A DNA stretch of 64,000 nt, taken from NCBI GenBank assembly GCA_905182295.1, contig CAJJAZ010000004.1, forward strand, positions 1 through 64,000, in the 5' to 3' direction. Made by a program: the position numbers and the translations under genes. Positions 1-64,000 of the stretch are shown piece after piece. The notes beneath the pieces were generated by a model that was not told the DNA's origin, did not search any database, and saw only the letters and a program-made list of their open reading frames with translations. Each line of letters begins with the position of its first letter. The first letter of the stretch is position 1. Source of the stretch: an uncultured Flavobacteriaceae bacterium (GTDB lineage: Bacteria; Bacteroidota; Bacteroidia; Flavobacteriales; Flavobacteriaceae).

Positions 1-5
1 GGGTG

Positions 6-36
6 CAAATATAGAACGAGTTTTCTGGTTTCACAA
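6..36 (-). promoter_or_regulatory. Bacteroidota-type promoter facing the left edge
   Basis: On the minus strand the sequence reads TTG, 20 bases, then TATATTTG, matching the Bacteroidota primary sigma-factor pattern TTG-N19/20-TAnnTTTG. It would start a leftward transcript at about the first base of the window, so a gene outside the window is presumably transcribed away from thrS. The match is seen directly; activity is inferred. Confidence 0.55.
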
Positions 37-222
37 CAACTATTTGTAAAAATATTTAATCTTTTTTCATCCCCCAGCCCACTGCCCTATTTTACAAGTA
101 GTTAGAGCGTATGAAAAAATGAAAAAAGCTAGGGCATCGGGCGTGAGCCCAGGATTTAAAGTGAATGTAGCGGAGAAATAATAATAATTGACCCTTTATA
201 TAAGGAAAAGAGGCAAGGATTA

Positions 223-252
223 TTGCTAAGTAAATCAATGGTGCTATATTTG
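223..252 (+). promoter_or_regulatory. Promoter of thrS-infC-rpmI-rplT
   Basis: TTG at 223-225, a 19-base spacer and TATATTTG at 245-252 make a full match to the Bacteroidota promoter consensus. A start site about seven bases downstream leaves a very short leader and favours the ATG at 275 over the ATG at 263 as the thrS start. Confidence 0.7.
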
Positions 253-274
253 CGCCTCTTACATGTATATAAAG

Positions 275-2218
275 ATGATAAAAGTTAGCTTACCAGACGG
301 ATCCGTTAAAGAATTTAATAAAGGCGCTACGCCTATGGATGTAGCCATGAGTATTAGTGAGGGATTGGCGAGAAATGTAATATCGGCCAGTTTTAACAAT
401 ACCGTTGTAGAAACCAAAACGGCTTTGGAAGAAGACGGTAGCCTGGTTCTCTTCACTTGGAATGATGTTTCAGGTAAGAAAGCGTTCTGGCATTCTTCTT
501 CTCATATTGTTGCCCAAGCTTTGGAGCAATTGTATCCTGGAATAAATCTAACGATTGGTCCTGCTATTGATAATGGTTTCTACTATGATGTGGAACTTCC
601 TGAAGGTAAAGTGATTTCTGATAAGGATTTTGGCCAGATTGAAAAAACCGCCTTGGAGATTGCGCGAGGCAAACATGAATTTAATATGCGCAGTGTATCT
701 AAAGCAGACGCACTGAAAAAATACCGTGATGAAAACAACCCTTATAAGGTTGAGCTGATAGAAAACCTAGAAGATGGCAGCATTACTTTTTGCGACCACG
801 ATTCTTTTACGGATTTGTGTAGGGGTGGTCACATTCCCAATACTGGTATTGTAAAAGCCATTAAAATTCTAAGTGTTGCTGGTGCTTATTGGAGGGGAGA
901 TGAGAATAAACCCCAACTCACCAGACTTTATGGAATTTCTTTCCCTAAACAAAAGGAGCTTACTGAGTACCTAGAACTCTTGGAAGAGGCTAAAAAGAGG
1001 GACCATAGAAAATTAGGTAAAGAAATGGAACTCTTTACTTTTTCTCAAAAAGTAGGTCAAGGTTTGCCATTGTGGTTGCCTAAAGGAGCTGCACTCAGAG
1101 AAAGGTTAGAGAACTTTTTGAAAAAAGCACAAAAGAAAGCGGGCTACGAGATGGTGGTTACACCACATATTGGTCAGAAAGAACTCTATGTGACTTCTGG
1201 TCACTATGCGAAATACGGAGAAGATAGCTTCCAACCTATCAAGACCCCTAAAATGGATGAGGAGTTTCTTTTGAAACCAATGAACTGTCCGCACCATTGT
1301 GAAATATACAACAGCAAACCTTTTAGCTATAAAGAACTTCCTAAACGTTTTGCTGAATTTGGAACAGTGTACAGATACGAGCAGAGTGGAGAGTTACACG
1401 GACTTACAAGGGTTAGAGGGTTTACACAGGATGACGCGCATATTTTTTGTACACCAGATCAATTAGATCAGGAATTTAAAGATGTGATTGACTTATCTTT
1501 ATATGTATTAAACTCGCTTGGCTTTGATAATTTCACCGCACAGGTCTCTGTGAGAGATTTGAGCAAGCCTGAAAAATACATTGGATCTGTTGAGAATTGG
1601 GAAAAAGCGGAAAATGCCATTATTAATGCTGCGGCTGAAAAAGGATTGAATTATGTAGTTGAAGCTGGTGAAGCTGCTTTCTACGGTCCAAAGCTGGATT
1701 TCATGGTGAAGGATGCCTTGGGAAGACACTGGCAATTGGGAACCATTCAGGTAGATTACAACCTTCCTGAAAGATTTGAGCTTAGCTATAAAGGCAGTGA
1801 CAATCAATCACATAGACCCGTAATGATCCATAGAGCTCCTTTTGGAAGTATGGAGCGTTTTATTGCTTTATTACTGGAACATACTGGGGGAAATTTCCCT
1901 TTATGGCTTACGCCACAGCAAGCTGTAATACTCCCTGTAAGTGAGAAGCATGAAAAATATGCCGAAAAAGTTTTAAATTCACTAGAAAATGCCGAAATTC
2001 GCGGCCTCGTTGACAGTAGAAATGAGACTATTGGTAAGAAAATTAGAGAGGCAGAAATGAGTAAAATCCCATTCATGCTGATCGTTGGAGACCAAGAGGC
2101 TCAAGACCAGACCATCTCTGTAAGGAAACACGGAGGGGAAGAAATAGGCGCTATTTCGGTCGAAGGCTTTGCTCAACTAGTAAAAAAAGAGATTGAAACG
2201 ACCTTAAAACCGTTTTAA
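275..2218 (+). CDS. thrS: Threonyl-tRNA synthetase
   Basis: Charges tRNA-Thr with threonine in the cytoplasm. The protein has the N-terminal TGS domain ([13 protein letters not shown]), the second editing-type domain, the class II core with the [10 protein letters not shown] segment whose Cys is a zinc ligand, motif 3 around [11 protein letters not shown], and a C-terminal anticodon-binding domain (about residues 550-647). Total length of about 647 residues is normal. I choose the ATG at 275 (MIKVSLP) because homologues start there and because the ATG at 263 would leave almost no leader after the promoter. It is the first gene of the classical thrS-infC-rpmI-rplT translation operon. Confidence 0.97.
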
Positions 2219-2248
2219 AATATAAATGTTTAACTAAAATTAGAAGCC

Positions 2249-2803
2249 ATAGCAATACGTAAAAGGTTCAGGCCACAACCAAGAAGGGAAAACAAAAATC
2301 CTCACAACATCAATAGGAGCATTTTAGCGCCTAGTGTACGTTTGGTAGGAGACAATGTTGAAGTAGGTGTCTATGACATTAAAGATGCACTTGTTAAAGC
2401 AGAGGAATTAGAATTAGACTTAGTAGAGATTTCTCCTAAGGCAGACCCTCCTGTTTGTAAAATTACCGATTACAAAAAATTCCTTTACGAACAAAAGAAA
2501 AGAGAAAAGGTACTTAAAGCTAAAGCGACTAAAGTGGTGGTTAAAGAGATCCGTTTTGGACCTCAAACAGACGAACACGATTACGAGTTTAAAAAGAAAC
2601 ACGCGGAGAAGTTTCTTAAAGATGGAGCCAAATTAAAGGCTTATGTATTCTTTAAAGGACGTTCTATTGTATATAAAGATCAAGGAGAAATTCTACTCTT
2701 AAAATTGGCTTCTGAATTAGAAGAATTAGGAAAAGTAGAACAAATGCCTCGATTGGAAGGAAAGAGAATGACTATGTTTTTAGCCCCAAAAACTAAAAAA
2801 TAA
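2249..2803 (+). CDS. infC: Translation initiation factor IF-3, probable AUA start
   Basis: IF-3 binds the 30S subunit, checks the initiator codon and prevents premature 50S joining. The ORF track begins at an internal TTG (2342), but the frame is open back to a stop at 2231 and upstream codons encode the expected IF-3 N terminus, ending in [13 protein letters not shown] and then [17 protein letters not shown]. No ATG, GTG or TTG exists in that stretch. The best fit is ATA at 2249, giving MAIRKRF and 184 residues. A rare start codon is the known basis of infC autocontrol in Escherichia coli (AUU), so the same logic is likely here. The C-terminal domain ends at the usual place. The exact start codon is inferred. 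Confidence 0.9.
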
Positions 2804-2862
2804 TCAGAGGGTATTTAATGGCCCTGAATACATTAAGTGAGATAACTATAAATAGGAAGACA

Positions 2863-3060
2863 ATGCCTAAAATGAAAACAAAATCTAGTGCCAAGAAGCG
2901 CTTTAAGCTTACAGGTTCTGGGAAAATTAAAAGAAAGCACGCTTTTAAGAGTCACATCTTGACTAAAAAGTCTAAAAAGCGTAAGCTTAAATTAACTCAT
3001 GATGGCTTGGTACACAAAGCAGATGAGAACAACATCAAAATTCAATTGCGTTTAAAGTAA
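2863..3060 (+). CDS. rpmI: 50S ribosomal protein L35
   Basis: Small, very basic large-subunit ribosomal protein. The reading frame is open from 2818, but the L35 family starts [14 protein letters not shown], which is the ATG at 2863, giving 65 residues, the normal length. The extra upstream codons fall in the infC-rpmI spacer. It lies between infC and rplT in the conserved order and is expected to be co-transcribed and co-regulated with them. Confidence 0.96.
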
Positions 3061-3142
3061 TCGAATTAAGGTAACAATTATTAACCGTGGAGCTAGGCCT
3101 TAAAGTGCCCACCAGCCGCCTACTACAAAAAACAATTAAGAA

Positions 3143-3487
3143 ATGCCAAGATCAGTCAATTCAGTAGCTTCAAGAGCTAGAAGAAAAAAAGTAATGAAAC
3201 AAGCCAAAGGTTTCTTCGGAAGAAGAAAGAACGTTTGGACTGTTGCAAAAAATGCGGTGGAAAAAGCGATGCTTTATGCATACAGAGACCGTAGAAATAA
3301 GAAAAGAAATTTCCGTGCCCTTTGGATTACACGTATTAATGCAGCGGCAAGATTACACGGAATGTCTTACTCAGAGTTTATGGGTAAAGTAAAAGCCAAC
3401 AACATTGAACTAAACCGTAAGGTTTTAGCAGATTTGGGTATGAATCATCCAGAGGCGTTCAAAGCTGTAGTAGACAAAATAAAATAA
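3143..3487 (+). CDS. rplT: 50S ribosomal protein L20
   Basis: Binds 23S rRNA early in 50S assembly; in other bacteria it also represses its own operon. The protein starts [16 protein letters not shown], has the long basic N-terminal helix ([20 protein letters not shown]) and the globular C-terminal half, and at 114 residues has the family length. Last gene of the thrS operon, followed by a strong terminator. The 82-base rpmI-rplT spacer contains a possible GTGG/CCAC hairpin that could serve L20 binding, but this is speculative. Confidence 0.97.
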
Positions 3488-3507
3488 TACGAATCTATCT
3501 CACTTAT

Positions 3508-3541
3508 AAAAAACCCACGCCCACAGCGTGGGTTTTTTTTT
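3508..3541 (+). terminator. Intrinsic terminator after rplT
   Basis: A perfect 7-bp stem (CCCACGC / GCGTGGG) with a 5-base loop, preceded by an A tract and followed by nine T residues. It closes the thrS-rplT operon. Confidence 0.9.
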
Positions 3542-3553
3542 ACCTTTACTTCT

Positions 3554-4363
3554 ATGAATACACCCCTACTTAAAGACGTTAAACTTGTGGTAACGGATAT
3601 GGATGGCACACTGCTAAACCCAAACCACGAGGTGAGCAACCAATTTATTAATCAATTTTGGGCCCTTAAAGAAAAAGGGATTACGGTGGTTGCCGCTAGT
3701 GGTAGGCAACACAATAGTATTGTAGAAAAACTAGCCGCTATAGAAAATGAACTTACCATAATTGCCGAAAATGGCGCCATGACCACTTTTCATGGTAAAG
3801 AAACAGTATTCACCCCCTACCCTAAAATACATTTAGACAAAACACTGGCGTTATTAAAGCGACAGAAAAATATGCATCCGGTACTCTGTACAAACGGATC
3901 TGCATTCATAGCTAAGGGTCAGGATAAGTTTGAACCTATTCTAAGAGAGTTTTACAGCACTTTTAACGTGATTGACCAATTGGAAGATTGCACACAAGAG
4001 GTACTTAAAATAGCGATCTATCATTTTGAGAACTCCGAAAAGTACATTTACCCTGTAGTACAAGACTTGGCCAATGAGGTGAAAATTAAAATATCTGGTC
4101 CAAACTGGGTAGATCTTTCTCATCCAAACGCTAATAAGGGATTCGCCTTGAATGTCCTACAAAAATATTTAGGGGTTGCCCCTGAGCAAACCATGGTCTT
4201 TGGAGATTACTTTAACGACCTTGAAATGATGGAACAAGCTCATTTTAGCTATGCTATGGCCAATGCACACCCAAAAATACTTGAAATAGCCAATTACAAG
4301 ACACTGTCTAATAGTAAATTTGGCGTAGAAACAGTTCTAGAAAAGTTACTAAAACAACTATAA
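3554..4363 (+). CDS. HAD-superfamily phosphatase, Cof/YidA type
   Basis: A predicted Mg-dependent cytoplasmic phosphatase, probably acting on sugar phosphates or similar small metabolites; the substrate is not predictable from sequence. Motif I is DMDGTLLNPN with the nucleophilic Asp, motif II lies in VAASGRQ, and motif IV is FGDYFNDLEMM near the C terminus, with a Cof-type (C2) cap between. 269 residues is normal. It begins 13 bases after the rplT terminator, so it needs its own promoter (a weak TACCTTTA lies just upstream). It converges on dnaB. Confidence 0.85.
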   Translation: MNTPLLKDVKLVVTDMDGTLLNPNHEVSNQFINQFWALKEKGITVVAASGRQHNSIVEKLAAIENELTIIAENGAMTTFHGKETVFTPYPKIHLDKTLALLKRQKNMHPVLCTNGSAFIAKGQDKFEPILREFYSTFNVIDQLEDCTQEVLKIAIYHFENSEKYIYPVVQDLANEVKIKISGPNWVDLSHPNANKGFALNVLQKYLGVAPEQTMVFGDYFNDLEMMEQAHFSYAMANAHPKILEIANYKTLSNSKFGVETVLEKLLKQL

Positions 4364-4405
4364 GCGCTGCTAGAATGAAAAGGCTAACAGGATTTTAACG
4401 GATTC

Positions 4406-5938
4406 CTAGAAAGGAACGTCATCTGAATCTGGCATTCCAAATGCGTCGTTTGGAGAAGGCAGGTCTTTGGTAATAAATGGATTGGACTCCTGATTGCTAT
4501 TTAATTTAGACTGAAATTCAAAAGGGGTGTCAAAGGTGTCTAAGTTTTCAAACTTACCGAGGTTAGCCACAAACTTGAGCCTAATATTATCCAAACCACC
4601 ATTTCTGTGCTTGGCCACAATAAATTCTGCCTGGCCGTCTGTTGGAGACCTTTCGTCGTCGTCCCATTCCTCAATTTTATAGTATTCCGGTCTATAGATA
4701 AAGGAAACAATATCTGCATCCTGCTCTATGGCTCCGGACTCCCTTAGATCCGAAAGTATTGGACGCTTAGAACCTCCCCTAGTTTCTACTGCCCTTGACA
4801 ATTGAGAGAGTGCTATTACGGGTACATTTAATTCTTTGGCTAAGGCCTTTAAGTTTCTAGAAATAGTAGAAATTTCTTGTTCTCTGTTTCCGCCACCTTT
4901 TTGACTGGTCCCTGCCGTCATTAATTGAAGGTAATCTATAATAATAAGCTTAATACCGTGCTGTGAAGCCAATCTTCTTGCTTTGGCCCTAAGGTCAAAA
5001 ATGGACAAAGAAGGGGTGTCATCTATAAATAAGGGCGCCGTTTCTAAGGCTTTCACTTTTACATTCAATTGCTCCCATTCGTGCTTTTCTAGCTTTCCTG
5101 TTCTAAGTTTTTCAGAAGACAATCCTGTTTCAGAAGAAATAAGCCTAGTGATTAACTGAACAGAAGACATCTCTAAAGAAAAAAAAGCGACACCTTGATT
5201 GTTGTTCACAGCCATATTACGGGCCATAGAAAGCGTTAGGGCGGTTTTACCCATACCTGGCCTAGCTGCTACAATAATCAAATCACTTGGTTGCCATCCT
5301 GAAGTAAGCTTGTCTAGTTTGTCAAAACCAGATGGGATTCCACTCAGTCCCTCTTTATTGGCAATTTCTTCAATTCTCTTCTTGGCTTGAATCACAAGGT
5401 TTTGCGCAGTTTCTGCAGAACGTTTTAAATTTCCTTGAGTAACGTCATAAAGCTTAGACTCTGCTGCATCTAATAAATCAAAAACATCGGTACTGTCTTC
5501 ATAAGCTTCTTGTATAATCTCGTTGGAGATTTTTATAAGGCTTCGCTGAATATATTTCTGTAAAATGATCCTCGCATGGAATTCAATGTGGGCAGAAGAC
5601 GCTACTTTTTGGGTGAGATTAATCAAGTAAAAATCCCCTCCTACTTTTTCTAGCTTACCCTCCTTCTTTAATTGCGCAGAAACGGTTAATAAATCAATGG
5701 GTTCAGAGGTTTCAAACAAGGTGAAAATAGCTTCGTAGATAAATCTATGGGCGTCTTTATAGAATACATCTGGATGTAAAATATCTATAACCTCATCTAC
5801 CCCTTTTTTATCAATAAGCATCGCTCCCAATACAACCTCCTCTAAATCAGTTGCTTGAGGTGGTATTTTACCGCGCTCTAAAGTAACAAGTGAAGCGTTG
5901 TTAGGGGTGTTTCTTGTGAATGCTTGAGGGTTTTTCAT
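4406..5938 (-). CDS. dnaB: Replicative DNA helicase DnaB
   Basis: Hexameric 5'-3' helicase that unwinds the replication fork. The N-terminal DnaB domain (IPPQATDLEEVVLGAMLID) is followed by a RecA-like C-terminal domain with Walker A ARPGMGKTAL and Walker B IIIDYLQLM, plus the FSLEMSS and LSQLSR segments typical of DnaB. It is 510 residues with no intein or truncation. Single gene, convergent with the HAD gene, with a 168-base gap upstream to accA. The tail after the helicase core is polar and of unknown role. Confidence 0.97.
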   Translation of the reverse strand: MKNPQAFTRNTPNNASLVTLERGKIPPQATDLEEVVLGAMLIDKKGVDEVIDILHPDVFYKDAHRFIYEAIFTLFETSEPIDLLTVSAQLKKEGKLEKVGGDFYLINLTQKVASSAHIEFHARIILQKYIQRSLIKISNEIIQEAYEDSTDVFDLLDAAESKLYDVTQGNLKRSAETAQNLVIQAKKRIEEIANKEGLSGIPSGFDKLDKLTSGWQPSDLIIVAARPGMGKTALTLSMARNMAVNNNQGVAFFSLEMSSVQLITRLISSETGLSSEKLRTGKLEKHEWEQLNVKVKALETAPLFIDDTPSLSIFDLRAKARRLASQHGIKLIIIDYLQLMTAGTSQKGGGNREQEISTISRNLKALAKELNVPVIALSQLSRAVETRGGSKRPILSDLRESGAIEQDADIVSFIYRPEYYKIEEWDDDERSPTDGQAEFIVAKHRNGGLDNIRLKFVANLGKFENLDTFDTPFEFQSKLNSNQESNPFITKDLPSPNDAFGMPDSDDVPF

Positions 5939-6054
5939 AAGTACTAATGTACGTAATAAGATAGGGCCAGACCTAAAAAAGTGTTTCCCGACTATTCACC
6001 GTTCATTCACAATCTGACTGTTAATAAGTTGCAAAAATTGTTGATAAGCATAAA

Positions 6055-6082
6055 AAAACTGCTGTTAAAAAACAGCAGTTTT
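6055..6082 (-). terminator. Terminator after accA
   Basis: AAAACTGCTGTT and AACAGCAGTTTT form a perfect 12-bp inverted repeat with a four-base loop directly downstream of accA on the minus strand, and the stem ends in T residues. Confidence 0.8.
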
Positions 6083-6106
6083 GAAAAGACTTTATAAACT
6101 AGGGGT

Positions 6107-7060
6107 TTAGTCGTTATAGACACCCATGTTAGCGTATTTTTCCATTCTGCTTGCCACCAATTCTTTTGGGGATAAGTTTTTGAGCTCATTAAAATGAGTG
6201 GTAATCTTTTGTTTGGTAATCTCAAACATTTTAGCCCTATCGCTGTGAGCACCTCCAGAAGGTTCTCTCACAATTTCATCAATAAGCTTGAGCTTTTTCA
6301 TGTCGGTAGCGGTTAGTTTAAGGGCACTTGCAGCCAATTCTTTATACTCCCAACTCCTCCATAAAATAGAAGAACAAGATTCAGGAGAGATCACTGAATA
6401 CCAGGTATTCTCTAACATGAGTACTTTATCTCCAACCCCTATTCCTAGCGCTCCACCAGAAGCACCTTCACCAATAATCATCACAATGATAGGCACTTTA
6501 AGCCTGGTCATTTCAAGTATATTCCTCGCAATGGCTTCTCCTTGTCCTCTTTCCTCCGCTTCAATTCCAGGATATGCCCCTGGAGTGTCAATAAGACAAA
6601 CTACGGGAATGTCAAATTTCTCCGCAGATTTCATGAGTCTAAGGGCTTTTCTATAGCCTTCAGGATTGGCCATACCAAAGTTTCTGTATTGTCTGGTCTT
6701 TGTATTGTACCCTTTTTGCTGGCCAATAAACATATAGGACTGATCGCCAATTTTTCCCAAACCACCAATCATGGCTTTGTCATCCTTAACCGTTCTGTCT
6801 CCGTGAAGTTCTAGGAAAGTCTCTCCACAAATGGCTTTGATGTAATCTAAAGTGTAAGGTCTATTAGGGTGCCTAGACAACTGAACTCTCTGCCAGGCAG
6901 TTAAGTTCTTGTAAATGTCTTTTTTGGTCTCTTGTAATTTTTTTTCAATTTGTTTACAGGTCTCGCTAACGTCTACGTCGCTCTCTTCTCCTATAATCAC
7001 ACACTTGTCTAGCTGGTCTTCTAGTTCCTTAATAGGAAGCTCAAAATCTAAATACTCCAT
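6107..7060 (-). CDS. accA: Acetyl-CoA carboxylase carboxyltransferase subunit alpha
   Basis: Alpha half of the carboxyltransferase that moves CO2 from carboxybiotin to acetyl-CoA, giving malonyl-CoA for fatty acid synthesis. It starts [14 protein letters not shown], has the helical N terminus and the crotonase-like core ([44 protein letters not shown]) and a normal length of 317 residues. The beta subunit and biotin carboxylase are not in the window. It follows the DMT transporter by 52 bases and has a TATATTTG element in that spacer, so it may also be transcribed alone. Confidence 0.97.
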
Positions 7061-7086
7061 GGGGTGTTTTAATTGGTAACAACTGA

Positions 7087-7094
7087 CAAATATA
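7087..7094 (-). promoter_or_regulatory. Possible -7 element in front of accA
   Basis: TATATTTG on the minus strand, an exact TAnnTTTG match, 26 bases before the accA ATG. No well-spaced TTG is present, so this is only a moderate candidate. Confidence 0.4.
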
Positions 7095-7112
7095 AAATTT
7101 ATATGCTACAAT

Positions 7113-8009
7113 CTATGCCTTAGTTTTAGTTTTTACCCTCAGTCTATTTTTTAAAATACCATTGATAATTACCGTCAATAGTATGACACTGGCACCACCA
7201 TAAAACATAGGGGTCATTTGCTCACTAGATCCGAAAATAAAAAAAGCGAGCACAATCCCATATACAGGTTCTAGGTTGGTGGTTAACATCACAGAATAAG
7301 GACTGATGAATGCCATAAGCTTTACAGATGCTATAAAGGCGTATGCCGTACATAGGGAAGCTAATAAAAACAAATACCCTATATCCGCAGTAGAAATAGC
7401 CCAAAAATCATTTGTAAAAGCACCGGTAAAAGCCAAATAGAGCGAAAGTAATAATACCCCTCCTGCCATTTCATAAAAGACAATGATAGAAGGTTTTAAT
7501 TTTGCAATATACAGGCCATTAATCATTGAAAAAACAGCGACTAAAAAAGCAGAAGTAACTGCCAATAAAATACCCTGCCAATATTGGGTTTCTACTTTAA
7601 AGATAATACCCAAACCAAAAACAACCATCAGGCCAAATAACACTTCGTAACCCACTAATTTTCTCTTGTACCACAAAGGTTCTAGAAATGCTGCAAATAA
7701 CGCCCCTACTGACATACAAGCCAATGCTATGGACACATTAGATACTTTTATGGCTTTAAAAAAAGTCACCCAATGTAGTGCTATAATAGCCCCTGTTCCC
7801 AATAAGCCAAGTACTGTTTTTAAGGGCAAACGCCAAAAAAAACGCATGACGTTAATATAGATAAATACCAGAACCATTGCCATAGCCATTCTATACCAAA
7901 CCAATGGAAGTGCGTCTATAGAGATAAGCTTTCCTATGACTGCAGTGAAACCCCAGATAAATACAATTAAATGAAGGTGTGCGAAGTGCTTGAGATTACC
8001 GTTTGGCAT
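7113..8009 (-). CDS. EamA/DMT-family transporter
   Basis: Inner-membrane protein of the drug/metabolite transporter superfamily. At 298 residues it holds about ten hydrophobic helices in two EamA repeats, the first opening with HLHLIVFIWGFTAVIGKL and the second around the middle (AVTSAFLVAVFSMINGLYI). The exported substrate cannot be read from sequence; relatives export amino acids or metabolites. Its start overlaps the end of the upstream LptF/G gene by 14 bases, indicating co-transcription and probably coupled translation. Confidence 0.85.
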   Translation of the reverse strand: MPNGNLKHFAHLHLIVFIWGFTAVIGKLISIDALPLVWYRMAMAMVLVFIYINVMRFFWRLPLKTVLGLLGTGAIIALHWVTFFKAIKVSNVSIALACMSVGALFAAFLEPLWYKRKLVGYEVLFGLMVVFGLGIIFKVETQYWQGILLAVTSAFLVAVFSMINGLYIAKLKPSIIVFYEMAGGVLLLSLYLAFTGAFTNDFWAISTADIGYLFLLASLCTAYAFIASVKLMAFISPYSVMLTTNLEPVYGIVLAFFIFGSSEQMTPMFYGGASVILLTVIINGILKNRLRVKTKTKA

Positions 8010-9075
8010 TATTTAAAAGATAAACAGCTATAAAACTAAATAGAATATTAGGGATTAGAATAGCCACTAGTGGGGACAAGCCAGACTGTTGCGCTAAGGT
8101 ACCAAATACCCTGTCAAAAAAGATGTAAATAAAAGCCACACAAATACCGAAAGCCAAGTTAACACCCATACCACCTCTTCGCTTGGCGGCAGATACCCCC
8201 ACAGCAATAAACGTGAGAATGAAAGCGGTAAAAGGAAGGGCCCATCGCTTGTATTTGACCATAATGTAGGTGTTGATATTACTGGCCCCTTTTCGCTTTT
8301 GGTCTGCAATAAAGTCGTTTAATTCAATTAAGTTTTTTGTTTCTGCTATATAAGACACCGGTGTTAGGTCAGATATTTTAAACGCAAAAACAGTATCTAA
8401 AGTAGCTTTGGTTTCTATCCTTGCAAGGCTGTCTATAAAATACCTCTTCTCAAAAGAAGTGAGCTGATACATAGAATCTTTTTCCCTCCACCTGATTGTA
8501 GCTGCACTGATTTTATAATCCAATTCATTGAACTCGTTAAAATGTTCGAGGGTAAAATTATACCCCCTAGACCTGCTTGGATCATAACTGCTTACATACA
8601 AGAAATCATTCTCGTTTACCTGATTGAAAATATTGTTGGTAATACGGTCTTCTTTTCCCTTTTTGAGGTATTTAAAAATAAACTCATTATACCCTTTACT
8701 GGCATGAGGCACAATAAACATCACCATAAAAAACATCAGTGCGGCAATAATACTTGCCCCTATAAAATAGGGTCTCAAAAACCTGTTGAATGAAACACCT
8801 GAGCTTAAAATAGCGACTATTTCTGTGTTGTTAGCCAGCTTAGATGTAAAGAAAATAACGGATAAAAAAAGAAAAATAGGAAACAATAAACTCCCAATGT
8901 AAATCGTAAAGTTACCGTAGTACACCAATACTTCATCTAAAGGGGCATTATTATCTATAATCTTACCTACCTGCTCAGCCAGATTGGCCATAATTCCAAT
9001 AGGTACAAATAGCATAAGCATCACCGAGAAGGTGAGTAAGTATCGTTTGAGTATGTACCAATCTAAAATTTTCAA
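7996..9075 (-). CDS. LptF/LptG-family LPS export permease (YjgP/YjgQ)
   Basis: Inner-membrane permease of the lipopolysaccharide transport machine, which extracts LPS from the inner membrane. The protein has N-terminal helices (KILDWYILKRYLLTF), a long periplasmic jellyroll region (about residues 130-270) and three C-terminal helices. The ORF track begins at 9120, but those codons overlap tgt and look unlike the family; a TTG at 9075 gives MKILDWYILKRYL, the usual start, two bases after the tgt stop. 359 residues. LptF and LptG cannot be told apart here with certainty. Confidence 0.9.
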   Translation of the reverse strand: MKILDWYILKRYLLTFSVMLMLFVPIGIMANLAEQVGKIIDNNAPLDEVLVYYGNFTIYIGSLLFPIFLFLSVIFFTSKLANNTEIVAILSSGVSFNRFLRPYFIGASIIAALMFFMVMFIVPHASKGYNEFIFKYLKKGKEDRITNNIFNQVNENDFLYVSSYDPSRSRGYNFTLEHFNEFNELDYKISAATIRWREKDSMYQLTSFEKRYFIDSLARIETKATLDTVFAFKISDLTPVSYIAETKNLIELNDFIADQKRKGASNINTYIMVKYKRWALPFTAFILTFIAVGVSAAKRRGGMGVNLAFGICVAFIYIFFDRVFGTLAQQSGLSPLVAILIPNILFSFIAVYLLNNAKR

Positions 9076-9077
9076 AA

Positions 9078-10208
9078 TTACAATCTCTTGTCCATTTGAA
9101 CGACCATTTGGGCTTTCCAAGCAGCAAATTCTCCTGCTATAATTTTCTCTCTAGCAGTGCGCACCAACCACATATAAAAACCTAAGTTATGAATGGTAGC
9201 GATTTGTTTCCCCAAGTATTCATTGGCAGCAAACAAATGACGCAAATAAGCTTTTGAGTATTCTGTATCTACAAAGGTATGGCCCATTTCATCTACAGCT
9301 GAAAAATCTGCCTCCCACTTTTTGTTTTTAATATTGATGGTCCCATGCGCTGTAAAAAGCATTCCATTTCGTGCATTTCTAGTAGGCATAACACAGTCAA
9401 ACATATCAATTCCTAAAGCAATATTTTCCAAAATATTGATAGGAGTTCCCACCCCCATTAAATACCTGGGCTTGTCTTCCGGAAGCACTTCACAAACCAC
9501 TTCAGTCATAGCGTACATCTCGTCTGCAGGCTCCCCTACTGATAAACCGCCAATGGCATTTCCCTGGGCACCTACAGAGGCAATAAACTCTGCAGACTGT
9601 CTCCTAAGGTCTTTATAAGTTGACCCTTGAACAATAGGAAAAAAAGTCTGTTCGTAGTCGTAAGTATAGGGTGTTTTGTCTAAATGAGTCATACAGCGAT
9701 CCAACCATCTATGGGTCATGTGCATGGATCTCTTGGCATAAGAATAATCACAAGGATAAGGGGTGCATTCATCAAAAGCCATGATAATATCTGCACCAAT
9801 ATTACGCTGGATTTCCATGACATTTTCTGGCGTGAAAAAGTGATAAGATCCGTCTATATGGGATTTAAATTTCACCCCTTCTTCCTTTATTTTTCTGTTA
9901 GAAGAAAGCGAATACACCTGGTATCCACCACTGTCTGTAAGAATGTTTTTATCCCACCCCATAAATTTGTGGAGCCCTCCAGCTTTCAACAGAATATCTA
10001 TTTTTGGCCTCAAATACAAATGGTAGGTATTCCCTAAAATAATATCTGGCTTAATCTCTTCTTTTAGCTCACGCTGATGCACTCCTTTTACAGAAGCCAC
10101 CGTACCTACAGGCATAAAAATAGGGGTTTCAATAATACCGTGGTCTGTTTCTAAAGTAGCTGCCCTAGCTTTAGATTGTGGGTCTATATGGGATAAGTTG
10201 AATTTCAA
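9078..10208 (-). CDS. tgt: tRNA-guanine transglycosylase (Tgt), atypical zinc site
   Basis: Exchanges guanine-34 for a queuine precursor in GUN-anticodon tRNAs. Core motifs are clear: catalytic Asp in DSGGYQVYS, FDECTPYP, GGLSVGEP, and the second Asp in IDMFDCVMPTRNARNG. A TTG at 10208 gives MKFNLSHIDPQSKA (376 residues) and lies at the right distance from a TATATTTG element; the track start at 10229 lies within that promoter element. The C-terminal zinc motif that normally reads CxCxxC is VDEMGHTFVDTEYSKAYLRHL here, so the cysteine ligands are missing. Neighbours lptG and the DMT gene follow directly. Confidence 0.94.
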   Translation of the reverse strand: MKFNLSHIDPQSKARAATLETDHGIIETPIFMPVGTVASVKGVHQRELKEEIKPDIILGNTYHLYLRPKIDILLKAGGLHKFMGWDKNILTDSGGYQVYSLSSNRKIKEEGVKFKSHIDGSYHFFTPENVMEIQRNIGADIIMAFDECTPYPCDYSYAKRSMHMTHRWLDRCMTHLDKTPYTYDYEQTFFPIVQGSTYKDLRRQSAEFIASVGAQGNAIGGLSVGEPADEMYAMTEVVCEVLPEDKPRYLMGVGTPINILENIALGIDMFDCVMPTRNARNGMLFTAHGTINIKNKKWEADFSAVDEMGHTFVDTEYSKAYLRHLFAANEYLGKQIATIHNLGFYMWLVRTAREKIIAGEFAAWKAQMVVQMDKRL

Positions 10209-10227
10209 AGTATATAAATCTAGTCGC

Positions 10228-10235
10228 AAATATAC
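10228..10235 (-). promoter_or_regulatory. Possible -7 element for tgt
   Basis: TATATTTG on the minus strand, exact TAnnTTTG match, 19 bases before the TTG start at 10208. No TTG is seen at the ideal -33 distance. Confidence 0.45.
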
Positions 10236-10311
10236 TAAACCCCTATGGAGTATTCACTTTAGCGGGTATAAAATAAAATGGAATTTCGTTGATAAATAGT
10301 AACAACTCAAG

Positions 10312-10342
10312 TTGTGTAGCCCATATAAGGGCCTTATTTTTA
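10312..10342 (+). promoter_or_regulatory. Probable promoter of the transketolase genes
   Basis: TTG at 10312-10314, a 20-base spacer and TATTTTTA at 10335-10342, one base off TAnnTTTG. It lies 27 bases before the tkt N-subunit ATG. Confidence 0.45.
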
Positions 10343-10368
10343 CGGCTGTTAAACTACCCAATAAAAAC

Positions 10369-11214
10369 ATGGCAAATATTACAGAATTAAACCAATTGAC
10401 TACGCAAGTCAGAAGAGACATTTTGCGTATGGTACACAAAGTTAACTCTGGTCACCCAGGAGGTTCCTTAGGATGTGCTGAATTTTTCGTAGCCCTATAC
10501 AATGAGGTCATGGAGCTAAAAGACGGTTTTGATATGGACGGTAAAGAAGAAGATTTATTCTTTTTATCCAATGGACATATTTCTCCTGTATTTTACAGTG
10601 TACTGGCTCGTAGGGGTTATTTCCCTGTAGCAGAATTAAGCACATTTAGATTGATCAATTCAAGACTTCAAGGACACCCAACTACGCATGAAGGTTTGCC
10701 TGGAATAAGAATTGCATCTGGTTCTTTGGGACAGGGAATGTCTGTGGCTATTGGAGCAGCGCAAGCTAAAAAACTTAACAATGATTCACACCTAGTGTAT
10801 AGCCTTCATGGAGATGGAGAGCTACAAGAAGGTCAAAACTGGGAAGCCATTATGTATGCTTCTGCAAAAAAAGTAGACAACCTGATTGCAACAATAGACT
10901 TAAATGGACAGCAAATAGACGGCGCAACAGACCACGTATTGCACATGGGAGATGTAGCCGCGAAATTTAAAGCTTTTGACTGGGAAGTACTTTCAATTGA
11001 AAAAGGAAATGACATGTCTGCCATAATAGAAGGTTTAAAAAAAGCCAAATTACTCAGTGGTCAAGGAAAGCCTGTTTGTATACTCATGCACACCGTAATG
11101 GGTAATGGGGTAGATTTTATGATGCATACCCACGCATGGCATGGTAAAGCACCAAATGACGAACAACTAGCCAACGGACTGGCTCAAAATCCAGAAACTT
11201 TAGGGGACTACTAA
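10369..11214 (+). CDS. tkt: Transketolase, N-terminal (TPP-binding) subunit
   Basis: First half of a two-gene transketolase of the pentose phosphate pathway, moving two-carbon units between sugar phosphates. The ATG at 10369 gives MANITELNQLTTQ (281 residues); the 19 upstream codons in the track are leader. It has GHPGGSLGCAEF and the thiamine-diphosphate motif GDGELQEGQNWEA. The C-terminal half is the next gene, 11 bases on, so this is the natural split form and not a frameshift. Confidence 0.95.
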   Translation: MANITELNQLTTQVRRDILRMVHKVNSGHPGGSLGCAEFFVALYNEVMELKDGFDMDGKEEDLFFLSNGHISPVFYSVLARRGYFPVAELSTFRLINSRLQGHPTTHEGLPGIRIASGSLGQGMSVAIGAAQAKKLNNDSHLVYSLHGDGELQEGQNWEAIMYASAKKVDNLIATIDLNGQQIDGATDHVLHMGDVAAKFKAFDWEVLSIEKGNDMSAIIEGLKKAKLLSGQGKPVCILMHTVMGNGVDFMMHTHAWHGKAPNDEQLANGLAQNPETLGDY

Positions 11215-11225
11215 ACCGCAATAAG

Positions 11226-12179
11226 ATGAAGAAATATATAGATACAGGGAAAAAAGATACTAGAAGTGGTTTTGGTGCAGGATTGGCCCATTTAGGAAGA
11301 ACCAATAAGAATGTAGTTGCATTGTGTGCAGACCTTATAGGTTCCTTAAAAATGGATGAATTTATTGCGGAGAACCCAGAGCGTTTTTATCAAATAGGTA
11401 TAGCAGAAGCTAACATGATTGGAATTGCCGCAGGATTGACAATCGGAGGAAAAATTCCATTTACTGGTACATTTGCCAACTTTTCTACTGGTAGGGTATA
11501 CGATCAAATCAGGCAATCTGTTGCTTACTCGGATAAGAATGTTAAAATATGTGCCTCCCATGCTGGATTAACATTAGGAGAAGACGGCGCTACACACCAA
11601 ATCCTTGAAGATATAGGTTTAATGAAAATGCTACCAGGAATGGTGGTCATTAATACCTGTGATTACAATCAAACAAGAGCGGCTACCATTGCAATAGCAG
11701 ATTACCATGGTCCTGTTTACTTGCGTTTTGGAAGACCTGCTGTGGCTAATTTTACTCCGCCAGATGCGCCTTTTGAAATAGGTAAAGCCATACTTTTACA
11801 AGAAGGTACAGACGTTACCATAGTAGCCACTGGTCACCTAGTGTGGGAAGCTTTAATGGCTGCAGAACAATTAGCAGAAAAAGGGATTAGTGCAGAGGTG
11901 ATTAATATACACACCATTAAACCATTAGACGAAACCGCTATTTTAGCTTCAGTAGCCAAAACATCTTGTATTGTTACCGCTGAAGAGCACAATATCTTAG
12001 GGGGGTTAGGAGAAAGTGTTGCCAGAACTTTGGCTTCAAAACATCCTGTACCACAAGAATTTATTGGAACAAATGACACTTTCGGTGAGAGTGGAACACC
12101 AGCACAACTCATGGAGAAATACGGATTAAACGCAGCGGCAATTACAACTGCTTGTGAAAAAGTAATAAAACGCAAATAA
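11226..12179 (+). CDS. tkt: Transketolase, C-terminal (pyrimidine-binding) subunit
   Basis: Second half of the split transketolase, 317 residues. It carries the pyrimidine-binding domain (QIGIAEANMIGIAAGL, TFANFSTGRVYDQIRQS, GLTLGEDGATHQ) and the C-terminal transketolase domain (GTDVTIVATGHLVWEAL, VTAEEHNILGGLG). It forms the active enzyme with the upstream N subunit, with which it is co-transcribed. A long inverted repeat follows as terminator. Confidence 0.95.
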   Translation: MKKYIDTGKKDTRSGFGAGLAHLGRTNKNVVALCADLIGSLKMDEFIAENPERFYQIGIAEANMIGIAAGLTIGGKIPFTGTFANFSTGRVYDQIRQSVAYSDKNVKICASHAGLTLGEDGATHQILEDIGLMKMLPGMVVINTCDYNQTRAATIAIADYHGPVYLRFGRPAVANFTPPDAPFEIGKAILLQEGTDVTIVATGHLVWEALMAAEQLAEKGISAEVINIHTIKPLDETAILASVAKTSCIVTAEEHNILGGLGESVARTLASKHPVPQEFIGTNDTFGESGTPAQLMEKYGLNAAAITTACEKVIKRK

Positions 12180-12201
12180 AATCGTTATAATACAAATGTC
12201 T

Positions 12202-12248
12202 AAAGGCGCATTTTAATTCTTTCTAAAAGATCTTAAAATGCGCCTTTT
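12202..12248 (+). terminator. Terminator after the transketolase genes
   Basis: AAAGGCGCATTTTAA and TTAAAATGCGCCTTTT form a 15-bp inverted repeat around a 16-base loop, with T residues at the 3' end. Confidence 0.75.
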
Positions 12249-12268
12249 ACTTTAAAATATAATTTGAG

Positions 12269-12886
12269 ATGAAAAAAGTATTATTTATTGCAATGGCCTT
12301 AATCACTTTTCAAGGCTTTGCACAGAAAGAAACTGGGATAGGAATTAAAGCTGGTGTAAATTACAGCCAGAACGGAGATTTAAAAACTGCTGTAAGTAGC
12401 GCTGCAAATGACCTTATTTCAGGCTCAGATCAAAAAATGGGGTACCACCTTGGTCTTTATGCTAAAATGAAATTGCCTCTTTTTTATCTCAGACCGGAAT
12501 TGACCTTCACCCATACCAAAAGTGCTTATGACTTTTCAGGGAACAATGGGGTTTACAGCCAATCTAAAATAGACCTACCCATTCTTTTAGGTTATGAAAT
12601 TATAGGTCCTCTACATGTGTTTGCTGGCCCTTCTATTCAATTTGTTTTAGGCAATGATTTTGACATAAAACAGGTTGCACTAACAGATTTAGAAAAAAAC
12701 ACTACGATTGGGTTTCAGTTCGGAGCTGGTTTAAATCTAGGACGTCTGGGCTTAGATGTGAGGTTTGAAAGGGGATTAAGTCCAAATCAAATCTCACTGA
12801 TCAACAACAACATTACAAGCATTTCTGAAAGCTTTATAGATACTAGGCCTACCCAAGTGATCTTTGCGCTTTCTTATGCTTTATAA
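12269..12886 (+). CDS. Outer-membrane beta-barrel protein, porin-like (PorT/OMP_b-brl type)
   Basis: 205 residues. The signal peptide MKKVLFIAMALITFQGFAQ is followed by alternating hydrophobic strands of the outer-membrane beta-barrel type (GIGIKAGVNYSQNGD, YHLGLYAKMKLPLFYLRPEL, LHVFAGPSIQFVLG, IGFQFGAGLNLGRLGLDVRFERG) and ends in a strand (VIFALSYAL), as is normal for barrel proteins. Function unknown; small barrels of this kind are common in Bacteroidota. It ends six bases from the convergent FKBP gene. Confidence 0.8.
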   Translation: MKKVLFIAMALITFQGFAQKETGIGIKAGVNYSQNGDLKTAVSSAANDLISGSDQKMGYHLGLYAKMKLPLFYLRPELTFTHTKSAYDFSGNNGVYSQSKIDLPILLGYEIIGPLHVFAGPSIQFVLGNDFDIKQVALTDLEKNTTIGFQFGAGLNLGRLGLDVRFERGLSPNQISLINNNITSISESFIDTRPTQVIFALSYAL

Positions 12887-12892
12887 ACTTTT

Positions 12893-13837
12893 TTAATCTT
12901 TATCTAAATAGTCCGGAATACCATCACCATCTGAATCTGTAAAAGTGATGGACCCATTTGCATTAATTACAATTTCTTCTCTGGTGGGAATACCATCGTT
13001 GTCGTCATCCGAATCTGCATGATTGGCTAAAGCCTGTTGAAAACTACTGGCTTCCTCATCTGCATCTGTATTGTCGTTACCCAAAATCCCGTCCCCATTT
13101 AGATCTTCTAATATGGAAGGAATACCATCATTATCATAATCTGTATCTACTACAAATTTACCCAATTCAATAGAAAAAATCAGTGGCGTGTAAGCTGGAA
13201 TAACTCCAGAACTAGAATTGTAGTAACCCAGGGCAGAAGGAAAAACAAACAAGCCAATACCACTATCCGTGAAGGTTGTTGTACCATCTGGATGGTTTTC
13301 TACATTAAGACCAGCTTTAAGCTTATTCACACCCAACTGATACCCTCTTATCGTAAAGGGAAGGTATTGCCAAAGAAAACTGGCAGATGCGTCAAATGAT
13401 TTGCCATTTAAAAAACTCCCCTCATACTTAATAAGCGTGGAGTCTGCAACTGTAGGAGAAATTCCACTACCACCCTCTCTCACCACCAAATAATAATACG
13501 TATGGTTCACAACCTCTTTTGTGTCCAAACCATAATAATCAGAATCAATAGCAATGGTTTCTGATTGCATCATTTGAGAAAGTGGCGTTTTATTGGCATT
13601 GTCTCCAGCAAGTGTGTCTACCCTAACCTTGAAGTCAAAACCATCAGGGGGGGTTTGAAAAGACTCATAATTGTAAAAATGTGTCTCCAAAAAAGCAGAA
13701 ATATCTTCGGCATTGGTTGGTTCAACCTCACTTAAAGTAAGTGGCGGCACTAATTCTACTCCTAGTATCTCATTTTTCTTACAAGAAATAACAGTGAGTA
13801 ATACAAAAGCACAAAGGAATATAGTATTCTTAGACAT
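12893..13837 (-). CDS. FKBP-type peptidyl-prolyl isomerase lipoprotein with C-terminal type-3 (calcium) repeats
   Basis: A lipoprotein (lipobox LTVISC, Cys19) of 314 residues. Residues about 110-235 are FKBP-like: VVREGGSG, YEGSFLNGKSFDAS, the loop around RGYQLGVNKLKAG, FPSALGYY and IPAYTPLIFSIEL. After this come acidic repeats of the thrombospondin type-3/calcium-binding kind (DTDYDNDGIPS, DSDDDNDGIPT, DSDGDGIPDYLD). It is exported and probably assists envelope protein folding; the calcium repeats may serve attachment or stability. The catalytic pocket is only partly recognisable, so isomerase activity is not certain. Confidence 0.8.
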   Translation of the reverse strand: MSKNTIFLCAFVLLTVISCKKNEILGVELVPPLTLSEVEPTNAEDISAFLETHFYNYESFQTPPDGFDFKVRVDTLAGDNANKTPLSQMMQSETIAIDSDYYGLDTKEVVNHTYYYLVVREGGSGISPTVADSTLIKYEGSFLNGKSFDASASFLWQYLPFTIRGYQLGVNKLKAGLNVENHPDGTTTFTDSGIGLFVFPSALGYYNSSSGVIPAYTPLIFSIELGKFVVDTDYDNDGIPSILEDLNGDGILGNDNTDADEEASSFQQALANHADSDDDNDGIPTREEIVINANGSITFTDSDGDGIPDYLDKD

Positions 13838-13876
13838 TTAGAATCATTTTAAGGCCGGCAAGATACAATTTTCCCT

Positions 13877-13884
13877 TATTTTTG
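13877..13884 (+). promoter_or_regulatory. Possible -7 element in front of the S4-domain gene
   Basis: TATTTTTG, an exact TAnnTTTG match, 32 bases before the ATG at 13917. No clear -33 TTG. Confidence 0.4.
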
Positions 13885-13916
13885 TCAGAGACATTAACAA
13901 AGAATTTGTATTGTTT

Positions 13917-14306
13917 ATGCGTTTAGATAAATACCTATGGGCCCTGAGATATTTTAAGACCAGAAACATTGCTTCAGAAGCGTGTAAGAAGGGTCAAATC
14001 AGGGTTAATGATCAAACTGCCAAGCCTTCTAGGGAAGTCTATCCCATGGATAAACTCCTTATTAGAAAAAATCAAATCAATTTTCAATGTACCGTGCTAG
14101 ATATACCTGCTAGTAGGTTGGGGGCTAAATTGGTCGATATGTACCGCAAGGACACCACTCCATTAGAAGCTTTAGAGCAACACAAAGTAGCCGCACTTGC
14201 GCAAGAACACTATAGAAAAAGTGGTGCAGGAAGACCGACAAAGAAAGAAAGAAGAGACCTCTCTGGCTACGCCCAAGAGAATGAGGAAAATAATGATTGG
14301 GAATAA
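13917..14306 (+). CDS. S4-domain RNA-binding protein (Hsp15-like)
   Basis: 129 residues from the ATG at 13917 (MRLDKYLWALRYFKTR); the track start two codons upstream is a TTG. The S4 domain is at residues 1-60 (ASEACKKGQIRVNDQ) and a basic tail contains GAGRPTKKERRDL. Relatives (HslR/Hsp15) bind free 50S subunits carrying nascent chains and help recycle stalled ribosomes. It is followed within 14 bases by the methyltransferase gene, so the two are probably co-transcribed. Confidence 0.85.
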   Translation: MRLDKYLWALRYFKTRNIASEACKKGQIRVNDQTAKPSREVYPMDKLLIRKNQINFQCTVLDIPASRLGAKLVDMYRKDTTPLEALEQHKVAALAQEHYRKSGAGRPTKKERRDLSGYAQENEENNDWE

Positions 14307-14320
14307 GAACACAGCGCGAT

Positions 14321-14935
14321 ATGAATACAAATCAAGACTTAAATCAAGCCTATTGGGAAGAGAAATACCTCAACCAACAAACTGGTTGGGACATTGGGGC
14401 TATTTCTCCTCCAATGAAATCTGCCATAGACCAATTGGCCTTCCAATATTCGAATAAAAAAGATTTAAACATCTTAATTCCTGGTGCTGGTATGGGCTAT
14501 GAAGCCATTTATCTTCACCAAAAAGGGTATACCAATGTCCATGTGTTAGATATTGCAAAAAAACCCTTAGCTGAAATCGCAATTAAATGTGAGGATTTTC
14601 CAAAAGATCACTTGCACTGCGAAGACTTCTTTGATTTTCAAAAGGAGTCTTTTGATGTTATTTTTGAGCAAACATTTTTTTGCGCTATACCGCCTAATAA
14701 TAGAGAAATATACGTCCGTAAAATGCATGAATTATTAAAGCCAAAAGGTGTTTTAACAGGCCTATTGTTTAATTTTCCTTTAACTGAGCAGGGGCCTCCA
14801 TTTGGAGGGAACATAGAAAAATATTTGGATTTATTTGATCCTTATTTTTTAATAAATTTTATGGAAACAGCTCAAAATTCAATAAAACCTCGGGCAGACA
14901 AAGAACTCTTTTTTATATTTGAGAATAGATCATAA
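14321..14935 (+). CDS. TPMT-like SAM-dependent methyltransferase
   Basis: 204 residues from the ATG at 14321 (MNTNQDLNQAYWEEKY). The N-terminal WEEKYLNQQTGWDIG block and the SAM-binding loop LIPGAGMGYEAIYLHQKGY place it with the thiopurine S-methyltransferase-like family, whose bacterial members methylate sulfur, selenium or tellurium compounds or other small molecules. The FDVIFEQTFFCAI motif is the family's acidic loop region. The natural substrate is unknown. Co-oriented with the S4 gene and the phosphoribosyltransferase. Confidence 0.8.
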   Translation: MNTNQDLNQAYWEEKYLNQQTGWDIGAISPPMKSAIDQLAFQYSNKKDLNILIPGAGMGYEAIYLHQKGYTNVHVLDIAKKPLAEIAIKCEDFPKDHLHCEDFFDFQKESFDVIFEQTFFCAIPPNNREIYVRKMHELLKPKGVLTGLLFNFPLTEQGPPFGGNIEKYLDLFDPYFLINFMETAQNSIKPRADKELFFIFENRS

Positions 14936-14959
14936 AAATAAGCCCTAAAAACAAGCAAT

Positions 14960-15454
14960 ATGTCACATCAGATATTAACACACCAAGAGATAGCCCATAA
15001 AATTCAAAGAATTGCTTACCAAATCTATGAATCTAATGTAGATGAGGAAGAGATTGTAGTGGCAGGAATTATAGGTACTGGTCTTGAATTTGCAAAAAAG
15101 ATTAGCCGCGTCCTTCAAGAGATCACCACTGCCAATATTTTACTCTGTGAATTAAAAATGGACAAAAAAAATCCACTTAAGGGTGTGAGTACCTCCATAG
15201 ATAAAAGTGATTATGAGAATAAATCTGTGGTACTAGTAGACGACGTTTTAAATTCAGGAAGTACCTTAATATACGGAGTACACCATTTTCTTCAAGTGCA
15301 TCTAAAACAAATTAAAACAGCGGTTTTAGTCAATAGAAATCATAAAAAATATCCTGTAAAAGCTGATTTTAAAGGCATCTCACTCTCCACTTCATTACAA
15401 GAACACATTGAAGTAAGGTTTGAAAAGGGTAATGACGCCGTATATCTAAAGTAA
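14960..15454 (+). CDS. Phosphoribosyltransferase, PyrR-like
   Basis: 164 residues with the type I phosphoribosyltransferase PRPP-binding motif VVLVDDVLNSGSTL. The overall arrangement (EEIVVAGIIGTGLEFAKKI near the N terminus, RNHKKYPVKADFKG in the hood) resembles PyrR-type uracil phosphoribosyltransferases. No pyr genes are nearby, so it may be a salvage enzyme or an RNA-binding regulator. Convergent with aroK, 13 bases apart. Confidence 0.75.
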   Translation: MSHQILTHQEIAHKIQRIAYQIYESNVDEEEIVVAGIIGTGLEFAKKISRVLQEITTANILLCELKMDKKNPLKGVSTSIDKSDYENKSVVLVDDVLNSGSTLIYGVHHFLQVHLKQIKTAVLVNRNHKKYPVKADFKGISLSTSLQEHIEVRFEKGNDAVYLK

Positions 15455-15467
15455 CATTTTGGCCAGC

Positions 15468-15992
15468 CTATAGTGACTTTAGATTGCTTTGAATTTTTTG
15501 GGAGATTTCATTGGGTGATTGCCCAAGTGCAGGAACTACCAAATGGGCCTGCTCATAATGTGGTGCCCGCTCAAAGAGGTGTTTTCCTAAAAACTCAGGC
15601 AATAGCGCTTTATCTAAACCTGCAAGTAGTGGCCTTTGATCCATTTCACCTTCTAGGCGAGTCACTAGTTCCGGAATAGAAAGCTTTAAATACACCACAA
15701 GGGTATTGGGAAAAGCTTTCATGTTTTCCATATTGTCACCAAAACACGGGGTCCCTCCCCCAGTAGACAAAACAAATGAATCTTCAGAATGTCCTATATG
15801 AAACAGTGCTTCTCGCTCTGCTTTTCTAAAAAAGACTTCCCCTTTATTCTTGAACAAGTCTGGAATAGACATTCCTTGCTTTTCAGATATAAAGTGATCT
15901 AAATCTAGAAAAGGAATCCCTAAGCGTTCCGCTAAGATCAGTCCAGTGGTGGTTTTCCCACTTCCCATATAACCTACTAATACAACCTTCAT
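15468..15992 (-). CDS. aroK: Shikimate kinase
   Basis: Phosphorylates shikimate at O3, step five of the shikimate pathway to aromatic amino acids. P-loop GYMGSGKTTTG, substrate-binding DLDHFI, RKAEREAL and STGGGTPC are all present and the length of 174 residues is standard. It stands alone from other aro genes. Confidence 0.95.
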   Translation of the reverse strand: MKVVLVGYMGSGKTTTGLILAERLGIPFLDLDHFISEKQGMSIPDLFKNKGEVFFRKAEREALFHIGHSEDSFVLSTGGGTPCFGDNMENMKAFPNTLVVYLKLSIPELVTRLEGEMDQRPLLAGLDKALLPEFLGKHLFERAPHYEQAHLVVPALGQSPNEISQKIQSNLKSL

Positions 15993-16155
15993 ACTTTATA
16001 CGCTTCTATAGATACAAAGTTACATTTCTTCAAAGGTTTTACTCTTAAAATTTATACACAAAACCATTCAATAAAAAAAAACACTTTTTTTAAACCCTAA
16101 TTGACTGTATAGCAGTACCCTTTAAAAAAAAACAAAAAATTATATGTAATTAGCC

Positions 16156-16185
16156 TTGTAAGATTAATTATTGATAGTATATTTG
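16156..16185 (+). promoter_or_regulatory. Promoter of tRNA-Lys
   Basis: TTG at 16156-16158, a 19-base spacer and TATATTTG at 16178-16185: a full consensus match 31 bases in front of the tRNA. Confidence 0.7.
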
Positions 16186-16215
16186 CACCCGCTAACAGCA
16201 ATAAAGTTAGTTAAT

Positions 16216-16288
16216 GACCTGGTAGCTCAGTTGGTAGAGCATCTCCCTTTTAAGGAGAGGGTCCTGGGTTCGAGCCCCAGCCCGGTCA
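16216..16288 (+). tRNA. tRNA-Lys (anticodon TTT)
   Basis: Cloverleaf folds by eye: acceptor GACCTGG / CCCGGTC, D stem GCTC/GAGC, anticodon stem TCTCC/GGAGA with loop CTTTTAA (anticodon TTT), T stem CTGGG/CCCAG with loop TTCGAGC. 73 bases, discriminator A, CCA not encoded. The fifth acceptor pair is a T-C mismatch. Confidence 0.95.
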
Positions 16289-16289
16289 C

Positions 16290-16320
16290 AAAAAAGTTAA
16301 GTCTTGCACTTAACTTTTTT
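16290..16320 (+). terminator. Terminator between tRNA-Lys and tRNA-Leu
   Basis: AAAAAAGTTAAGT and ACTTAACTTTTTT form a 13-bp stem with loop CTTGC and a T run, directly after the tRNA-Lys gene. Confidence 0.75.
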
Positions 16321-16367
16321 TGTTTGCACCCTTTTTGAACAAATTTTTGTTTCTTTAGTGTACAAAT

Positions 16368-16450
16368 GCTCACGTGGTGAAATTGGTAGACATGCCATCT
16401 TGAGGGGGTGGTGTCCTATGGACGTGCTGGTTCGAATCCAGTCGTGAGCA
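16368..16450 (+). tRNA. tRNA-Leu (anticodon GAG)
   Basis: 83 bases with perfectly paired acceptor GCTCACG/CGTGAGC, anticodon stem CCATC/GGTGG with loop TTGAGGG (anticodon GAG), a long variable arm (class II tRNA) and T loop TTCGAAT. Discriminator A, no encoded CCA. Confidence 0.95.
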
Positions 16451-16475
16451 CTAAAAAGCATAAAAAATCACCACA

Positions 16476-16505
16476 GCGACTTCCTACGGAAGTCGCTTTT
16501 TTTTT
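16476..16505 (+). terminator. Terminator after tRNA-Leu
   Basis: GCGACTTCC / GGAAGTCGC is a perfect 9-bp stem with a 3-base loop followed by nine T residues. Confidence 0.9.
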
Positions 16506-16569
16506 ACCCGCTGAAATTCAAAAGATTTACTACATTTAATAGTGTATTAAATCATGAAATAGATCATTT

Positions 16570-17823
16570 GTGGCTACACCAAAAAAAGTTTCAATTATAG
16601 GCGGCGGAATTCAAGGACTGTGTACCGCTTATTACCTCAATAAACAAGGCCTTGAAGTAAGTGTATTTGAGCCTAAAACAACAGAGACAGGTGCCTCATA
16701 TGTAAATGCTGGTTACCTTACCCCCAGTCATATTATTCCATTGGCAGCGCCAGGAATGATTCGTAAAGGATTAAAATGGATGCTGAATTCCAGTAGCCCC
16801 TTTTATGTGAAACCAAGAATAGACAAAGCTTTCTTAAAGTGGTCGTGGCGGTTTTACAAATCGAGTACGCTACAAAAAGTAAATGCAGCCATACCTGTAA
16901 TTAAAGAGATAAACCTGCTAAGTGAACAGTGTTTCAAAGAGATTAAATTAAGTGGAGATTTAGGAGACTTTCAATTGAATCATCATGGACTGCTCATGCT
17001 TTATAAAACTAAAGCTTCAGGTGAGGCTGAAAATGATGTGGCCAAAAAAGCGGCCAACCTTGGCCTACAGGTGAGCTATCCGGATCAGAAAGAATTAAAC
17101 AGTCTGCAACCCCAGCTAAGCAAAGACATCTTAGGGGGTATATTATACGACTGTGACAGCCACACTACCCCAACAGAGATTATGCCTAAGCTAAAAAAGA
17201 AACTCTTAGATTCGGGCGTGAAATTCATCACAGAAAAGGTGTGCCGTTTTGAACAGCAGGAAAATGAACTTACAGCTATTGTCACAGACAAAAACAAATA
17301 CCCTACAGAAGAAGTAGTTATAGCTGCAGGGGCATGGAGTGGCCAACTCGCCAAGCAACTAAACATAGATTTGTCACTAGAGGCAGGAAAAGGTTACAGA
17401 ATAGATGTCCATAGAGAGACCGGTATAAAAATACCCGCCATACTCATGGAAGCAAAAGTAGCCGTAACCCCAATGAAAGGATTTACACGTTTTGCAGGAA
17501 CCATGGAATTATCCGGCATTAATACAACCATTAGAAAAGAGCGGGTAAAGGCCATTGTTAAAGCTGCAGAAGCCTATTACCCCGGGCTAAAAATTACTAC
17601 TGCTGAAAAGGAAGCAGCCGCTTCAGGAATGCGGCCAGTTTCTCCAGATGGGCTACCATACATTGGAAGGCCTAAAGCCCTAAAAAATCTGTGTTTTGCC
17701 ACAGGACACGCCATGATGGGATGGAGCCTGGGGCCAGCGACAGGCAAATTGATATCAGAAATTATTTTAAATAAAAAACCAAGTATGGATTTAACGCCCT
17801 TTGATCCTGACAGGAAATTCTAA
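16570..17823 (+). CDS. FAD-dependent oxidoreductase, DadA-like (D-amino-acid dehydrogenase family)
   Basis: 417 residues from a GTG start. The N-terminal FAD-binding motif is VSIIGGGIQGLCTAYYL with the acidic partner VFEPK; the C-terminal half has the DAO fold and ends in SGMRPVSPDGLPYIGR and TGHAMMGWSLGPATG, the usual DadA signature. It probably deaminates D-amino acids or related secondary amines with electrons passing to the respiratory chain. Proline/hydroxyproline racemase genes that often accompany flavobacterial dadA are absent. Its stop codon overlaps that of the convergent DUF1080 gene. Confidence 0.85.
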   Translation: MATPKKVSIIGGGIQGLCTAYYLNKQGLEVSVFEPKTTETGASYVNAGYLTPSHIIPLAAPGMIRKGLKWMLNSSSPFYVKPRIDKAFLKWSWRFYKSSTLQKVNAAIPVIKEINLLSEQCFKEIKLSGDLGDFQLNHHGLLMLYKTKASGEAENDVAKKAANLGLQVSYPDQKELNSLQPQLSKDILGGILYDCDSHTTPTEIMPKLKKKLLDSGVKFITEKVCRFEQQENELTAIVTDKNKYPTEEVVIAAGAWSGQLAKQLNIDLSLEAGKGYRIDVHRETGIKIPAILMEAKVAVTPMKGFTRFAGTMELSGINTTIRKERVKAIVKAAEAYYPGLKITTAEKEAAASGMRPVSPDGLPYIGRPKALKNLCFATGHAMMGWSLGPATGKLISEIILNKKPSMDLTPFDPDRKF

Positions 17824-18566
17824 TCGAGTGATCTAATTTTAATTGCTTTAAACCACACCCCAGAACCGTGATCTTGAAGGGCTAAGTATCCCATGTTTGC
17901 CTTACCATAGTCAGGATAATCTGACCATTTTCCGCTGTTTCTAAGTGCTTCCCATTCTGGAGTAAATTTATCAAAAGACACTATAAGCGACCCGTTTAGG
18001 TAATGAGACACCTTACCATGATCAAATATAATACGACTGGTATTCCATTCACCTACCTCATTCAAACGCTTGACGTCTTTAGCAACATGCATGGCGTAAT
18101 TCGCTCCTGTTTTTTGCCAATCCTCGATTGGTGATGGAAAACCAACATCGTCCAGAATTTGGTATTCAGGAGCAGTCTGGTATGGTGAATGATAAATGGT
18201 ATCTTCTATTACATGATAAAAAACACCGCTATTGCCTTCTGGACTAATCTTCCAAGACCAGGAAAGTTCAAAATTCTCGTACATTTTAGTAGAAATAATA
18301 TCTCCTCCCATATCTCCAGCCATGCCAAAGCAACTGATTAAACTATCAGAAATTTGCCAATTGGATGGCAGTGAGGGTTGGTTATAGCCCCGCCACTTTT
18401 CTGGAGCCATTAAAGATTCCCAAGAATCATTTACATTTAGATCCTCCATTTCTATTGAACTAGCTTGAGAAGCACTATTGGAAAGGGCCTCTTTATTTGG
18501 GTTGTTTTTACAACTTATTTGGCCTGCTAAAAGCAGCCCGATACCCCATAAATATATCTTTTTCAT
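17820..18566 (-). CDS. DUF1080 (3-keto-disaccharide hydrolase) lipoprotein
   Basis: 248 residues with a lipobox (LLAGQISC, Cys19) and then a DUF1080 domain: APEKWRGYN, DSLISCFG, DIISTKMYENFELSWSWKISPEGNSGVFYHV, YHSPYQTAPEYQILDD, NTSRIIFDHGKVSHYLNG. Members cleave 3-ketoglycosides or bind plant or algal glycosides at the cell surface. It is three bases from the Gfo/Idh/MocA gene, the usual partner, which suggests a glycoside oxidation and cleavage pair. Confidence 0.85.
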   Translation of the reverse strand: MKKIYLWGIGLLLAGQISCKNNPNKEALSNSASQASSIEMEDLNVNDSWESLMAPEKWRGYNQPSLPSNWQISDSLISCFGMAGDMGGDIISTKMYENFELSWSWKISPEGNSGVFYHVIEDTIYHSPYQTAPEYQILDDVGFPSPIEDWQKTGANYAMHVAKDVKRLNEVGEWNTSRIIFDHGKVSHYLNGSLIVSFDKFTPEWEALRNSGKWSDYPDYGKANMGYLALQDHGSGVWFKAIKIRSLD

Positions 18567-18569
18567 AAT

Positions 18570-19964
18570 TTATTTTCTTAGTTTCATATTTTTAGGATCC
18601 CACAAAATAGCTTTATTCTCATAATAACTATCATTACATGCCAAAGCTGGTGCGGCAGCCCTATAGCCAAAAATAGCGTCTTCCACTACAGAATCACCTC
18701 CTCTTATAGCAGTGAGCCAGTTGCCAAAATGATCGTGATGCGCCCCTAAGTATCCTTTTTCTGCGGCATATACGATCTCCTCTTGAGGCTTCATTTCTTT
18801 CCTAGCAACTGTGTTAGAAGACCCGCTGCCTTTTGCTTGAGCAGCCAAATAAGGGTCTGTCTCAAAACTTTCTGCATTTCTCCTCACAATTACCTTATCC
18901 CATTGCACATCCATAGCGCCTTCGCTACCCACAATACGCAAATAAGTGGTTCCAGAAGTGCCATCTACAAAATTACATCTTAACGAGAGGTTAAAAGCGG
19001 AGTGTTGTGGTGTTTTAGGATAGTCAAATACACCCAACATTACATCCGGTACCTCTCTGCCATCGTTCCAATATCGCAGCCCTCCAGAAGCGTAAATTTG
19101 ATCAGGTCCATAAGAATTGGTAATAAAATGTAAGCTAGAGAATAGGTGTACAAATAAATCTCCTGACATACCAGTTCCATAATCCCTGTAATTTCTCCAT
19201 CTAAAAAAACGCATTGGATCAAAATCTCTCTTGTGGGTATTACTCAAAAAAGTATCCCAATCTAAGGTCTCTGTAGAAGCGTCTTCTGGAATGTTGTATT
19301 GCCAAGCACCTGTGGGGCTTCTTCTGGCCCAAAACCCCTCTGCATAATTAATATCCCCTATAGCGCCTTGGGCCAAAAGTTCCCTTGCTTTTTCATTTCC
19401 TAAAGAGGAGAGTCCCTGACTGCCCACCATAAAGACTTTGCCTGTTTTTCTTTGCGCATCAATAACAGCATGTCCTTCATCCAAACTATGTACCATTGGT
19501 TTTTCGCAGTACACATGCTTTCCAGCATACATAGCATCTATAGATATTTGCTTGTGCCAGTGATCGGGAGTACCAATAATAACAGCGTCTACTTCTGGAC
19601 GGGCAAGTATGGCTTTATAATCTCTTGTGGTAAAAATGTCATTTCCCCATTGAGATTTGGCTTTGTCCAAGTGTCCTTGATACAGGTCACAAACAGCGAC
19701 TAACTTTACGCCTGCATGTGCTAAAACAGCATATGTATCCTGTGTACCCATTCCACCTGCACCAATGAGTGCAATTTGAATCTGAGCATTTTTGGAAAGA
19801 TCGATTCCTTTAAGATTTCTCTTTAAGGGTTGCACTTGGGACGCCGACAAGAGAGAAGGTGTTGCAGCTATGGCCATGCTTCCAATGGAAAATTTTTGAA
19901 CAAACTGCTTCCTACTCCATCCAAAACTTTGATTTGGGATTGAAGATTGATTTATTTTTTTCAT
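18570..19964 (-). CDS. Gfo/Idh/MocA-family oxidoreductase (exported type)
   Basis: 464 residues. The N-terminal NAD(P)-binding Rossmann motif is IALIGAGGMGTQDTYAVLAHAG, followed by IIGTPDHWHKQISIDAMYAGKHVYCEKP, the catalytic Lys-Pro motif of the family. The leader SRKQFVQKFSIGSMAIAATPSLLSA is shaped like a Tat signal but only one Arg is present where RR is expected. Likely oxidises a sugar or glycoside to a 3-keto form; the next gene is the DUF1080 hydrolase. It is divergent from the CarH-like regulator and shares its repeat-containing spacer. Confidence 0.85.
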   Translation of the reverse strand: MKKINQSSIPNQSFGWSRKQFVQKFSIGSMAIAATPSLLSASQVQPLKRNLKGIDLSKNAQIQIALIGAGGMGTQDTYAVLAHAGVKLVAVCDLYQGHLDKAKSQWGNDIFTTRDYKAILARPEVDAVIIGTPDHWHKQISIDAMYAGKHVYCEKPMVHSLDEGHAVIDAQRKTGKVFMVGSQGLSSLGNEKARELLAQGAIGDINYAEGFWARRSPTGAWQYNIPEDASTETLDWDTFLSNTHKRDFDPMRFFRWRNYRDYGTGMSGDLFVHLFSSLHFITNSYGPDQIYASGGLRYWNDGREVPDVMLGVFDYPKTPQHSAFNLSLRCNFVDGTSGTTYLRIVGSEGAMDVQWDKVIVRRNAESFETDPYLAAQAKGSGSSNTVARKEMKPQEEIVYAAEKGYLGAHHDHFGNWLTAIRGGDSVVEDAIFGYRAAAPALACNDSYYENKAILWDPKNMKLRK

Positions 19965-19988
19965 AAAAATAATAGGTTGGTTGGTATA

Positions 19989-20012
19989 TTGGTTAATTTA
20001 TTGGTTAATTAA
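19989..20012. repeat. Tandem 12-bp repeat in the regulator spacer, candidate operator
   Basis: TTGGTTAATTTA and TTGGTTAATTAA lie head to tail, followed by another TTTATTGG. The copies differ at one position. They lie between the divergent Gfo/Idh and MerR-type genes. Confidence 0.6.
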
Positions 20013-20075
20013 TTTATTGGTAGGTAAATCCAATGGTTTTGCTTTCAATGGCTTAAGGTATAAAATACTTAAAAG

Positions 20076-20096
20076 TTAATCAAATAATTAATCAAA
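20076..20096. repeat. Two TTAATCAAA copies, second candidate operator
   Basis: TTAATCAAA occurs at 20076-20084 and 20088-20096, again with a 12-base period. Its complement TTTGATTAA resembles TTGGTTAAT of the tandem repeat on the other side, so the spacer may hold two clusters in opposite orientation. The region is AT-rich, so chance is possible. Confidence 0.5.
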
Positions 20097-20152
20097 GAGA
20101 TTAAAATGTTTAATATTTTAAATAAAAAGATAAACAAATTGGATAAAAGGTG

Positions 20153-20160
20153 TAGCTTTG
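20153..20160 (+). promoter_or_regulatory. -7 element of the regulator/crt transcript
   Basis: TAGCTTTG, an exact TAnnTTTG match 21 bases before the ATG at 20182. No TTG stands at the usual -33 distance, which fits a regulated promoter. Confidence 0.5.
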
Positions 20161-20181
20161 TTTAAGTCTAAAAAACATCAA

Positions 20182-21084
20182 ATGAGTTTAGTGAAAAAGA
20201 CTTTTAGCATAAAAGATCTAGAAAACCTTTCTGGTATTAAAGCCCATACTATAAGGATTTGGGAGAAAAGATACAACCTCTTAAGTCCCGAGCGTACCCA
20301 GACAAATATCAGGTTATACAGCCTATTGAGTTTACAAAAACTCTTAAACATTTCGCTATTATATGAGAACGGACTGAAAATCTCTAAAATTGCCCAATTA
20401 AAAAATGAAGAAATCCCTCTGAAGGTTAGAGAAATTATAGACGAAAAGTCCATCAAGAACAATATGATGAATGCTTTTAAGCTATCTATGATTAATTTTG
20501 ACCAAAGCTTGTTTTACACTACTTACAACAAATTGGTTGTGGATTTAAGTTTTAGAGAAATTTTCAAAGAATATTTCATTCCATTACTTCAAGAATTGGG
20601 CTATTTATGGCAATCTAACACCATTAGTACTACCCATGAACATTTTATAACAAATCTAGTAAAACAAAAAGTATACACAAACACAGAAAAAGTGCACAGA
20701 TCTGAATATGTAGGCAACAAATCATTTGTCCTTTTTTTGCCTGAAAATGAGATTCACGAACTAGGTCTTTTATACCTCAATTATGAATTAAATCTCAGGG
20801 GGTATAAGAGTATATTCCTAGGACAAAGTGTTCCCATAGAAAACTTAGAGCCCTTAATTGCCAGTAATGAATTTGTTGAATTTATCGCTTATGTAACTGT
20901 AGAACCTTCAAAGGATAAAATCGATAAGTACCTGCGAAAATTCAAAAAGAAAATATTAGATAAAAAAAATTGTAGGCTCTCTCTTTTAGGTTTCCAAACA
21001 CAGTTTGTAGATCTAAATACAAAACCAGAAAACATAAGTATACACAGAGGTTTTGAAGAATTAATTGAAGCCTTAAATTTATAA
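20182..21084 (+). CDS. MerR-family regulator with B12-binding domain, CarH-like light sensor candidate
   Basis: 300 residues from the ATG at 20182; the track start (TTG 20158) overlaps the -7 element. Residues about 8-75 are a MerR winged HTH (FSIKDLENLSGIKAHTIRIWEKRYNLL). A helical B12-binding-2 domain then holds W143 and E153-H154, exactly the Wx9EH motif of adenosylcobalamin photoreceptors. The C-terminal Rossmann-like domain has E190-I-H192-E-L-G, the ExHxxG cobalamin motif with H192 the likely lower axial ligand. The base following the Trp is Gln, where Thermus CarH has a His. It sits just before crtI, three bases apart, so it probably represses the crt genes in the dark. Confidence 0.85.
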   Translation: MSLVKKTFSIKDLENLSGIKAHTIRIWEKRYNLLSPERTQTNIRLYSLLSLQKLLNISLLYENGLKISKIAQLKNEEIPLKVREIIDEKSIKNNMMNAFKLSMINFDQSLFYTTYNKLVVDLSFREIFKEYFIPLLQELGYLWQSNTISTTHEHFITNLVKQKVYTNTEKVHRSEYVGNKSFVLFLPENEIHELGLLYLNYELNLRGYKSIFLGQSVPIENLEPLIASNEFVEFIAYVTVEPSKDKIDKYLRKFKKKILDKKNCRLSLLGFQTQFVDLNTKPENISIHRGFEELIEALNL

Positions 21085-21087
21085 TAA

Positions 21088-22539
21088 ATGAAACAAATTA
21101 GTATTATAGGATCTGGCTTCTCTGCACTATCTGCCGCTTGCTATTTGGCAAAAGCGGGACACAATGTGGACTTATATGAAAAAAACAATACTATTGGCGG
21201 AAGGGCCAGGCAACTAAAGAGAGAAGGCTTTACTTTTGATATGGGACCAAGCTGGTACTGGATGCCTGATGTTTTTGACAAGTTTTTTGCGGATTTTGGC
21301 AAGAAAACATCAGATTACTACCAATTGGAAAAGCTTAGTCCAGCATATAAGGTGTGTTTTAACGAGGGTCATTTAACCATTGGAGACAGTTTAGAAAAAA
21401 TTATTCAAGCCTTTGAAGAAATAGAGGTGGGTAGCGGTGTTAAATTGGAGAAATTCATTGCAGAAGCCCAAGATCATTATAGAATTGCTATAGATAAAAT
21501 AGTATTGAGACCCGGTTTATCTCCTCTCGAATTGGTTACTCCTGAAACCATTACTAGGGTAGATCGCTTCTTTAGAACTATCAGCCAAAGGGTTAGAAAA
21601 GATTTTAAGAACCCTAAATTAATAGCAACACTGGAATTTCCTGTATTGTTTTTGGGTGCAAAACCAAACCAAACACCCTCTTTTTATAGCTTTATGAATT
21701 TTGCAGATTTTGGATTGGGTACTTGGCACCCTAAAGGTGGAATGTATAAAATTGTTTTGGCTATGGAAGAATTAGCCCATTCATTAGGGGTCAATATGTA
21801 CACCAATAGTCCAGTAGATAAAATAATTGTACAGGATAAAAAAGCAGTAGGGATTTCCGTAAAAGGAAAAGATATTAAGTCTGACGTTGTGCTGAGTGGT
21901 GCAGATTATCACCATTCAGAGACGCTATTAGACCCATCTTTTAGACAATACTCAGAAGCCTATTGGGAAAAGAAAATTTTTGCCCCTTCTTCTTTGCTAT
22001 TTTACGTAGGATTCAATGAGAGAATCCCAAATGTAGAGCACCACAACCTATTCTTTGATAGTGATTTTACAAAACATGCAGAAGAAATATACGACAATGC
22101 TGTTTGGCCATCTGATCCATTATTTTATGCTAATTTCCCCTCTATTTCTGACCCCTCTATGGCTCCAGAGAATTGTGAGACAGGTTTTTTCTTGATTCCA
22201 ATTGCTCCAGACTTGGAAGACAATGAATCTTTAAGAGAAAAATATTTTGAAAAAATCATGGACAGGTTTGAATTTAAAATAGGAAAAAGCGTTCGTGAAA
22301 ATATTATCTTTAAAGAATCTTTTTGCGTGAAAGACTTTAAAGAAACTTATAACTCTTACAAAGGAAATGCCTACGGAATGGCTAATACTTTAATGCAAAC
22401 TGCTTTTTTAAGGCCAAAATTAAAAAGTAGTAGGGTACGAAATTTATATTTCACAGGCCAACTTACAGTTCCAGGACCAGGTGTTCCTCCAGCGCTTATT
22501 TCCGGTAAAATTGTAGCAGACCTTATTTCAAAAAAATAA
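21088..22539 (+). CDS. crtI: Phytoene desaturase
   Basis: Converts phytoene to lycopene by successive desaturations, on the membrane, using FAD. The N-terminal dinucleotide motif ISIIGSGFSALSAACYLAKAG has a Ser-Ala where the third Gly often lies, followed by IGGRARQLKREGFTFDMGPSW; the C-terminal FAD motif is GQLTVPGPGVPPALISGK. 483 residues. It is the first structural gene of the cluster, three bases after the regulator and five bases before crtB. Confidence 0.93.
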   Translation: MKQISIIGSGFSALSAACYLAKAGHNVDLYEKNNTIGGRARQLKREGFTFDMGPSWYWMPDVFDKFFADFGKKTSDYYQLEKLSPAYKVCFNEGHLTIGDSLEKIIQAFEEIEVGSGVKLEKFIAEAQDHYRIAIDKIVLRPGLSPLELVTPETITRVDRFFRTISQRVRKDFKNPKLIATLEFPVLFLGAKPNQTPSFYSFMNFADFGLGTWHPKGGMYKIVLAMEELAHSLGVNMYTNSPVDKIIVQDKKAVGISVKGKDIKSDVVLSGADYHHSETLLDPSFRQYSEAYWEKKIFAPSSLLFYVGFNERIPNVEHHNLFFDSDFTKHAEEIYDNAVWPSDPLFYANFPSISDPSMAPENCETGFFLIPIAPDLEDNESLREKYFEKIMDRFEFKIGKSVRENIIFKESFCVKDFKETYNSYKGNAYGMANTLMQTAFLRPKLKSSRVRNLYFTGQLTVPGPGVPPALISGKIVADLISKK

Positions 22540-22544
22540 TACGG

Positions 22545-23396
22545 ATGAAAAGCCTATTTGATCAAGTTTCATATAGATGCAGTAAGCAAGTTACTGAATC
22601 ATACAGCACCTCATTTTCTCTGGCGACAAAAATGCTAGATATTAGCATAAGGCAAGACATATATAATATATATGGCTTTGTGCGGTTTGCAGACGAAATT
22701 GTAGATAGTTTTCATGATTATGACAAAGCTTTACTGTTTGAAAGGTTTGAAAATGATTTAGCGAATGCGCTCCGTGACAAGATTAGTCTAAACCCTATTT
22801 TAAATGCTTTCCAACATTCATTCCATAAATATGAAATTCCTATAGAACTGGTCACGGCCTTTATGAAAAGTATGAAAATGGATTTGACTAAAGAGGCTTA
22901 TATTACAGAAGAGGAATACAAAGAGTACATCTATGGATCTGCAGATGTTGTTGGACTCATGTGTCTAAAAGTTTTTGTCAAAGGCAACATTGTACAATAC
23001 AACGATTTAAAAGAGGCCGCCATGTCACTAGGATCTGCCTTTCAAAAGGTAAACTTTCTTAGAGATCTCAAAGCAGATTTTGAGGGACTCAATAGAACCT
23101 ACTTTCCAAACACAAACCTAAATGCCTTAGATGAAGAGGCCAAGGCAAGAATCATTGAAGAAATACAAGAAGACTTTTCAAATGGATTGGCGGGAATAGT
23201 TTTGCTTCCTAAAGAAGTTAAATTTGGGGTATATACCGCCTACATATATTATTATAAATTACTTAAGAAATTGAAGAAGACGCCGCCACTAGAAATTAAA
23301 AACAGTAGAATTAGGGTGACCAATCATCAAAAGATGGGTCTGTTGGTAAAGTCTTATTTGAGTTGTAAATTTAACTTAGTTATTAAACCTTCATAA
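22545..23396 (+). CDS. crtB: Phytoene synthase
   Basis: Head-to-head condensation of two GGPP to phytoene. The two aspartate-rich motifs are FADEIVDSFHD (first) and RDLKADFEG (second), with the FLRDLKAD and NRTYFP segments of the family. 283 residues. Follows crtI by five bases. The GGPP substrate must come from a synthase elsewhere in the genome. Confidence 0.94.
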   Translation: MKSLFDQVSYRCSKQVTESYSTSFSLATKMLDISIRQDIYNIYGFVRFADEIVDSFHDYDKALLFERFENDLANALRDKISLNPILNAFQHSFHKYEIPIELVTAFMKSMKMDLTKEAYITEEEYKEYIYGSADVVGLMCLKVFVKGNIVQYNDLKEAAMSLGSAFQKVNFLRDLKADFEGLNRTYFPNTNLNALDEEAKARIIEEIQEDFSNGLAGIVLLPKEVKFGVYTAYIYYYKLLKKLKKTPPLEIKNSRIRVTNHQKMGLLVKSYLSCKFNLVIKPS

Positions 23397-23405
23397 ATAA
23401 AAAAA

Positions 23406-23852
23406 ATGCATCTATTTTATTGGGCTTTATGCTTTGCTGCTACATTTTGTATCATGGAATTCATGGCTTGGTTCTCGCATAAATATATTATGCATGGATT
23501 TTTATGGCGCTTACATGAAGACCATCATAAAAAAGACCACGACAGTTGGTTCGAAAGAAATGACGCTTTCTTTATTTTCTATGCTGTCATTAGTATGGGT
23601 TTTATAATGACGGCAGAAAATACCTCTTTTTGGCAAGGATGGCCCATTGGATTGGGTATTATGGCTTATGGCTTTACTTATTTCATAGTTCATGACATCT
23701 TTATACACCAACGTTTTAAATGGTTTAGAAACGCCAATAACAAATACGCAAAAGGAATTAGAAGGGCTCATAAAATGCATCACAAACATTTAAGCAAAGA
23801 AGATGGAGAGTGCTTTGGAATGTTATTTATTCCCTTTAAATATTTCAAATAA
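23406..23852 (+). CDS. crtZ: Beta-carotene hydroxylase (CrtZ, fatty-acid hydroxylase type)
   Basis: Membrane di-iron hydroxylase adding 3-OH to beta-ionone rings. It has all the histidine boxes, HKYIMH, HEDHHK, HDIFIHQR and HKMHHKH, and four hydrophobic helices in 148 residues. Its stop codon TAA overlaps the next ATG as TAATG, a coupled junction. Confidence 0.93.
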   Translation: MHLFYWALCFAATFCIMEFMAWFSHKYIMHGFLWRLHEDHHKKDHDSWFERNDAFFIFYAVISMGFIMTAENTSFWQGWPIGLGIMAYGFTYFIVHDIFIHQRFKWFRNANNKYAKGIRRAHKMHHKHLSKEDGECFGMLFIPFKYFK

Positions 23853-25330
23853 TGCAAAAAAAAGCTATAGTTATTGGCGCAGGAATTGCTGGTTTAGCTT
23901 GTAGCTTAAGATTACAAAAAAAAGGCTATAAGGTCACTGTTGTTGAGAGAAACAGCTATACTGGAGGTAAAATGCATGTGCTGAAACAGCATGGGTACAG
24001 GTTTGATCTAGGCCCATCTTTATTTACCATGCCAGAGTTAGTAGCATCGCTCTTCAAACTTCATAATACTCCTTTAGAAAAATATTTCTCTTACAAAAAG
24101 AAAGACATTATATGTCACTATTTTTGGCCAGATGGCAGCTTTTTTAAGGCATCGGCGGAGCCAGAGGAATGGATAAAAGAAGCGGCTGATTTTTTTGGAG
24201 AATCCTCTGAAATTTTGAGAAGCTATTTAGATAATAGTGCTAGAAAATATGCGCTCACTGCCCCTATCTTTTTAGAGAAATCATTGGCTGATTGGAAAAC
24301 ATACTTAAGCACAAATACACTAAAAGCTATTTTTAATCTGGGTACTTTAAATATCTTTAATACCCTTGACAAACACCATAAAGATATATTTAAAAACAAA
24401 AAGCTCATTCAATACTTCAACAGGTTTGCCACCTACAACGGCTCCTCTCCTTACAAGACTTCTGCAATCATGAGTATGATTCCTCATTTAGAAATGCATA
24501 AGGGCACCTATTTTCCAACAGAAGGCATGCATTCGATAGGACAATCGCTTTATCAATTAGCCAAAGATAAAGGTGTTCATTTTTTACTTTCAACCCCAGT
24601 GCTTAAAATTAATGTAGAAAACAATAGTGCAAAAGGCATAGAAATAGTTGTAAATGGAGCAACCCAATACTTAGAAGCAGACATAGTAGTTTCAAATGCA
24701 GACGTATTTCACACCTATGAAAAACTGCTCCCAACCATTCAAACACCTAAGAGAATTGTTCAAGAGGAAAGATCGAGTTCTGGACTCATATTCTATTGGG
24801 GTATTTCTACCTCTTTTTCTTCATTAGACCTCCATAATATTTTTTTTAGTGAAGACTACCATACCGAATTCAAAGAAATTTTTGACAAACAGACCTTACC
24901 TACTGATCCAACCATATATATAAACATCAGCTCCAAAGAAAAACCATCAGATGCCCCTAAAGGTTGTGAAAATTGGTTTGTCATGGTTAACGCACCAGCC
25001 AATCAAGGCCAAGACTGGGAGGATTTAAAGCAAAAAATGAAACAAACAATTGTCAGAAAATTATCAGATCAACTGGGTGTTAATATAGCTGACTACATCG
25101 TATATGAAGAAATTTTAGACCCAATTGGTATAGAAAAAAATACCAGTGCATACCAAGGAGCCCTTTACGGCACTTCTAGTAATGACCCCAAAGCGGCATT
25201 TTTAAGACAATCAAATAAAAGTCATATTGAGAATTTATATTTTTGCGGTGGATCTGCACATCCTGGAGGTGGGATTCCGCTGTGTCTCCACAGTGCCAAA
25301 ATTACAGCAGATCTAATTCCGGCGCTTTAG
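23852..25330 (+). CDS. crtD: CrtI-family carotenoid desaturase, CrtD-like
   Basis: 492 residues, a second desaturase paralogous to crtI. The FAD motif is AIVIGAGIAGLACSLRLQKKG followed by TGGKMHVLKQHGYRFDLGPS; the C-terminal motif is GGSAHPGGGIPLCLHSAK. In saproxanthin/myxol-type flavobacterial clusters the second desaturase beside cruF is CrtD, which introduces the 3',4' double bond in the acyclic end group; that role fits the cruF neighbour. Sequence alone does not exclude other desaturase specificities. Confidence 0.75.
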   Translation: MQKKAIVIGAGIAGLACSLRLQKKGYKVTVVERNSYTGGKMHVLKQHGYRFDLGPSLFTMPELVASLFKLHNTPLEKYFSYKKKDIICHYFWPDGSFFKASAEPEEWIKEAADFFGESSEILRSYLDNSARKYALTAPIFLEKSLADWKTYLSTNTLKAIFNLGTLNIFNTLDKHHKDIFKNKKLIQYFNRFATYNGSSPYKTSAIMSMIPHLEMHKGTYFPTEGMHSIGQSLYQLAKDKGVHFLLSTPVLKINVENNSAKGIEIVVNGATQYLEADIVVSNADVFHTYEKLLPTIQTPKRIVQEERSSSGLIFYWGISTSFSSLDLHNIFFSEDYHTEFKEIFDKQTLPTDPTIYINISSKEKPSDAPKGCENWFVMVNAPANQGQDWEDLKQKMKQTIVRKLSDQLGVNIADYIVYEEILDPIGIEKNTSAYQGALYGTSSNDPKAAFLRQSNKSHIENLYFCGGSAHPGGGIPLCLHSAKITADLIPAL

Positions 25331-25449
25331 TAAATGCCTAAAAATAAATGACCTAAAATTCCATATTTAAATTTAACTGAATATAATATCATTGAATTAA
25401 CTACCCTTAAAAAAAAGCCTTTAACAGATGTTAAGGCGACAAAAATTAC

Positions 25450-26100
25450 ATGAAAAAGACTACTGCCAGACAAATTGAACCGAAAACAAGTTTTGCTATT
25501 GGATTGATTTGGCTATTCAATATTACTGCAATCATAGGCATTGGTCTGGGATTTCAAGAGTGGTTTATTGAGAAAACATATGTAAATATGCTTCTTTACA
25601 CCGTTTTTTTAATCGCCTTATTTCCAGTAAATACATCTAGAAATATCTTTCTTTTCACCATAGCATGTCTAATCGGCATGTCTAGTGAATGGATAGGTGT
25701 GCATACCTCTTGGCTATTCGGCAGCTATTACTACGGAGAAAATTTAGGTATTAAATTAGGGGGAGTGCCGCTACTTATTGGTGTAAATTGGGCAGTACTT
25801 AGTCTAATCTCGGCAGATCTTGTAAAAAAATTAAACACCTCTAAATACTATAAAGCACTACTTGCTGCAAGTCTCATGGTGGGCTTAGACCTATTAATGG
25901 AATACGCAGCGCCTTCGCTAGACTTTTGGTACTTTGACGGAGAAATAGTTCCAATAAAAAACTACCTAAGCTGGTTTGCGGTGGCTTTTATAATTCAGCG
26001 CATCATAAACGACAGCTACACCGATGGAAATCGAAAGTATTCGTTGCACCTACTACTGAGCCAGTACGCTTTTTTTACCGCTTATTTATTGCTTCAATAA
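25450..26100 (+). CDS. cruF: CruF-like carotenoid 1',2'-hydratase (DUF422)
   Basis: 216 residues, a multi-pass membrane protein with at least six hydrophobic helices. The segment EWIGVHTSWLFGSYYYGENLGIKLGGVPLLIGVNWAVL is the hallmark of the CruF/DUF422 family, and the ASLMVGLDLLMEYAAPSLDFWYF segment holds its conserved acidic residues. CruF adds water across the 1',2' double bond of the acyclic psi-end of gamma-carotene. It sits 119 bases after crtD. Its last 15 bases overlap the convergent thioredoxin-fold gene. Confidence 0.88.
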   Translation: MKKTTARQIEPKTSFAIGLIWLFNITAIIGIGLGFQEWFIEKTYVNMLLYTVFLIALFPVNTSRNIFLFTIACLIGMSSEWIGVHTSWLFGSYYYGENLGIKLGGVPLLIGVNWAVLSLISADLVKKLNTSKYYKALLAASLMVGLDLLMEYAAPSLDFWYFDGEIVPIKNYLSWFAVAFIIQRIINDSYTDGNRKYSLHLLLSQYAFFTAYLLLQ

Positions 26101-26640
26101 AGAAGACAAGCCCGCAGTAAAATCAGGTTTATCCCAATCACTAATTCGCGAGGTTTCTACCACTATATTACCTTTTGCGCTAATGACATAGCTGGTTCCT
26201 AATGCCATACTTTTAAATGGACTTTTATCTTTCACTACCCTATAAGTAATAGGAAATGAAAAGTCTTGGTTTTTAATGAACTGCTCTACAGGATCACGCT
26301 CCTCATCTGTAACAATAAGGAACACAATGTGATTACCAAAACGTTTATAAAGCCTTTCAATACTCTCAAGTGAAGCTTTCGAAGGCAAATGCCAAGACGC
26401 CCAAAATGACACAAAAATAACCTTGCCTTTAGATTGTTCCAAAGAAAAAAAATCCCATTCCTTGTCTTTTAACCTCCATTGATAGGTAGGGATTTCATAT
26501 TGATCTTCTATACTTAAAAAGCGGGGCGTTGGTGCCAGAAATTTGGTCAATAATAATTTACCTTGGCTCCCCAGTGGTGAATACATGAGTAACAACACTA
26601 GCCCAATAGCTATAAGTATGAGAGCAGATTTTAACTTCAT
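26086..26640 (-). CDS. TlpA-like thioredoxin-fold protein lacking both active-site cysteines
   Basis: 184 residues from the ATG at 26640 (MKLKSALILIAIG). One N-terminal membrane anchor or uncleaved signal, then a thioredoxin fold: KGKVIFVSFWASWHLPSK (residues 72-89), SIERLYKRFGNHIVFLIVTDEE and the cis-Pro region GTSYVI. In thiol reductases the centre would be WCxxC; here positions 84 and 87 are His and Ser. It therefore cannot act as a thiol oxidoreductase and is probably a binding or chaperone-like protein. The track start at 26700 lies upstream of the acn terminator and is unlikely. Convergent overlap with cruF. Confidence 0.8.
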   Translation of the reverse strand: MKLKSALILIAIGLVLLLMYSPLGSQGKLLLTKFLAPTPRFLSIEDQYEIPTYQWRLKDKEWDFFSLEQSKGKVIFVSFWASWHLPSKASLESIERLYKRFGNHIVFLIVTDEERDPVEQFIKNQDFSFPITYRVVKDKSPFKSMALGTSYVISAKGNIVVETSRISDWDKPDFTAGLSSLLKQ

Positions 26641-26651
26641 AGTATAAAAAT

Positions 26652-26686
26652 AAAAAAACACTCCAAACAATATGGAGCGTTTTTTT
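26652..26686 (-). terminator. Terminator after aconitase
   Basis: On the minus strand the stem (A)CGCTCCA / TGGAGTG(T) with a 7-base loop is followed by a T run; it lies between acn and the TlpA-like gene. Confidence 0.75.
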
Positions 26687-26709
26687 AAAAATGATTGCAC
26701 TACTTATAC

Positions 26710-28977
26710 TTAAGCAGCATTCTCTTTTTTGATTACGTTTAAAGCAGATCCTGCTCTAAACCAACCTATCTGTGAATCATTATAAGTGTGATTTACTTGA
26801 ATGGTGTGAGCAGTTCCATCTGCGTGTTTAATCTCTATAGTCAAAGGTTGCCCAGCTTTAAATGAAGCAATATCTACAAAGTTAAAAGTGTCTTCTTCTT
26901 TGATTAAATCGTAATCAGACTCATTAACAAAAGTCAAGCCTAACATTCCTTGCTTTTTAAGGTTTGTTTCGTGAATACGCGCAAAAGATTTTACAAGCAC
27001 TCCCGCAACACCTAAATGTCTTGGTTGCATTGCTGCATGCTCTCTTGAAGAACCTTCTCCGTAATTATGGTCACCTACTACTATGGTTTTAATGCCAGCC
27101 GCTTTATAAGCCCTTTGTGCGTCAGGCACACCCATGTATTCACCAGTGAGCTGATTTTTTACAAAATTTGTTTTCTGATTAAAAGCATTCACTGCTCCAA
27201 TCAGGGTGTTGTTGGCAATATTATCTAAATGACCTCTAAAACGCAACCATGGACCTGCCATAGAAATGTGATCAGTAGTACATTTACCCTGAGCTTTGAT
27301 CAAGAGTTTCACCTCAGCCAAACTTTCGTTTTCAATTGGCTGGAAAGGTGCTAATAATTGTAATCTTTCTGAAGTAGGACTCACTTTAACTGAAACAACA
27401 GAACCATCTTCATCGGGAGCAATAAATCCAGCATCTTCTACTGCAAAACCATTTACTGGTAATTCAATACCTAAAGGCATATCTAATTTAACCGCTTCCC
27501 CATCTTCATTGATTAATGTGTCATTCATTGGATCGAAATCTAACCTTCCTGAGATCGCTATGGCTGCGACCATTTCAGGTGAACCAACAAAGGCATGGGT
27601 ATTTGGATTACCATCTGCACGTTTAGAGAAGTTTCTATTAAAAGAATGTACTATGGTATTCTTCTCATCGCCTTTAAGATCACTTCTATCCCATTGCCCA
27701 ATACATGGACCGCAAGCATTGGTAAATATAGTAGCACCTACATCTTCAAAAATCTGAAGTAATCCGTCTCTTTCCGCTGTGAATCTAATCTGTTCAGAAC
27801 CTGGGTTAATACCAAAATCAGACTTAGGCTTAATCTTCTTATCAATCGCCTGTTTAGCAATCGAAGCCGCTCTTGTCAAATCTTCATAGGAAGAGTTGGT
27901 ACAAGACCCGATCAATCCCCAATCTACTTTTAAAGGCCAATCATTGGCCTTAGCTTTCTCTCCTAATTCTCCTACAGGAGTGGCAAGATCTGGCGTAAAA
28001 GGACCATTTAAATGAGGCTTTAAAGTATTTAAATCTATTTCTATAATCTCATCAAAGTATTTTTCTGGGTGTGCATACACTTCTGGATCTGCAGTAAGGT
28101 GTGCTTTAACTTCATTTGCAGCGTCTGCCACATCATTTCTATCTGTAGCCCTTAAATAACGTTCCATAGAGGCGTCATAACCAAAGGTAGACGTGGTGGC
28201 TCCTATTTCTGCACCCATGTTACATATGGTTCCTTTACCTGTACAAGACAAGTTTAGTGCACCTTCTCCAAAATATTCGACAATGGCACCAGTACCTCCT
28301 TTAACAGTCAGTATTCCTGCTACTTTAAGAATAACATCTTTGGCAGAAGTCCAACCAGAAATATTACCGGTTAACTTTACGCCTATCAATTTTGGGAATT
28401 TCAATTCCCAAGCCATTCCAGCCATTACATCTACTGCGTCTGCTCCACCTACTCCAATAGCTAACATTCCAAGACCACCTGCGTTAACAGTATGTGAATC
28501 TGTACCAATCATCATTCCTCCAGGGAAAGCGTAATTTTCTAAAACTACCTGATGAATAATACCAGCTCCAGGCTTCCAAAAACCAATACCGTATTTGTTG
28601 GATACAGATTCTAAGAAATTAAATACCTCTTCACTGGTGGCATTGGCCACTTTTAAATCTACAACTGCACCACTTTTAGCTTGAATGAGATGGTCACAAT
28701 GAACTGTTGTAGGTACCGCAACTTTTGGTTTACCAGCCTGCATAAATTGCAACAAAGCCATTTGTGCAGTAGCATCTTGACAGGCAATTCTATCTGGCGC
28801 AAAATCCACATAGTCTTTACCTCTGGTAAAAGCTTTATTTGGTGTGCCATTCCATAAATGGCTATATAATATCTTTTCAGACAAAGTTAAGGGTCTCCCC
28901 ACTAATTCACGCGCTTGATCTACACGCTCTGCCATTTGGGAATACACCCCTTTGATCATATCTATGTCAAATGCCAT
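26710..28977 (-). CDS. acn: Aconitate hydratase, mitochondrial type
   Basis: Citrate-isocitrate isomerisation in the TCA cycle. The [4Fe-4S] cluster ligands are in SCTNSSYED and [10 protein letters not shown]; the swivelling C-terminal domain carries [22 protein letters not shown]. 755 residues is the length of mitochondrial-type aconitases, as is usual in this phylum. It has a 147-base leader region upstream and a terminator after it, so it is a single-gene unit. Confidence 0.97.
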
Positions 28978-29124
28978 TCGATTTTGGTATTTAAGTTAAT
29001 GCTTGTAAAAATAGTAAAAAGTGAGGAGTTCAGTAGCAAGAAATCGTTTTCGAAAGAGGTTTATTAAAATATTATTAAGAAACAGTCGTGTTTTTAATAA
29101 ATCATCAACAAACAATAGGAGAAA

Positions 29125-30603
29125 TTATTCTTTTACCCAGTTATTTGAGAAATCACAGTCTCTATTAGACTTACTTACACTAATGTAGGTGTCCTCAATG
29201 TGGGTTCCACGCCAATCATTAATTGCTTTTAATTGTTTTTCTGTTTTTGCGAGCTCTTGAATTTTCATATAATCTCTTGCAAAATCTGCCGTGTGCTCTT
29301 CATACCTATTAGAGATTTTTAATATTTTGTATTTGGTCTGACCCCCTCTTGGATCTGGCTCTTCTATGGGGAAAGATATTTCATTGTCCTTTAGGTTACT
29401 TACTTGTTTGTAGAGACTTGGATCCATTTTAGTTAATTCAAATCTCGAATCGTAATTGGTGGGATTTCTAAGTACACCGCCGTCAAACTTGGTCTCCTTT
29501 TCATCAGAGAAGTTCAAAGCTGCTTCTGCAAAAGTAAAAGCGCCTTCCTCAATCTTCTTCTTTATGTCTTTCAATTCATTAACAGCCTCTTTTACCGCAG
29601 CACTAGGCACTTCTGGCACCATTAAAATATGTCTCAAATCCAATTCTTGTCCTCTTATTTTTTCAATATAGATAATATGATATCCGAAGGGGCTTTCAAA
29701 TGGTTCTGAAATTTCACCTTCTTGCAAAGAAAAAGCAACATCCTTAAATTCTTTTACAAAAGGAGTTTCTCTACTCATCGGATAAAAACCGCCTTTAGAT
29801 TTTGATCCGGGGTCTTGAGAGTATAAAATAGCCTTAACCGAGAAACTAGCATTATTATCCTCCACATCTGCTTTTAACTCCTTGAGCTTGTCTATTACTT
29901 TCTGCTTCTCTTCCTCAGGAGCCTGAGGGGTTTTTACAATTTGAGAAATCTCTAATTCTGCACCGAACACAGGGCGTTCATCTTTAGGAATATCATTGAA
30001 AAATTGTCTTACTTCCTCGGGGGTAATTTCAATCTCCTCCACTACCTTAGTTTGCATCCTTTCAGAAAGCATTCTGAGTTTATTAATTTTATAGAGTTCT
30101 TGTCTAAAACTCTCTTCATCTTCTTTCTTATACACCTTAAGCACACGATCTAAAGAGCCTGCTTGTGATACCAATTGCTGTAACTGACGTTCCCCAATAG
30201 CGGCTATTTCGTCATCTGAAATAAGTACACTATCCTGAACTGCTTGGTGGGCAAAAAGGCGGTCTTCCATTAGTTTACCTAAAAGCTGACAACGATTCAC
30301 ATCTTGATCAGAAACTCCTTGACTTTTTAAATCTATCAGGGTTTTTTCAATATCAGACTCTAATATGACATAATCTCCTACTACAGCCGCGATACCATCC
30401 AACTTGATTCTTTTAAAGGCTTGCTTAACTTCAGAAGGTGCTAATAAATCCATTGACTTAGGCGGCTCTACCTGACTGTCTTGCACGGCTAAATTGTCCT
30501 GAGCCATTAAGGTCAATGAACTCATAAATAATAGCGTTGCACTAATAAAACGGTGGTGTTTAATTGTAAATTTCAAGTTCTTTATTTTTAATAGCTTCAT
30601 CAA
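29125..30603 (-). CDS. surA: SurA-like periplasmic peptidyl-prolyl isomerase
   Basis: Periplasmic chaperone/prolyl isomerase for outer-membrane proteins. Signal region FISATLLFMSSLTLMAQ; SurA N-domain about residues 60-180 (VVGDYVILESDIEKTLIDLK); first parvulin domain VFGAELEISQIVKTP to EPFESPFGYHIIYIEKI; second parvulin domain LDLRHILMVPEVPS to PIEEPDPRG. 492 residues from the track ATG, but a TTG at 30576 (MKFTIKHHRF) gives a tidier signal peptide. It overlaps the upstream lipoprotein gene by 44 bases (17 with the alternative start). Confidence 0.9.
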   Translation of the reverse strand: MMKLLKIKNLKFTIKHHRFISATLLFMSSLTLMAQDNLAVQDSQVEPPKSMDLLAPSEVKQAFKRIKLDGIAAVVGDYVILESDIEKTLIDLKSQGVSDQDVNRCQLLGKLMEDRLFAHQAVQDSVLISDDEIAAIGERQLQQLVSQAGSLDRVLKVYKKEDEESFRQELYKINKLRMLSERMQTKVVEEIEITPEEVRQFFNDIPKDERPVFGAELEISQIVKTPQAPEEEKQKVIDKLKELKADVEDNNASFSVKAILYSQDPGSKSKGGFYPMSRETPFVKEFKDVAFSLQEGEISEPFESPFGYHIIYIEKIRGQELDLRHILMVPEVPSAAVKEAVNELKDIKKKIEEGAFTFAEAALNFSDEKETKFDGGVLRNPTNYDSRFELTKMDPSLYKQVSNLKDNEISFPIEEPDPRGGQTKYKILKISNRYEEHTADFARDYMKIQELAKTEKQLKAINDWRGTHIEDTYISVSKSNRDCDFSNNWVKE

Positions 30604-31432
30604 TTATATCTCTTTCTATTTGTCTCAGAAAATCTTGTTTCCTTCTAATTTTCAAAATTTGCTCCAAGGAGGACTTTACATAACTTAAAGGGGCTATGTC
30701 ATTCACCTCTAACACTTCTTGGACTTGACCCAAATATACCCCTAATGAATCCTGTAATTGAAAAAATTGTGATTTTTTTAAATATATTTCTTCATTATCA
30801 AACGCCAAAGGACCTATTTCCTTTACTATTCTATTCAAAGGCACCCAAATAGAGTCGTTTAAATTCAGTTTATTAAACTGGATGCTGATAGAATCTAAAT
30901 ATCGAATATCAACTTGCTCAAAAGTTTTTAACTTTTGAGCAATCAAAGCAATATCACTGTAATTTCTCGGAAGGCTAACAAACCTCAAACGAACTAATTT
31001 TTCTTTCACCAAAAAATTTTGCTGCTCATTGGCATAAAACGCTGCCAACTCATCAGAACCAATCACAGTATCTGATCTAGAATTAACCAATGCCTCTTTA
31101 TAAGCCAATGTATATAAGTCACTTTTATAATTAGACACCAAACGATCAAAGGATTCCATCTTAGAAACGGGCAAATTAATGAGTGATTTCTGTATGAGCA
31201 ATTCTTTTGCAGCCCATTGATTGATATAATCATTGACTATTGCTACTGAATCTTGGGGACTAGCATTCTGATACAAATAGGTTGGAATGTCTTCTAAAAG
31301 CAAGTATTGGTCACCCAACTTAGCTACAACATTCTCTTGAATATCTGAACGTAAAAAAGACTCACAAGACTGCAGGCAAAAAAGCAGGCCCATTAAGCCA
31401 AAAGATATACTCAAAATTTTCCTGTTCTTCAT
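30560..31432 (-). CDS. Lipoprotein with SurA-like N-terminal region, no parvulin domain
   Basis: 290 residues, lipobox LLFCLQSC (Cys23). The region VVAKLGDQYLLLEDI resembles the opening strand of SurA/PpiC N-domains, and the rest is helical with NEQQNFLVKEKLVRLRFVSLP reminiscent of the SurA arm, but I do not find a parvulin catalytic core. It overlaps and immediately precedes surA, suggesting a joint role in outer-membrane protein delivery. A function beyond that is not established from sequence. Confidence 0.7.
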   Translation of the reverse strand: MKNRKILSISFGLMGLLFCLQSCESFLRSDIQENVVAKLGDQYLLLEDIPTYLYQNASPQDSVAIVNDYINQWAAKELLIQKSLINLPVSKMESFDRLVSNYKSDLYTLAYKEALVNSRSDTVIGSDELAAFYANEQQNFLVKEKLVRLRFVSLPRNYSDIALIAQKLKTFEQVDIRYLDSISIQFNKLNLNDSIWVPLNRIVKEIGPLAFDNEEIYLKKSQFFQLQDSLGVYLGQVQEVLEVNDIAPLSYVKSSLEQILKIRRKQDFLRQIERDIIDEAIKNKELEIYN

Positions 31433-31516
31433 CTTGCAAAAATAAAAAATAAGCTGGTCTAAGACTTGTTTATCAACCTAAAATTAGGTTAATTTATGAC
31501 TTAGATCGATAATTAT

Positions 31517-31753
31517 ATGGAAGAAAAAATAAAATTAATTTGGGATTTCAGAGGCCCAAATGGCGCGCCAACTGCAGCACATCATAAAATTCATCTAAAG
31601 GAATTTTGTGAAAAAGAAAATTACTTAGAATTGGAAATGGGCACTTCCCTTGTTTCTGAAATGCACAGCACGGCATATGTTGTGGTTCCAAAAGACCTCA
31701 TGATTGTGTTTAGAGACGCGCTTAGGCCACATAGGGGAGAGAAAACATCTTAA
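31517..31753 (+). CDS. Conserved small protein of unknown function
   Basis: 78 residues (MEEKIKLIWDFRGPNG). No transmembrane segment or signal peptide. Contains a central HHKIHLKEFCEKENYLELEMGTS and a histidine-poor basic tail. It reads as a compact alpha/beta soluble protein; I do not recognise a named family with certainty. It stands alone on the plus strand, ten bases in front of a small lipoprotein ORF. Confidence 0.6.
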   Translation: MEEKIKLIWDFRGPNGAPTAAHHKIHLKEFCEKENYLELEMGTSLVSEMHSTAYVVVPKDLMIVFRDALRPHRGEKTS

Positions 31754-31762
31754 CAATAGCCC

Positions 31763-32008
31763 ATGAAATCTCTTTTAAACAAAACAGTTGGTCATTTTAA
31801 TATCATTGTTTTAACTGCCATAACTATGGTGCTTTTTAGCTGCGGTAGCCATCCTAAAGACTCACCCAAACACCACATGGAAATACGTCCAATTTTGAGA
31901 CTGCCAACCTATTTTTTTAGGGGTGGAACACCCTGTGGAACACCGTATAAATCAAAATCTCCCGCTTCTGTGATTTCCACAGAAACAAACTCGCCTACTT
32001 TTAAGTAA
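31763..32008 (+). CDS. Small putative lipoprotein overlapping rimO antisense
   Basis: 81 residues with a convincing lipoprotein leader (NIIVLTAITMVLFSC, Cys about 30), then a short polar stretch. The last 100 bases overlap the rimO 3' end on the other strand, and those codons look like shadow coding (low-complexity PTYFFRGGTPCGTP). Either a small lipoprotein whose end has drifted into rimO, a truncated longer gene, or a chance extension of a leader. Low certainty. Confidence 0.35.
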   Translation: MKSLLNKTVGHFNIIVLTAITMVLFSCGSHPKDSPKHHMEIRPILRLPTYFFRGGTPCGTPYKSKSPASVISTETNSPTFK

Positions 32009-33231
32009 TACGCACTGGCTTCTATAAGCACTTCATTATCTACGTCCGGTGAATCTGCCTCAGTCCTACCCACAAAATAATTGCCTTCTTTCCTATCTAT
32101 AATACATTGAAAGCAGCGGCCTACTTTTTCTTGGTTTAACTCCCATGAAATCTGGGCTTGAATATCCATAATTTCAGCAGCCCTAGCCTCTTTAATTTCC
32201 TGAGGAACATTGTCTTCTAAAGCATAAGCGTGGGTGTCTTCCTCATGGCTGTAGGTAAAACAGCCCAAACGATCAAAACGGGTGTCTGTAACCCACTGTT
32301 TAAGGGTTTGAAAATCTTCTTCCGTTTCTCCAGGGTACCCCACAATAAGCGTGGTTCTAATCGCCATTCCTGGAACCCTAGATCTAAATTCAGCAATCAG
32401 CGCATCTGTTTTAGCCTTGGTCGTTCCCCTTCTCATACTTTTGAGAATTGGATCCGAAATGTGCTGCAAAGGAATGTCTATATAATTACAAATTTTAGGC
32501 TCCTTTTTCATGAGATCTAAGACCTCTAATGGAAAGCCGGTTGGAAAGGCATAATGTAATCTAATCCAAGAAATACCGTCTACCTTTACGAGTGCCTCAA
32601 GCAATTCTGCCAAGGCCCTTTTCTTGTATAAGTCTAGTCCGTAATACGTTAGATCTTGAGCGATCAAAATAAGCTCCTTAACCCCTTTCGCTGCTAAAGA
32701 CTCCGCTTGAACCACTAAGTCTTCTATAGGGGTACTCTTGTGCTTCCCCCGCATGAGTGGAATAGCACAGAAAGAACAGGGTCTGTCACAACCTTCTGCA
32801 ATTTTCATGTACGCATAATTCTTAGGGGTGGTCGTAATTCGCTCCCCAATAAGCTCGTGCTTATAATCCGCTTCTAAAGCTTTTAATAAATTAGGTAGTT
32901 CTGTAGTACCAAAATAAGCATCTACATTTGGAATTTCCTTTTGTAAGTCTGGCTTGTATCTCTCGCTCAAACAACCTGTCACAAAAACTTTATCTACTTC
33001 TCCTGCCTCTTTTTGAGCCACATAGGAAAGAATTGTATTGATGCTTTCTTCTTTAGCATTAGCGATAAAACCACAGGTATTTATGACCACAATATTCCCC
33101 TCCTTTTCATGAGCCACTTCTTTATTATTGGCTTTCAATTGCCCCATAAGTACTTCAGAGTCATAAATATTCTTAGAACATCCTAGGGTAACTACATTAA
33201 TTTTATTGGTCTTAATAGACTTTGTGCGCAT
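31909..33231 (-). CDS. rimO: Ribosomal protein S12 methylthiotransferase RimO
   Basis: Radical-SAM enzyme that methylthiolates Asp-89 (E. coli numbering) of S12. N-terminal UPF0004 domain with the auxiliary-cluster cysteines (VTLGCSKNIYDSE, INTCGFI, TGCLSERY), the radical-SAM motif CDRPCSFCAIP and the TRAM domain at the end. 440 residues, with a slightly extended C terminus (GVPQGVPPLKK). It is 16 bases downstream of ftsY. Confidence 0.95.
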   Translation of the reverse strand: MRTKSIKTNKINVVTLGCSKNIYDSEVLMGQLKANNKEVAHEKEGNIVVINTCGFIANAKEESINTILSYVAQKEAGEVDKVFVTGCLSERYKPDLQKEIPNVDAYFGTTELPNLLKALEADYKHELIGERITTTPKNYAYMKIAEGCDRPCSFCAIPLMRGKHKSTPIEDLVVQAESLAAKGVKELILIAQDLTYYGLDLYKKRALAELLEALVKVDGISWIRLHYAFPTGFPLEVLDLMKKEPKICNYIDIPLQHISDPILKSMRRGTTKAKTDALIAEFRSRVPGMAIRTTLIVGYPGETEEDFQTLKQWVTDTRFDRLGCFTYSHEEDTHAYALEDNVPQEIKEARAAEIMDIQAQISWELNQEKVGRCFQCIIDRKEGNYFVGRTEADSPDVDNEVLIEASAYYLKVGEFVSVEITEAGDFDLYGVPQGVPPLKK

Positions 33232-33247
33232 ATTGAGAAATAAAAAG

Positions 33248-34207
33248 TTAACTTCTATTGAAGAAGGAATCTACAAATTCATATTTATTAAATACTTGGA
33301 GGTCTTGAATGGCTTCCCCCACGCCAATATATTTAACAGGTATTTGCAATTGATCCGAAATTCCAATCACCACACCGCCTTTAGCGGTACCATCTAGCTT
33401 TGTAATTGCCAAAGAAGTCACCGCTGTAGCTTTAGTGAACTGCTGCGCTTGCTGAAAAGCATTTTGACCAGTAGATCCATCTAAAACCAATAAAACCTCA
33501 TGAGGGGCGCCAGGAATGACTTTGTCCATAACCCGCTTGACCTTAGCCAACTCATTCATTAGGTTTATTTTATTGTGCAGTCGTCCTGCTGTGTCAATAA
33601 TAACGACATCGGCATTTTGCGCCAAACCAGCACTCAAGGCGTCAAAAGCTACTGAAGCGGGATCACTACCCATCTGCTGCTTAATGATAGGCACCCCTAC
33701 TCGGTCTGCCCAAACCACCAGCTGGTCAATAGCAGCCGCTCTAAATGTATCTGCAGCACCCAGCACAACTTTCAGCCCTTTTGCATTAAATTGGTGCGCC
33801 AACTTACCAATGGTAGTCGTTTTACCTGCTCCATTTACCCCTACCACCATAATGACGTGAGGATAATTACTTTGAGGTACACCAAAATCTTCCGCCTCTC
33901 CATGATCGGTCTCAGACAACAGGCCTGCTATTTCTTCTTTTAGAATTTGATTGAGTTCTTCCAAACCAACATATTTGTCTGATTTTACCCGAGCCTCAAT
34001 TCTATCGATAATTTTTAATGTGGTGTCTACCCCTACATCTGAACTGACCAAAACCTCCTCTAAATGATCTAGCGTTTCTGCGTCTACGGTAGTTTTACCA
34101 ACGACGACCTTCTCTAATTTATAGAGAAAAGAAGATTTGGTTTTTTCTAAACCTTTGTCCAAGGTCTCTTTTTTGTCTGAAGAGAAAATTTTCTTAAAAA
34201 AACTCAT
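33248..34207 (-). CDS. ftsY: Signal recognition particle receptor FtsY
   Basis: SRP receptor GTPase that hands nascent membrane proteins to the translocon. The N-domain (SFFKKIFSSDKKETLDKGLEKTKSSF) is followed by the G-domain with GVNGAGKTTTIGKLA (P-loop), AADTFRAAA, DTAGRLHNK and TKLDGTAKGG. 319 residues; the acidic N-terminal extension of some FtsY proteins is short here. Next to rimO and downstream of the L28/L33/DUF4295 set. Confidence 0.96.
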   Translation of the reverse strand: MSFFKKIFSSDKKETLDKGLEKTKSSFLYKLEKVVVGKTTVDAETLDHLEEVLVSSDVGVDTTLKIIDRIEARVKSDKYVGLEELNQILKEEIAGLLSETDHGEAEDFGVPQSNYPHVIMVVGVNGAGKTTTIGKLAHQFNAKGLKVVLGAADTFRAAAIDQLVVWADRVGVPIIKQQMGSDPASVAFDALSAGLAQNADVVIIDTAGRLHNKINLMNELAKVKRVMDKVIPGAPHEVLLVLDGSTGQNAFQQAQQFTKATAVTSLAITKLDGTAKGGVVIGISDQLQIPVKYIGVGEAIQDLQVFNKYEFVDSFFNRS

Positions 34208-34241
34208 TTGGTTTGTTCTGGTGGGTAAAGATATAAAACAA

Positions 34242-34276
34242 AAAAGCTACTCTCTAATAGAAAGTAGCTTTTAGTA
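34242..34276 (-). terminator. Terminator after the rpmB-rpmG-DUF4295 genes
   Basis: AAAAGCTACT / AGTAGCTTTT stem with an 11-base loop, T run on the minus strand. Separates these genes from ftsY. Confidence 0.7.
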
Positions 34277-34291
34277 TGCGCTAAAATGCGA

Positions 34292-34444
34292 TTATTTCTT
34301 AGACAACCATTGGTCTACTAATTCAGGAGCCATAACAGACTCTGCAAAAGTATAGGCGCCGCTCTTTGGAGAACGAACCATTTTGATAGCTTTGGTTAAT
34401 CTTTTCGAACTTGTCTGTAGGGATGCTACTGTCTTCTTTGCCAT
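34292..34444 (-). CDS. DUF4295 protein
   Basis: A 50-residue basic protein, too short for the ORF track, read by hand: MAKKTVASLQTSSKRLTK, KMVRSPKSGAYTFAESV, ending LVDQWLSKK. The DUF4295 family is found in Bacteroidota next to L33 and L28, so it may be ribosome associated. It starts six bases after the L33 stop. Confidence 0.85.
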   Translation of the reverse strand: MAKKTVASLQTSSKRLTKAIKMVRSPKSGAYTFAESVMAPELVDQWLSKK

Positions 34445-34450
34445 GGCTTA

Positions 34451-34633
34451 TTATTTTATTTCTTTATGAACAGTCATGCGCTTTAGAATTGGATTAAATT
34501 TCTTAATCTCCATTCTGTCTGGCGTGTTCTTTTTATTTTTTGTTGTAATGTATCTAGAAGTTCCAGCAACACCAGATTCTTTGTGCTCTGTACATTCTAA
34601 AATAACCTGAATTCTATTGCCTTTCTTAGCCAT
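34451..34633 (-). CDS. rpmG: 50S ribosomal protein L33
   Basis: 60 residues, [21 protein letters not shown], with [22 protein letters not shown]. The zinc-binding cysteine pairs of the C+ form are absent; a single Cys remains. Sits between rpmB and the DUF4295 gene, 21 bases after rpmB. Confidence 0.95.
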
Positions 34634-34654
34634 CTTAATTATTCTTTATTAGGA

Positions 34655-34894
34655 TTACTTAACCAATCCGTTTTTTTTACCTGCTTCTTTTAAAACTGCA
34701 GATATTCCTTTTTTGTTAATGCTCTTTAGAGCTCTAGTAGAAACCTTTAGAGTGATCCAACGATCCTCTTCAGGAATGTAGAAACGCTTTTTAGAAAGGT
34801 TTACTTCAAACCTTCTTTTGGTCTTATTGATGGAGAAGGAAACATTGTTCCCAACCATAGCCTTCTTTCCAGTAATTTCACAAACTTTAGACAT
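34655..34894 (-). CDS. rpmB: 50S ribosomal protein L28
   Basis: 79 residues: MSKVCEITGKKAMVGNNVS, KTKRRFEVNLSKKRFYIPEE, LKVSTRALKSINKKG. First gene of the rpmB-rpmG-DUF4295 unit, with a clear promoter 34 bases upstream of its ATG. Confidence 0.96.
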   Translation of the reverse strand: MSKVCEITGKKAMVGNNVSFSINKTKRRFEVNLSKKRFYIPEEDRWITLKVSTRALKSINKKGISAVLKEAGKKNGLVK

Positions 34895-34927
34895 TTCGCT
34901 TCTTTATGAGTTATTTTAAACAGGCTG

Positions 34928-34958
34928 CAAATTTATATCTTTTTTATCTCTCTTACAA
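34928..34958 (-). promoter_or_regulatory. Promoter of rpmB-rpmG-DUF4295
   Basis: Minus strand TTG, 20 bases, TAAATTTG: a full match to the phylum promoter pattern, correctly placed in front of rpmB. Confidence 0.65.
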
Positions 34959-34967
34959 AAATCTTTT

Positions 34968-36215
34968 TTAGAATTTTATAATTTCTTTTTGTAAAAGCGC
35001 TAAAGCCTTGTTAACAGTCTTCTGCACAATGCGTTCCCGGTGGTTACCCATAGAGAAAATTTCTGAATATACGCCTTTAGGATGGGCAATCGCTATACAA
35101 ACTGTTCCTACAGCTGCCTCTGAATCCCCTTTGGTCGGTCCTGCGTTCCCTGTAGTGGCTACGGCAAAATCAGAATCCATCAGTTTTTGAACACCCAGTG
35201 CCATAGCTGAAGCCACCTCTTTACTCACCACAGAGTACTGCTTAATAAGTGACTCACTAACCCCTAGAATACCTGTCTTCTGAACCGTTTCATAAGCCAC
35301 AACAGCACCTTTAAAATAAGCAGACGCTCCAGGAATAGCCGTAAAAGCTGCCGCTAATTTTCCTCCAGTGCAACTCTCTGCTATAGCCAAAGTCATGTGC
35401 TTTTGAGTGAGTGTTTTTGACACCACCTCTTCTAAAAGATCTGCTGTTTCTATACCATACACAATATCTCCTAGCAATAGCATGAGCACCAAAACTTGGT
35501 CATTGACTTCTTTTTCTACAATTTCTCTATCTGGGCCTACGGCCGACAACCTCAAGCGCACCTTTCCCAAGCTAGGTAAATAAGCCAGCTTAATATGGGG
35601 TGGTAAGGCGTCTGCCCATGCAGAGATATTTTCTGCTATAGCAGATTCTCCTACCCCATAGGTTTGTATGGTCTTATGAATAATATGGGGTCTTTTGAAG
35701 TCGGAAACTATTTTTGGAAGAACCGATTCAGACATGATGGCTTTCATCTCAAAGGGAACACCTGGCATAAAAACAAAAACAGTCTGTCCTTTTTGCATCC
35801 ACATTCCTGGCGCAGTACCATAATTGTTTTTTAAAGGAATGGCTTTAGACGGAAGCAAAGCTTGGGTGAGATTACTGGCGTTCATTTTGGTAGAAATATA
35901 CTTTTCAAAAAGCATTTTAATATGGGCCAGTACAATAGGGCTTTCTACCAAGTGGTCGTCAAAATAAGTGCATAATGTTGCCTTTGTAATGTCGTCTTTT
36001 GTGGGGCCTAGTCCGCCTGTAATAAGCACCAAATCTACTTTATTTTGCGCGCCCACCAAAGCAGTTAAAATAGCGGCTGTCTGGTCTTGAATACTGAGCA
36101 TTTCTACTACACTTACTCCAATTTTATTGAGCTCTTGCGCCATATAGGTGGCGTTGGTGTCTACAATTTGACCAATGAGAATTTCATCTCCAATGGTAAT
36201 TATTTTTGCATTCAT
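34968..36215 (-). CDS. cinA: CinA-family protein
   Basis: 415 residues. N-terminal MoCF-biosynthesis-like domain (IITIGDEILIGQIVDTNATYMA, TGGLGPTKDDITK), and a C-terminal CinA domain (AIAESCTGGKLAAAFTAIPGASAYFKGAVVAY, ATTGNAGPTKGDSEAAVGTV). Relatives are NMN amidohydrolases and ADP-ribose pyrophosphatases in pyridine-nucleotide recycling. Its ATG overlaps the stop of the Hpt gene in ATGA. Confidence 0.92.
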   Translation of the reverse strand: MNAKIITIGDEILIGQIVDTNATYMAQELNKIGVSVVEMLSIQDQTAAILTALVGAQNKVDLVLITGGLGPTKDDITKATLCTYFDDHLVESPIVLAHIKMLFEKYISTKMNASNLTQALLPSKAIPLKNNYGTAPGMWMQKGQTVFVFMPGVPFEMKAIMSESVLPKIVSDFKRPHIIHKTIQTYGVGESAIAENISAWADALPPHIKLAYLPSLGKVRLRLSAVGPDREIVEKEVNDQVLVLMLLLGDIVYGIETADLLEEVVSKTLTQKHMTLAIAESCTGGKLAAAFTAIPGASAYFKGAVVAYETVQKTGILGVSESLIKQYSVVSKEVASAMALGVQKLMDSDFAVATTGNAGPTKGDSEAAVGTVCIAIAHPKGVYSEIFSMGNHRERIVQKTVNKALALLQKEIIKF

Positions 36216-36553
36216 ACTAACGAAAAATCAGTTTTTAATATTTCCACCACTTCAGCGACTGAAGCCTGAAGGTCGTTTAATTGTTTCGTTAAAATAGCCA
36301 CAGGTACTGGTGTCAATCTATTCTTTTCAATGCTTACACATAGCTCCGTTGCCTTATCCAAACCAAGCAAAATTAAATTAGGCTTTATTTTATGGGCCAA
36401 TTTTGATGTTTCTAACAGTTCATCTGCTTTAAAAGCATCTTGCATTTTCTGAATATCTGCAGTAACCTCTAAGATAAAAACCTTCAGTACTTTCTCAATG
36501 AAGTCCTTATCCCCTTCTGCTAAAGCTTCCAATCTAGTCAAGTCGTACTTCAT
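36212..36553 (-). CDS. Stand-alone histidine phosphotransfer (Hpt) protein
   Basis: 113 residues, all helical, with the phospho-acceptor region LLETSKLAHKIKPNLILLGLD, in which the His of HKIKP is the likely phosphorylation site. It would shuttle phosphoryl groups from a hybrid histidine kinase to a response regulator, neither of which lies in the window. Overlaps cinA by four bases and follows the FAH-family gene by 20. Confidence 0.8.
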   Translation of the reverse strand: MKYDLTRLEALAEGDKDFIEKVLKVFILEVTADIQKMQDAFKADELLETSKLAHKIKPNLILLGLDKATELCVSIEKNRLTPVPVAILTKQLNDLQASVAEVVEILKTDFSLV

Positions 36554-36573
36554 ATCTTGTGAATTATTTGTAT

Positions 36574-37185
36574 TTACTTAACGTCAATTTTAAACATAGA
36601 TTGTCCTTCTAAAAAACCTTCTAAGGAATCTCCCGCTTGAATAGCCCCAACACCTGCAGGGGTGCCCGTAAATATAATATCGCCCTTTTTAAGGGTAAAG
36701 AAAATTGAAACATAAGACAGCAGCTCCTTAATAGACCATAACATCTCTTTTGTATTACTCTGTTGTACCGTTTTTCCATTTTGCTGAAGTGAAAAAGCAA
36801 GACTGTCAAGCGCAGGAAGGTCTTTAGTAGACACCCAATCACCCATCACAGCAGAGCCGTCAAATCCCTTGCACTTCTCCCAAGGCAGGCCTTTAGACTT
36901 GAGTTCCTCTTGGAGGTCTCTTGCAGTAAAATCAATGCCAAGACCTACCTCATCGAAATACAAATGAGCAAATTCCGGATTGATGTGTTTTCCTACTTTT
37001 TTAATTTTTACCAAAACCTCTACCTCATAATGAATGTCTGAGGAAAAATCTGGTATATAAAAATCCTGCTCTTTAGGCAACACAGCAGAATCTGGCTTTA
37101 TAAACACTACTGGATCTTTTGGTCTTTGGTTGGAAAGTTCAGAAATATGGTCTTGATAATTGCGACCAATACATATCATCTTCAT
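36574..37185 (-). CDS. Fumarylacetoacetate hydrolase-family protein
   Basis: 203 residues, the short FAH type. MKMICIGRNYQDHISEL at the N terminus, metal-binding acidic residues in IHYEVEVLVKI, GKHI and DFTARDLQ, and GDIIFTGTPAGVGAI near the end. Family members act as acylpyruvate hydrolases or oxaloacetate decarboxylases; which one applies is not clear. Downstream of the exonuclease by 10 bases. Confidence 0.85.
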   Translation of the reverse strand: MKMICIGRNYQDHISELSNQRPKDPVVFIKPDSAVLPKEQDFYIPDFSSDIHYEVEVLVKIKKVGKHINPEFAHLYFDEVGLGIDFTARDLQEELKSKGLPWEKCKGFDGSAVMGDWVSTKDLPALDSLAFSLQQNGKTVQQSNTKEMLWSIKELLSYVSIFFTLKKGDIIFTGTPAGVGAIQAGDSLEGFLEGQSMFKIDVK

Positions 37186-37195
37186 ATTATGTTAT

Positions 37196-37984
37196 TTACA
37201 GAGCGTTATTTAAACCCGAAACCCTTATTTGAGTCAGTACTTTTTTAGTGTATAAAGGAAAATCTGCCTGCATAATCCAACCGTAATAGCCAGGTTCAGC
37301 TTCTAAAACATCAACCACTTTTTTAAATTTATGTTTGCCAAAAGAAAATACGGCTTCTCCATTTTTATCTTCCACAATAAATCCTGCAAAATCCAAAGAC
37401 TTCTTTCTGCTAGAAAACTCAGAAAGCCATTTCACTTCATTCTCTAAGGAATCATAGCGATCTAATTGTGCAAGTAATACTTCATAAGTAGCCAATGTAT
37501 CTGCGGCGGCGGCATGTGCGTTCTCCAATTTTTTTTGGCAATAAAACTGATAAGCAGCCCCTAGTGTTCTCTTCTCCATCTTGTGAAAAATAGTTTGTAC
37601 ATCTACAGAAACCCTATTCTTCATATCAAAGTCTATTCCTGCCCTCAACATCTCCTCTGCCAGCAAAGGGATGTCGAACCTATCGGAGTTAAAGCCCCCT
37701 AAATCAGCATCTTTAATTAGGGCGTATACCTGATGCGCAAGGGCCTTAAAATTGGGTTCATTCGCTACTTTCTCGTCTGTAATACCATGTACCGCAATAA
37801 CCTCTTTAGGAATGGGCATCTCAGGATTAACCAACCATGTTTTACTTTCTTTATTTCCATTAGGAAATACTTTAAGCACTGCAATTTCTACAATCCTATC
37901 TTTGGCTACATTGATTCCTGTAGTCTCAAGATCAAAAAAACAAATGGGTCTGTGTAGCTTAAGTTGTGTCTTTTCCATACCCAA
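37196..37984 (-). CDS. 3'-5' exonuclease, DnaQ-like DEDDh
   Basis: 262 residues. ExoI motif FFDLETTGIN, ExoII NSDRFDIPLLAEEML and ExoIII with H and D in HAAAADTLATYEVL define a DEDDh exonuclease related to DNA polymerase III epsilon. The C-terminal 80 residues are extra (FIVEDKNGEAVFSFGKHKFKKV), as in flavobacterial exonuclease homologues that lack polymerase contact motifs. Probably starts at M3 (MEKTQLKLHRP). First gene of a short minus-strand run. Confidence 0.9.
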   Translation of the reverse strand: MGMEKTQLKLHRPICFFDLETTGINVAKDRIVEIAVLKVFPNGNKESKTWLVNPEMPIPKEVIAVHGITDEKVANEPNFKALAHQVYALIKDADLGGFNSDRFDIPLLAEEMLRAGIDFDMKNRVSVDVQTIFHKMEKRTLGAAYQFYCQKKLENAHAAAADTLATYEVLLAQLDRYDSLENEVKWLSEFSSRKKSLDFAGFIVEDKNGEAVFSFGKHKFKKVVDVLEAEPGYYGWIMQADFPLYTKKVLTQIRVSGLNNAL

Positions 37985-38027
37985 AGATAAGATATACAGC
38001 TACTACCTCCTAACCCTCTTGAGCGCT

Positions 38028-38816
38028 TTATTTGGTATTTGAAAACAACCATGGAAATAATCCAGGTTCTTTAAAAGCCAGGTCCCAGCTGTTATGCCCA
38101 ACTCCTTCATAAAGGGTATAGCGAACATCAAAGCTGCGTTTTTTAAATTTCTTAACCATTTGAGTAGAAAAACTTGCAGGGACTACAGGATCTGCATTGC
38201 CGTGAAACACCCACCATGAAGGCCTTTTGTATTTTCTTGTATTTTTGGGTGCTGCACCGCCACATATAGGGAATGCGGCCGCAAACAACTTAGGATTACG
38301 CTTGACCAATTCAAAGGTTCCCATACCTCCCATGGAAAGGCCTCCCACATACAAGCGATTTTTATCTAAGGAATAATTTTGAAGCACTTCTTCTAAAAGA
38401 CCCTCTAATAAAAGCATTGCCTTTGTTGGAGCCCCTTTTTTGTAAAAGCTAAAATCTGGCAAACCAACTTGAGCCACTTCTTTTTTTACATTGCTCCAAT
38501 AATCTCCCGCCGCACATTGAGGCATGAGAACAATGGCTGGATATTTTTTCCTAAAAGAGTCGGCAGTAAAAAGAGACGCTCCATGGGTTAATTGACTTTC
38601 ATTATCTGCACCCCTTTCACCAGCACCATGCAAAAACAACAGTAATGGATAGGATTTAGAAGCGTCGTAAGCTTCTGGCAACAAGATGCCATAGGGCATT
38701 TGATCTGCACCCATCTGAAAAGTCTTCTTTTTAAATGAAGTCGCTTGAACAGCACTTTGCGCCAACATAAAGCCCAGGGATAAAAACGAAAATATAACAG
38801 TCAATAAAGTTTTCAT
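38028..38816 (-). CDS. Secreted alpha/beta-hydrolase, prolyl-oligopeptidase/esterase type
   Basis: 262 residues with signal peptide LLTVIFSFLSLGFMLAQSA. Catalytic serine in GGLSMGGMG, oxyanion-side motif LFLHGAGERGAD, acid in FHGNADPVVP and His in GVGHNSWD. These belong to the dienelactone-hydrolase/esterase group that includes acetyl xylan esterases and phospholipase-like enzymes. Its ATG shares one base with the E2 stop codon (TAATG), so it is translated with the E2 gene. Confidence 0.85.
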   Translation of the reverse strand: MKTLLTVIFSFLSLGFMLAQSAVQATSFKKKTFQMGADQMPYGILLPEAYDASKSYPLLLFLHGAGERGADNESQLTHGASLFTADSFRKKYPAIVLMPQCAAGDYWSNVKKEVAQVGLPDFSFYKKGAPTKAMLLLEGLLEEVLQNYSLDKNRLYVGGLSMGGMGTFELVKRNPKLFAAAFPICGGAAPKNTRKYKRPSWWVFHGNADPVVPASFSTQMVKKFKKRSFDVRYTLYEGVGHNSWDLAFKEPGLFPWLFSNTK

Positions 38817-40192
38817 TACACCGGTCTATTAGGATCCCAAGATTCTAGGTATTCAGCGATTGTCTTAATAAACATACCACCCAGCGCCCCATTCACCACC
38901 CTGTGGTCATAAGAATGAGACAAGAACATTTTGGAGCGAATCCCAATAAAATCTCCCTCATTGGTTTCTATCACAGCTGGTACTTTTCTAATCGCACCCA
39001 AAGCGAGAATACCTACTTGTGGCTGATTGATAATTGGTGTGCCAAAAACACTGCCAAAAGACCCCACATTAGTTACTGTATAAGTCCCCCCTTTAATCTC
39101 ATCTGGCTTCAATTTATTGTCTCTAGCCCTAGCCGCTAAATCGTTCACCACCTTAGCCATACCTGTCATATTCAATTGGTCTGCATGCTTTATTACTGGA
39201 ACAATAAGGTTCCCGTCTGGAAGGGCAGCAGCCATACCGATATGAATGTTTTTATGCTTTACAATACGGTCTCCCTCAAGGGAGATATTCATCATAGGAT
39301 ACTTTTTTAAAGCCACTGCGACTGCCTCCATAAAAATAGGTGTGAATGTAAATTTCTCTCCTTCTCTTTGGACGAATACCTCTTTTACCTTATTTCTCCA
39401 GGCCACAATTTTAGTCACATCTACCTCAATAAAACTCTGCACATGGGCAGACGTCTGCACACTACTCATCATATGCTGCGCGATGAGTTTCCCCATCCTA
39501 CTCATTTCCACCACTTCAGAGGCTGCATGACCCACGCCAGTTGGAATAGACATCTGAGCAGAAGCTGCTTTTGATTCAGAAGAAGCTAGATTGGTTTGAT
39601 CTTTTATTGCCGTAGGTACATGTCCCACAGGAGCAATTTTTTTTCGTGACGCAACAAACAATAAAATATCATTTTTAGTCACCCTACCTTCACTTCCAGA
39701 ACCCGCAATTTGAGTTAAATCTAAAAGAGACAAGCCCTCTTGCTTGGCAATGTTTTTTACCAATGGCGAATAAAAACGTTTGTCATCAGAAGCTTGATCA
39801 ACCGCCACAGAAGGTGTTGGAATATAAGGCACCTCTGCAGCAATTTCTGCTTCTATTTCTACAGTGTTTTGTCCAGAACGGTCTAATTCATTACTGATAG
39901 GATTTTCTGTTGCAACTGCTTCTTGGCCTTTGGCCGATGCCGGCAAGTCGCCCTCCGTCTCTATCACTGCAATCACCGCGCCAACTTGCACCACCTGGTC
40001 TACCTCAAAAAATTTCTCTATAAGTATCCCAGAAACCTCGCTCGGAACCTCTGTGTCTACCTTATCAGTAGCGATCTCCAGAACCCCTTCTTCTTGTTCA
40101 ATAGCGTCTCCAACATCTTTTAACCAAGCAGTCAGGGTTGCCTCTGCAACACTTTCCCCCATCTGAGGCAGTTTTAATTCAAATCTTGCCAT
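38816..40192 (-). CDS. 2-oxoacid dehydrogenase E2 component (dihydrolipoamide acyltransferase)
   Basis: 458 residues. The N-terminal lipoyl domain has the lipoyl-Lys in EIATDKVDTEVPSE, then a Pro/Ala-rich linker, a peripheral-subunit-binding domain (FYSPLVKNIAKQEGLSLLDL, GSGSEGRVTKND) and a C-terminal catalytic domain ending in SHSYDHRVVNGALGGMF. The catalytic His is present; the following DG, usually Asp-Gly, reads Asn-Gly. No E1 or E3 gene lies nearby, so branched-chain, pyruvate or 2-oxoglutarate specificity is not decided, though a branched-chain role is likely. Confidence 0.92.
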   Translation of the reverse strand: MARFELKLPQMGESVAEATLTAWLKDVGDAIEQEEGVLEIATDKVDTEVPSEVSGILIEKFFEVDQVVQVGAVIAVIETEGDLPASAKGQEAVATENPISNELDRSGQNTVEIEAEIAAEVPYIPTPSVAVDQASDDKRFYSPLVKNIAKQEGLSLLDLTQIAGSGSEGRVTKNDILLFVASRKKIAPVGHVPTAIKDQTNLASSESKAASAQMSIPTGVGHAASEVVEMSRMGKLIAQHMMSSVQTSAHVQSFIEVDVTKIVAWRNKVKEVFVQREGEKFTFTPIFMEAVAVALKKYPMMNISLEGDRIVKHKNIHIGMAAALPDGNLIVPVIKHADQLNMTGMAKVVNDLAARARDNKLKPDEIKGGTYTVTNVGSFGSVFGTPIINQPQVGILALGAIRKVPAVIETNEGDFIGIRSKMFLSHSYDHRVVNGALGGMFIKTIAEYLESWDPNRPV

Positions 40193-40275
40193 ATGTATAA
40201 TTATAGTGCTTTATTTGTTTGTTTTTTTGCAAAAATAGCATAAAAACTCTTCATTACTGACTTTACCCTAATTTA

Positions 40276-40893
40276 CTATGCTTTTAATGCGTTTTCAAAT
40301 GGAATTCTCTGAAGTATACTCCTCCCTAGGGTGACCTCATCTGCATATTCCAATTCATCTCCAACAGAAATTCCTCTAGCTATGGTAGATGTCTTAATTC
40401 CCAAACCTTCTATTTGCTTAAAAATATAAAAGTTAGTGGTATCTCCTTCCATCGAGGCACTCATGGCAAAAATAACTTCTTTGACCTCTCCTATTCTTAA
40501 TTTCTCTACCAGTGGTGTAATATTCAAGTCTCCGGGACCAATACCTTCCATAGGAGAAATCTTACCTCCTAGGACAAAATACAAACCGTTGTATTGAGAG
40601 GTGTTTTCTATGGCCATTATATCTCTAATGTCTTCTACCACACAAAGCAAACTCCTATCTCTTTTGCCATTAGCACAGATATGACATTGGGTGGTGTCTG
40701 ATATACCAAAACAATTAGAACAGTATTTAATCTCTGTTTTTAAATGGACCAAAGCAGCAGCTAAATCAGTGGTTTGGGAAGCTTCCTGTCTGAGTAAATG
40801 CAATACCAACCGCAAGGCTGTTCTCTTACCAATTCCAGGTAATTGAGACATCTCATTCACTGCATTTTTCAATAATTTAGAAGAAAATTCCAT
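40276..40893 (-). CDS. recR: Recombination mediator RecR
   Basis: DNA-repair protein that works with RecO and RecF to load RecA. Helix-hairpin-helix ([20 protein letters not shown]), zinc finger with Cys pairs (CSNCFG and CHICANG) and Toprim domain ([17 protein letters not shown]). The track starts at 40908, but the ATG at 40893 gives [12 protein letters not shown], the family start; 205 residues. Confidence 0.95.
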
Positions 40894-41028
40894 GGGGTAA
40901 AAATACAATATTTAGCATACATCAACACGGCAATTTTAACTTTCTACCCCAATACATTTCCGCTCAATTAAAAGCCATGATCCATTTAAAAGAAACTGAT
41001 GTATATTGTGGCCATAAAACCCATCCAA

Positions 41029-42486
41029 ATGAGTCCAACTGCTATAGTCGTTTTAATCAGTCTTTATTTTCTAGTGCTCATGGGCATTTCTTTTGCCACC
41101 TCAAAAAATGACTCCAATGATGATTTTTTTAAGGCTGGAGGAAAATCTCCATGGTATTTAGTTGCCTTTGGCATGATTGGCGCTTCTTTATCTGGAGTGA
41201 CTTTTATTTCAGTTCCCGGTTGGGTTGCCAGTACAGGATTTAGCTATATGCAAGTGGTCTTTGGTTACCTGGCCGGTTATTTTATTATTGCATTTGTCTT
41301 AATGCCTATTTATTACAAAGCCAATCTCACCTCTATCTACGAATACTTAAATACCAGATTTGGGGTCGTCAGTTATAAAACTGGGGCATTTTTCTTTTTT
41401 ATCTCAAGGGTACTTGGAGCCTCATTCAGACTTTTCTTAGTGGCTATTGTATTACAACAATTTGTTTTTGATAGCTGGGGAGTTCCTTTTGAAGCTACCG
41501 TCATACTATCCATACTCTTAATATGGGCTTATACCTTTAGAGGGGGTATAAAGACGATCGTATGGACGGACACGCTACAAACACTATTTATGTTATTGGC
41601 CGTAGGATTTTCCATCTATTTCATCAATCAAAAATTGGGATGGACTATGGGAGAATTTCTTTCAAGCGAAGCACTGAATCTATTAAGCGACCTTTGGGTA
41701 ACGGACACTTTGTATGAAAAAAACCACCTTGTAAAATCCTTTTTTGGAGGACTTTTCATCGCAGTTTGCATGACAGGTCTGGATCAGGATATGATGCAAA
41801 AAAACTTGAGTTGTAGGGACGTAGGAGCTGCACAGAAAAACATGATTACTTTTAGCCTGGTTTTAGTTGTAGTAAATCTAATTTTCTTGCTGCTAGGCGC
41901 CTTGCTATTTATCTATGCAGAGCGTTTTAATATAGCCATGCCACTTTTAGACGGTAGCCCAAAAACAGACCTTTTATTTCCAGAAATAGCGCTCAATAGC
42001 GGTCTACCGATTTGGGTGGGAATTACTTTTATGCTAGGGCTCATTGCAGCAGCATATAGCAGTGCAGATTCTGCTTTAACTTCTTTAACCACCTCTTTTT
42101 GTATTGACTTCTTGGGTATTGAAAAGCAAGCGCCAAATACCCAAAAAAGTACCAGAAAAAAAGTGCATATAGGTATGAGCGCTCTGTTGGTATTAGTGAT
42201 AATAAGTTTCAAATACGTACTGGATAAAAATATTATTGATGGGCTTCTCACAGTGGCCACTTACACCTATGGCCCCCTCTTAGGGCTATTTGCCTTTGGC
42301 GTATTGACCAAACATCAGATTAAAGACCAATACGCATGGGTAGTAGCGCTAGTTGTTTTGGGACTCATTATTACCATAGCCAGCCTCCCTGTTGCCTGGT
42401 TAAATGGATATATCATTGGATATGAACTATTGCCGTTAAACGGACTTCTTACCTTTTTAGGATTGTACCTCATTCGTAAAAAGTAG
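41029..42486 (+). CDS. Sodium:solute symporter family protein
   Basis: 485 residues from the ATG at 41029 ([15 protein letters not shown]). About 13 transmembrane helices, with conserved SSS-family segments [29 protein letters not shown] near the N terminus and [15 protein letters not shown] in the eighth or ninth helix. The transported solute is unknown (relatives move proline, pantothenate, sugars or iodide). Single gene closed by a bidirectional terminator shared with fabH. Confidence 0.9.
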
Positions 42487-42490
42487 TGCA

Positions 42491-42534
42491 AAAAAAAAAG
42501 AGGGCTTTATTATAAATATAAAAGCCTCTTTTTT
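42491..42534. terminator. Bidirectional terminator between the symporter and fabH
   Basis: An A run, a GAGGGCTTT / AAAGCCTC stem with one bulge and a T run. Serves the symporter on plus and fabH on minus. Confidence 0.75.
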
Positions 42535-42554
42535 AAATATTGTATGGATTTTTT

Positions 42555-43568
42555 TTACCACCTAATAATGGCAGAGCCCCAGGTAAATCCACTACCAAAA
42601 GCAGCCAATACCACTAGATCTCCTTCTTTGACCTTTCCTTGCTCCCAAGCTTCTGTAAGCGCTATAGGAATAGATGCAGCAGTAGTATTTCCATACTTCA
42701 TTATATTGTTAAACACCTGATCATCAGATAAACCAAATTTCTTTTGAATAAATTGAGCAATTCTAAGATTCGCTTGGTGGGGTACCAGCAAAGAAATGTC
42801 TTCTTTAGTGAGTTCATTTGCCTTGAGTCCTTCATTGATGACTTCTGAAAAACGCACTACTGCATTTTTAAACACAAACTGGCCATCCATATAAGGATAG
42901 TAAGACAGGTCCTCAGGATCATTATCTTCTAAAATATCTGTCACCCACCTACTTCCCATTCCTGGAGCTAATAAAGAAAGTGCCTCTGCATGTTCTCCTT
43001 CAGAATGCAAGTGTGTAGACAAAATACCTTTGGTTAAATCTTCTTCTCTGGATACAATTGCAGCTCCAGCTCCATCGCCAAAAATTACAGATATATTTCT
43101 CCCTCTTGTGGTCATATCCATTCCATGTGACTGCAGCTCTGAACCAATAACAAGGACATTTTTATACATCCCAGACTTAACGTATTGGTCTGCCACGGAT
43201 AGCGCATATACAAATCCAGAGCATTGGTTTCTCACATCCAAAGCACCAACGGTGTTTATACCTAAATCTCTCTGAACCAATACACCAGGGCCAGGGAAAT
43301 AATAATCTGGACTAAGGGTGGCAAAAACAATAAAATCAATTTCTTGTTTGTCTATTCCGGCTCTTTCTATAGCTACCTGAGCAGCTTTAACACCCATAGT
43401 TGTGGTAGTCTCTCCTGATCCTTTTACAACATGCCTTCTCTCTTCAATACCGGTACGCTCTTTAATCCAAGCATCATTGGTATCAATTACTTGAGACAAA
43501 TCATCATTTGTGACTATATTTTCAGGTACGTAATGGCCTAAACCAATAATTTTTGAGTGGTATGTCAT
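42555..43568 (-). CDS. fabH: 3-oxoacyl-ACP synthase III
   Basis: Starts fatty acid synthesis by condensing an acyl-CoA with malonyl-ACP. The catalytic Cys lies in RNQCSGFVYALS, the His in VPHQANLRIAQF and the Asn in NTTAASIPIAL. 337 residues. Flavobacteria often carry several FabH paralogues, so this may be the branched-chain starter enzyme. Confidence 0.93.
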   Translation of the reverse strand: MTYHSKIIGLGHYVPENIVTNDDLSQVIDTNDAWIKERTGIEERRHVVKGSGETTTTMGVKAAQVAIERAGIDKQEIDFIVFATLSPDYYFPGPGVLVQRDLGINTVGALDVRNQCSGFVYALSVADQYVKSGMYKNVLVIGSELQSHGMDMTTRGRNISVIFGDGAGAAIVSREEDLTKGILSTHLHSEGEHAEALSLLAPGMGSRWVTDILEDNDPEDLSYYPYMDGQFVFKNAVVRFSEVINEGLKANELTKEDISLLVPHQANLRIAQFIQKKFGLSDDQVFNNIMKYGNTTAASIPIALTEAWEQGKVKEGDLVVLAAFGSGFTWGSAIIRW

Positions 43569-43609
43569 CTTAAATTGTTTCTTGAGACTGCAATATAGTA
43601 AGAATTCTA

Positions 43610-44941
43610 TTATACTAAAGACAAGTCTTTGTAGGTGTTTACAGATACTTTGGCTTTGAGATCAAACAATAAATTAAACAAACCAAAGAAGGTTCTATTA
43701 ATGTATAAGAAATGCTTAGACCCTCTATTCCCATTCATTTTTCGAATGCTTGGGTCATTGGCGTAACGTTCACTCAATGAGGCTATATTACTCCAAAATA
43801 CAGGATTTCCAAAATCAAATACTTCCTTGTGAAATGGTGCAGTAAACAAACTGAGCATTTCATGAAAAAGCGCTTTGAAGTATGCCACTTCCTCCATTGA
43901 ATCTAATGGCGTAATAATCTCTAACTCTTTGAGTTTTTCCATAAATAGAATAGGATCTTTTAAACTTTTTTCATTGGCCAACTCAAAATAGGGTACATAG
44001 AAATTTTCAGGAATGAATTTAATACAACCAAAATCTATGGCGACCAATTCTGGACTTCCCGATTGGGTTTCAGAAGGCCTAATGAGAAAATTTCCTGGGT
44101 GAGGGTCTGCATGAACCTTTCTAAGCATATGAATCTGATACATATAAAAGTCCCATAAAGCCTGACCGAGTAAATTTCCATGCGCTTCAGAAAAGGGTTT
44201 AGCTACATATTCACTTAAATGTTCTCCTTGAATCCAATCCATTGTAATAATCCTGGTATTGGACATGGATGGATAATATTCTGGAAAAGATATGTTTGCA
44301 ATAGCATTACAAGCCTTAGAAATTTCTTGACTTTGCACTACCTCTAATACGTAATCGGTTTCTTCGATAAGTTTATCTTCTACCTCTTTAAAATACTTGT
44401 CAGTATCTTGACCTTTCAAATTAAACATTCTCAAAGCAACAGGCCTTACTAGTGCCAAATCAGATTTTACACTGTCTGCAACACCAGGGTATTGAATTTT
44501 GACAGCGAGTGTTTTACCATCTTTGGTTGCTTTGTGTACTTGACCTATACTCGCTGCATTAATAGAATCTTTAGAAAAAGTATCGTATACCTCTTCTGGA
44601 AAAGCGCCCTGATACTTCTTGAATACTTTTCTGACTAGGGGTGCTGAAAGTGGTGGCACAGAAAACTGCGCCAAAGAAAATTGCTCTACAAATGCCCTAG
44701 GAAGTAGGTTTTTTTCCATACTCAGCATTTGGGCAACCTTAAGAGCACTCCCTTTGAGATCCTTCAATCCATCGTAAATATCTTCTGCGTTGTCTTGGTT
44801 GAGCTGCTCCTTGTCTAAACTTGGCGTAATCATTTTCTTGGTGTAGTACTTTGCGTAATTACCGCCAATTTTAATTCCAGTTTTAACTAAAGTCGTGGCT
44901 CTTTCGATCTTGCCCGTAGGAATATGGTCTAATGTTTTCAT
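43610..44941 (-). CDS. ABC1/UbiB-family atypical kinase (AarF-like)
   Basis: 443 residues. The N-terminal extension carries ALKVAQMLSME, the KxGQ element with Ala in place of Gly, followed by ASIGQVHKATKDGKTLAVKIQYPG (nucleotide-binding region), VHADPHPGNFLI (catalytic loop) and AIDFGCIK (metal-binding). The family supports ubiquinone or other isoprenoid-lipid homeostasis; flavobacteria use menaquinone, so the client is unclear. It follows a TetR-family gene by eight bases. Confidence 0.88.
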   Translation of the reverse strand: MKTLDHIPTGKIERATTLVKTGIKIGGNYAKYYTKKMITPSLDKEQLNQDNAEDIYDGLKDLKGSALKVAQMLSMEKNLLPRAFVEQFSLAQFSVPPLSAPLVRKVFKKYQGAFPEEVYDTFSKDSINAASIGQVHKATKDGKTLAVKIQYPGVADSVKSDLALVRPVALRMFNLKGQDTDKYFKEVEDKLIEETDYVLEVVQSQEISKACNAIANISFPEYYPSMSNTRIITMDWIQGEHLSEYVAKPFSEAHGNLLGQALWDFYMYQIHMLRKVHADPHPGNFLIRPSETQSGSPELVAIDFGCIKFIPENFYVPYFELANEKSLKDPILFMEKLKELEIITPLDSMEEVAYFKALFHEMLSLFTAPFHKEVFDFGNPVFWSNIASLSERYANDPSIRKMNGNRGSKHFLYINRTFFGLFNLLFDLKAKVSVNTYKDLSLV

Positions 44942-44949
44942 TAATTGGA

Positions 44950-45621
44950 CTAAGCCATGCGCTCTTTAAATAAAAATTTTCCTAGGTCAAATACCTGCTC
45001 GAGGGGCGTATTATTAAAAACTTCGAAAACAGTATTGATAGATTTTTCAATAAGAATATCTGTTTTCTCAAAACCTGGAGAACTGTCGTCCATCCAAAAT
45101 TTAATAGTAAAAATAAGTTGTACCCATGCAGCTTCAGAAAAAATGGCTGGTTGGAATTGTGTTAATTTTGATTGGGCGCTTGAATTATCAAGATCTATAA
45201 GGTCCTTTGTAAAAGATTTAAAATGATTTCGCAGGCCCTTTAAAGCTACTAAACTAGGTAACATATTTTTATCTGACTTAAGTGTAAATAACACATAAGA
45301 TCTATTTAACGTCAGCAGTTCAAAAAAGCTAAAAAAGAATCCTAGCATTTTCTCTCTGCTAGAAGAATTGGTAAAATCTTCGTTCTTTTGAAGTAGGCGC
45401 ATGGTTTGAGAGAAAAATGCTTCCCACACCCCTTTTTCTAGTGCTTCAATATTTCCAAAAAATTGGTAAAAAGAGACTTCTTCAAAACCGTGGACCTTAC
45501 AAAAACCGTATACAGTCACTGGCTTTTTTTCGTGATTTAACACATCTTCCATGTAGGCAGAAATAATCTGATCTGCATTTAAAACACTTGCTTTTTTAGG
45601 GGATACTTTTTTTGTGGCCAT
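44950..45621 (-). CDS. TetR-family transcriptional regulator
   Basis: 223 residues from the ATG at 45621 (MATKKVSPKKASVLN). N-terminal helix-turn-helix TVYGFCKVHGFEEVSFYQFFGNIEALEKG in the usual TetR position and a C-terminal all-helical ligand domain. In an operon with the UbiB-like kinase eight bases downstream, so the two probably serve the same response. A perfect inverted repeat in the leader is a candidate autoregulatory operator. Confidence 0.8.
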   Translation of the reverse strand: MATKKVSPKKASVLNADQIISAYMEDVLNHEKKPVTVYGFCKVHGFEEVSFYQFFGNIEALEKGVWEAFFSQTMRLLQKNEDFTNSSSREKMLGFFFSFFELLTLNRSYVLFTLKSDKNMLPSLVALKGLRNHFKSFTKDLIDLDNSSAQSKLTQFQPAIFSEAAWVQLIFTIKFWMDDSSPGFEKTDILIEKSINTVFEVFNNTPLEQVFDLGKFLFKERMA

Positions 45622-45687
45622 TAATGATTTTTTGTTTAGATAAAAATACAAAAAAATGAAACTAGATATTAAACGATTATAAATAAG

Positions 45688-45713
45688 AAACGCACTTTAT
45701 TAAAAGTGCGTTT
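45688..45713. repeat. Perfect 11-bp inverted repeat in the TetR leader
   Basis: AAACGCACTTT and AAAGTGCGTTT around a four-base loop. Located in the 5' leader of the TetR gene; could be an RNA hairpin, terminator/attenuator or a protein operator. No strong T run follows on either strand. Confidence 0.75.
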
Positions 45714-45796
45714 CAAACCTAACCAATAAATAAACATAAGGAGTTGCGAATATTGATCTTGTCTTTTTCATAGCAAAGTATTTCCCATCTCCTGTA

Positions 45797-45828
45797 CAAA
45801 TATAGTGAATGTTTAATCATTTATCCAA
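45797..45828 (-). promoter_or_regulatory. Promoter of the TetR-UbiB transcript
   Basis: Minus strand TTG, 21 bases, TATATTTG. It lies about 176 bases before the TetR ATG, so the leader contains the inverted repeat and the short ORF. Confidence 0.55.
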
Positions 45829-45964
45829 ATAGATAAACAAAATTAACATAGTCCTAACATATTACTGTATGTAATTCTGTCGGTAGCTGTGTCAGTTTGT
45901 CATATAACAAAGGCTTGGTATTTTAATTGCTTAGTTCTTTATATAATTTTAAAAGATATAAGTT

Positions 45965-47854
45965 ATGGCCCAAGGCAAGATTAATGTATCAGTGGAAAAT
46001 ATTTTCCCCCTGATTAAAAAGTTTTTATACAGTGATCACGAAATCTTTCTAAGAGAATTAATTTCTAATGCTACAGATGCTACACTTAAATTAAAACACC
46101 TTACCGCTATAGGTGAAGCTAAAGTAGACTATGGCAATCCTCAGATTGAAATTAAAATTGATAAAGAAGGAAAAAAAATTCACATTGCGGACCAAGGTCT
46201 TGGAATGACTTCTGAAGAGGTAGAAAAATACATAAATCAAGTCGCATTTTCGGGAGCAGAAGAATTTCTGGACAAATACAAAGAGGCTGGAAAAGACACT
46301 GGAATTATAGGCCATTTTGGTTTAGGTTTCTACTCTGCTTTTATGGTCGCCCATACAGTAGAAATAATTACCAAAAGTTTTAAAGATGAACCTGCAGCAC
46401 ATTGGACCTGTGATGGATCTCCAAATTTTACATTGGAAGCAGCGGACAAAAAGGACAGAGGTACAGAAATCATTCTTCATGTAGCAGAAGATTCATTGGA
46501 GTTCTTAGAAGAAAGTAAAATCAGTGGATTATTAAACAAGTACAATAAATTCATGCCTGTTCCTATTGTGTTTGGAACTAAAACAGAAACCCTTCCCAAA
46601 CCAGAAGGCGCTAAGGAAGAAGATTCAGCACCTACTCATGAAGTACCAAACATTATTAATAATCCAAATCCAGCATGGACCAAGGCGCCTGCAGATTTAA
46701 ATGAAGAAGAATACAAAGGATTCTACAGAGAATTGTACCCCATGCAGTTCGAAGAGCCCCTGTTTCACATTCACTTAAATGTAGACTATCCTTTTAACCT
46801 CACAGGAATTTTATATTTCCCAAAACTAACCAACGATTTGAATGTCCAAAAGGACAAAATTCAATTGTATCAAAACCAAGTATTTGTTACAGATAATGTA
46901 GAGGGGATTGTACCTGAATTCTTAACCATGCTCAGAGGGGTAATTGACTCTCCAGATATTCCATTAAACGTGTCTAGGTCTTACCTTCAAGCAGACGGAG
47001 CAGTTAAAAAAATCGCTACCTATATCACAAAGAAAGTAGGAGACAAACTGAGTAGTTTATTTAAAAACGACCGGGCAGCTTTTGAAGAAAAGTGGAATGA
47101 TATTAAAATTGTCATTGAATACGGAATGCTTTCTGAAGATAAGTTCTTTGACAAAGCAGACAAGTTCGCACTTTATCCAACAGTAGACGGCTCGTATTTC
47201 ACCTTTGAAGAATTACAAGAAAAATTAAAAGACAACCAAACAGATAAAGATGGTAAATTAATTCTTTTGTACGCTTCAGACAAAGAGTCACAACATGCAT
47301 ATATATTGGCTGCAAAAGCAAAAGGATATGAGGTACTCCTCTTAGATTCTCCTATTGTATCTCATCTGATGCAAAAGCTTGAAACATCTAAAGAGAATAT
47401 TTCCTTTGCCAGAGTAGACGCAGATCCTATGGATAAGCTTATTCAAAAAGAAGAAACCACCATTTCTAAACTTTCGGATGAAGAAAAGGAAACTTTGAAA
47501 TTAAAAATTGAAGGAGTCACTGGAGAATCCGGATTAACCGTTCAATTAGAAGCAATGGATAGTGATAGCGCTCCTTTCGTAATAACAGAACCAGAGTTTA
47601 TGAGAAGGATGAAAGAAATGCAGCAAACCGGAGGTGGCGGCGGAATGTTTGGGATGGGAAACATGCCTGACATGCACAACTTAATTGTCAATATTAACCA
47701 CCCATTGGTCAGTGAAATTCTTCAGACCAAAACACAAAAAAAACAAGAGCGCCTTATCAGCCAATCTATAGATCTAGCAAAACTTTCAAAAGGCCTTTTA
47801 AAAGGAGCTGCCCTAAGTGATTTTATCTCTAGAAGCTATGAGATGATCAAATAA
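45965..47854 (+). CDS. htpG: Molecular chaperone HtpG (Hsp90)
   Basis: Cytoplasmic ATP-dependent chaperone. The GHKL ATPase domain has ELISNATDAT, ADQGLGMTSEEV and GHFGLGFYSAFMVA; the middle domain contains LYFPKLTNDLNVQKDKIQLY and NVSRSYLQAD; the C-terminal dimerisation domain is present (LIVNINHPLVSEIL). 629 residues, with a glycine-rich insertion GGGGGMFGMGNMPDMHN before the C-domain. Single gene with its own terminator. Confidence 0.97.
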   Translation: MAQGKINVSVENIFPLIKKFLYSDHEIFLRELISNATDATLKLKHLTAIGEAKVDYGNPQIEIKIDKEGKKIHIADQGLGMTSEEVEKYINQVAFSGAEEFLDKYKEAGKDTGIIGHFGLGFYSAFMVAHTVEIITKSFKDEPAAHWTCDGSPNFTLEAADKKDRGTEIILHVAEDSLEFLEESKISGLLNKYNKFMPVPIVFGTKTETLPKPEGAKEEDSAPTHEVPNIINNPNPAWTKAPADLNEEEYKGFYRELYPMQFEEPLFHIHLNVDYPFNLTGILYFPKLTNDLNVQKDKIQLYQNQVFVTDNVEGIVPEFLTMLRGVIDSPDIPLNVSRSYLQADGAVKKIATYITKKVGDKLSSLFKNDRAAFEEKWNDIKIVIEYGMLSEDKFFDKADKFALYPTVDGSYFTFEELQEKLKDNQTDKDGKLILLYASDKESQHAYILAAKAKGYEVLLLDSPIVSHLMQKLETSKENISFARVDADPMDKLIQKEETTISKLSDEEKETLKLKIEGVTGESGLTVQLEAMDSDSAPFVITEPEFMRRMKEMQQTGGGGGMFGMGNMPDMHNLIVNINHPLVSEILQTKTQKKQERLISQSIDLAKLSKGLLKGAALSDFISRSYEMIK

Positions 47855-47877
47855 TAAATTCATTCATTAGAAGCAAT

Positions 47878-47908
47878 AAAAAAAGCCACCCAAAGGGTGG
47901 CTTTTTTT
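47878..47908. terminator. Bidirectional terminator between htpG and the PorP/SprF gene
   Basis: A 14-bp perfect stem (A-run GCCACCC / GGGTGGC T-run) with a 3-base loop. Confidence 0.9.
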
Positions 47909-47925
47909 ATGTTCAGTTAGAAGGG

Positions 47926-48846
47926 CTAATCTTCCTTTTTATCTGTCACTTTCTTTTCAGATACAGCACCAAATTTATACCTTAAAATGAGTTCGTGGGT
48001 ATTCGCTCTTAAGGCTGTGGAAGAAGTTCTCTGACCCATTTCGTAACCATAACCGAAATCCAAACGCTGCATTCCTTTGAATAAAAGCATGGCAGATACA
48101 TAATCATTGTTACTCACTCCTACCCCTATAGACAGTTGCTCTTTTAATTCAATTTGTCCCAAAGCTGTAATTTGATTGGGAGCGTCGCTCACTACCCTAT
48201 ACAACATCATTGGTCTCAATAAAATATTAGCCCCTAAAGGAATTGAAAGACCAGCAGTTCCATAAAAGTGAGGTTTATCTGTGGCTGTAGTAGCAATACC
48301 ATTAGATTCTTTAAAACGCTTACTATTCAAAAAATTAGGCACAGAAATACCTGCAAAAAACTTTTTAGACTGTAGAAAAGCCCCTACTCCAATAGCTGGG
48401 TTCATATAATTATCTACACCAACCAATGACTCGTTAGATTCTTGGGTAATTCTATTTAATTTATTGAGGTCAATGGTATTAAAAATACCACCTGCCTTAA
48501 TTCCCAAATGAAGTTTGGTTCCTTCTGATATTTGAAGTTTATAGCTGTAATCTACTGACACAACGCCTTGGTTTTCTACATATACCTGATCGGAAAGGTA
48601 GCTAAACCCCCAAGAGGCATTATTTTTTACCTTAGTGTTATAGATAAAAGAAGTGGCCCTTGGCGCGTCTTCAATCCCTGACCACGCAGCCCTATAGCCT
48701 ATACTGGCAAAAGCACCTTGTGCCCCTGTAGCAGCCGGATTATACAAGCCCATATTCTGTTCAAAAAACAAAAAATTGGGTTGTTGTTGGGCATAAGAGC
48801 TCCCTAAAAATCCTAAACCAAATAAAAGTATAAAAGTATATTTCAT
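47926..48846 (-). CDS. PorP/SprF-family outer-membrane protein
   Basis: 306 residues from the ATG at 48846 (MKYTFILLFGLGFLGSSYAQ signal peptide). The family signature follows at once: QQPNFLFFEQNMGLYNPAATGAQG and RAAWSGIEDAP. The rest alternates like a beta barrel. PorP/SprF proteins help type IX secretion/gliding, usually paired with a large repeat adhesin; no adhesin gene is adjacent, so this is an orphan copy. The track start at 48942 includes a leader and a TATTTTTG element. Confidence 0.85.
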   Translation of the reverse strand: MKYTFILLFGLGFLGSSYAQQQPNFLFFEQNMGLYNPAATGAQGAFASIGYRAAWSGIEDAPRATSFIYNTKVKNNASWGFSYLSDQVYVENQGVVSVDYSYKLQISEGTKLHLGIKAGGIFNTIDLNKLNRITQESNESLVGVDNYMNPAIGVGAFLQSKKFFAGISVPNFLNSKRFKESNGIATTATDKPHFYGTAGLSIPLGANILLRPMMLYRVVSDAPNQITALGQIELKEQLSIGVGVSNNDYVSAMLLFKGMQRLDFGYGYEMGQRTSSTALRANTHELILRYKFGAVSEKKVTDKKED

Positions 48847-48867
48847 AACTAACACATATTCTGCCGC

Positions 48868-48875
48868 CAAAAATA
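48868..48875 (-). promoter_or_regulatory. Possible -7 element for the PorP/SprF gene
   Basis: TATTTTTG on the minus strand, 22 bases before the ATG at 48846; no well-spaced TTG. Confidence 0.35.
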
Positions 48876-48932
48876 CATATTTTTTTTTCAAGTGAAATAT
48901 CCTACAAAAAGCTTTTGATTTACCTTTAAAAG

Positions 48933-49289
48933 ATGCAAGCAACTTTGTCTTTATACTTAATGTCTATCCTCTATGTATTTGGAGGATTTATGCACTTTGT
49001 AAAACCCAAAATTTACCTGAGAATTATGCCTAGGTCTATTCCAAAACTGCTCATTATGGTCTATTTAAGTGGCATTGCAGAAATAATCTTAGGGGTTGGC
49101 GCATTGTTCAAAGAAACCAGAAATGTGGCTTTAATTGGTATTATCCTAATGCTAACACTGTTTTTATGGGTACACTTTTATATGTTAAGCGGCGAAAAGG
49201 AAGCTGCTGGAATACCGAAAATCATACTATACATAAGAATTCCACTTCAATTTCTACTCATGTATTGGGCATATAGCTATTGGATCTAA
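48933..49289 (+). CDS. DoxX-like small membrane protein
   Basis: 118 residues with four hydrophobic helices. The N terminus YLMSILYVFGGFMHFVKPKIYLRIMPRSIP resembles DoxX/DUF4870-like quinone- or thiosulfate-associated membrane proteins; the family is broad and the function unknown. Divergent from the PorP/SprF gene, 24 bases before the DUF2805 gene. Confidence 0.7.
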   Translation: MQATLSLYLMSILYVFGGFMHFVKPKIYLRIMPRSIPKLLIMVYLSGIAEIILGVGALFKETRNVALIGIILMLTLFLWVHFYMLSGEKEAAGIPKIILYIRIPLQFLLMYWAYSYWI

Positions 49290-49313
49290 TTTCTTTTATA
49301 CCTTTGTAATGCT

Positions 49314-49592
49314 ATGAAAAAAGATTTTACAGAAATACAATTAGACCGCATTATAGAAATGGCTTGGGAAGACAGGACTCCTTTTGAAGCCATCACCTTT
49401 CAATTTGGGATCTCTGAACAAGAGACCATTCAAATAATGCGCAGTGAAATGAAACCGAGTAGTTTTAGATTGTGGCGCGCTCGTGTACAAGGAAGAACAA
49501 CCAAACACGCAAAATTAAGGTCTGAGTCCGTAGGCCGATTTAAATGCAATATGCAGCGTCAAATTAGTGGTAATAAAATTTCGAAACGATAA
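49314..49592 (+). CDS. TIGR03643/DUF2805 family protein
   Basis: 92 residues: FTEIQLDRIIEMAWEDRTPFEAITFQFGISEQETIQIMR followed by a basic tail with KPSSFRLWRARVQGRTTKHAKL. The N-terminal half reads as a helix-turn-helix-like fold. The family is widespread but uncharacterised. A TACCTTTG element lies just upstream (49299-49306), leaving almost no leader. Confidence 0.8.
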   Translation: MKKDFTEIQLDRIIEMAWEDRTPFEAITFQFGISEQETIQIMRSEMKPSSFRLWRARVQGRTTKHAKLRSESVGRFKCNMQRQISGNKISKR

Positions 49593-49606
49593 TTTCGACA
49601 AATAAA

Positions 49607-50377
49607 CTACCCAAAAAGCACCTCCAATAGTTTGGCCAATCTAAGCCCTCCTTTTTGAAGTTGATCTCTCATCACTCCAGTATATTTATAAGCGTATTCA
49701 TACCCAAGTTTACCATTTTGGGGCAAATCTTCATAAAGTTTTTCCGTAATAATATGTCCTTCTTTCATCCAATCCAAAGGAGTACCCTTTATTATTTCTT
49801 TACGCGCTCTTTTAGACAGCCTAGGAGATTCTTTGGCTAATTCAGAGTAACTCATACCATAGTCATCAATCATGTTACTGTCCCAAACCCTATGCAAATT
49901 GGTGCTTTTCCCAAACCAAGTTAGTTTTACGTCATTACCTCCCTTGTCTTCTGGGTGGCCCATATGCATGGGCTGGTGAAGGTCTCCAATAAAATGAACC
50001 AATAACTTTAGGTGAAAAGCTTTTTCTTCTTTACTTGCATTTACATCTCTTATGGTATTTATACAAACCTGAATGCCTTGAATAATATCTCCTTGAGGGT
50101 TGGCTGTTTCTAAGCTATATATCCCGTCTAAAGATAAATTCACATAATGCCACGGACCGTATTTTCTATACTTTTTATCTGATTTTATGTCGTCACCATA
50201 ATTAGACACTAAAGCCAATGAGGCTCCGTCTAATATTGTTGCAATATTTTTAAGTGCTTTTTTACTCAGCACGGAAGTAGCTATTTCCCCTACTGTCCTA
50301 TGGCCGGTTTTTCCCCAATCTTCAGAGGTGGCAAAAATAGATTGTGTCGCAATTAAAAAAATGAAGAAAAATCTCAT
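49607..50377 (-). CDS. S1/P1-type zinc nuclease
   Basis: 256 residues. Signal peptide MRFFFIFLIATQSIFATSED, after which the mature protein begins with the zinc-ligand Trp (WGKTGHRTVGEIA). His/Asp ligands follow in GPWHYVNL, LLVHFIGDLHQPMHMGH and NLHRVWDSNMID. An extracytoplasmic single-strand-preferring nuclease or phospholipase C-like enzyme, probably for nucleic-acid scavenging. Confidence 0.9.
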   Translation of the reverse strand: MRFFFIFLIATQSIFATSEDWGKTGHRTVGEIATSVLSKKALKNIATILDGASLALVSNYGDDIKSDKKYRKYGPWHYVNLSLDGIYSLETANPQGDIIQGIQVCINTIRDVNASKEEKAFHLKLLVHFIGDLHQPMHMGHPEDKGGNDVKLTWFGKSTNLHRVWDSNMIDDYGMSYSELAKESPRLSKRARKEIIKGTPLDWMKEGHIITEKLYEDLPQNGKLGYEYAYKYTGVMRDQLQKGGLRLAKLLEVLFG

Positions 50378-50466
50378 TGAAATATATTTTGCATAAAAAT
50401 ACAGAACCTGAGTTATTTTTCACAATAGAATATAAAATTATAGTTAAATAAAAATATTAATTAGCG

Positions 50467-50474
50467 TAAATTTG
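50467..50474 (+). promoter_or_regulatory. -7 element in front of the DUF5916 gene
   Basis: TAAATTTG, an exact TAnnTTTG match 23 bases before the ATG; -33 TTG not seen. Confidence 0.4.
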
Positions 50475-50496
50475 AAAGACCAACAAACTGAATACC

Positions 50497-52692
50497 ATGA
50501 ATAAAACCTTCTGGTTCTTATTTCTTGCCTTAACCACCATCGCTTTCGGACAAAACAAGGAAAAAGAAATCTTTGTAAAACTCATAGATCAACCCATATT
50601 AATAGACGGAGACCTTTCAGAGAATATATGGGAAGAAGCTTTTAAAACTGCAGAATTCCAACAGTATTTCCCTTCAGATTCAATACTAGCAAAACAAAAA
50701 ACAAGTGTTAAAATGCTTTATGACCAAGTAAATCTATATTTGGGTGTGAAAGTGTATACTTCCGGAAATGATTTTATAATTCCTTCTTTGCAAAGAGATT
50801 TTAGGGCAGGCAACAATGACAATATTAGCTTTATATTTGACACTTTTAACGATGGAACAAATGCTTTCCTTTTCGGCATCAACCCTTTAGGGGTACGAAG
50901 AGAGGCTTTAATCTCTAATGGAGGGGCTGGCAGAGATGGGTTCTCTACTTCATGGGATGTTAAGTGGCGCGGAAAAACAAAAATCAATGATGGGTACTAC
51001 ACTATTGAAATAGCTATTCCACTAACTTCTGTGAAGTTTAAAGAGGGTGAAACAAAATGGAGGTTTAACAGCTATAGGTTTGACATGCAAGAAAATGAAA
51101 CCAGCACATACTCCAATATACCTCAAAACCAACTCATATATAATTTAGCTTTTATGGAAGAAATGGTTTTTGAAAAACCATTGGGTAAATCTAGAACTCC
51201 TTTAGCACTTATTCCATTTGTAAATGGTACTTCTCAAAGAGATTTTGCTGGTTCAGATTCAGACGCCCAATATAAAATTGGGGGTGATGCAAAACTGGCC
51301 ATTGGCAATGGAATGAACCTTGACTTAACCTTAAATCCAGATTTTTCGAATGTAGAAGTGGATAATGTGGTCACCAACCTCACCCGATTTGAAATATCTC
51401 TGCCAGAAAGAAGACAATTCTTTATTGACAATAACGATTTATTTGGGAATTTTGGGAATTCTTGGGGTGAAAATCCTTTTTTTTCAAGAAGAATAGGATT
51501 GGCTAAAAATAAAGAGGGCGAAACCATAGAAAATAGAATCATTGGAGGAATACGACTGAGTGGTAAACTTTCAGAAGATTGGAGACTAGGACTCTTAAGT
51601 ATTCAAACAGATGAGGATGTAGAAAATGAAATTGCTAGTAATAATAATACCGTTTTCTCTCTTCAAAAAAAAATATTTTCAAGATCTAATATTGGTCTTT
51701 TCTTCATTAACAGAGAGACTTTTAAGAAATATGAATTCGTTGGCAATCAAGAAAAATATAACAGGGTTTTTGGTGTTGATTATAACTTAGCTAGTGCAGA
51801 CAATAAATGGGTAGGCAAATTTTATCTTCACCACTCTCTTTCGCCTGAAGTCAAGGATAAAAATGGCGCTAGAGGCTTAGAATTATTCTATAATTCTAAG
51901 TTTTTTAATTTTGGGATTAGTGGGAACTACATAGGAGAAGAGTTTCAATCTGATCTTGGTTTTTTAAGAAGAAAGGATGTTGTAATGACAAATCCATTTG
52001 TAGAAGTGGTTATTTGGCCAAAAAAAACAAAGGTAAACAGTCATAGCATTAGAATCAATCCTTTTGTGTTTTGGAAGCCAAGTTTAAATTATAAAAATAC
52101 CGACTTTACTTTATTTAGCATGTGGACTACAAAATTTCAAAATCAAACTGAATGGTCTGCGAAAATGTTTAATAGATATACATTTCTCACAGAAGGCTTT
52201 GATCCTAGTAATACAGATGGTGCAGTCGCACTTCCTGGAAACGTAGGTTACCACTATACTTCTTTTGAATTGCGTTACCAATCGGACAGAAGAAAAGTGT
52301 TTTCCTACAGTATAGAACCTGGATTTGGACAATTTTACAATGGGCAAAGAAATAAAATTGAAGGAAACCTAAACCTAAGACTTCAACCTAAGGTTACTAT
52401 AGGATTACAATACGAATACAACCAATTGAGAATGCCTGAACCCTATACAGATACAGATATCTGGCTCATTAGTCCAAGGATTGCCATTACATTTAATAAA
52501 TCAATTTTTTGGACCACACTCATTCAGTACAGCAATAGAAATGATAATTTAGGTCTGAATAGTAGGATACAATGGAGGTTTGCTCCTTTATCTGATTTAT
52601 TTGTCGTGTATAATGACAATTATTTTGTCACTGATTTCGCACCTAAGTTTAGGTCTTTGAATCTGAAATTTACGTATTGGTTAAATATTTAA
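50497..52692 (+). CDS. DUF5916 outer-membrane protein with N-terminal CBM9-like domain
   Basis: 731 residues. Signal peptide MNKTFWFLFLALTTIAFGQ; residues about 25-210 form a CBM9/DOMON-type sugar-binding fold (IDGDLSENIWEEAFKTAEFQQYFPSD, GFSTSWDVKWRGK, YYTIEIAIPLTSVKF); the rest is a long alternating beta region typical of the DUF5916 barrel (NPFFSRRIG, FLRRKDVVM). Probably a surface or outer-membrane glycan-binding protein; function unproven. One base before the HAD gene. Confidence 0.85.
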   Translation: MNKTFWFLFLALTTIAFGQNKEKEIFVKLIDQPILIDGDLSENIWEEAFKTAEFQQYFPSDSILAKQKTSVKMLYDQVNLYLGVKVYTSGNDFIIPSLQRDFRAGNNDNISFIFDTFNDGTNAFLFGINPLGVRREALISNGGAGRDGFSTSWDVKWRGKTKINDGYYTIEIAIPLTSVKFKEGETKWRFNSYRFDMQENETSTYSNIPQNQLIYNLAFMEEMVFEKPLGKSRTPLALIPFVNGTSQRDFAGSDSDAQYKIGGDAKLAIGNGMNLDLTLNPDFSNVEVDNVVTNLTRFEISLPERRQFFIDNNDLFGNFGNSWGENPFFSRRIGLAKNKEGETIENRIIGGIRLSGKLSEDWRLGLLSIQTDEDVENEIASNNNTVFSLQKKIFSRSNIGLFFINRETFKKYEFVGNQEKYNRVFGVDYNLASADNKWVGKFYLHHSLSPEVKDKNGARGLELFYNSKFFNFGISGNYIGEEFQSDLGFLRRKDVVMTNPFVEVVIWPKKTKVNSHSIRINPFVFWKPSLNYKNTDFTLFSMWTTKFQNQTEWSAKMFNRYTFLTEGFDPSNTDGAVALPGNVGYHYTSFELRYQSDRRKVFSYSIEPGFGQFYNGQRNKIEGNLNLRLQPKVTIGLQYEYNQLRMPEPYTDTDIWLISPRIAITFNKSIFWTTLIQYSNRNDNLGLNSRIQWRFAPLSDLFVVYNDNYFVTDFAPKFRSLNLKFTYWLNI

Positions 52693-52693
52693 T

Positions 52694-53503
52694 ATGATTC
52701 TAAAAATGCTGTGCTCTGATTTAGATGGCACTTTACTAGGACTTAAAAACAGAACAACACCAAAGTGCAACAAGGTATTTAACACCTATAAAGACCGTTT
52801 AAAAGTGGTGCTAGTTTCTGCTAGAATGCCAAGTGGCATGTATTATATACAGAGAGAATTAGGGATTGAAAACCAGCCCATCATATGCTACAATGGCGCT
52901 CTAGTAATGCATGGCACCAAAACTTTAAGCAGTCATTATATTTCATTGAATCTAGTGGCCAAAATATCTGAGCTTAGTCATACATTAAATGTTGCTGTTG
53001 GTCTATATTCACATGACCAATGGACAGCTCCTGCAAGAAGCGAACGAATTGACAAAGAGGAGTTCAATACCCAAACCAAAGTGATTCTCGAATCCAATAC
53101 AACTACGCTTAAAAAATGGGGGGAGCAAAAAATAGGCGCTCATAAATTAATGCTTATGGGTACAAAACAAAATACAGACGAGTTATTTGACTTACTTATT
53201 GCCCAGTACTCCGCTGATCTTGGCGTGTACAGATCCAATGACACCCTTATAGAAATTACCCCAGGCGGGATAGACAAACTAAGCGGAATTAAATCTTTAC
53301 TAGATCAAAATATTGGCTTAGAAAACATTGTTGCTTTTGGAGACAACTTCAATGACATTTCCATGCTGTCTGGCGTAGGTTATGGTGTAGCCGTTGAAAA
53401 TGGAAGAGAAGCCGTAAAAGAAATTGCTAAAGAAACTATTGATTCATGTCTCAATGACGGCGTAGCAAATTTTTTACTTACATTTCTAGATAAACATTTG
53501 TAA
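52694..53503 (+). CDS. HAD-superfamily phosphatase, Cof type
   Basis: 269 residues. Motif I DLDGTLLGLK, motif II VVLVSAR, motif III Lys in DKLSGIK, motif IV VAFGDNFNDISML. A second Cof/YidA-like phosphatase besides that at 3.6 kb; substrate unknown. It begins two bases after the DUF5916 stop, so the genes are probably co-transcribed. Confidence 0.88.
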   Translation: MILKMLCSDLDGTLLGLKNRTTPKCNKVFNTYKDRLKVVLVSARMPSGMYYIQRELGIENQPIICYNGALVMHGTKTLSSHYISLNLVAKISELSHTLNVAVGLYSHDQWTAPARSERIDKEEFNTQTKVILESNTTTLKKWGEQKIGAHKLMLMGTKQNTDELFDLLIAQYSADLGVYRSNDTLIEITPGGIDKLSGIKSLLDQNIGLENIVAFGDNFNDISMLSGVGYGVAVENGREAVKEIAKETIDSCLNDGVANFLLTFLDKHL

Positions 53504-53558
53504 GTCTCCGTATTTAGAAACTAAAAACAAGCAAATAAGCTTTTTAATATCTTTTAAA

Positions 53559-54821
53559 ATGAATGATCCATTAATAGTAGACGACACTGTAGTATTTGGA
53601 CTTTTAGCTGCTTGTCTAGGTTTTGTCTTTATTACCTCTAACAGCAACAATCCCTTTTTGAAAAAATTTTACACCTTTATCCCTGGGGTACTGATGTGCT
53701 ATCTACTACCTTCTTTTTTGGTGAGTCTAGGAATTATCTCTGACAGTCATTCTAACTTATATTTTATGGCGAGTAGGTACCTATTACCGGCAGCCTTAGT
53801 GCTAATGACCTTGAGCATAGACTTAAAAGCCATTGCAAGCTTGGGTAAGAAAGCACTCATCATGTTTTTCACGGGGACGCTAGGAATAATTATCGGTGGG
53901 CCAATAGCCATTATACTAGTATCCATTTTTTCTCCTGAAACAGTTGGCGGAAATGACTTTGACGCTATCTGGAGGGGACTTGCTACTATTGCAGGAAGTT
54001 GGATTGGGGGTGGGGCTAATCAGGCCGCAATGCTAGAGATTTTCAATTATAACCCTGAGAAATATGGCGGTATGGTATTAATAGATATCGTTGTAGCCAA
54101 TATTTGGATGGCGATATTATTATTAGGTGTGGGTAAAACTAAAAAAATTGATCGTTGGCTACAGGCAGACACCTCTGCGCTTGAATCTCTTAAGATTAAA
54201 GTAGCTAAGTTCCAAGAAAAAGTAACTAGAATCCCAACAATTAAAGATTATATAATTTTGTTAAGTATTGGATTTTCTTCTGTTGGATTGGCTCACTTAG
54301 CCGGAAATCACTTTAGTGAATTTTTAACGGAGCAGGTATCATTTGTTGCAGACAAAAGGAGTTTTGCGTCATTTTTAGGTTCTTCATTTTTTTGGATGGT
54401 GGTTATTGCGACTACTGTTGGTATTATTTTATCCTTTACCAAAGCTAAAAATTACGAAGGTGCTGGAGCAAGTAAAATAGGCGGTGTTTTTATTTATATC
54501 CTAGTGGCTACCATAGGCATGAAAATGGACCTCAACCAAATATTAGACAATCCAGGACTTATTGCAATAGGTCTTATATGGATTACAGTCCATGCTGCAT
54601 TATTAATTATAGTAGCTAAAATAATTAAAGCACCCTTCTTCTTTTTAGCGGTAGGGAGTCAAGCCAATGTTGGTGGAGCAGCCTCTGCTCCCGTAGTTGC
54701 AGCAGAATTCAGTCCCTCATTGACCTCTGTTGGTGTTTTATTAGCCGTAGGCGGTTATGTTGTTGGAACTGCAGGAGCGCTATTTTGTGCTTATCTAATG
54801 GAAATTGCCTCTAATTTTTAA
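53559..54821 (+). CDS. DUF819-family membrane protein
   Basis: 420 residues and at least ten hydrophobic helices. The family segments AGSWIGGGANQAAMLEIF and VGSQANVGGAASAPVVAAEF form an inverted repeat-like pair typical of this transporter family, annotated as DUF819 (YjcL). Substrate unknown; possibly an amino-acid or dicarboxylate-type carrier. Confidence 0.8.
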   Translation: MNDPLIVDDTVVFGLLAACLGFVFITSNSNNPFLKKFYTFIPGVLMCYLLPSFLVSLGIISDSHSNLYFMASRYLLPAALVLMTLSIDLKAIASLGKKALIMFFTGTLGIIIGGPIAIILVSIFSPETVGGNDFDAIWRGLATIAGSWIGGGANQAAMLEIFNYNPEKYGGMVLIDIVVANIWMAILLLGVGKTKKIDRWLQADTSALESLKIKVAKFQEKVTRIPTIKDYIILLSIGFSSVGLAHLAGNHFSEFLTEQVSFVADKRSFASFLGSSFFWMVVIATTVGIILSFTKAKNYEGAGASKIGGVFIYILVATIGMKMDLNQILDNPGLIAIGLIWITVHAALLIIVAKIIKAPFFFLAVGSQANVGGAASAPVVAAEFSPSLTSVGVLLAVGGYVVGTAGALFCAYLMEIASNF

Positions 54822-54880
54822 TATTTTTATTCCATAACTTAAAGAGTTTAGCCATCTTTGTGGCAAACGATTCAAAACCA

Positions 54881-55588
54881 ATGAAACATTACATTTTAGG
54901 ATTACTCACCATTTTATTGATCAGTTGTAACCAAAGCCCATCTATGGACAGCATGATTGTGTCCGGACAAGTTAAAGGCTTAAAAAAAGGCACTTTATAC
55001 TTACAACACATACCAGATAGCACCTTAGTAACTATTGACTCCATAGAGATTGATGGTTCTGGCAACTTCAAATTTGATACTAAAATTGAAAGTCCTGAAG
55101 TATTCTATTTGTACTTAAATAAAAAAGACAACAATACCATTAATGACAGAATAACATTTTTTGGGGAACCTGGACTCATTGAGATCAATACCAAATGGAA
55201 CACTTTTGACATAGATCCTGTGGTTAAAGGAACCAAAAGCCATGAGAAATTTATAGAATACCGTGAAATGATGTCTAAATTTAATATTCAAGACATGACG
55301 TACATGGAAAATGCTTTTAGAGCCAATAATGAAAATAACCAATTAGTTTTAGATTCACTTCAAAACGCTTCTGAAAAAAATGCCCTAAGAAGGTATTTAT
55401 TTGTACTAAACTTTGCATTAAATAACGCAGACTCTTATGTAGCACCTTATGTTACTTTAAATGACGTACCTAATGCTAATGTCAAGTTTTTAGATTCTAT
55501 ATACAATAAATTGTCTCCAGAAGTAGCTAATTCTAAATATGGAAAAGAGCTTGAGCTATTTATAAAAGGGATTAAATCCAACAATTAG
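54881..55588 (+). CDS. DUF4369 lipoprotein lacking a thioredoxin domain
   Basis: 235 residues from the ATG at 54881 (MKHYILGLLTILLISC, lipobox Cys16). The DUF4369 domain runs about residues 25-130 (VSGQVKGLKKGTLYLQHI, IEIDGSGNFKFDTKIESPEVFYLYLNKKD). In the usual architecture a TlpA-like thioredoxin domain follows; here the protein ends after a helical stretch (FIEYREMM through YGKELELFIKG). It may act as an envelope lipoprotein with a binding role. Followed by a terminator. Confidence 0.8.
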   Translation: MKHYILGLLTILLISCNQSPSMDSMIVSGQVKGLKKGTLYLQHIPDSTLVTIDSIEIDGSGNFKFDTKIESPEVFYLYLNKKDNNTINDRITFFGEPGLIEINTKWNTFDIDPVVKGTKSHEKFIEYREMMSKFNIQDMTYMENAFRANNENNQLVLDSLQNASEKNALRRYLFVLNFALNNADSYVAPYVTLNDVPNANVKFLDSIYNKLSPEVANSKYGKELELFIKGIKSNN

Positions 55589-55616
55589 AATAGGCATTCA
55601 ACAAAAGCACTACCAC

Positions 55617-55650
55617 AAAAAAAAGCCCGCTAATAGCGGGCTTTTTTTTT
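55617..55650. terminator. Bidirectional terminator after the DUF4369 gene
   Basis: A-run, GCCCGC / GCGGGC stem with a TAATA loop, T-run; serves both flanking convergent genes. Confidence 0.9.
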
Positions 55651-55667
55651 AATATATAACAACAATA

Positions 55668-55940
55668 TTAAGCAGAAAGCTTATTAAGTGCAATTACTAA
55701 TTCTGTAGCTTTTGTTTCAAGGTCATTTTTAACTGACTTTAAATGAGCGGAACGATTGTCTGCTTTTTTGTCGTTAACTTTTGCGATAAGCCCGTCGAAT
55801 ACTTCAATAGCTTGATCGATTAAAGCAGATCCTTCTTTTGAATCTAAATTATTGGTAGCAGCTTCCCAAAGGTATACTGCTTCAATGATATCTCCTAATA
55901 CGTAGTTAATATCCTTTTTTAAGTCTTTTATGCTAGCCAT
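55668..55940 (-). CDS. Small conserved protein of unknown function
   Basis: 90 residues from the ATG at 55940 (MASIKDLKKDINYVLG). All-helical and rich in Lys/Asp, e.g. GDIIEAVYLWEAAT and LIDQAIEVFDGLIAKV, with no signal or membrane segment. The track start at 55964 adds eight codons without homologue-like character. Looks like a soluble coiled-coil or helical-bundle protein; no family I can name. Confidence 0.65.
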   Translation of the reverse strand: MASIKDLKKDINYVLGDIIEAVYLWEAATNNLDSKEGSALIDQAIEVFDGLIAKVNDKKADNRSAHLKSVKNDLETKATELVIALNKLSA

Positions 55941-56016
55941 AATGCTATTTTTAAATTTTGACAAAATTACATTTTTTAGACGTAACTGACACTATGAATT
56001 AAAGATAAGAAAAGAA

Positions 56017-56988
56017 CTAATATTGAACCTCTATTAAAACACAGCCAGACACACTTTCCACGCTTATAAATGTACTGTTAGCAGCTAAAAGGATTGTTTC
56101 TCCATAAGAGAATTCAGCAGTTCCAAAATTATTTGAAATAACACCATTACCTTTTACACATAGGTACGCTTTAAAACTATCCGAAGACAAACATTCTTCT
56201 TGATACTTTCCTATCACAGGTAAATACTTTGTTGTAAAATAAGGAGACGAAATAAGTTCATTCTTTTCATTAGTATTTACTTCATAATTGCACTTCTCTG
56301 GAGGGTTTAATTTAAAATTAATAGCGTCTAAAGCTAATTCTGTGTGCAATTCACGAAAATTTCCATGGGCATCTGTTCTATTAAAATCATATACCCTGTA
56401 GGTAATATCTGATGTTTGCTGAATCTCTGCAAGTAAAATTCCTGCACCTATAGCGTGAACAGTTCCTGTCTCAATAAAAAAAGTATCCCCACTAGTTACT
56501 GCATGTTTTTCCATAACGGACTCAATGGTTCCATTCTCAATATGGCTTTTATACTTTTCAGGAGTCATACCTTCTTTAAAACCTACAATCAAGGATGCTT
56601 CTGATGAAGCCTCCATCACATACCACATTTCGTTTTTACCAAAAGAATTGTGTCTTTCTTTTGCCAATTCATCACTTGGATGTACCTGAATACTCAAGTT
56701 AGAAGCTGCGTCTAAAAATTTAATAAGAACAGGAAAATTATATCCAAAATCACGAACCACGCTAGACCCAAGTAAATCTGACTTGTGGGTACTCATTAAG
56801 TCAGCTAAAGAGGTGTCTTTTAAAATACCATTAGCCACCACAGAAACACTTCCTTCTACTGCAGAAAGCTCCCAGCTTTCTCCAATACCTGGGGAAGCAT
56901 GTTCCTTAAAAAGTTTGGTTTCTAATAGATTTCCTCCCCATATACGCTCTTTCAATATGGGGGTGAATTTCAAAGGGTATAAAGACAT
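56017..56988 (-). CDS. manA: Mannose-6-phosphate isomerase, class I
   Basis: 323 residues. N-terminal PLKFTPILKERIWGGNLLETKLF, zinc-site segment SIQVHPSDELAKERH with KNEMWYV, and GTVHAIGAGILLAEIQQTSDITYRVYDF, the class I signature. It interconverts fructose-6-phosphate and mannose-6-phosphate, feeding GDP-mannose and glycan synthesis. It is 11 bases downstream of the queD-like gene. Confidence 0.93.
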   Translation of the reverse strand: MSLYPLKFTPILKERIWGGNLLETKLFKEHASPGIGESWELSAVEGSVSVVANGILKDTSLADLMSTHKSDLLGSSVVRDFGYNFPVLIKFLDAASNLSIQVHPSDELAKERHNSFGKNEMWYVMEASSEASLIVGFKEGMTPEKYKSHIENGTIESVMEKHAVTSGDTFFIETGTVHAIGAGILLAEIQQTSDITYRVYDFNRTDAHGNFRELHTELALDAINFKLNPPEKCNYEVNTNEKNELISSPYFTTKYLPVIGKYQEECLSSDSFKAYLCVKGNGVISNNFGTAEFSYGETILLAANSTFISVESVSGCVLIEVQY

Positions 56989-56999
56989 TAATACTATAT

Positions 57000-57407
57000 T
57001 TAACCGTTATAGGTGACGAAATTTCGAGGGGTCTCGTAAAGGGTTATTGATAAATCATGATCACTCTTTAAATGCGTTTTTAATTTATTCCAAATCACTA
57101 TGGCTATATACTCAGCTGTTGGATTAAAATTCTTAAACTCTGGCACTTCTATATTGAGGTTTTTATGATCAAAAGAATTTTCTACTTCAGATTTAATAAG
57201 GTCTTTTAATATCTTAGCATCCATTACATATCCGGTATCTGGATCAATATCTCCAGTGACACTTACAATAAGATCATAATTATGCCCGTGATAATGTGGA
57301 TTGTTGCACTTTCCGAAAATTTTGGCATTTTTTTCGTCACTCCAATGCTCGTTATGTAATCTGTGGGCTGCATTAAAGTGTGCTTTCCTACTTATAGTGA
57401 CTCTCAT
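57000..57407 (-). CDS. queD: 6-carboxytetrahydropterin synthase family (QueD/PTPS)
   Basis: 135 residues. Zinc ligands are His in NAAHRL and in HYHGHNY; the catalytic Cys is in FGKCNNPHYHGH; the C-terminal acidic/His pair is in FDHKNLN and LYETPRNFV. The enzyme makes 6-carboxy-5,6,7,8-tetrahydropterin on the route to preQ0, so it fits with tgt in this window, but pterin-synthase roles in other pathways are possible. Confidence 0.9.
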   Translation of the reverse strand: MRVTISRKAHFNAAHRLHNEHWSDEKNAKIFGKCNNPHYHGHNYDLIVSVTGDIDPDTGYVMDAKILKDLIKSEVENSFDHKNLNIEVPEFKNFNPTAEYIAIVIWNKLKTHLKSDHDLSITLYETPRNFVTYNG

Positions 57408-57416
57408 TTATTTTTT

Positions 57417-57929
57417 TTATGAAAGGTACATATAATATTTTTCAAAAATAATCTTAAACCAAGGAGTATATAATTCTGGTTGCTTTTCTATATCTTTTTT
57501 AATGTCCTCTGGTAGCATCCATTTCCAAGAAGCGACCTCTTCAGGATTTATATTAGGCAAGTCATTAAATTCCCCTTGCATGACATGATCAAATTCGTGC
57601 TCTGTTAAACCATTTCCCATATCTGCTTTATACACAAAGGAAAACAGCTGCTTTAAAGGTACCTCAAAACCCATTTCTTCCATTAGTCGCCTCTTCCCTG
57701 CTACCAAATTCTCCTCTCCGTCGCGTTGATGGCTACAGCAGGTATTGGTCCATAAACCTGGAGAATGGTATTTTGAAAGTGCTCTTTGCTGAAGCATGAT
57801 TTCACCTTTATCATTATTAACAAAAACAGAAAACGCCCTGTGAAGTAGTGCTTTTTCGTGTGCTTCAATCTTTTCCATGAGCCCCTGAGGCTCATCATTT
57901 TCGTTCACAAGGACAACAAATTCTTTCAT
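57417..57929 (-). CDS. idi: Isopentenyl-diphosphate delta-isomerase, type I
   Basis: 170 residues of the Nudix-fold type. The catalytic Cys is in NTCCSHQRDGEE, the Nudix-like acidic helix in GKRRLMEEMGFEVP, and the Trp segment is SWKWMLPEDI. It interconverts IPP and DMAPP, supplying prenyl units for menaquinone and for the carotenoid genes 31 kb away. It lies 9 bases upstream of the queD-like gene. Confidence 0.93.
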   Translation of the reverse strand: MKEFVVLVNENDEPQGLMEKIEAHEKALLHRAFSVFVNNDKGEIMLQQRALSKYHSPGLWTNTCCSHQRDGEENLVAGKRRLMEEMGFEVPLKQLFSFVYKADMGNGLTEHEFDHVMQGEFNDLPNINPEEVASWKWMLPEDIKKDIEKQPELYTPWFKIIFEKYYMYLS

Positions 57930-57982
57930 GCCTTAAAAATACATTCTTTTAAACTTTTAAATATAAGCTTGGTGCATTTTTA

Positions 57983-58927
57983 TTAAAAATTGAATCTAAT
58001 GTTTGATCGGCTGTTTGCAAAACGATACTTTAAAACCAACTCTAGGGAGCCGCTATTAAAAATCTCCTGCCCTAAATCTGTCGCTGCCCGATCATACGAA
58101 ATTCCAGTGAAAAAATGATCAGAAAATTGATAGCCAAATAAACCACTAATGGCTGCTCTCACCCTATAGGAAAAACCGAAAGAGACTTTTCCTTTTAACA
58201 AAACGGCCACGGCTATATCGGTTTGCAAGGGAGCGCCAGCAACTGCCTTGATTAAAAAACTAGGCCTTAAAAGTAAATCAGGAGTTACCTCTTTCACAAA
58301 ACCAGAATTTAAATAAAAGTGTGTTTCCTCCTTTGCTTTTGAAAGAGACGATTGATCGAAATACAAGGTCTCTAAAAAGCTTGGTACAGAAAGTCCAATA
58401 TAATAATCTGGTGTGTAATAAAAAACACCTGCCCCAATGTTAGGGGAAAAACGATTGTCTATAGAATTGTTTAATACAGGATCTGGTCCTAGGTTATAAT
58501 CTTGATTGAGTAAACTTAAATTAATATCTAAAAGGTGGGCGCTTGCCTTAATTCCAAAAGCAACTTTTACATCAGAACTCAAAAAAATGGTATAGGACAT
58601 ATCTATGTTCGCCATGGTTTCTGAAGTAGGTCCTATTTTATCATTTAATAAACCAAAACCAATTGACAATCCTTTCCACTTTGTGGGGCTTCCATAATGT
58701 AGCACTTGTGTCTTTGGAGCCCCTTCTACACCAATCCATTGTGCCCTATAAAGTGCTATTATACTTTTTTCTTCATTAAATCCAACGTATGCAGGGTTGT
58801 AGGACTGTGTGCTGTATGTGAATTGAGTGAATTGAGCTTCTTGTTGCGCGTGTACTTGACACACAAGAAGTACATGCATAAAGAGAAAAAAATAACAATA
58901 CAGCCCATTTTTTAAAAGTACATTCAT
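57983..58927 (-). CDS. PorP/SprF-family outer-membrane protein
   Basis: 314 residues from the ATG at 58927 (MNVLLKNGLYCYFFLFMHVLLVCQVHAQ signal). Signature AQFTQFTYSTQSYNPAYVGFNEEK and YRAQWIGVEGAPKTQ, then alternating strands ending in LVLKYRF. A second orphan PorP/SprF gene in the window; no large adhesin gene lies beside it. Confidence 0.85.
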   Translation of the reverse strand: MNVLLKNGLYCYFFLFMHVLLVCQVHAQQEAQFTQFTYSTQSYNPAYVGFNEEKSIIALYRAQWIGVEGAPKTQVLHYGSPTKWKGLSIGFGLLNDKIGPTSETMANIDMSYTIFLSSDVKVAFGIKASAHLLDINLSLLNQDYNLGPDPVLNNSIDNRFSPNIGAGVFYYTPDYYIGLSVPSFLETLYFDQSSLSKAKEETHFYLNSGFVKEVTPDLLLRPSFLIKAVAGAPLQTDIAVAVLLKGKVSFGFSYRVRAAISGLFGYQFSDHFFTGISYDRAATDLGQEIFNSGSLELVLKYRFANSRSNIRFNF

Positions 58928-59186
58928 CATCAATAAAATAGCTAAAATTAAAAAGTAACCTTTTGAGAACAAAAAAATAATAATAGATGTTAAATGGGGG
59001 AGCTTTAAGATAATCTACTTGCAATAATTAACAATAAGAGATAGACCATCTGACTTATACAATAGATTAATTACCAATAAAGCTTTGAAGTAGTTTCAAA
59101 AGTGCTTTTTAAATAAAAGAATGCATTTAAATGATCTTACCTAAAGCATTTATTAAAATCAGGCTTAACATGCCTAATATTTAGCT

Positions 59187-59194
59187 TATTTTTG
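59187..59194 (+). promoter_or_regulatory. -7 element of prfC
   Basis: TATTTTTG, an exact TAnnTTTG match 15 bases before the prfC ATG; no clear -33 TTG. Confidence 0.4.
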
Positions 59195-59208
59195 TTCAAA
59201 ATTTTTTC

Positions 59209-60801
59209 ATGAGTTTAGCACAAGAAATTAGCAAGAGGAGAACCTTTGGAATTATTTCCCATCCAGATGCCGGTAAAACCACCTTAACAGAAAAATTATT
59301 GCTGTTTGGAGGTGCAATTCAAGAGGCTGGTGCTGTTAAGAATAATAAAATAAAGAAAGGTGCTACCAGTGATTTCATGGAAATTGAAAGACAGCGAGGA
59401 ATATCTGTAGCTACCTCGGTATTGGCATTTATATACAGAGATAAAAAAATCAATATTCTAGACACCCCTGGACACAAAGATTTTGCAGAAGACACCTTTA
59501 GAACCCTTACTGCAGTAGACAGTGTTATTGTAGTTATTGATGTAGCAAAAGGGGTTGAGGAACAAACAGAAAAACTGGTGTCTGTTTGTAGAATGAGAAA
59601 CATTCCTATGTTGGTTTTTATTAATAAATTAGATAGGGAAGGGAAAGATGCCTTTGACTTATTAGATGAAGTAGAGCAAAAATTAGGCTTAACGGTTACG
59701 CCAATGAGTTTTCCGATTGGTATGGGGTATGACTTTAAAGGAATTTATAATATTTACGAAAGCAACATTAACTTATTTAGTGGTGACAGTAAAAAAAACA
59801 TAGAAGACACCCTTGCTTTTGACGATCTCAACAGTCCTGAACTAGAAAAAATAGTTGGGAGTACTCAGGCTAACGAATTAAGGGAGAACCTTGAACTGGT
59901 TCAGGGTGTTTACCCTCCTTTTGACAAAGACGCTTATCTAAAGGGAGACCAGCAACCTGTGTTTTTTGGTTCTGCCTTAAACAATTTTGGGGTGAGAGAA
60001 CTCTTAGACTGCTTTATAGATATTGCCCCAACCCCAAGACCTAAGAAAGCAGAAGAAAGAATTGTAGAACCCTCTGAAAAAGCACTGACTGGATTTGTAT
60101 TTAAAATACATGCCAATATGGATCCCAAACACAGGGATAGACTCGCATTTATTAAAATTGTTTCTGGAACTTTTGAAAGAAACAAACCCTATTTGCATGT
60201 GCGGAACAACAAAAACATGAAATTTTCAAGTCCAAATGCATTTTTTGCAGAGAAAAAAGAAATTGTGGACATCTCTTACCCTGGAGATATTGTAGGGCTT
60301 CACGATACTGGAAACTTTAAAATTGGTGACACGCTTACTGAAGGAGAATCCCTTCATTATAAAGGCATTCCAAGTTTTTCTCCAGAACACTTCAGGTATA
60401 TTAACAATGCAGATCCTCTAAAGGCCAAACAGCTCAACAAAGGAGTAGACCAGCTCATGGATGAGGGTGTCGCGCAATTGTTTACCTTAGAACTCAATGG
60501 GAGAAAAATTATTGGAACAGTGGGTGCGCTTCAATATGAAGTAATTCAATACCGTTTAGAGCACGAATACGGAGCCAAATGCTCCTACGAGAACTTTCCT
60601 GTGTACAAAGCTTGTTGGGTTATTCCTGACGATAAAAACAACGAAGAGTTTAAAGAGTTCTCCAGAATAAAGAGCAAGTTCCTAGCCAAAGACAAAAGGG
60701 GAGAATTGGTTTTTCTAGCAGATTCTGCCTTTTCTTTACAAATGACGCAACAGAAATATCCTACCGTAAAACTCAGGTTTACCTCTGAAGCAGAGGTATA
60801 G
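59209..60801 (+). CDS. prfC: Peptide chain release factor 3
   Basis: GTPase that releases RF1/RF2 from the ribosome after termination. P-loop SHPDAGKTTL, switch I DFMEIERQRGISVATS, DTPGHKDF and NKLDREG are intact, followed by domain 2 and the RF3 C-terminal domain (GALQYEVIQYRLEHEYGA). 530 residues. Single gene, closed by a terminator. Confidence 0.97.
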   Translation: MSLAQEISKRRTFGIISHPDAGKTTLTEKLLLFGGAIQEAGAVKNNKIKKGATSDFMEIERQRGISVATSVLAFIYRDKKINILDTPGHKDFAEDTFRTLTAVDSVIVVIDVAKGVEEQTEKLVSVCRMRNIPMLVFINKLDREGKDAFDLLDEVEQKLGLTVTPMSFPIGMGYDFKGIYNIYESNINLFSGDSKKNIEDTLAFDDLNSPELEKIVGSTQANELRENLELVQGVYPPFDKDAYLKGDQQPVFFGSALNNFGVRELLDCFIDIAPTPRPKKAEERIVEPSEKALTGFVFKIHANMDPKHRDRLAFIKIVSGTFERNKPYLHVRNNKNMKFSSPNAFFAEKKEIVDISYPGDIVGLHDTGNFKIGDTLTEGESLHYKGIPSFSPEHFRYINNADPLKAKQLNKGVDQLMDEGVAQLFTLELNGRKIIGTVGALQYEVIQYRLEHEYGAKCSYENFPVYKACWVIPDDKNNEEFKEFSRIKSKFLAKDKRGELVFLADSAFSLQMTQQKYPTVKLRFTSEAEV

Positions 60802-60838
60802 CCATGAAAGGTGATTGATCCACCAAACTATCAATAAT

Positions 60839-60872
60839 AAAAAACCCTACTCAAAATGAGTAGGGTTTTTTT
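60839..60872. terminator. Bidirectional terminator between prfC and the DUF3467 gene
   Basis: AAAAACCCTACTC / GAGTAGGGTTTTT, a 13-bp stem with an AAAAT loop; T-run after it on plus and A-run before it. Confidence 0.85.
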
Positions 60873-60875
60873 ATG

Positions 60876-61178
60876 TTAAGCTTCACCTGCAGGTCCAAAA
60901 TTAATGGGTATGCCTGGCTGTTCATAATCTTTAATGGTTCCATGGCTGCTTTCAAACTTGGTGACATTGTCTTGCAATGCTTTCAAGAATTTTTTAGCGT
61001 GTTGCGGGGTGAGTATCACCCTACTCTTCACTTTAGCCTTAGGAGCTCCTGGCATTAAGCTAATAAAGTCTACTACAAATTCAGATACAGAATGATTAAT
61101 TACAGCCAAGTTTGAGTAGGAGCCCTCAGCGGTTTTCTCATCTAATTCTATATTGATTTGGTTTTCTTTATCGCTCAT
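60876..61178 (-). CDS. DUF3467 family protein
   Basis: 100 residues: INIELDEKTAEGSYSNLAVINHSVSEFVVDFISLMPGAPKAKVKSRVILTPQHAKKFLKAL and an end of GIPINFGPAGEA. The family is small, cytoplasmic and uncharacterised, and commonly follows rpoC. It begins nine bases after rpoC ends, so is co-transcribed with it. Confidence 0.85.
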   Translation of the reverse strand: MSDKENQINIELDEKTAEGSYSNLAVINHSVSEFVVDFISLMPGAPKAKVKSRVILTPQHAKKFLKALQDNVTKFESSHGTIKDYEQPGIPINFGPAGEA

Positions 61179-61187
61179 GCGTACCTA

Positions 61188-64000
61188 TTAAAATTTTAAA
61201 GCTTCTTTTCTAGCAAGAATTTCGTCGTACTCTTCTTTAGAACCAACTAATAGATTCTCATAAGCACGCATTCCAGTACCAGCTGGTATTTTGTGACCTA
61301 CAATAACATTCTCTTTAAGTCCTTCTAGACCGTCTACTTTACCAGCTACCGCTGCTTCGTTTAACACTTTAGTCGTTTCCTGGAAGGAAGCCGCTGAAAT
61401 GAATGACTTGGTCTGTAAAGAAGCCCTTGTAATACCTTGTAAGATTGGGGTAGCAGTTGATGCAACAGCATCTCTAGAGGTTACCAATGCTTTGTCATTT
61501 CGTTTCAATAAAGAGTTCTCATCTCTAAGCTCTCTAGCTGTAACTATCTGGCCTGCTTTTAAGTCCTCAGAATCGCCTGATTCTTCAACAACTTTCTTAC
61601 CGAAAATTCCGTCATTTTCTTTGATAAAGTCATCTTTATGAATCAATTGGTTTTCTAAGAATATGGTATCTCCTGGATCTTGAACCCTAACTTTACGCAT
61701 CATCTGACGTACTACTACCTCAAAGTGCTTATCGTTAATTTTCACTCCTTGTAAACGGTATACTTCTTGTACTTCATTGACTAGGTACTGCTGAACTGCA
61801 GAAGGTCCTTTAATAGATAGAATATCTTCTGGAGTAATAGATCCGTCTGAAAGTGCCATACCTGCACGTACATAATCATTTTCTTGAACTAAGATCTGGT
61901 TAGAAAGTTTCACTAAATACTTTTTAACTTCTCCTAATTTAGATTCTATGATAATTTCACGGTTACCTCTTTTAATCTTACCAAAAGAAACCACACCGTC
62001 AATTTCAGAAACTACTGCTGGATTAGAAGGGTTACGTGCTTCGAAAAGCTCTGTAACTCTTGGCAAACCTCCTGTAATATCTCCTGACTTGGCAGATTTA
62101 CGTGGAATTTTTACTAAAATTTTTCCTTCACTAATTTTCTCATTGTCATCTACCATGATATGAGAACCTACTGGAAGATTGTAAGAACGCAACACTTCGT
62201 CTTTATTGTTTTTAATCAATAAAGTAGGGATGAGTTTCTTATTTCTAGATTCAGAAATTACTTTTTCTTGGAAACCTGTTTGTTCATCAATTTCCACTTG
62301 ATATGTAACTCCTTGGTCAATATTCTCGTAAGCTATTTTTCCAGTGAATTCAGAAACAATTACACCGTTATATGGGTCCCAAGAACAAATAACATCTCCT
62401 TTTTTAATCTTAGCACCATTCTTAACAGAAAGAATAGATCCGTAAGGAATATTGTTAGTACTTAAAACAATTCCAGTTTTGGCATCAGTTAATTTAATTT
62501 CAGAAGTCCTAGAAATAATAATTTCTGTTGCTTCACCTTGTGCATTCTTTCCTTTAACTGTTCTTAGGTCTTCAATTTCAGCAAGTCCGTCAAACTTAGC
62601 TTCCAATTTGTTGTCCTCAGAAATGTTTCCTGCAATACCACCTACGTGGAAAGTTCTCAGTGTAAGCTGTGTACCAGGCTCTCCAATAGATTGAGCGGCT
62701 ACTACACCAACTGCTTCTCCACGTTGTACCATTTTGTTGGTAGATAAATTTCTACCGTAACATTTTCCACAAATACCCTTATCTGCCTCACATGTCAATG
62801 GAGAACGTACTTCTACTTTCTCCACTGGAGAAGCTTCTATACGTTTCACATCTGCTTCAGAGATTTCTTGGCCAGCGGCCAATAATAATTCCTCAGTGAG
62901 TGGGTTATAAACGTCGTGTAAAGAAACACGTCCTAAGATTCTCTCTCCAAGGCTCTCTACCACTTCTTCGTTTTTCTTCAAAGACTGTACTTCAATTCCA
63001 CGAAGGGTACCACAATCTTCTGTATTGATAATCACATCTTGTGATACGTCTACCAATCTTCTGGTTAAGTAACCGGCATCGGCTGTTTTAAGAGCGGTAT
63101 CGGCGAGTCCTTTACGAGCACCGTGCGTAGAGATAAAGTATTCAAGAATCGAAAGACCTTCCTTAAAGTTAGAAAGAATTGGATTTTCAATAATTTCTCC
63201 ACCTCCAGCAGTAGATTTCTTAGGCTTGGCCATAAGACCACGCATACCTGTTAACTGACGGATTTGTTCTTTAGAACCCCTCGCTCCAGAATCTAGCATC
63301 ATATATACAGAGTTAAACCCTTGCTGGTCTTCTCTAATACGTTTCATAGCCAATTCAGTAAGCATGGCGTTGGTAGAAGTCCAAACGTCAATCACTTGGT
63401 TGTATCTTTCATTATTGGTGATTAGACCCATGTTGTAGTTGGCCATAATACCCTCTACTTGACCATTGGCCTCAGCAATCATTTCGTGCTTCTCTGGTGG
63501 AATAATAATATCTCCTAAACTAAATGATAGTCCCCCTTTAAAGGCAAATTCATACCCCATAGTTTTGATCTTATCCAAGAAGTCTGCCGTTACCGGTACA
63601 GAGGTTACACTTAAAATGTCCCCAATAATATCTCTTAATGATTTTTTGTTTAAAACCTGGTTCACGTAACCAGCTGCTTCAGGTACCACCATATTAAATA
63701 AAACCCTACCCACAGTAGTTTTTATAATTTGGAATACCAATTCACCTGCTTCATTAAAGTCTTTGGCTCTAACCTTAATTCCTGCGTTTAGGGCAACTTT
63801 TCCTTCGTTAAAAGCAATCACTACCTCTTCTGCAGAGTAAAAAGTAAGACCTTCTCCTTGAACAGATACTTCTTTGGTAGAAATACGTTCTTTGGTCATA
63901 TAATATAGACCCAAGACCATATCCTGAGATGGCACTGTAATTGGAGACCCATTGGCTGGGTTTAATATGTTGTGAGAAGCCAACATTAATAATTGTGCTT
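61188..64000 (-). CDS. rpoC: DNA-directed RNA polymerase subunit beta' (3' part, runs off the right edge)
   Basis: Partial: the frame stays open to base 64000, so the start given in the track (63986) is not real. The visible 937 codons begin in the [10 protein letters not shown] region and contain [14 protein letters not shown], the trigger-loop neighbourhood [27 protein letters not shown], the zinc-binding C..[13 protein letters not shown] ([18 protein letters not shown]), and the C-terminal [17 protein letters not shown]-terminal zinc finger and NADFDGDQM catalytic loop lie beyond the edge. Sits in the usual rpoB-rpoC-DUF3467 order. Confidence 0.97.

Follow-up and report, generated by a model that had tools for sequence, protein, structure and literature searches.

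The carH locus and its product

The window (the whole stretch of 64,000 nucleotides of flavobacterial DNA that was analyzed) carries a run of carotenoid genes that begins with a regulatory gene, carH, and is separated by an intergenic spacer from a divergent oxidoreductase gene:

18570-19964, minus strand: divergent Gfo/Idh oxidoreductase gene
20182-21084, plus strand: carH, MerR helix-turn-helix and B12-binding photoreceptor-repressor homologue, ATG at 20182
21088-22539, plus strand: crtI, phytoene desaturase (NF058655)
22545-23396, plus strand: crtB, phytoene synthase family
23406-23852, plus strand: crtZ-like hydroxylase gene, no family match, assigned by context and histidine motifs
23852-25330, plus strand: crtD (NF042421)
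25450-26100, plus strand: cruF-like carotenoid hydratase gene (PF04240)

The carH product has a MerR-type helix-turn-helix followed by a cobalamin-binding domain (PF13411 and PF02607, both above cut-off) and aligns over its full length with CarH structures from Thermus thermophilus (E about 3e-13). This alignment covers the tryptophan, Glu-His and cobalt-ligating histidine positions, the AdoCbl-contact residues in T. thermophilus CarH being W131, E141, H142 and the cobalt-ligating H177 (PMC11796333). The motif Wx9EH is found in 110 of 110 relatives and [ED]xHxxG in 109 of 110, and the window protein has both. Its score against the NCBIfam CarH equivalog NF052513 is 69.5 bits for a cut-off of 400, and by that model it is therefore a distant CarH homologue rather than an equivalog. 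Judged by its sequence, the carH product is a homologue of the CarH-family photoreceptor-repressors, with predicted AdoCbl binding and light response.

Many Flavobacteriaceae have carH just 3′ of a tRNA-Leu gene (L033-L035, L037, L041, L043, L044, L049), and the Gfo/Idh neighbor is peculiar to the window's genus. Second CarH paralogues also occur in this genus (L328, L329; G003, G004), with a flavin-reductase-like gene directly downstream.

Tandem 12-bp repeats in the spacer

The preliminary description of this DNA proposed that 12-bp tandem repeats in the Gfo/Idh–carH spacer, together with an inverted pair ~75 bp away, form a direct-repeat CarH operator. The features concerned are:

19989-20012: first 12-bp tandem pair, TTGGTTAATTTA (19989-20000) and TTGGTTAATTAA (20001-20012), head to tail, 11/12 identity
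20076-20099: second pair, TTAATCAAATAA (20076-20087) and TTAATCAAAGAG (20088-20099), unconserved
19977-20028: degenerate tract in a 4-bp register, made of TTGG, TTAA and TTTA units, which contains the first 12-bp repeat and lies on the Gfo/Idh 5′ leader side

The repeats themselves are real. The members of the second pair have TTAATCAAA in common at a 12-base period, and the two pairs match each other in inverted orientation over 20 nt at 80%, both as had been described. Against 2000 dinucleotide-shuffled versions of the spacer, P was 0.0005 for an equally good match at period 12, 0.004 for one at any period from 9 to 13, and 0.001 for two separate exact 8-mer repeats sharing one period; the period-12 match is therefore more than composition. 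The repeat sequence is single-copy in the portion of the genome searched.

Besides this above-chance periodicity, the proposal has in its favor that the adjacent regulator is a CarH homologue, and that known CarH sites are direct repeats, arranged in tandem as 11-bp units nnnnTnnACAn (T. thermophilus, Bacillus megaterium and myxobacteria; PMC9304148). However, the spacer repeats step by 12 bp rather than 11, the TnnACA core is missing from both of their strands, and their distance upstream from the conserved carH promoter element is 50-150 bp. Both pairs are moreover absent from four congeners that share the divergent Gfo/Idh–carH pair (G001, G009, G010 and G011; CarH 75-94% identical), in which the spacer measures 156-190 bp vs. 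221 bp in the window, i.e., 30-65 bp less. The preliminary description had itself called for an alignment of this spacer among relatives and named absence of a conserved 12-base period as an outcome that would refute its proposal, and absence is what the congeners display.

A clean 4-bp register runs from 19977 to 20028, with periods 4, 8, 12 and 16 all elevated and TTGG recurring at 19977, 19981, 19989, 20001 and 20017, in steps of 4, 8, 12 and 16 bp. At the same place three congeners have two or three TTGG units, and the fourth has a degenerate stretch. The simplest account would be that the first 12-bp pair arose specifically in this lineage, when a short run of (TTGG)n in the Gfo/Idh leader expanded by slippage. 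It resembles slippage-derived tetranucleotide tracts in its 4-bp register, in the length difference among close relatives and in the short (TTGG)n of the congeners, but its units are degenerate and the slippage is deduced rather than observed. On conservation, core and step, the 12-bp repeats were ruled out as the operator, a reading to which we attach only a very small probability; the comparison of these spacers indicates that they are a peculiarity of the window's genome. What stands of the original proposal is the identification of the regulator as a CarH homologue and the assignment of its operator to this spacer, where it very probably lies, though neither at the repeats nor in a direct-repeat architecture.

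A conserved inverted repeat at carH promoters

Three short elements between the repeats and carH form the candidate operator and promoter:

20107-20136: predicted CarH operator, a dyad (inverted repeat) TGTTTAA-N16-ATAAACA with arms 23 bp start to start
20153-20160, plus strand: -7 promoter element of carH, TAGCTTTG (TAnnTTTG), from 110 carH promoters
20159-20165, plus strand: half-site TGTTTAA fused to the -7 element, giving the TAnnTTTGTTTAA box (20153-20165)

Five congeners keep TGTTTAA (20107), ATAAACA (20130) and TAnnTTTGTTTAA (20153), and the rest of the spacer drifts; the G011 dyad has N17, with arms 24 bp start to start. A dyad as good as 20107-20136 was reached in 11 of 20,000 shuffles of the spacer, and its half-site, TAAACA, agrees with the TnnACA core of CarH sites (PMC9304148). 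The window arm ATAAACA deviates from the consensus, so that the dyad scores 13/14, which weighs against its being the operator. No dyad lies nearer the Gfo/Idh gene and no clear -7 element was seen on that side of the spacer; the suggestion that the Gfo/Idh gene is co-regulated through the spacer thus found no support.

Among the 110 flavobacterial carH promoters the TAnnTTTGTTTAA box is near-universal, and in 95 of them its distance from the start codon is identical. The second arm at these promoters is ATGAACA, placed over the start codon, and it forces AAC at codon 2: where this codon is Asn, it is AAC in 91 of 93 carH genes vs. 887 of 2348 (38%) for Asn codons at other positions of the same genes (p = 9e-35). 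The window's genus no longer has the start-codon arm (ATGAGTT), and the upstream dyad 20107/20130 has the same 23-bp step.

Two other arrangements were considered. The carH box alone proved incomplete as a whole operator, the second arm 23 bp away having emerged at photolyase promoters (below). A third half-site within the dyad at an 11-bp step, prompted by one crtI promoter (G045), is not general: TGTnnA stands at +11 in the same orientation in 3 of 180 oriented sites.

Photolyase promoters and co-occurrence with CarH

When 15 CarH-bearing genomes were scanned for the TAnnTTTGTTTAA box near their photolyase genes, the box turned up ahead of photolyase operons, where it forms one half of the inverted repeat TTTTGTTTAAC-N14-GTTAAACA, with arms 23 bp start to start. 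These photolyase dyads keep their arms even where TAnn is degenerate, which bears on whether the conserved box might be a flavobacterial promoter element only, that is, TAnnTTTG with a favored downstream sequence. Consistent with such an element, the flavobacterial primary-sigma promoter is TTG-N-TAnnTTTG (PMC3587595), the carH box shares positions with a TAnnTTTG -7 element, and elements of this type often adjoin dyads. However, the box is too rare genome-wide for a generic promoter (6 matches vs. 3 for the reversed control), and a promoter element would predict neither the spacing specificity nor the absence from CarH-lacking genomes reported next. The tests of spacing and of CarH co-occurrence thus strongly disfavor the promoter-only reading, which we hold to be highly improbable.

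Exact copies of TGTTTAA-N16-TTAAACA number 106 in 30 CarH-bearing flavobacterial genomes, and 29 of the 30 genomes contribute to this count. The ten spacings from N17 to N26 add up to 55 sites in the same genomes; several of these are probably genuine N17 sites, among them one in the photolyase cluster of the window's genome (G000:C5:15926). The 20 genomes in which CarH was not detected have 1 exact N16 dyad, and 17 sites over the ten other spacings. For these counts, Fisher p = 6e-7 and Poisson p = 2e-13, values that serve as guides only, since the genomes counted are related and not independent, a point against the CarH interpretation. Photolyase regions of genomes lacking CarH hold no dyad, and target-gene presence therefore does not explain the dyad distribution. 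Also against a link with CarH, one genome without detected CarH (G008, 64% complete) does carry the dyad.

In other families of the order, and with divergent CarHs, the same or variant dyads are found either where carH begins or between carH and crtI. Genomes with divergent CarHs (L321-L324) have the variant arms TGTCTAA/TTAGACA, and in other families TGTATAA/TTATACA is found before proteorhodopsin (L340, L341, L348, L349). From these variant arms, a co-evolution of CarH and its operator appears possible.

Genes next to the dyads

Pfam assignment of the gene context in 40 regions placed dyads at crtI starts, at photolyase-cluster genes, at genes for fasciclin-domain proteins and in a divergent rhodopsin/blh pair, as well as next to a TetR-like gene beside photolyases or htpG, a desaturase-family gene and a GHMP-kinase-family gene. 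In the window's own genome, a perfect TGTTTAA-N16-TTAAACA (G000:C3:101698-101727, L288) lies between divergent proteorhodopsin (PF01036, 3e-40) and blh (PF15461, 2e-30) genes, another dyad precedes a fasciclin gene (G000:C4:155408), and a flavin-reductase/photolyase operon (G000:C4:117835) has the box and, over its GTG start, a TGAAACA arm. Fasciclin-domain proteins recur 3′ of the dyad in several genera (L270, L273, L276, L279, L285, L289, L292, L294, L299, L306).

At a threshold of at least 12/14, with spacings from 6 to 29 compared, 28 of 50 proteorhodopsin upstream regions have a dyad at N16 and 5 at N17, the other spacings giving 0-5 each. Against control by CarH, two CarH-bearing genomes (G031, G054) have no dyad before proteorhodopsin.

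Within the window, a single other site reaches at least 13/14:

45810-45839: second dyad, TGTTTAATCATTTATCCAAATAGATAAACA, between a TetR-like gene (44950-45651, minus strand) and htpG (45965-47854, plus strand)

A site between these two genes was found in 8 of 8 relatives checked, which points to possible light control of htpG, the TetR-like gene or both. An alternative is that the dyad is bound by another regulator, such as the TetR-like protein (PF17931), whose gene is often found beside dyads, and that CarH merely co-occurs with it: inverted repeats are common targets of TetR proteins, and a TetR-like gene with an upstream dyad is present in several genera, including in this window. However, five CarH-bearing genomes have dyads and no TetR gene (G032, G029, G062, G022, G030), two CarH-lacking genomes have the TetR gene and no dyads (G071, G076), the carH and crtI promoters themselves carry dyads, and the half-site matches the CarH core. 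Genomes with one but not the other speak against the TetR-like neighbor as the binder, and we consider this alternative unlikely.

A predicted CarH light regulon

Across the flavobacterial genomes, the dyads keep their arms and spacing, lie at or beside -7 boxes, share a recurrent gene context and co-occur with CarH. They have the properties of a CarH operator in the wide sense, namely TnnACA half-sites at carH and crt promoters together with CarH itself. We therefore regard it as highly probable that the neighboring CarH has its operator in the dyad 20107-20136 of this spacer and in the half-site fused to the -7 box (20153-20165), rather than in the 12-bp repeats, and that this operator belongs to a light regulon.

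By analogy with characterized CarH proteins, we infer CarH binding, dark repression and light release at the dyad. In the dark, AdoCbl-CarH would occupy the two inverted half-sites, which lie about two turns apart and would be bridged by a putative CarH oligomer, and RNA polymerase would be kept off the promoter of carH-crtI-crtB-(crtZ-like)-crtD-cruF; in the light, the Co-C bond would be broken, CarH released and the operon induced. The same dyad would mark the other members of the regulon, i.e., carH and crtI elsewhere, photolyase clusters, fasciclin proteins, htpG/TetR and proteorhodopsin/blh. The dyad thus probably lets CarH switch on pigments, photolyases and proteorhodopsin across flavobacteria. 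More generally, it seems likely that CarH acts throughout Flavobacteriales as a global B12-dependent light repressor, governing carotenogenesis, photolyases, fasciclins and proteorhodopsin/Blh through an inverted operator with a 23-bp spacing.

Proteorhodopsin regulation in marine flavobacteria was called unresolved in 2013 (PMC3587595), and the dyad now supplies a specific candidate regulator, a delimited site and a set of genes for its control. If this reading is true, a light-driven proton pump of marine bacteria stands under a cobalamin photoreceptor, and the use of proteorhodopsin is tied to cobalamin supply; CarH would likewise be capable of acting through an inverted operator, on a regulon that reaches far past carotenoid genes. 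A literature search, with subscription journals outside its scope, found neither a description of an inverted CarH operator with a wide regulon including proteorhodopsin nor a paper linking CarH to proteorhodopsin.

Comparison with known systems

The window's promoter resembles the flavobacterial primary-sigma promoter in the TAnnTTTG of carH, but its GTTTAA extension and the dyad lie outside the promoter consensus. CarA of Myxococcus xanthus, a B12-independent paralogue, has an operator described with inverted repeats (PMC9304148), placed upstream of and overlapping the promoter, which makes it similar to the arrangement seen here; unlike here, its ~55-bp segment can also be read as 11-bp repeats.

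There is also a close likeness to CarH of T. thermophilus, B. megaterium and myxobacteria. The regulator is a homologue with MerR and B12-binding domains and the cofactor residues, TAAACA fits TnnACA, the operator overlaps or adjoins the carH/crt promoter, and dark repression with light release is presumed here as it is known there. A point against our interpretation is that known CarH operators are tandem at 11 bp, a direct step not seen at the dyads: flavobacterial half-sites stand in inverted orientation with a 23-bp start-to-start step, and have no third half-site at 11 bp. The flavobacterial regulon would also be wider than that of known CarH, adding photolyases, fasciclins and proteorhodopsin/blh. 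The half-site core and the regulator are thus of a known kind, and the inverted architecture and a regulon that includes proteorhodopsin are apparently new.

Follow-up and report, generated by a model that had tools for sequence, protein, structure and literature searches.

Why should a gene for a MerR-type regulator with cobalamin-binding motifs stand immediately in front of carotenoid genes in an uncultured member of the Flavobacteriaceae, and could it answer to light? The question is raised by a window of 64,000 nucleotides (contig CAJJAZ010000004.1 of assembly GCA_905182295.1), the whole stretch of DNA that was analysed here. On its forward strand, an open reading frame coding for 300 residues from its ATG (positions 20182 to 21084; assigned with Pfam, AlphaFold2 and Foldseek) specifies a CarH-like regulator, with a stop codon ending at 21084, three bases before the ATG of crtI at 21088. 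All further genes of the cluster lie on the same strand: crtI, coding for phytoene desaturase (21088 to 22539; NCBIfam NF058655, 706 bits for a cut-off of 640), crtB for phytoene synthase (22545 to 23396; Pfam SQS_PSY, 4e-47), a gene for a crtZ-like carotene hydroxylase (23406 to 23852), crtD for 1-hydroxycarotenoid 3,4-desaturase (23852 to 25330; NCBIfam NF042421, 696 bits for a cut-off of 500) and, after a gap of 119 bp, a gene for a cruF-like carotenoid 1,2-hydratase (25450 to 26100; Pfam Caroten_synth, 4.6e-25, under the NCBIfam CruF cut-off). The crtZ-like gene, which reached the cut-off of no Pfam model and had no match in NCBIfam, is recognized by its histidine motifs HKxxMHG, HxxHH and HKMHHK and by its position, homologues sitting between crtB and crtD in related clusters. 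No lycopene cyclase was found among the crt genes of this cluster (20182 to 26100), and no cobalamin riboswitch in the window, where Rfam gave two tRNAs only. An in-frame TTG is found at 20158, upstream of the ATG of the regulator gene; a promoter element, described below, overlaps it (20153 to 20165), making the ATG at 20182 the likely start.

The regulator is made of three parts. A MerR helix-turn-helix domain (residues 8 to 75; Pfam MerR_1, 3.6e-13) is followed by a four-helix cap with the GxxW/Wx9EH motif (residues 97 to 172, within which Pfam B12-binding_2 covers residues 98 to 164, 1.5e-8), then by a diverged Rossmann domain carrying ExHxxG (residues 180 to 298), with no match in the regulator to the Pfam Rossmann B12-binding model PF02310 in a profile search. 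The recognition helix has the RxWE(R/K)RY pattern in the form RIWEKRY, and residues 25 to 31 are invariant in an alignment of 81 sequences. In the same alignment W143, E153 and H154 of Wx9EH are each invariant, as are E190, H192 and G195 of the lower-ligand motif ExHxxG, so that the motif is not a chance occurrence; the ligand-facing G140 and G214 are likewise invariant. Mean column identity in the 81 rows is 0.86 for the helix-turn-helix, 0.80 for the cap and 0.75 for the first half of the Rossmann domain, with 0.52 in its second half, the least conserved stretch. A preliminary description of the locus had listed the MerR domain, W143, E153-H154, the H192 motif, Gln144 and the three-base spacing to crtI, all of which are present. 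It had also taken Wx9EH as diagnostic, which is overstated: CarH is defined by Wx9EH plus ExHx2Gx41SxV/Tx22-27GG (PMC8156234, PMC9304148), and the second half of this formula fails here.

Comparison with solved structures points to CarH. By sequence, the nearest solved relatives are Thermus CarH/LitR (3WHP and 5C8D; 3e-13), for residues 7 to 226 only. An AlphaFold2 model built from 42 aligned relatives (mean pLDDT 91, pTM 0.83) displays the cap plus Rossmann arrangement of the CarH fold, with a predicted Rossmann-like alpha/beta domain, most blocks of which have a pLDDT >90. In the structure prediction, which had been proposed as a check, full-length T. thermophilus CarH (5C8D, E 2e-14) is the best PDB match of the model in Foldseek; CtMerR and SasPcob come next in the ranking, and the cobalamin domain superposes on 8C73 with a TM of 0.83 and an rmsd of 3.0. 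With CarH, or class I LitR (Thermus thermophilus 5C8D, Myxococcus xanthus, Bacillus megaterium), the regulator has in common the MerR helix-turn-helix, the four-helix cap, Wx9EH, ExHxxG, the overall fold and the link with crt genes. It departs from these proteins in several ways: identity in the Foldseek alignment is 19%, Gln replaces His132, the SxV/T and GG positions lie about ten residues further apart, and SxV/T, GG and the Arg-Asp salt bridge of the dimer are all missing. For SxV/T and GG the window has AYV and GF; its clade mostly has SYF at the first position and, at the second, G with Arg, His, Tyr, Lys or Gln after it, whereas the Thermus CarH sequence (L116) has SVL and GG. In the alignment, Ile191 and Ser216 stand where Thermus CarH has the Arg and Asp which we take to form its dimer salt bridge: the bridge is absent. 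Such a salt-bridge pair exists in the CarH dimer (PMC9304148).

Other yardsticks give a similarly mixed answer. The light signature obtained with SignatureFinder comprises GxxW, EH, GxxH and GxxxP (PMC11796333); the regulator has GYLW, EH and GQSVP, with NEIH in place of GxxH (Asn in 79 of 82 rows). The CarH equivalog is its best NCBIfam match, yet with 69.6 bits for a cut-off of 400. Nor is the protein a class II LitR, which would have no Rossmann domain, or a CarA, which would have no Trp. With SxV/T and GG gone from the canonical B12 motif and no salt bridge for the dimer, strict CarH membership fails and, judged on its sequence, the regulator is best called a CarH-like variant, not a strict CarH. 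What stands of the preliminary description is a CarH-like protein, very probably an adenosylcobalamin (AdoCbl) photoreceptor over carotenoid genes.

The residue that follows the Trp is Gln144, where the bis-His light state calls for His, and the preliminary description had drawn attention to it. The Gln is indeed there, but it is the norm of the clade and not a local oddity of the window, a possibility ruled out by its presence in 78 of 82 rows, with His in three (Kordia) and Leu in one. In a same-genus relative (G142), the copy next to crtI carries His, and a Kordia row with His is nested among Gln rows in the tree; on this evidence, Gln and His interconvert within the clade. A Gln also occupies this place in SasPcob, which is light-responsive and where cobalt ends water- or hydroxide-ligated, not bis-His (PMC10979010, PMC11796333). 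Gln is therefore no argument against light sensing. By analogy, a Thermus-like bis-His light state is unlikely for the regulator, since Gln at the place of His132 makes a water- or hydroxide-ligated state, as in SasPcob, the probable one. This photocobilin of Saccharothrix syringae (8J2W/8J2X) also shares the cobalamin-domain fold, but it has no DNA-binding domain and carries a bilin-binding globin domain at its C-terminus. CtMerR of Chloracidobacterium thermophilum (8JBS/8JBT), a MerR-type cobalamin photoreceptor, likewise has no His at position 132; it differs by its Arg there and by other Rossmann details. To be sure, the H132A variant of Thermus CarH is mostly tetrameric in light, an earlier report cited there saying the contrary (PMC10442372), and a non-His residue could thus impair release.

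How far does the arrangement extend? A genome scan yielded 80 regulator loci from named Flavobacteriaceae, 53-63% identical to the window's protein, and Wx9EH and ExHxxG are invariant across these 80 relatives. Of the 80 named loci, 79 have a crt gene immediately downstream of the regulator gene (78 times crtI, once crtB), the neighbour listing also taking in the window's own locus; the exception, in Robertkochia, is a regulator gene without any crt gene within 8 kb. Matches were obtained in 106 of the 121 Flavobacteriaceae genera sampled, each at or below 7e-42. A MerR gene has been noted before or with the crt genes of Nonlabens, Flavobacterium TH167 and Sediminicola (PMC11855829, PMC5887021, PMC4732338): the linkage is the same as here, but those papers do not recognize its product as a receptor for B12 or light. 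Although homologues of CarH are described as widespread (PMC8156234), we found no study of a flavobacterial CarH in the literature searched, subscription papers being outside its scope. As far as we found, this is a distinct CarH-type branch with an altered B12 pocket, apparently unstudied. Light-induced Chryseobacterium lacus was considered as support and rejected, its authors having detected neither car nor lit genes (PMC7064467).

Can the host supply the coenzyme? The window's own genome (61% complete) codes for a PduO-type adenosyltransferase, a methylmalonyl-CoA mutase and a MetH-like protein of 1246 residues, so that the organism can make and use AdoCbl, given a corrinoid source; with both the adenosyltransferase and an AdoCbl enzyme encoded, a host without AdoCbl is ruled out. 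No BtuR-type adenosyltransferase (PF02572) was found in 10 genomes. Among 399 Flavobacteriaceae genomes, 35 have no methylmalonyl-CoA mutase at E 1e-100, and 33 are left after dropping two with a class II ribonucleotide reductase (NrdJ), mutase and reductase being the AdoCbl enzymes considered. In these 33 genomes, which are related and in some cases incomplete, the adenosyltransferase is present in 15 of the 17 with the regulator versus 4 of the 16 without (Fisher p=0.0003 by genome and 0.008 by genus, the latter count omitting the incomplete genome G216 and treating g59, a mixed genus, as having the regulator but no enzyme). The test was set up once 8 of the 33 had been looked at (3/4 versus 0/4). 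The only genomes of the 17 with a regulator and no adenosyltransferase, G058 and G242, belong to one genus and have Ser at the signature proline (P218S), a change otherwise seen only in L057; their sister G360, with the adenosyltransferase, keeps the proline. The enzyme also occurs without regulator and mutase, in genomes including G155, G197 and G327. The association may explain why the adenosyltransferase is retained in some small genomes that have neither the mutase nor the class II reductase.

That light is the signal is suggested by a paralogue. Two same-genus genomes without a close orthologue have a second copy, 37% identical, in a cluster that also holds genes for photolyase, SDR, SRPBCC, flavin reductase, QueD, FolE and a further photolyase-domain protein. 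In L108 the fetched stretch ends within this last gene, and L109 was read by similarity and position only. In Pseudomonas the light regulon of class II LitR comprises photolyase and FolE (PMC9758184). The class II proteins (PplR1, PmlR2) have MerR plus a four-helix bundle in common with the regulator and control light genes including these two, but they are without a Rossmann domain and a LOV protein regulates them (PMC9758184). The resemblance of the two gene sets supports light as the signal of the family, although this is not thereby proven for the gene of the window.

In Bacteroidota the -7 promoter box reads TAnnTTTG. The regions upstream of the regulator genes share an almost invariant TAnnTTTGTTTAA, in which this box is followed by TTTAA; in the window, the box fused to TTTAA forms the promoter element and putative operator TAGCTTTGTTTAA (20153 to 20165, forward strand), the TA of the box being 29 bp before the ATG at 20182. 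We find TTTGTTTA in 77 of 81 upstream regions of 60 bp, for a mean of 2 in shuffles, and TAnnTTTGTTTA no more than 60 bp from the start in 72 of them, where shuffles lead one to expect 0.25; the start of TTTG is 25 bp from the ATG in 67 of 80 rows. Of 75 regulator genes with the -7 box, 67 have TTTA after it, versus 7 of 194 other genes of the same loci, and these seven are six crtI genes with a gap of their own after the regulator gene and one crtY divergent from it. In a distant relative (L096) the element precedes both the regulator gene and crtI. A few extra copies lie away from any gene start. At the same-genus paralogue loci (L107-L110) TAnnTTTGTTTA is absent, and the regulator upstream regions have neither a conserved -33 TTG box nor a conserved spacing of further half-sites. 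Possible half-sites in the window (20107 to 20136, no strand assigned), TGTTTA at 20107-20112 and inverted TAAACA at 20131-20136, are clearly common only to it and the same-genus genome G292. The pattern of the element is what an autorepressor with an operator over its promoter would leave, the binding itself being presumed from these sequences.

Fold, motif conservation, synteny, operator conservation, AdoCbl supply and the co-occurrence of adenosyltransferase all support a CarH-like AdoCbl photoreceptor. We hold it quite probable that the regulator is a CarH-like, AdoCbl-dependent and light-released autorepressor of the crt genes; binding, repression, light release and light-state ligation are what we infer, and by analogy it would be a repressor rather than an activator. 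In the dark, the cap (W143, E153, H154) and the Rossmann domain would enclose AdoCbl, with H192 as lower ligand. AdoCbl would thereby favour an oligomer that covers the -7 box and the start region of the regulator's promoter (TAnnTTTGTTTAA), so that the regulator gene, crtI, crtB, crtZ and crtD are silenced, together with cruF if co-transcribed. In light, the Co-C bond would break and the adenosyl group depart, leaving cobalt probably with water or hydroxide as in SasPcob; the oligomer would loosen, free the DNA and allow transcription of the carotenoid genes and, with it, formation of protective yellow-orange pigments.

Could the crt operon be controlled without B12, as by CarA of Myxococcus or class II LitR of Pseudomonas, another protein or signal inactivating the regulator while the cobalamin domain is a scaffold? 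The missing SxV/T and GG, the unmatched PF02310, the two genomes with regulator and no adenosyltransferase and a subclade where EH is changed to ER or ES would fit, and class II LitR, which keeps the four-helix bundle only and answers to a LOV protein, provides a precedent (PMC9758184). However, none of the 81 rows departs from W, E and H of Wx9EH or from the axial His, while CarA is without the Trp (PMC9304148); the Rossmann domain absent from class II LitR is confidently predicted here; and adenosyltransferase tracks the regulator. B12-independent control appears rather unlikely.

A B12 domain in decay is ruled out as a whole, ligand-facing residues being invariant, though the tail pocket is changed; in place of SxV/T and GG the clade has invariant Y237, T239, P242 and G270, so this looks like a rebuilt pocket, not decay. 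It might have been rebuilt for another corrinoid than ordinary AdoCbl, with a different lower base or a tail-less adenosyl-corrinoid: the least conserved stretch (0.52 mean) holds those four invariant residues, and the change is family-wide and kept. Yet a changed pocket may still admit the DMB tail, and the methylmalonyl-CoA mutase and MetH-like protein of the same genome look ordinary, which leaves this reading quite improbable. The same domains would also serve a sensor of B12 status, matching carotenoid synthesis to corrinoid supply, but the residues contacting the adenosyl group are conserved as in photoreceptors, the target genes are photoprotective and the paralogue sits in a photolyase cluster; we see this as very improbable indeed. 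Also unlikely is a B12 photoreceptor branch spread over the Flavobacteriaceae in which the nucleotide-tail pocket was rebuilt so that an adenosyl-corrinoid serves to sense light whatever its lower base, or with a different one, the light state being based on Gln and not bis-His.

If the regulator is the AdoCbl-dependent, light-released autorepressor that we favour, B12 supply and light would jointly set carotenoid synthesis across most Flavobacteriaceae, and possibly that of retinal precursors likewise, in an abundant marine family, often with proteorhodopsin; the 'MerR' gene of the three crt papers would gain a mechanism. A candidate operator sequence, TAnnTTTGTTTAA, is available for test. 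There is further a second, more distant clade with Gly, Thr or Ser after the Trp, so that nature offers a series at the His132 place for comparison: Gln, His, Leu, Gly, Thr and Ser.

Serine replaces the adenosyl-side signature proline at residue 218 of the CarH-like regulator in loci L057, L058 (genome G058) and L113 (genome G242). This substitution is found in lineages that have no cobalamin adenosyltransferase in their genome, absence of the enzyme having been tested for G058 and G242; the sister genome G360, which has the adenosyltransferase, kept the proline. The same enzyme is present in three genomes of the family (G155, G197 and G327) where the regulator, methylmalonyl-CoA mutase and the class II ribonucleotide reductase NrdJ are all absent, so that an AdoCbl-using protein of another kind is expected there.

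In a subclade of regulators still placed before crtI (L097, L098, L101, L102), ER or ES replaces EH in the adenosyl-contact motif Wx9EH, and these proteins possibly form a B12-independent branch. More distant is a second MerR-B12 clade (L085-L093), with glycine, threonine or serine after the tryptophan of the motif. Most of its members have crtI nearby in the orientation opposite to the regulator, with a lipoprotein-like, fasciclin-like gene in between where this interval was read; L085 and L086 have the regulator directly upstream of crtI, and no carotenoid (crt) gene was found within the stretch fetched for L093.

At L048 (Robertkochia solimangrovi), both the regulator and its promoter element are conserved, and no crt gene was found within 8 kb of the regulator. 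In L002, L019 and several further loci the regulator has a tRNA-Leu-like gene immediately upstream, a frequent arrangement and a conserved neighbourhood that probably reflects gene order only. Two genomes of the window's genus harbour a paralogous MerR-B12 regulator inside a photolyase cluster (G142, L108 3739-9999; G397, L109 6506-11662), surrounded by genes for a photolyase, SDR and SRPBCC proteins, a flavin reductase, QueD and FolE, and by a second photolyase-domain gene. Finally, the crt loci L059 and L073 are clearly flavobacterial, yet the metagenome bins that contain them bear the names Klebsiella pneumoniae and Bifidobacterium breve, which look like wrong labels.
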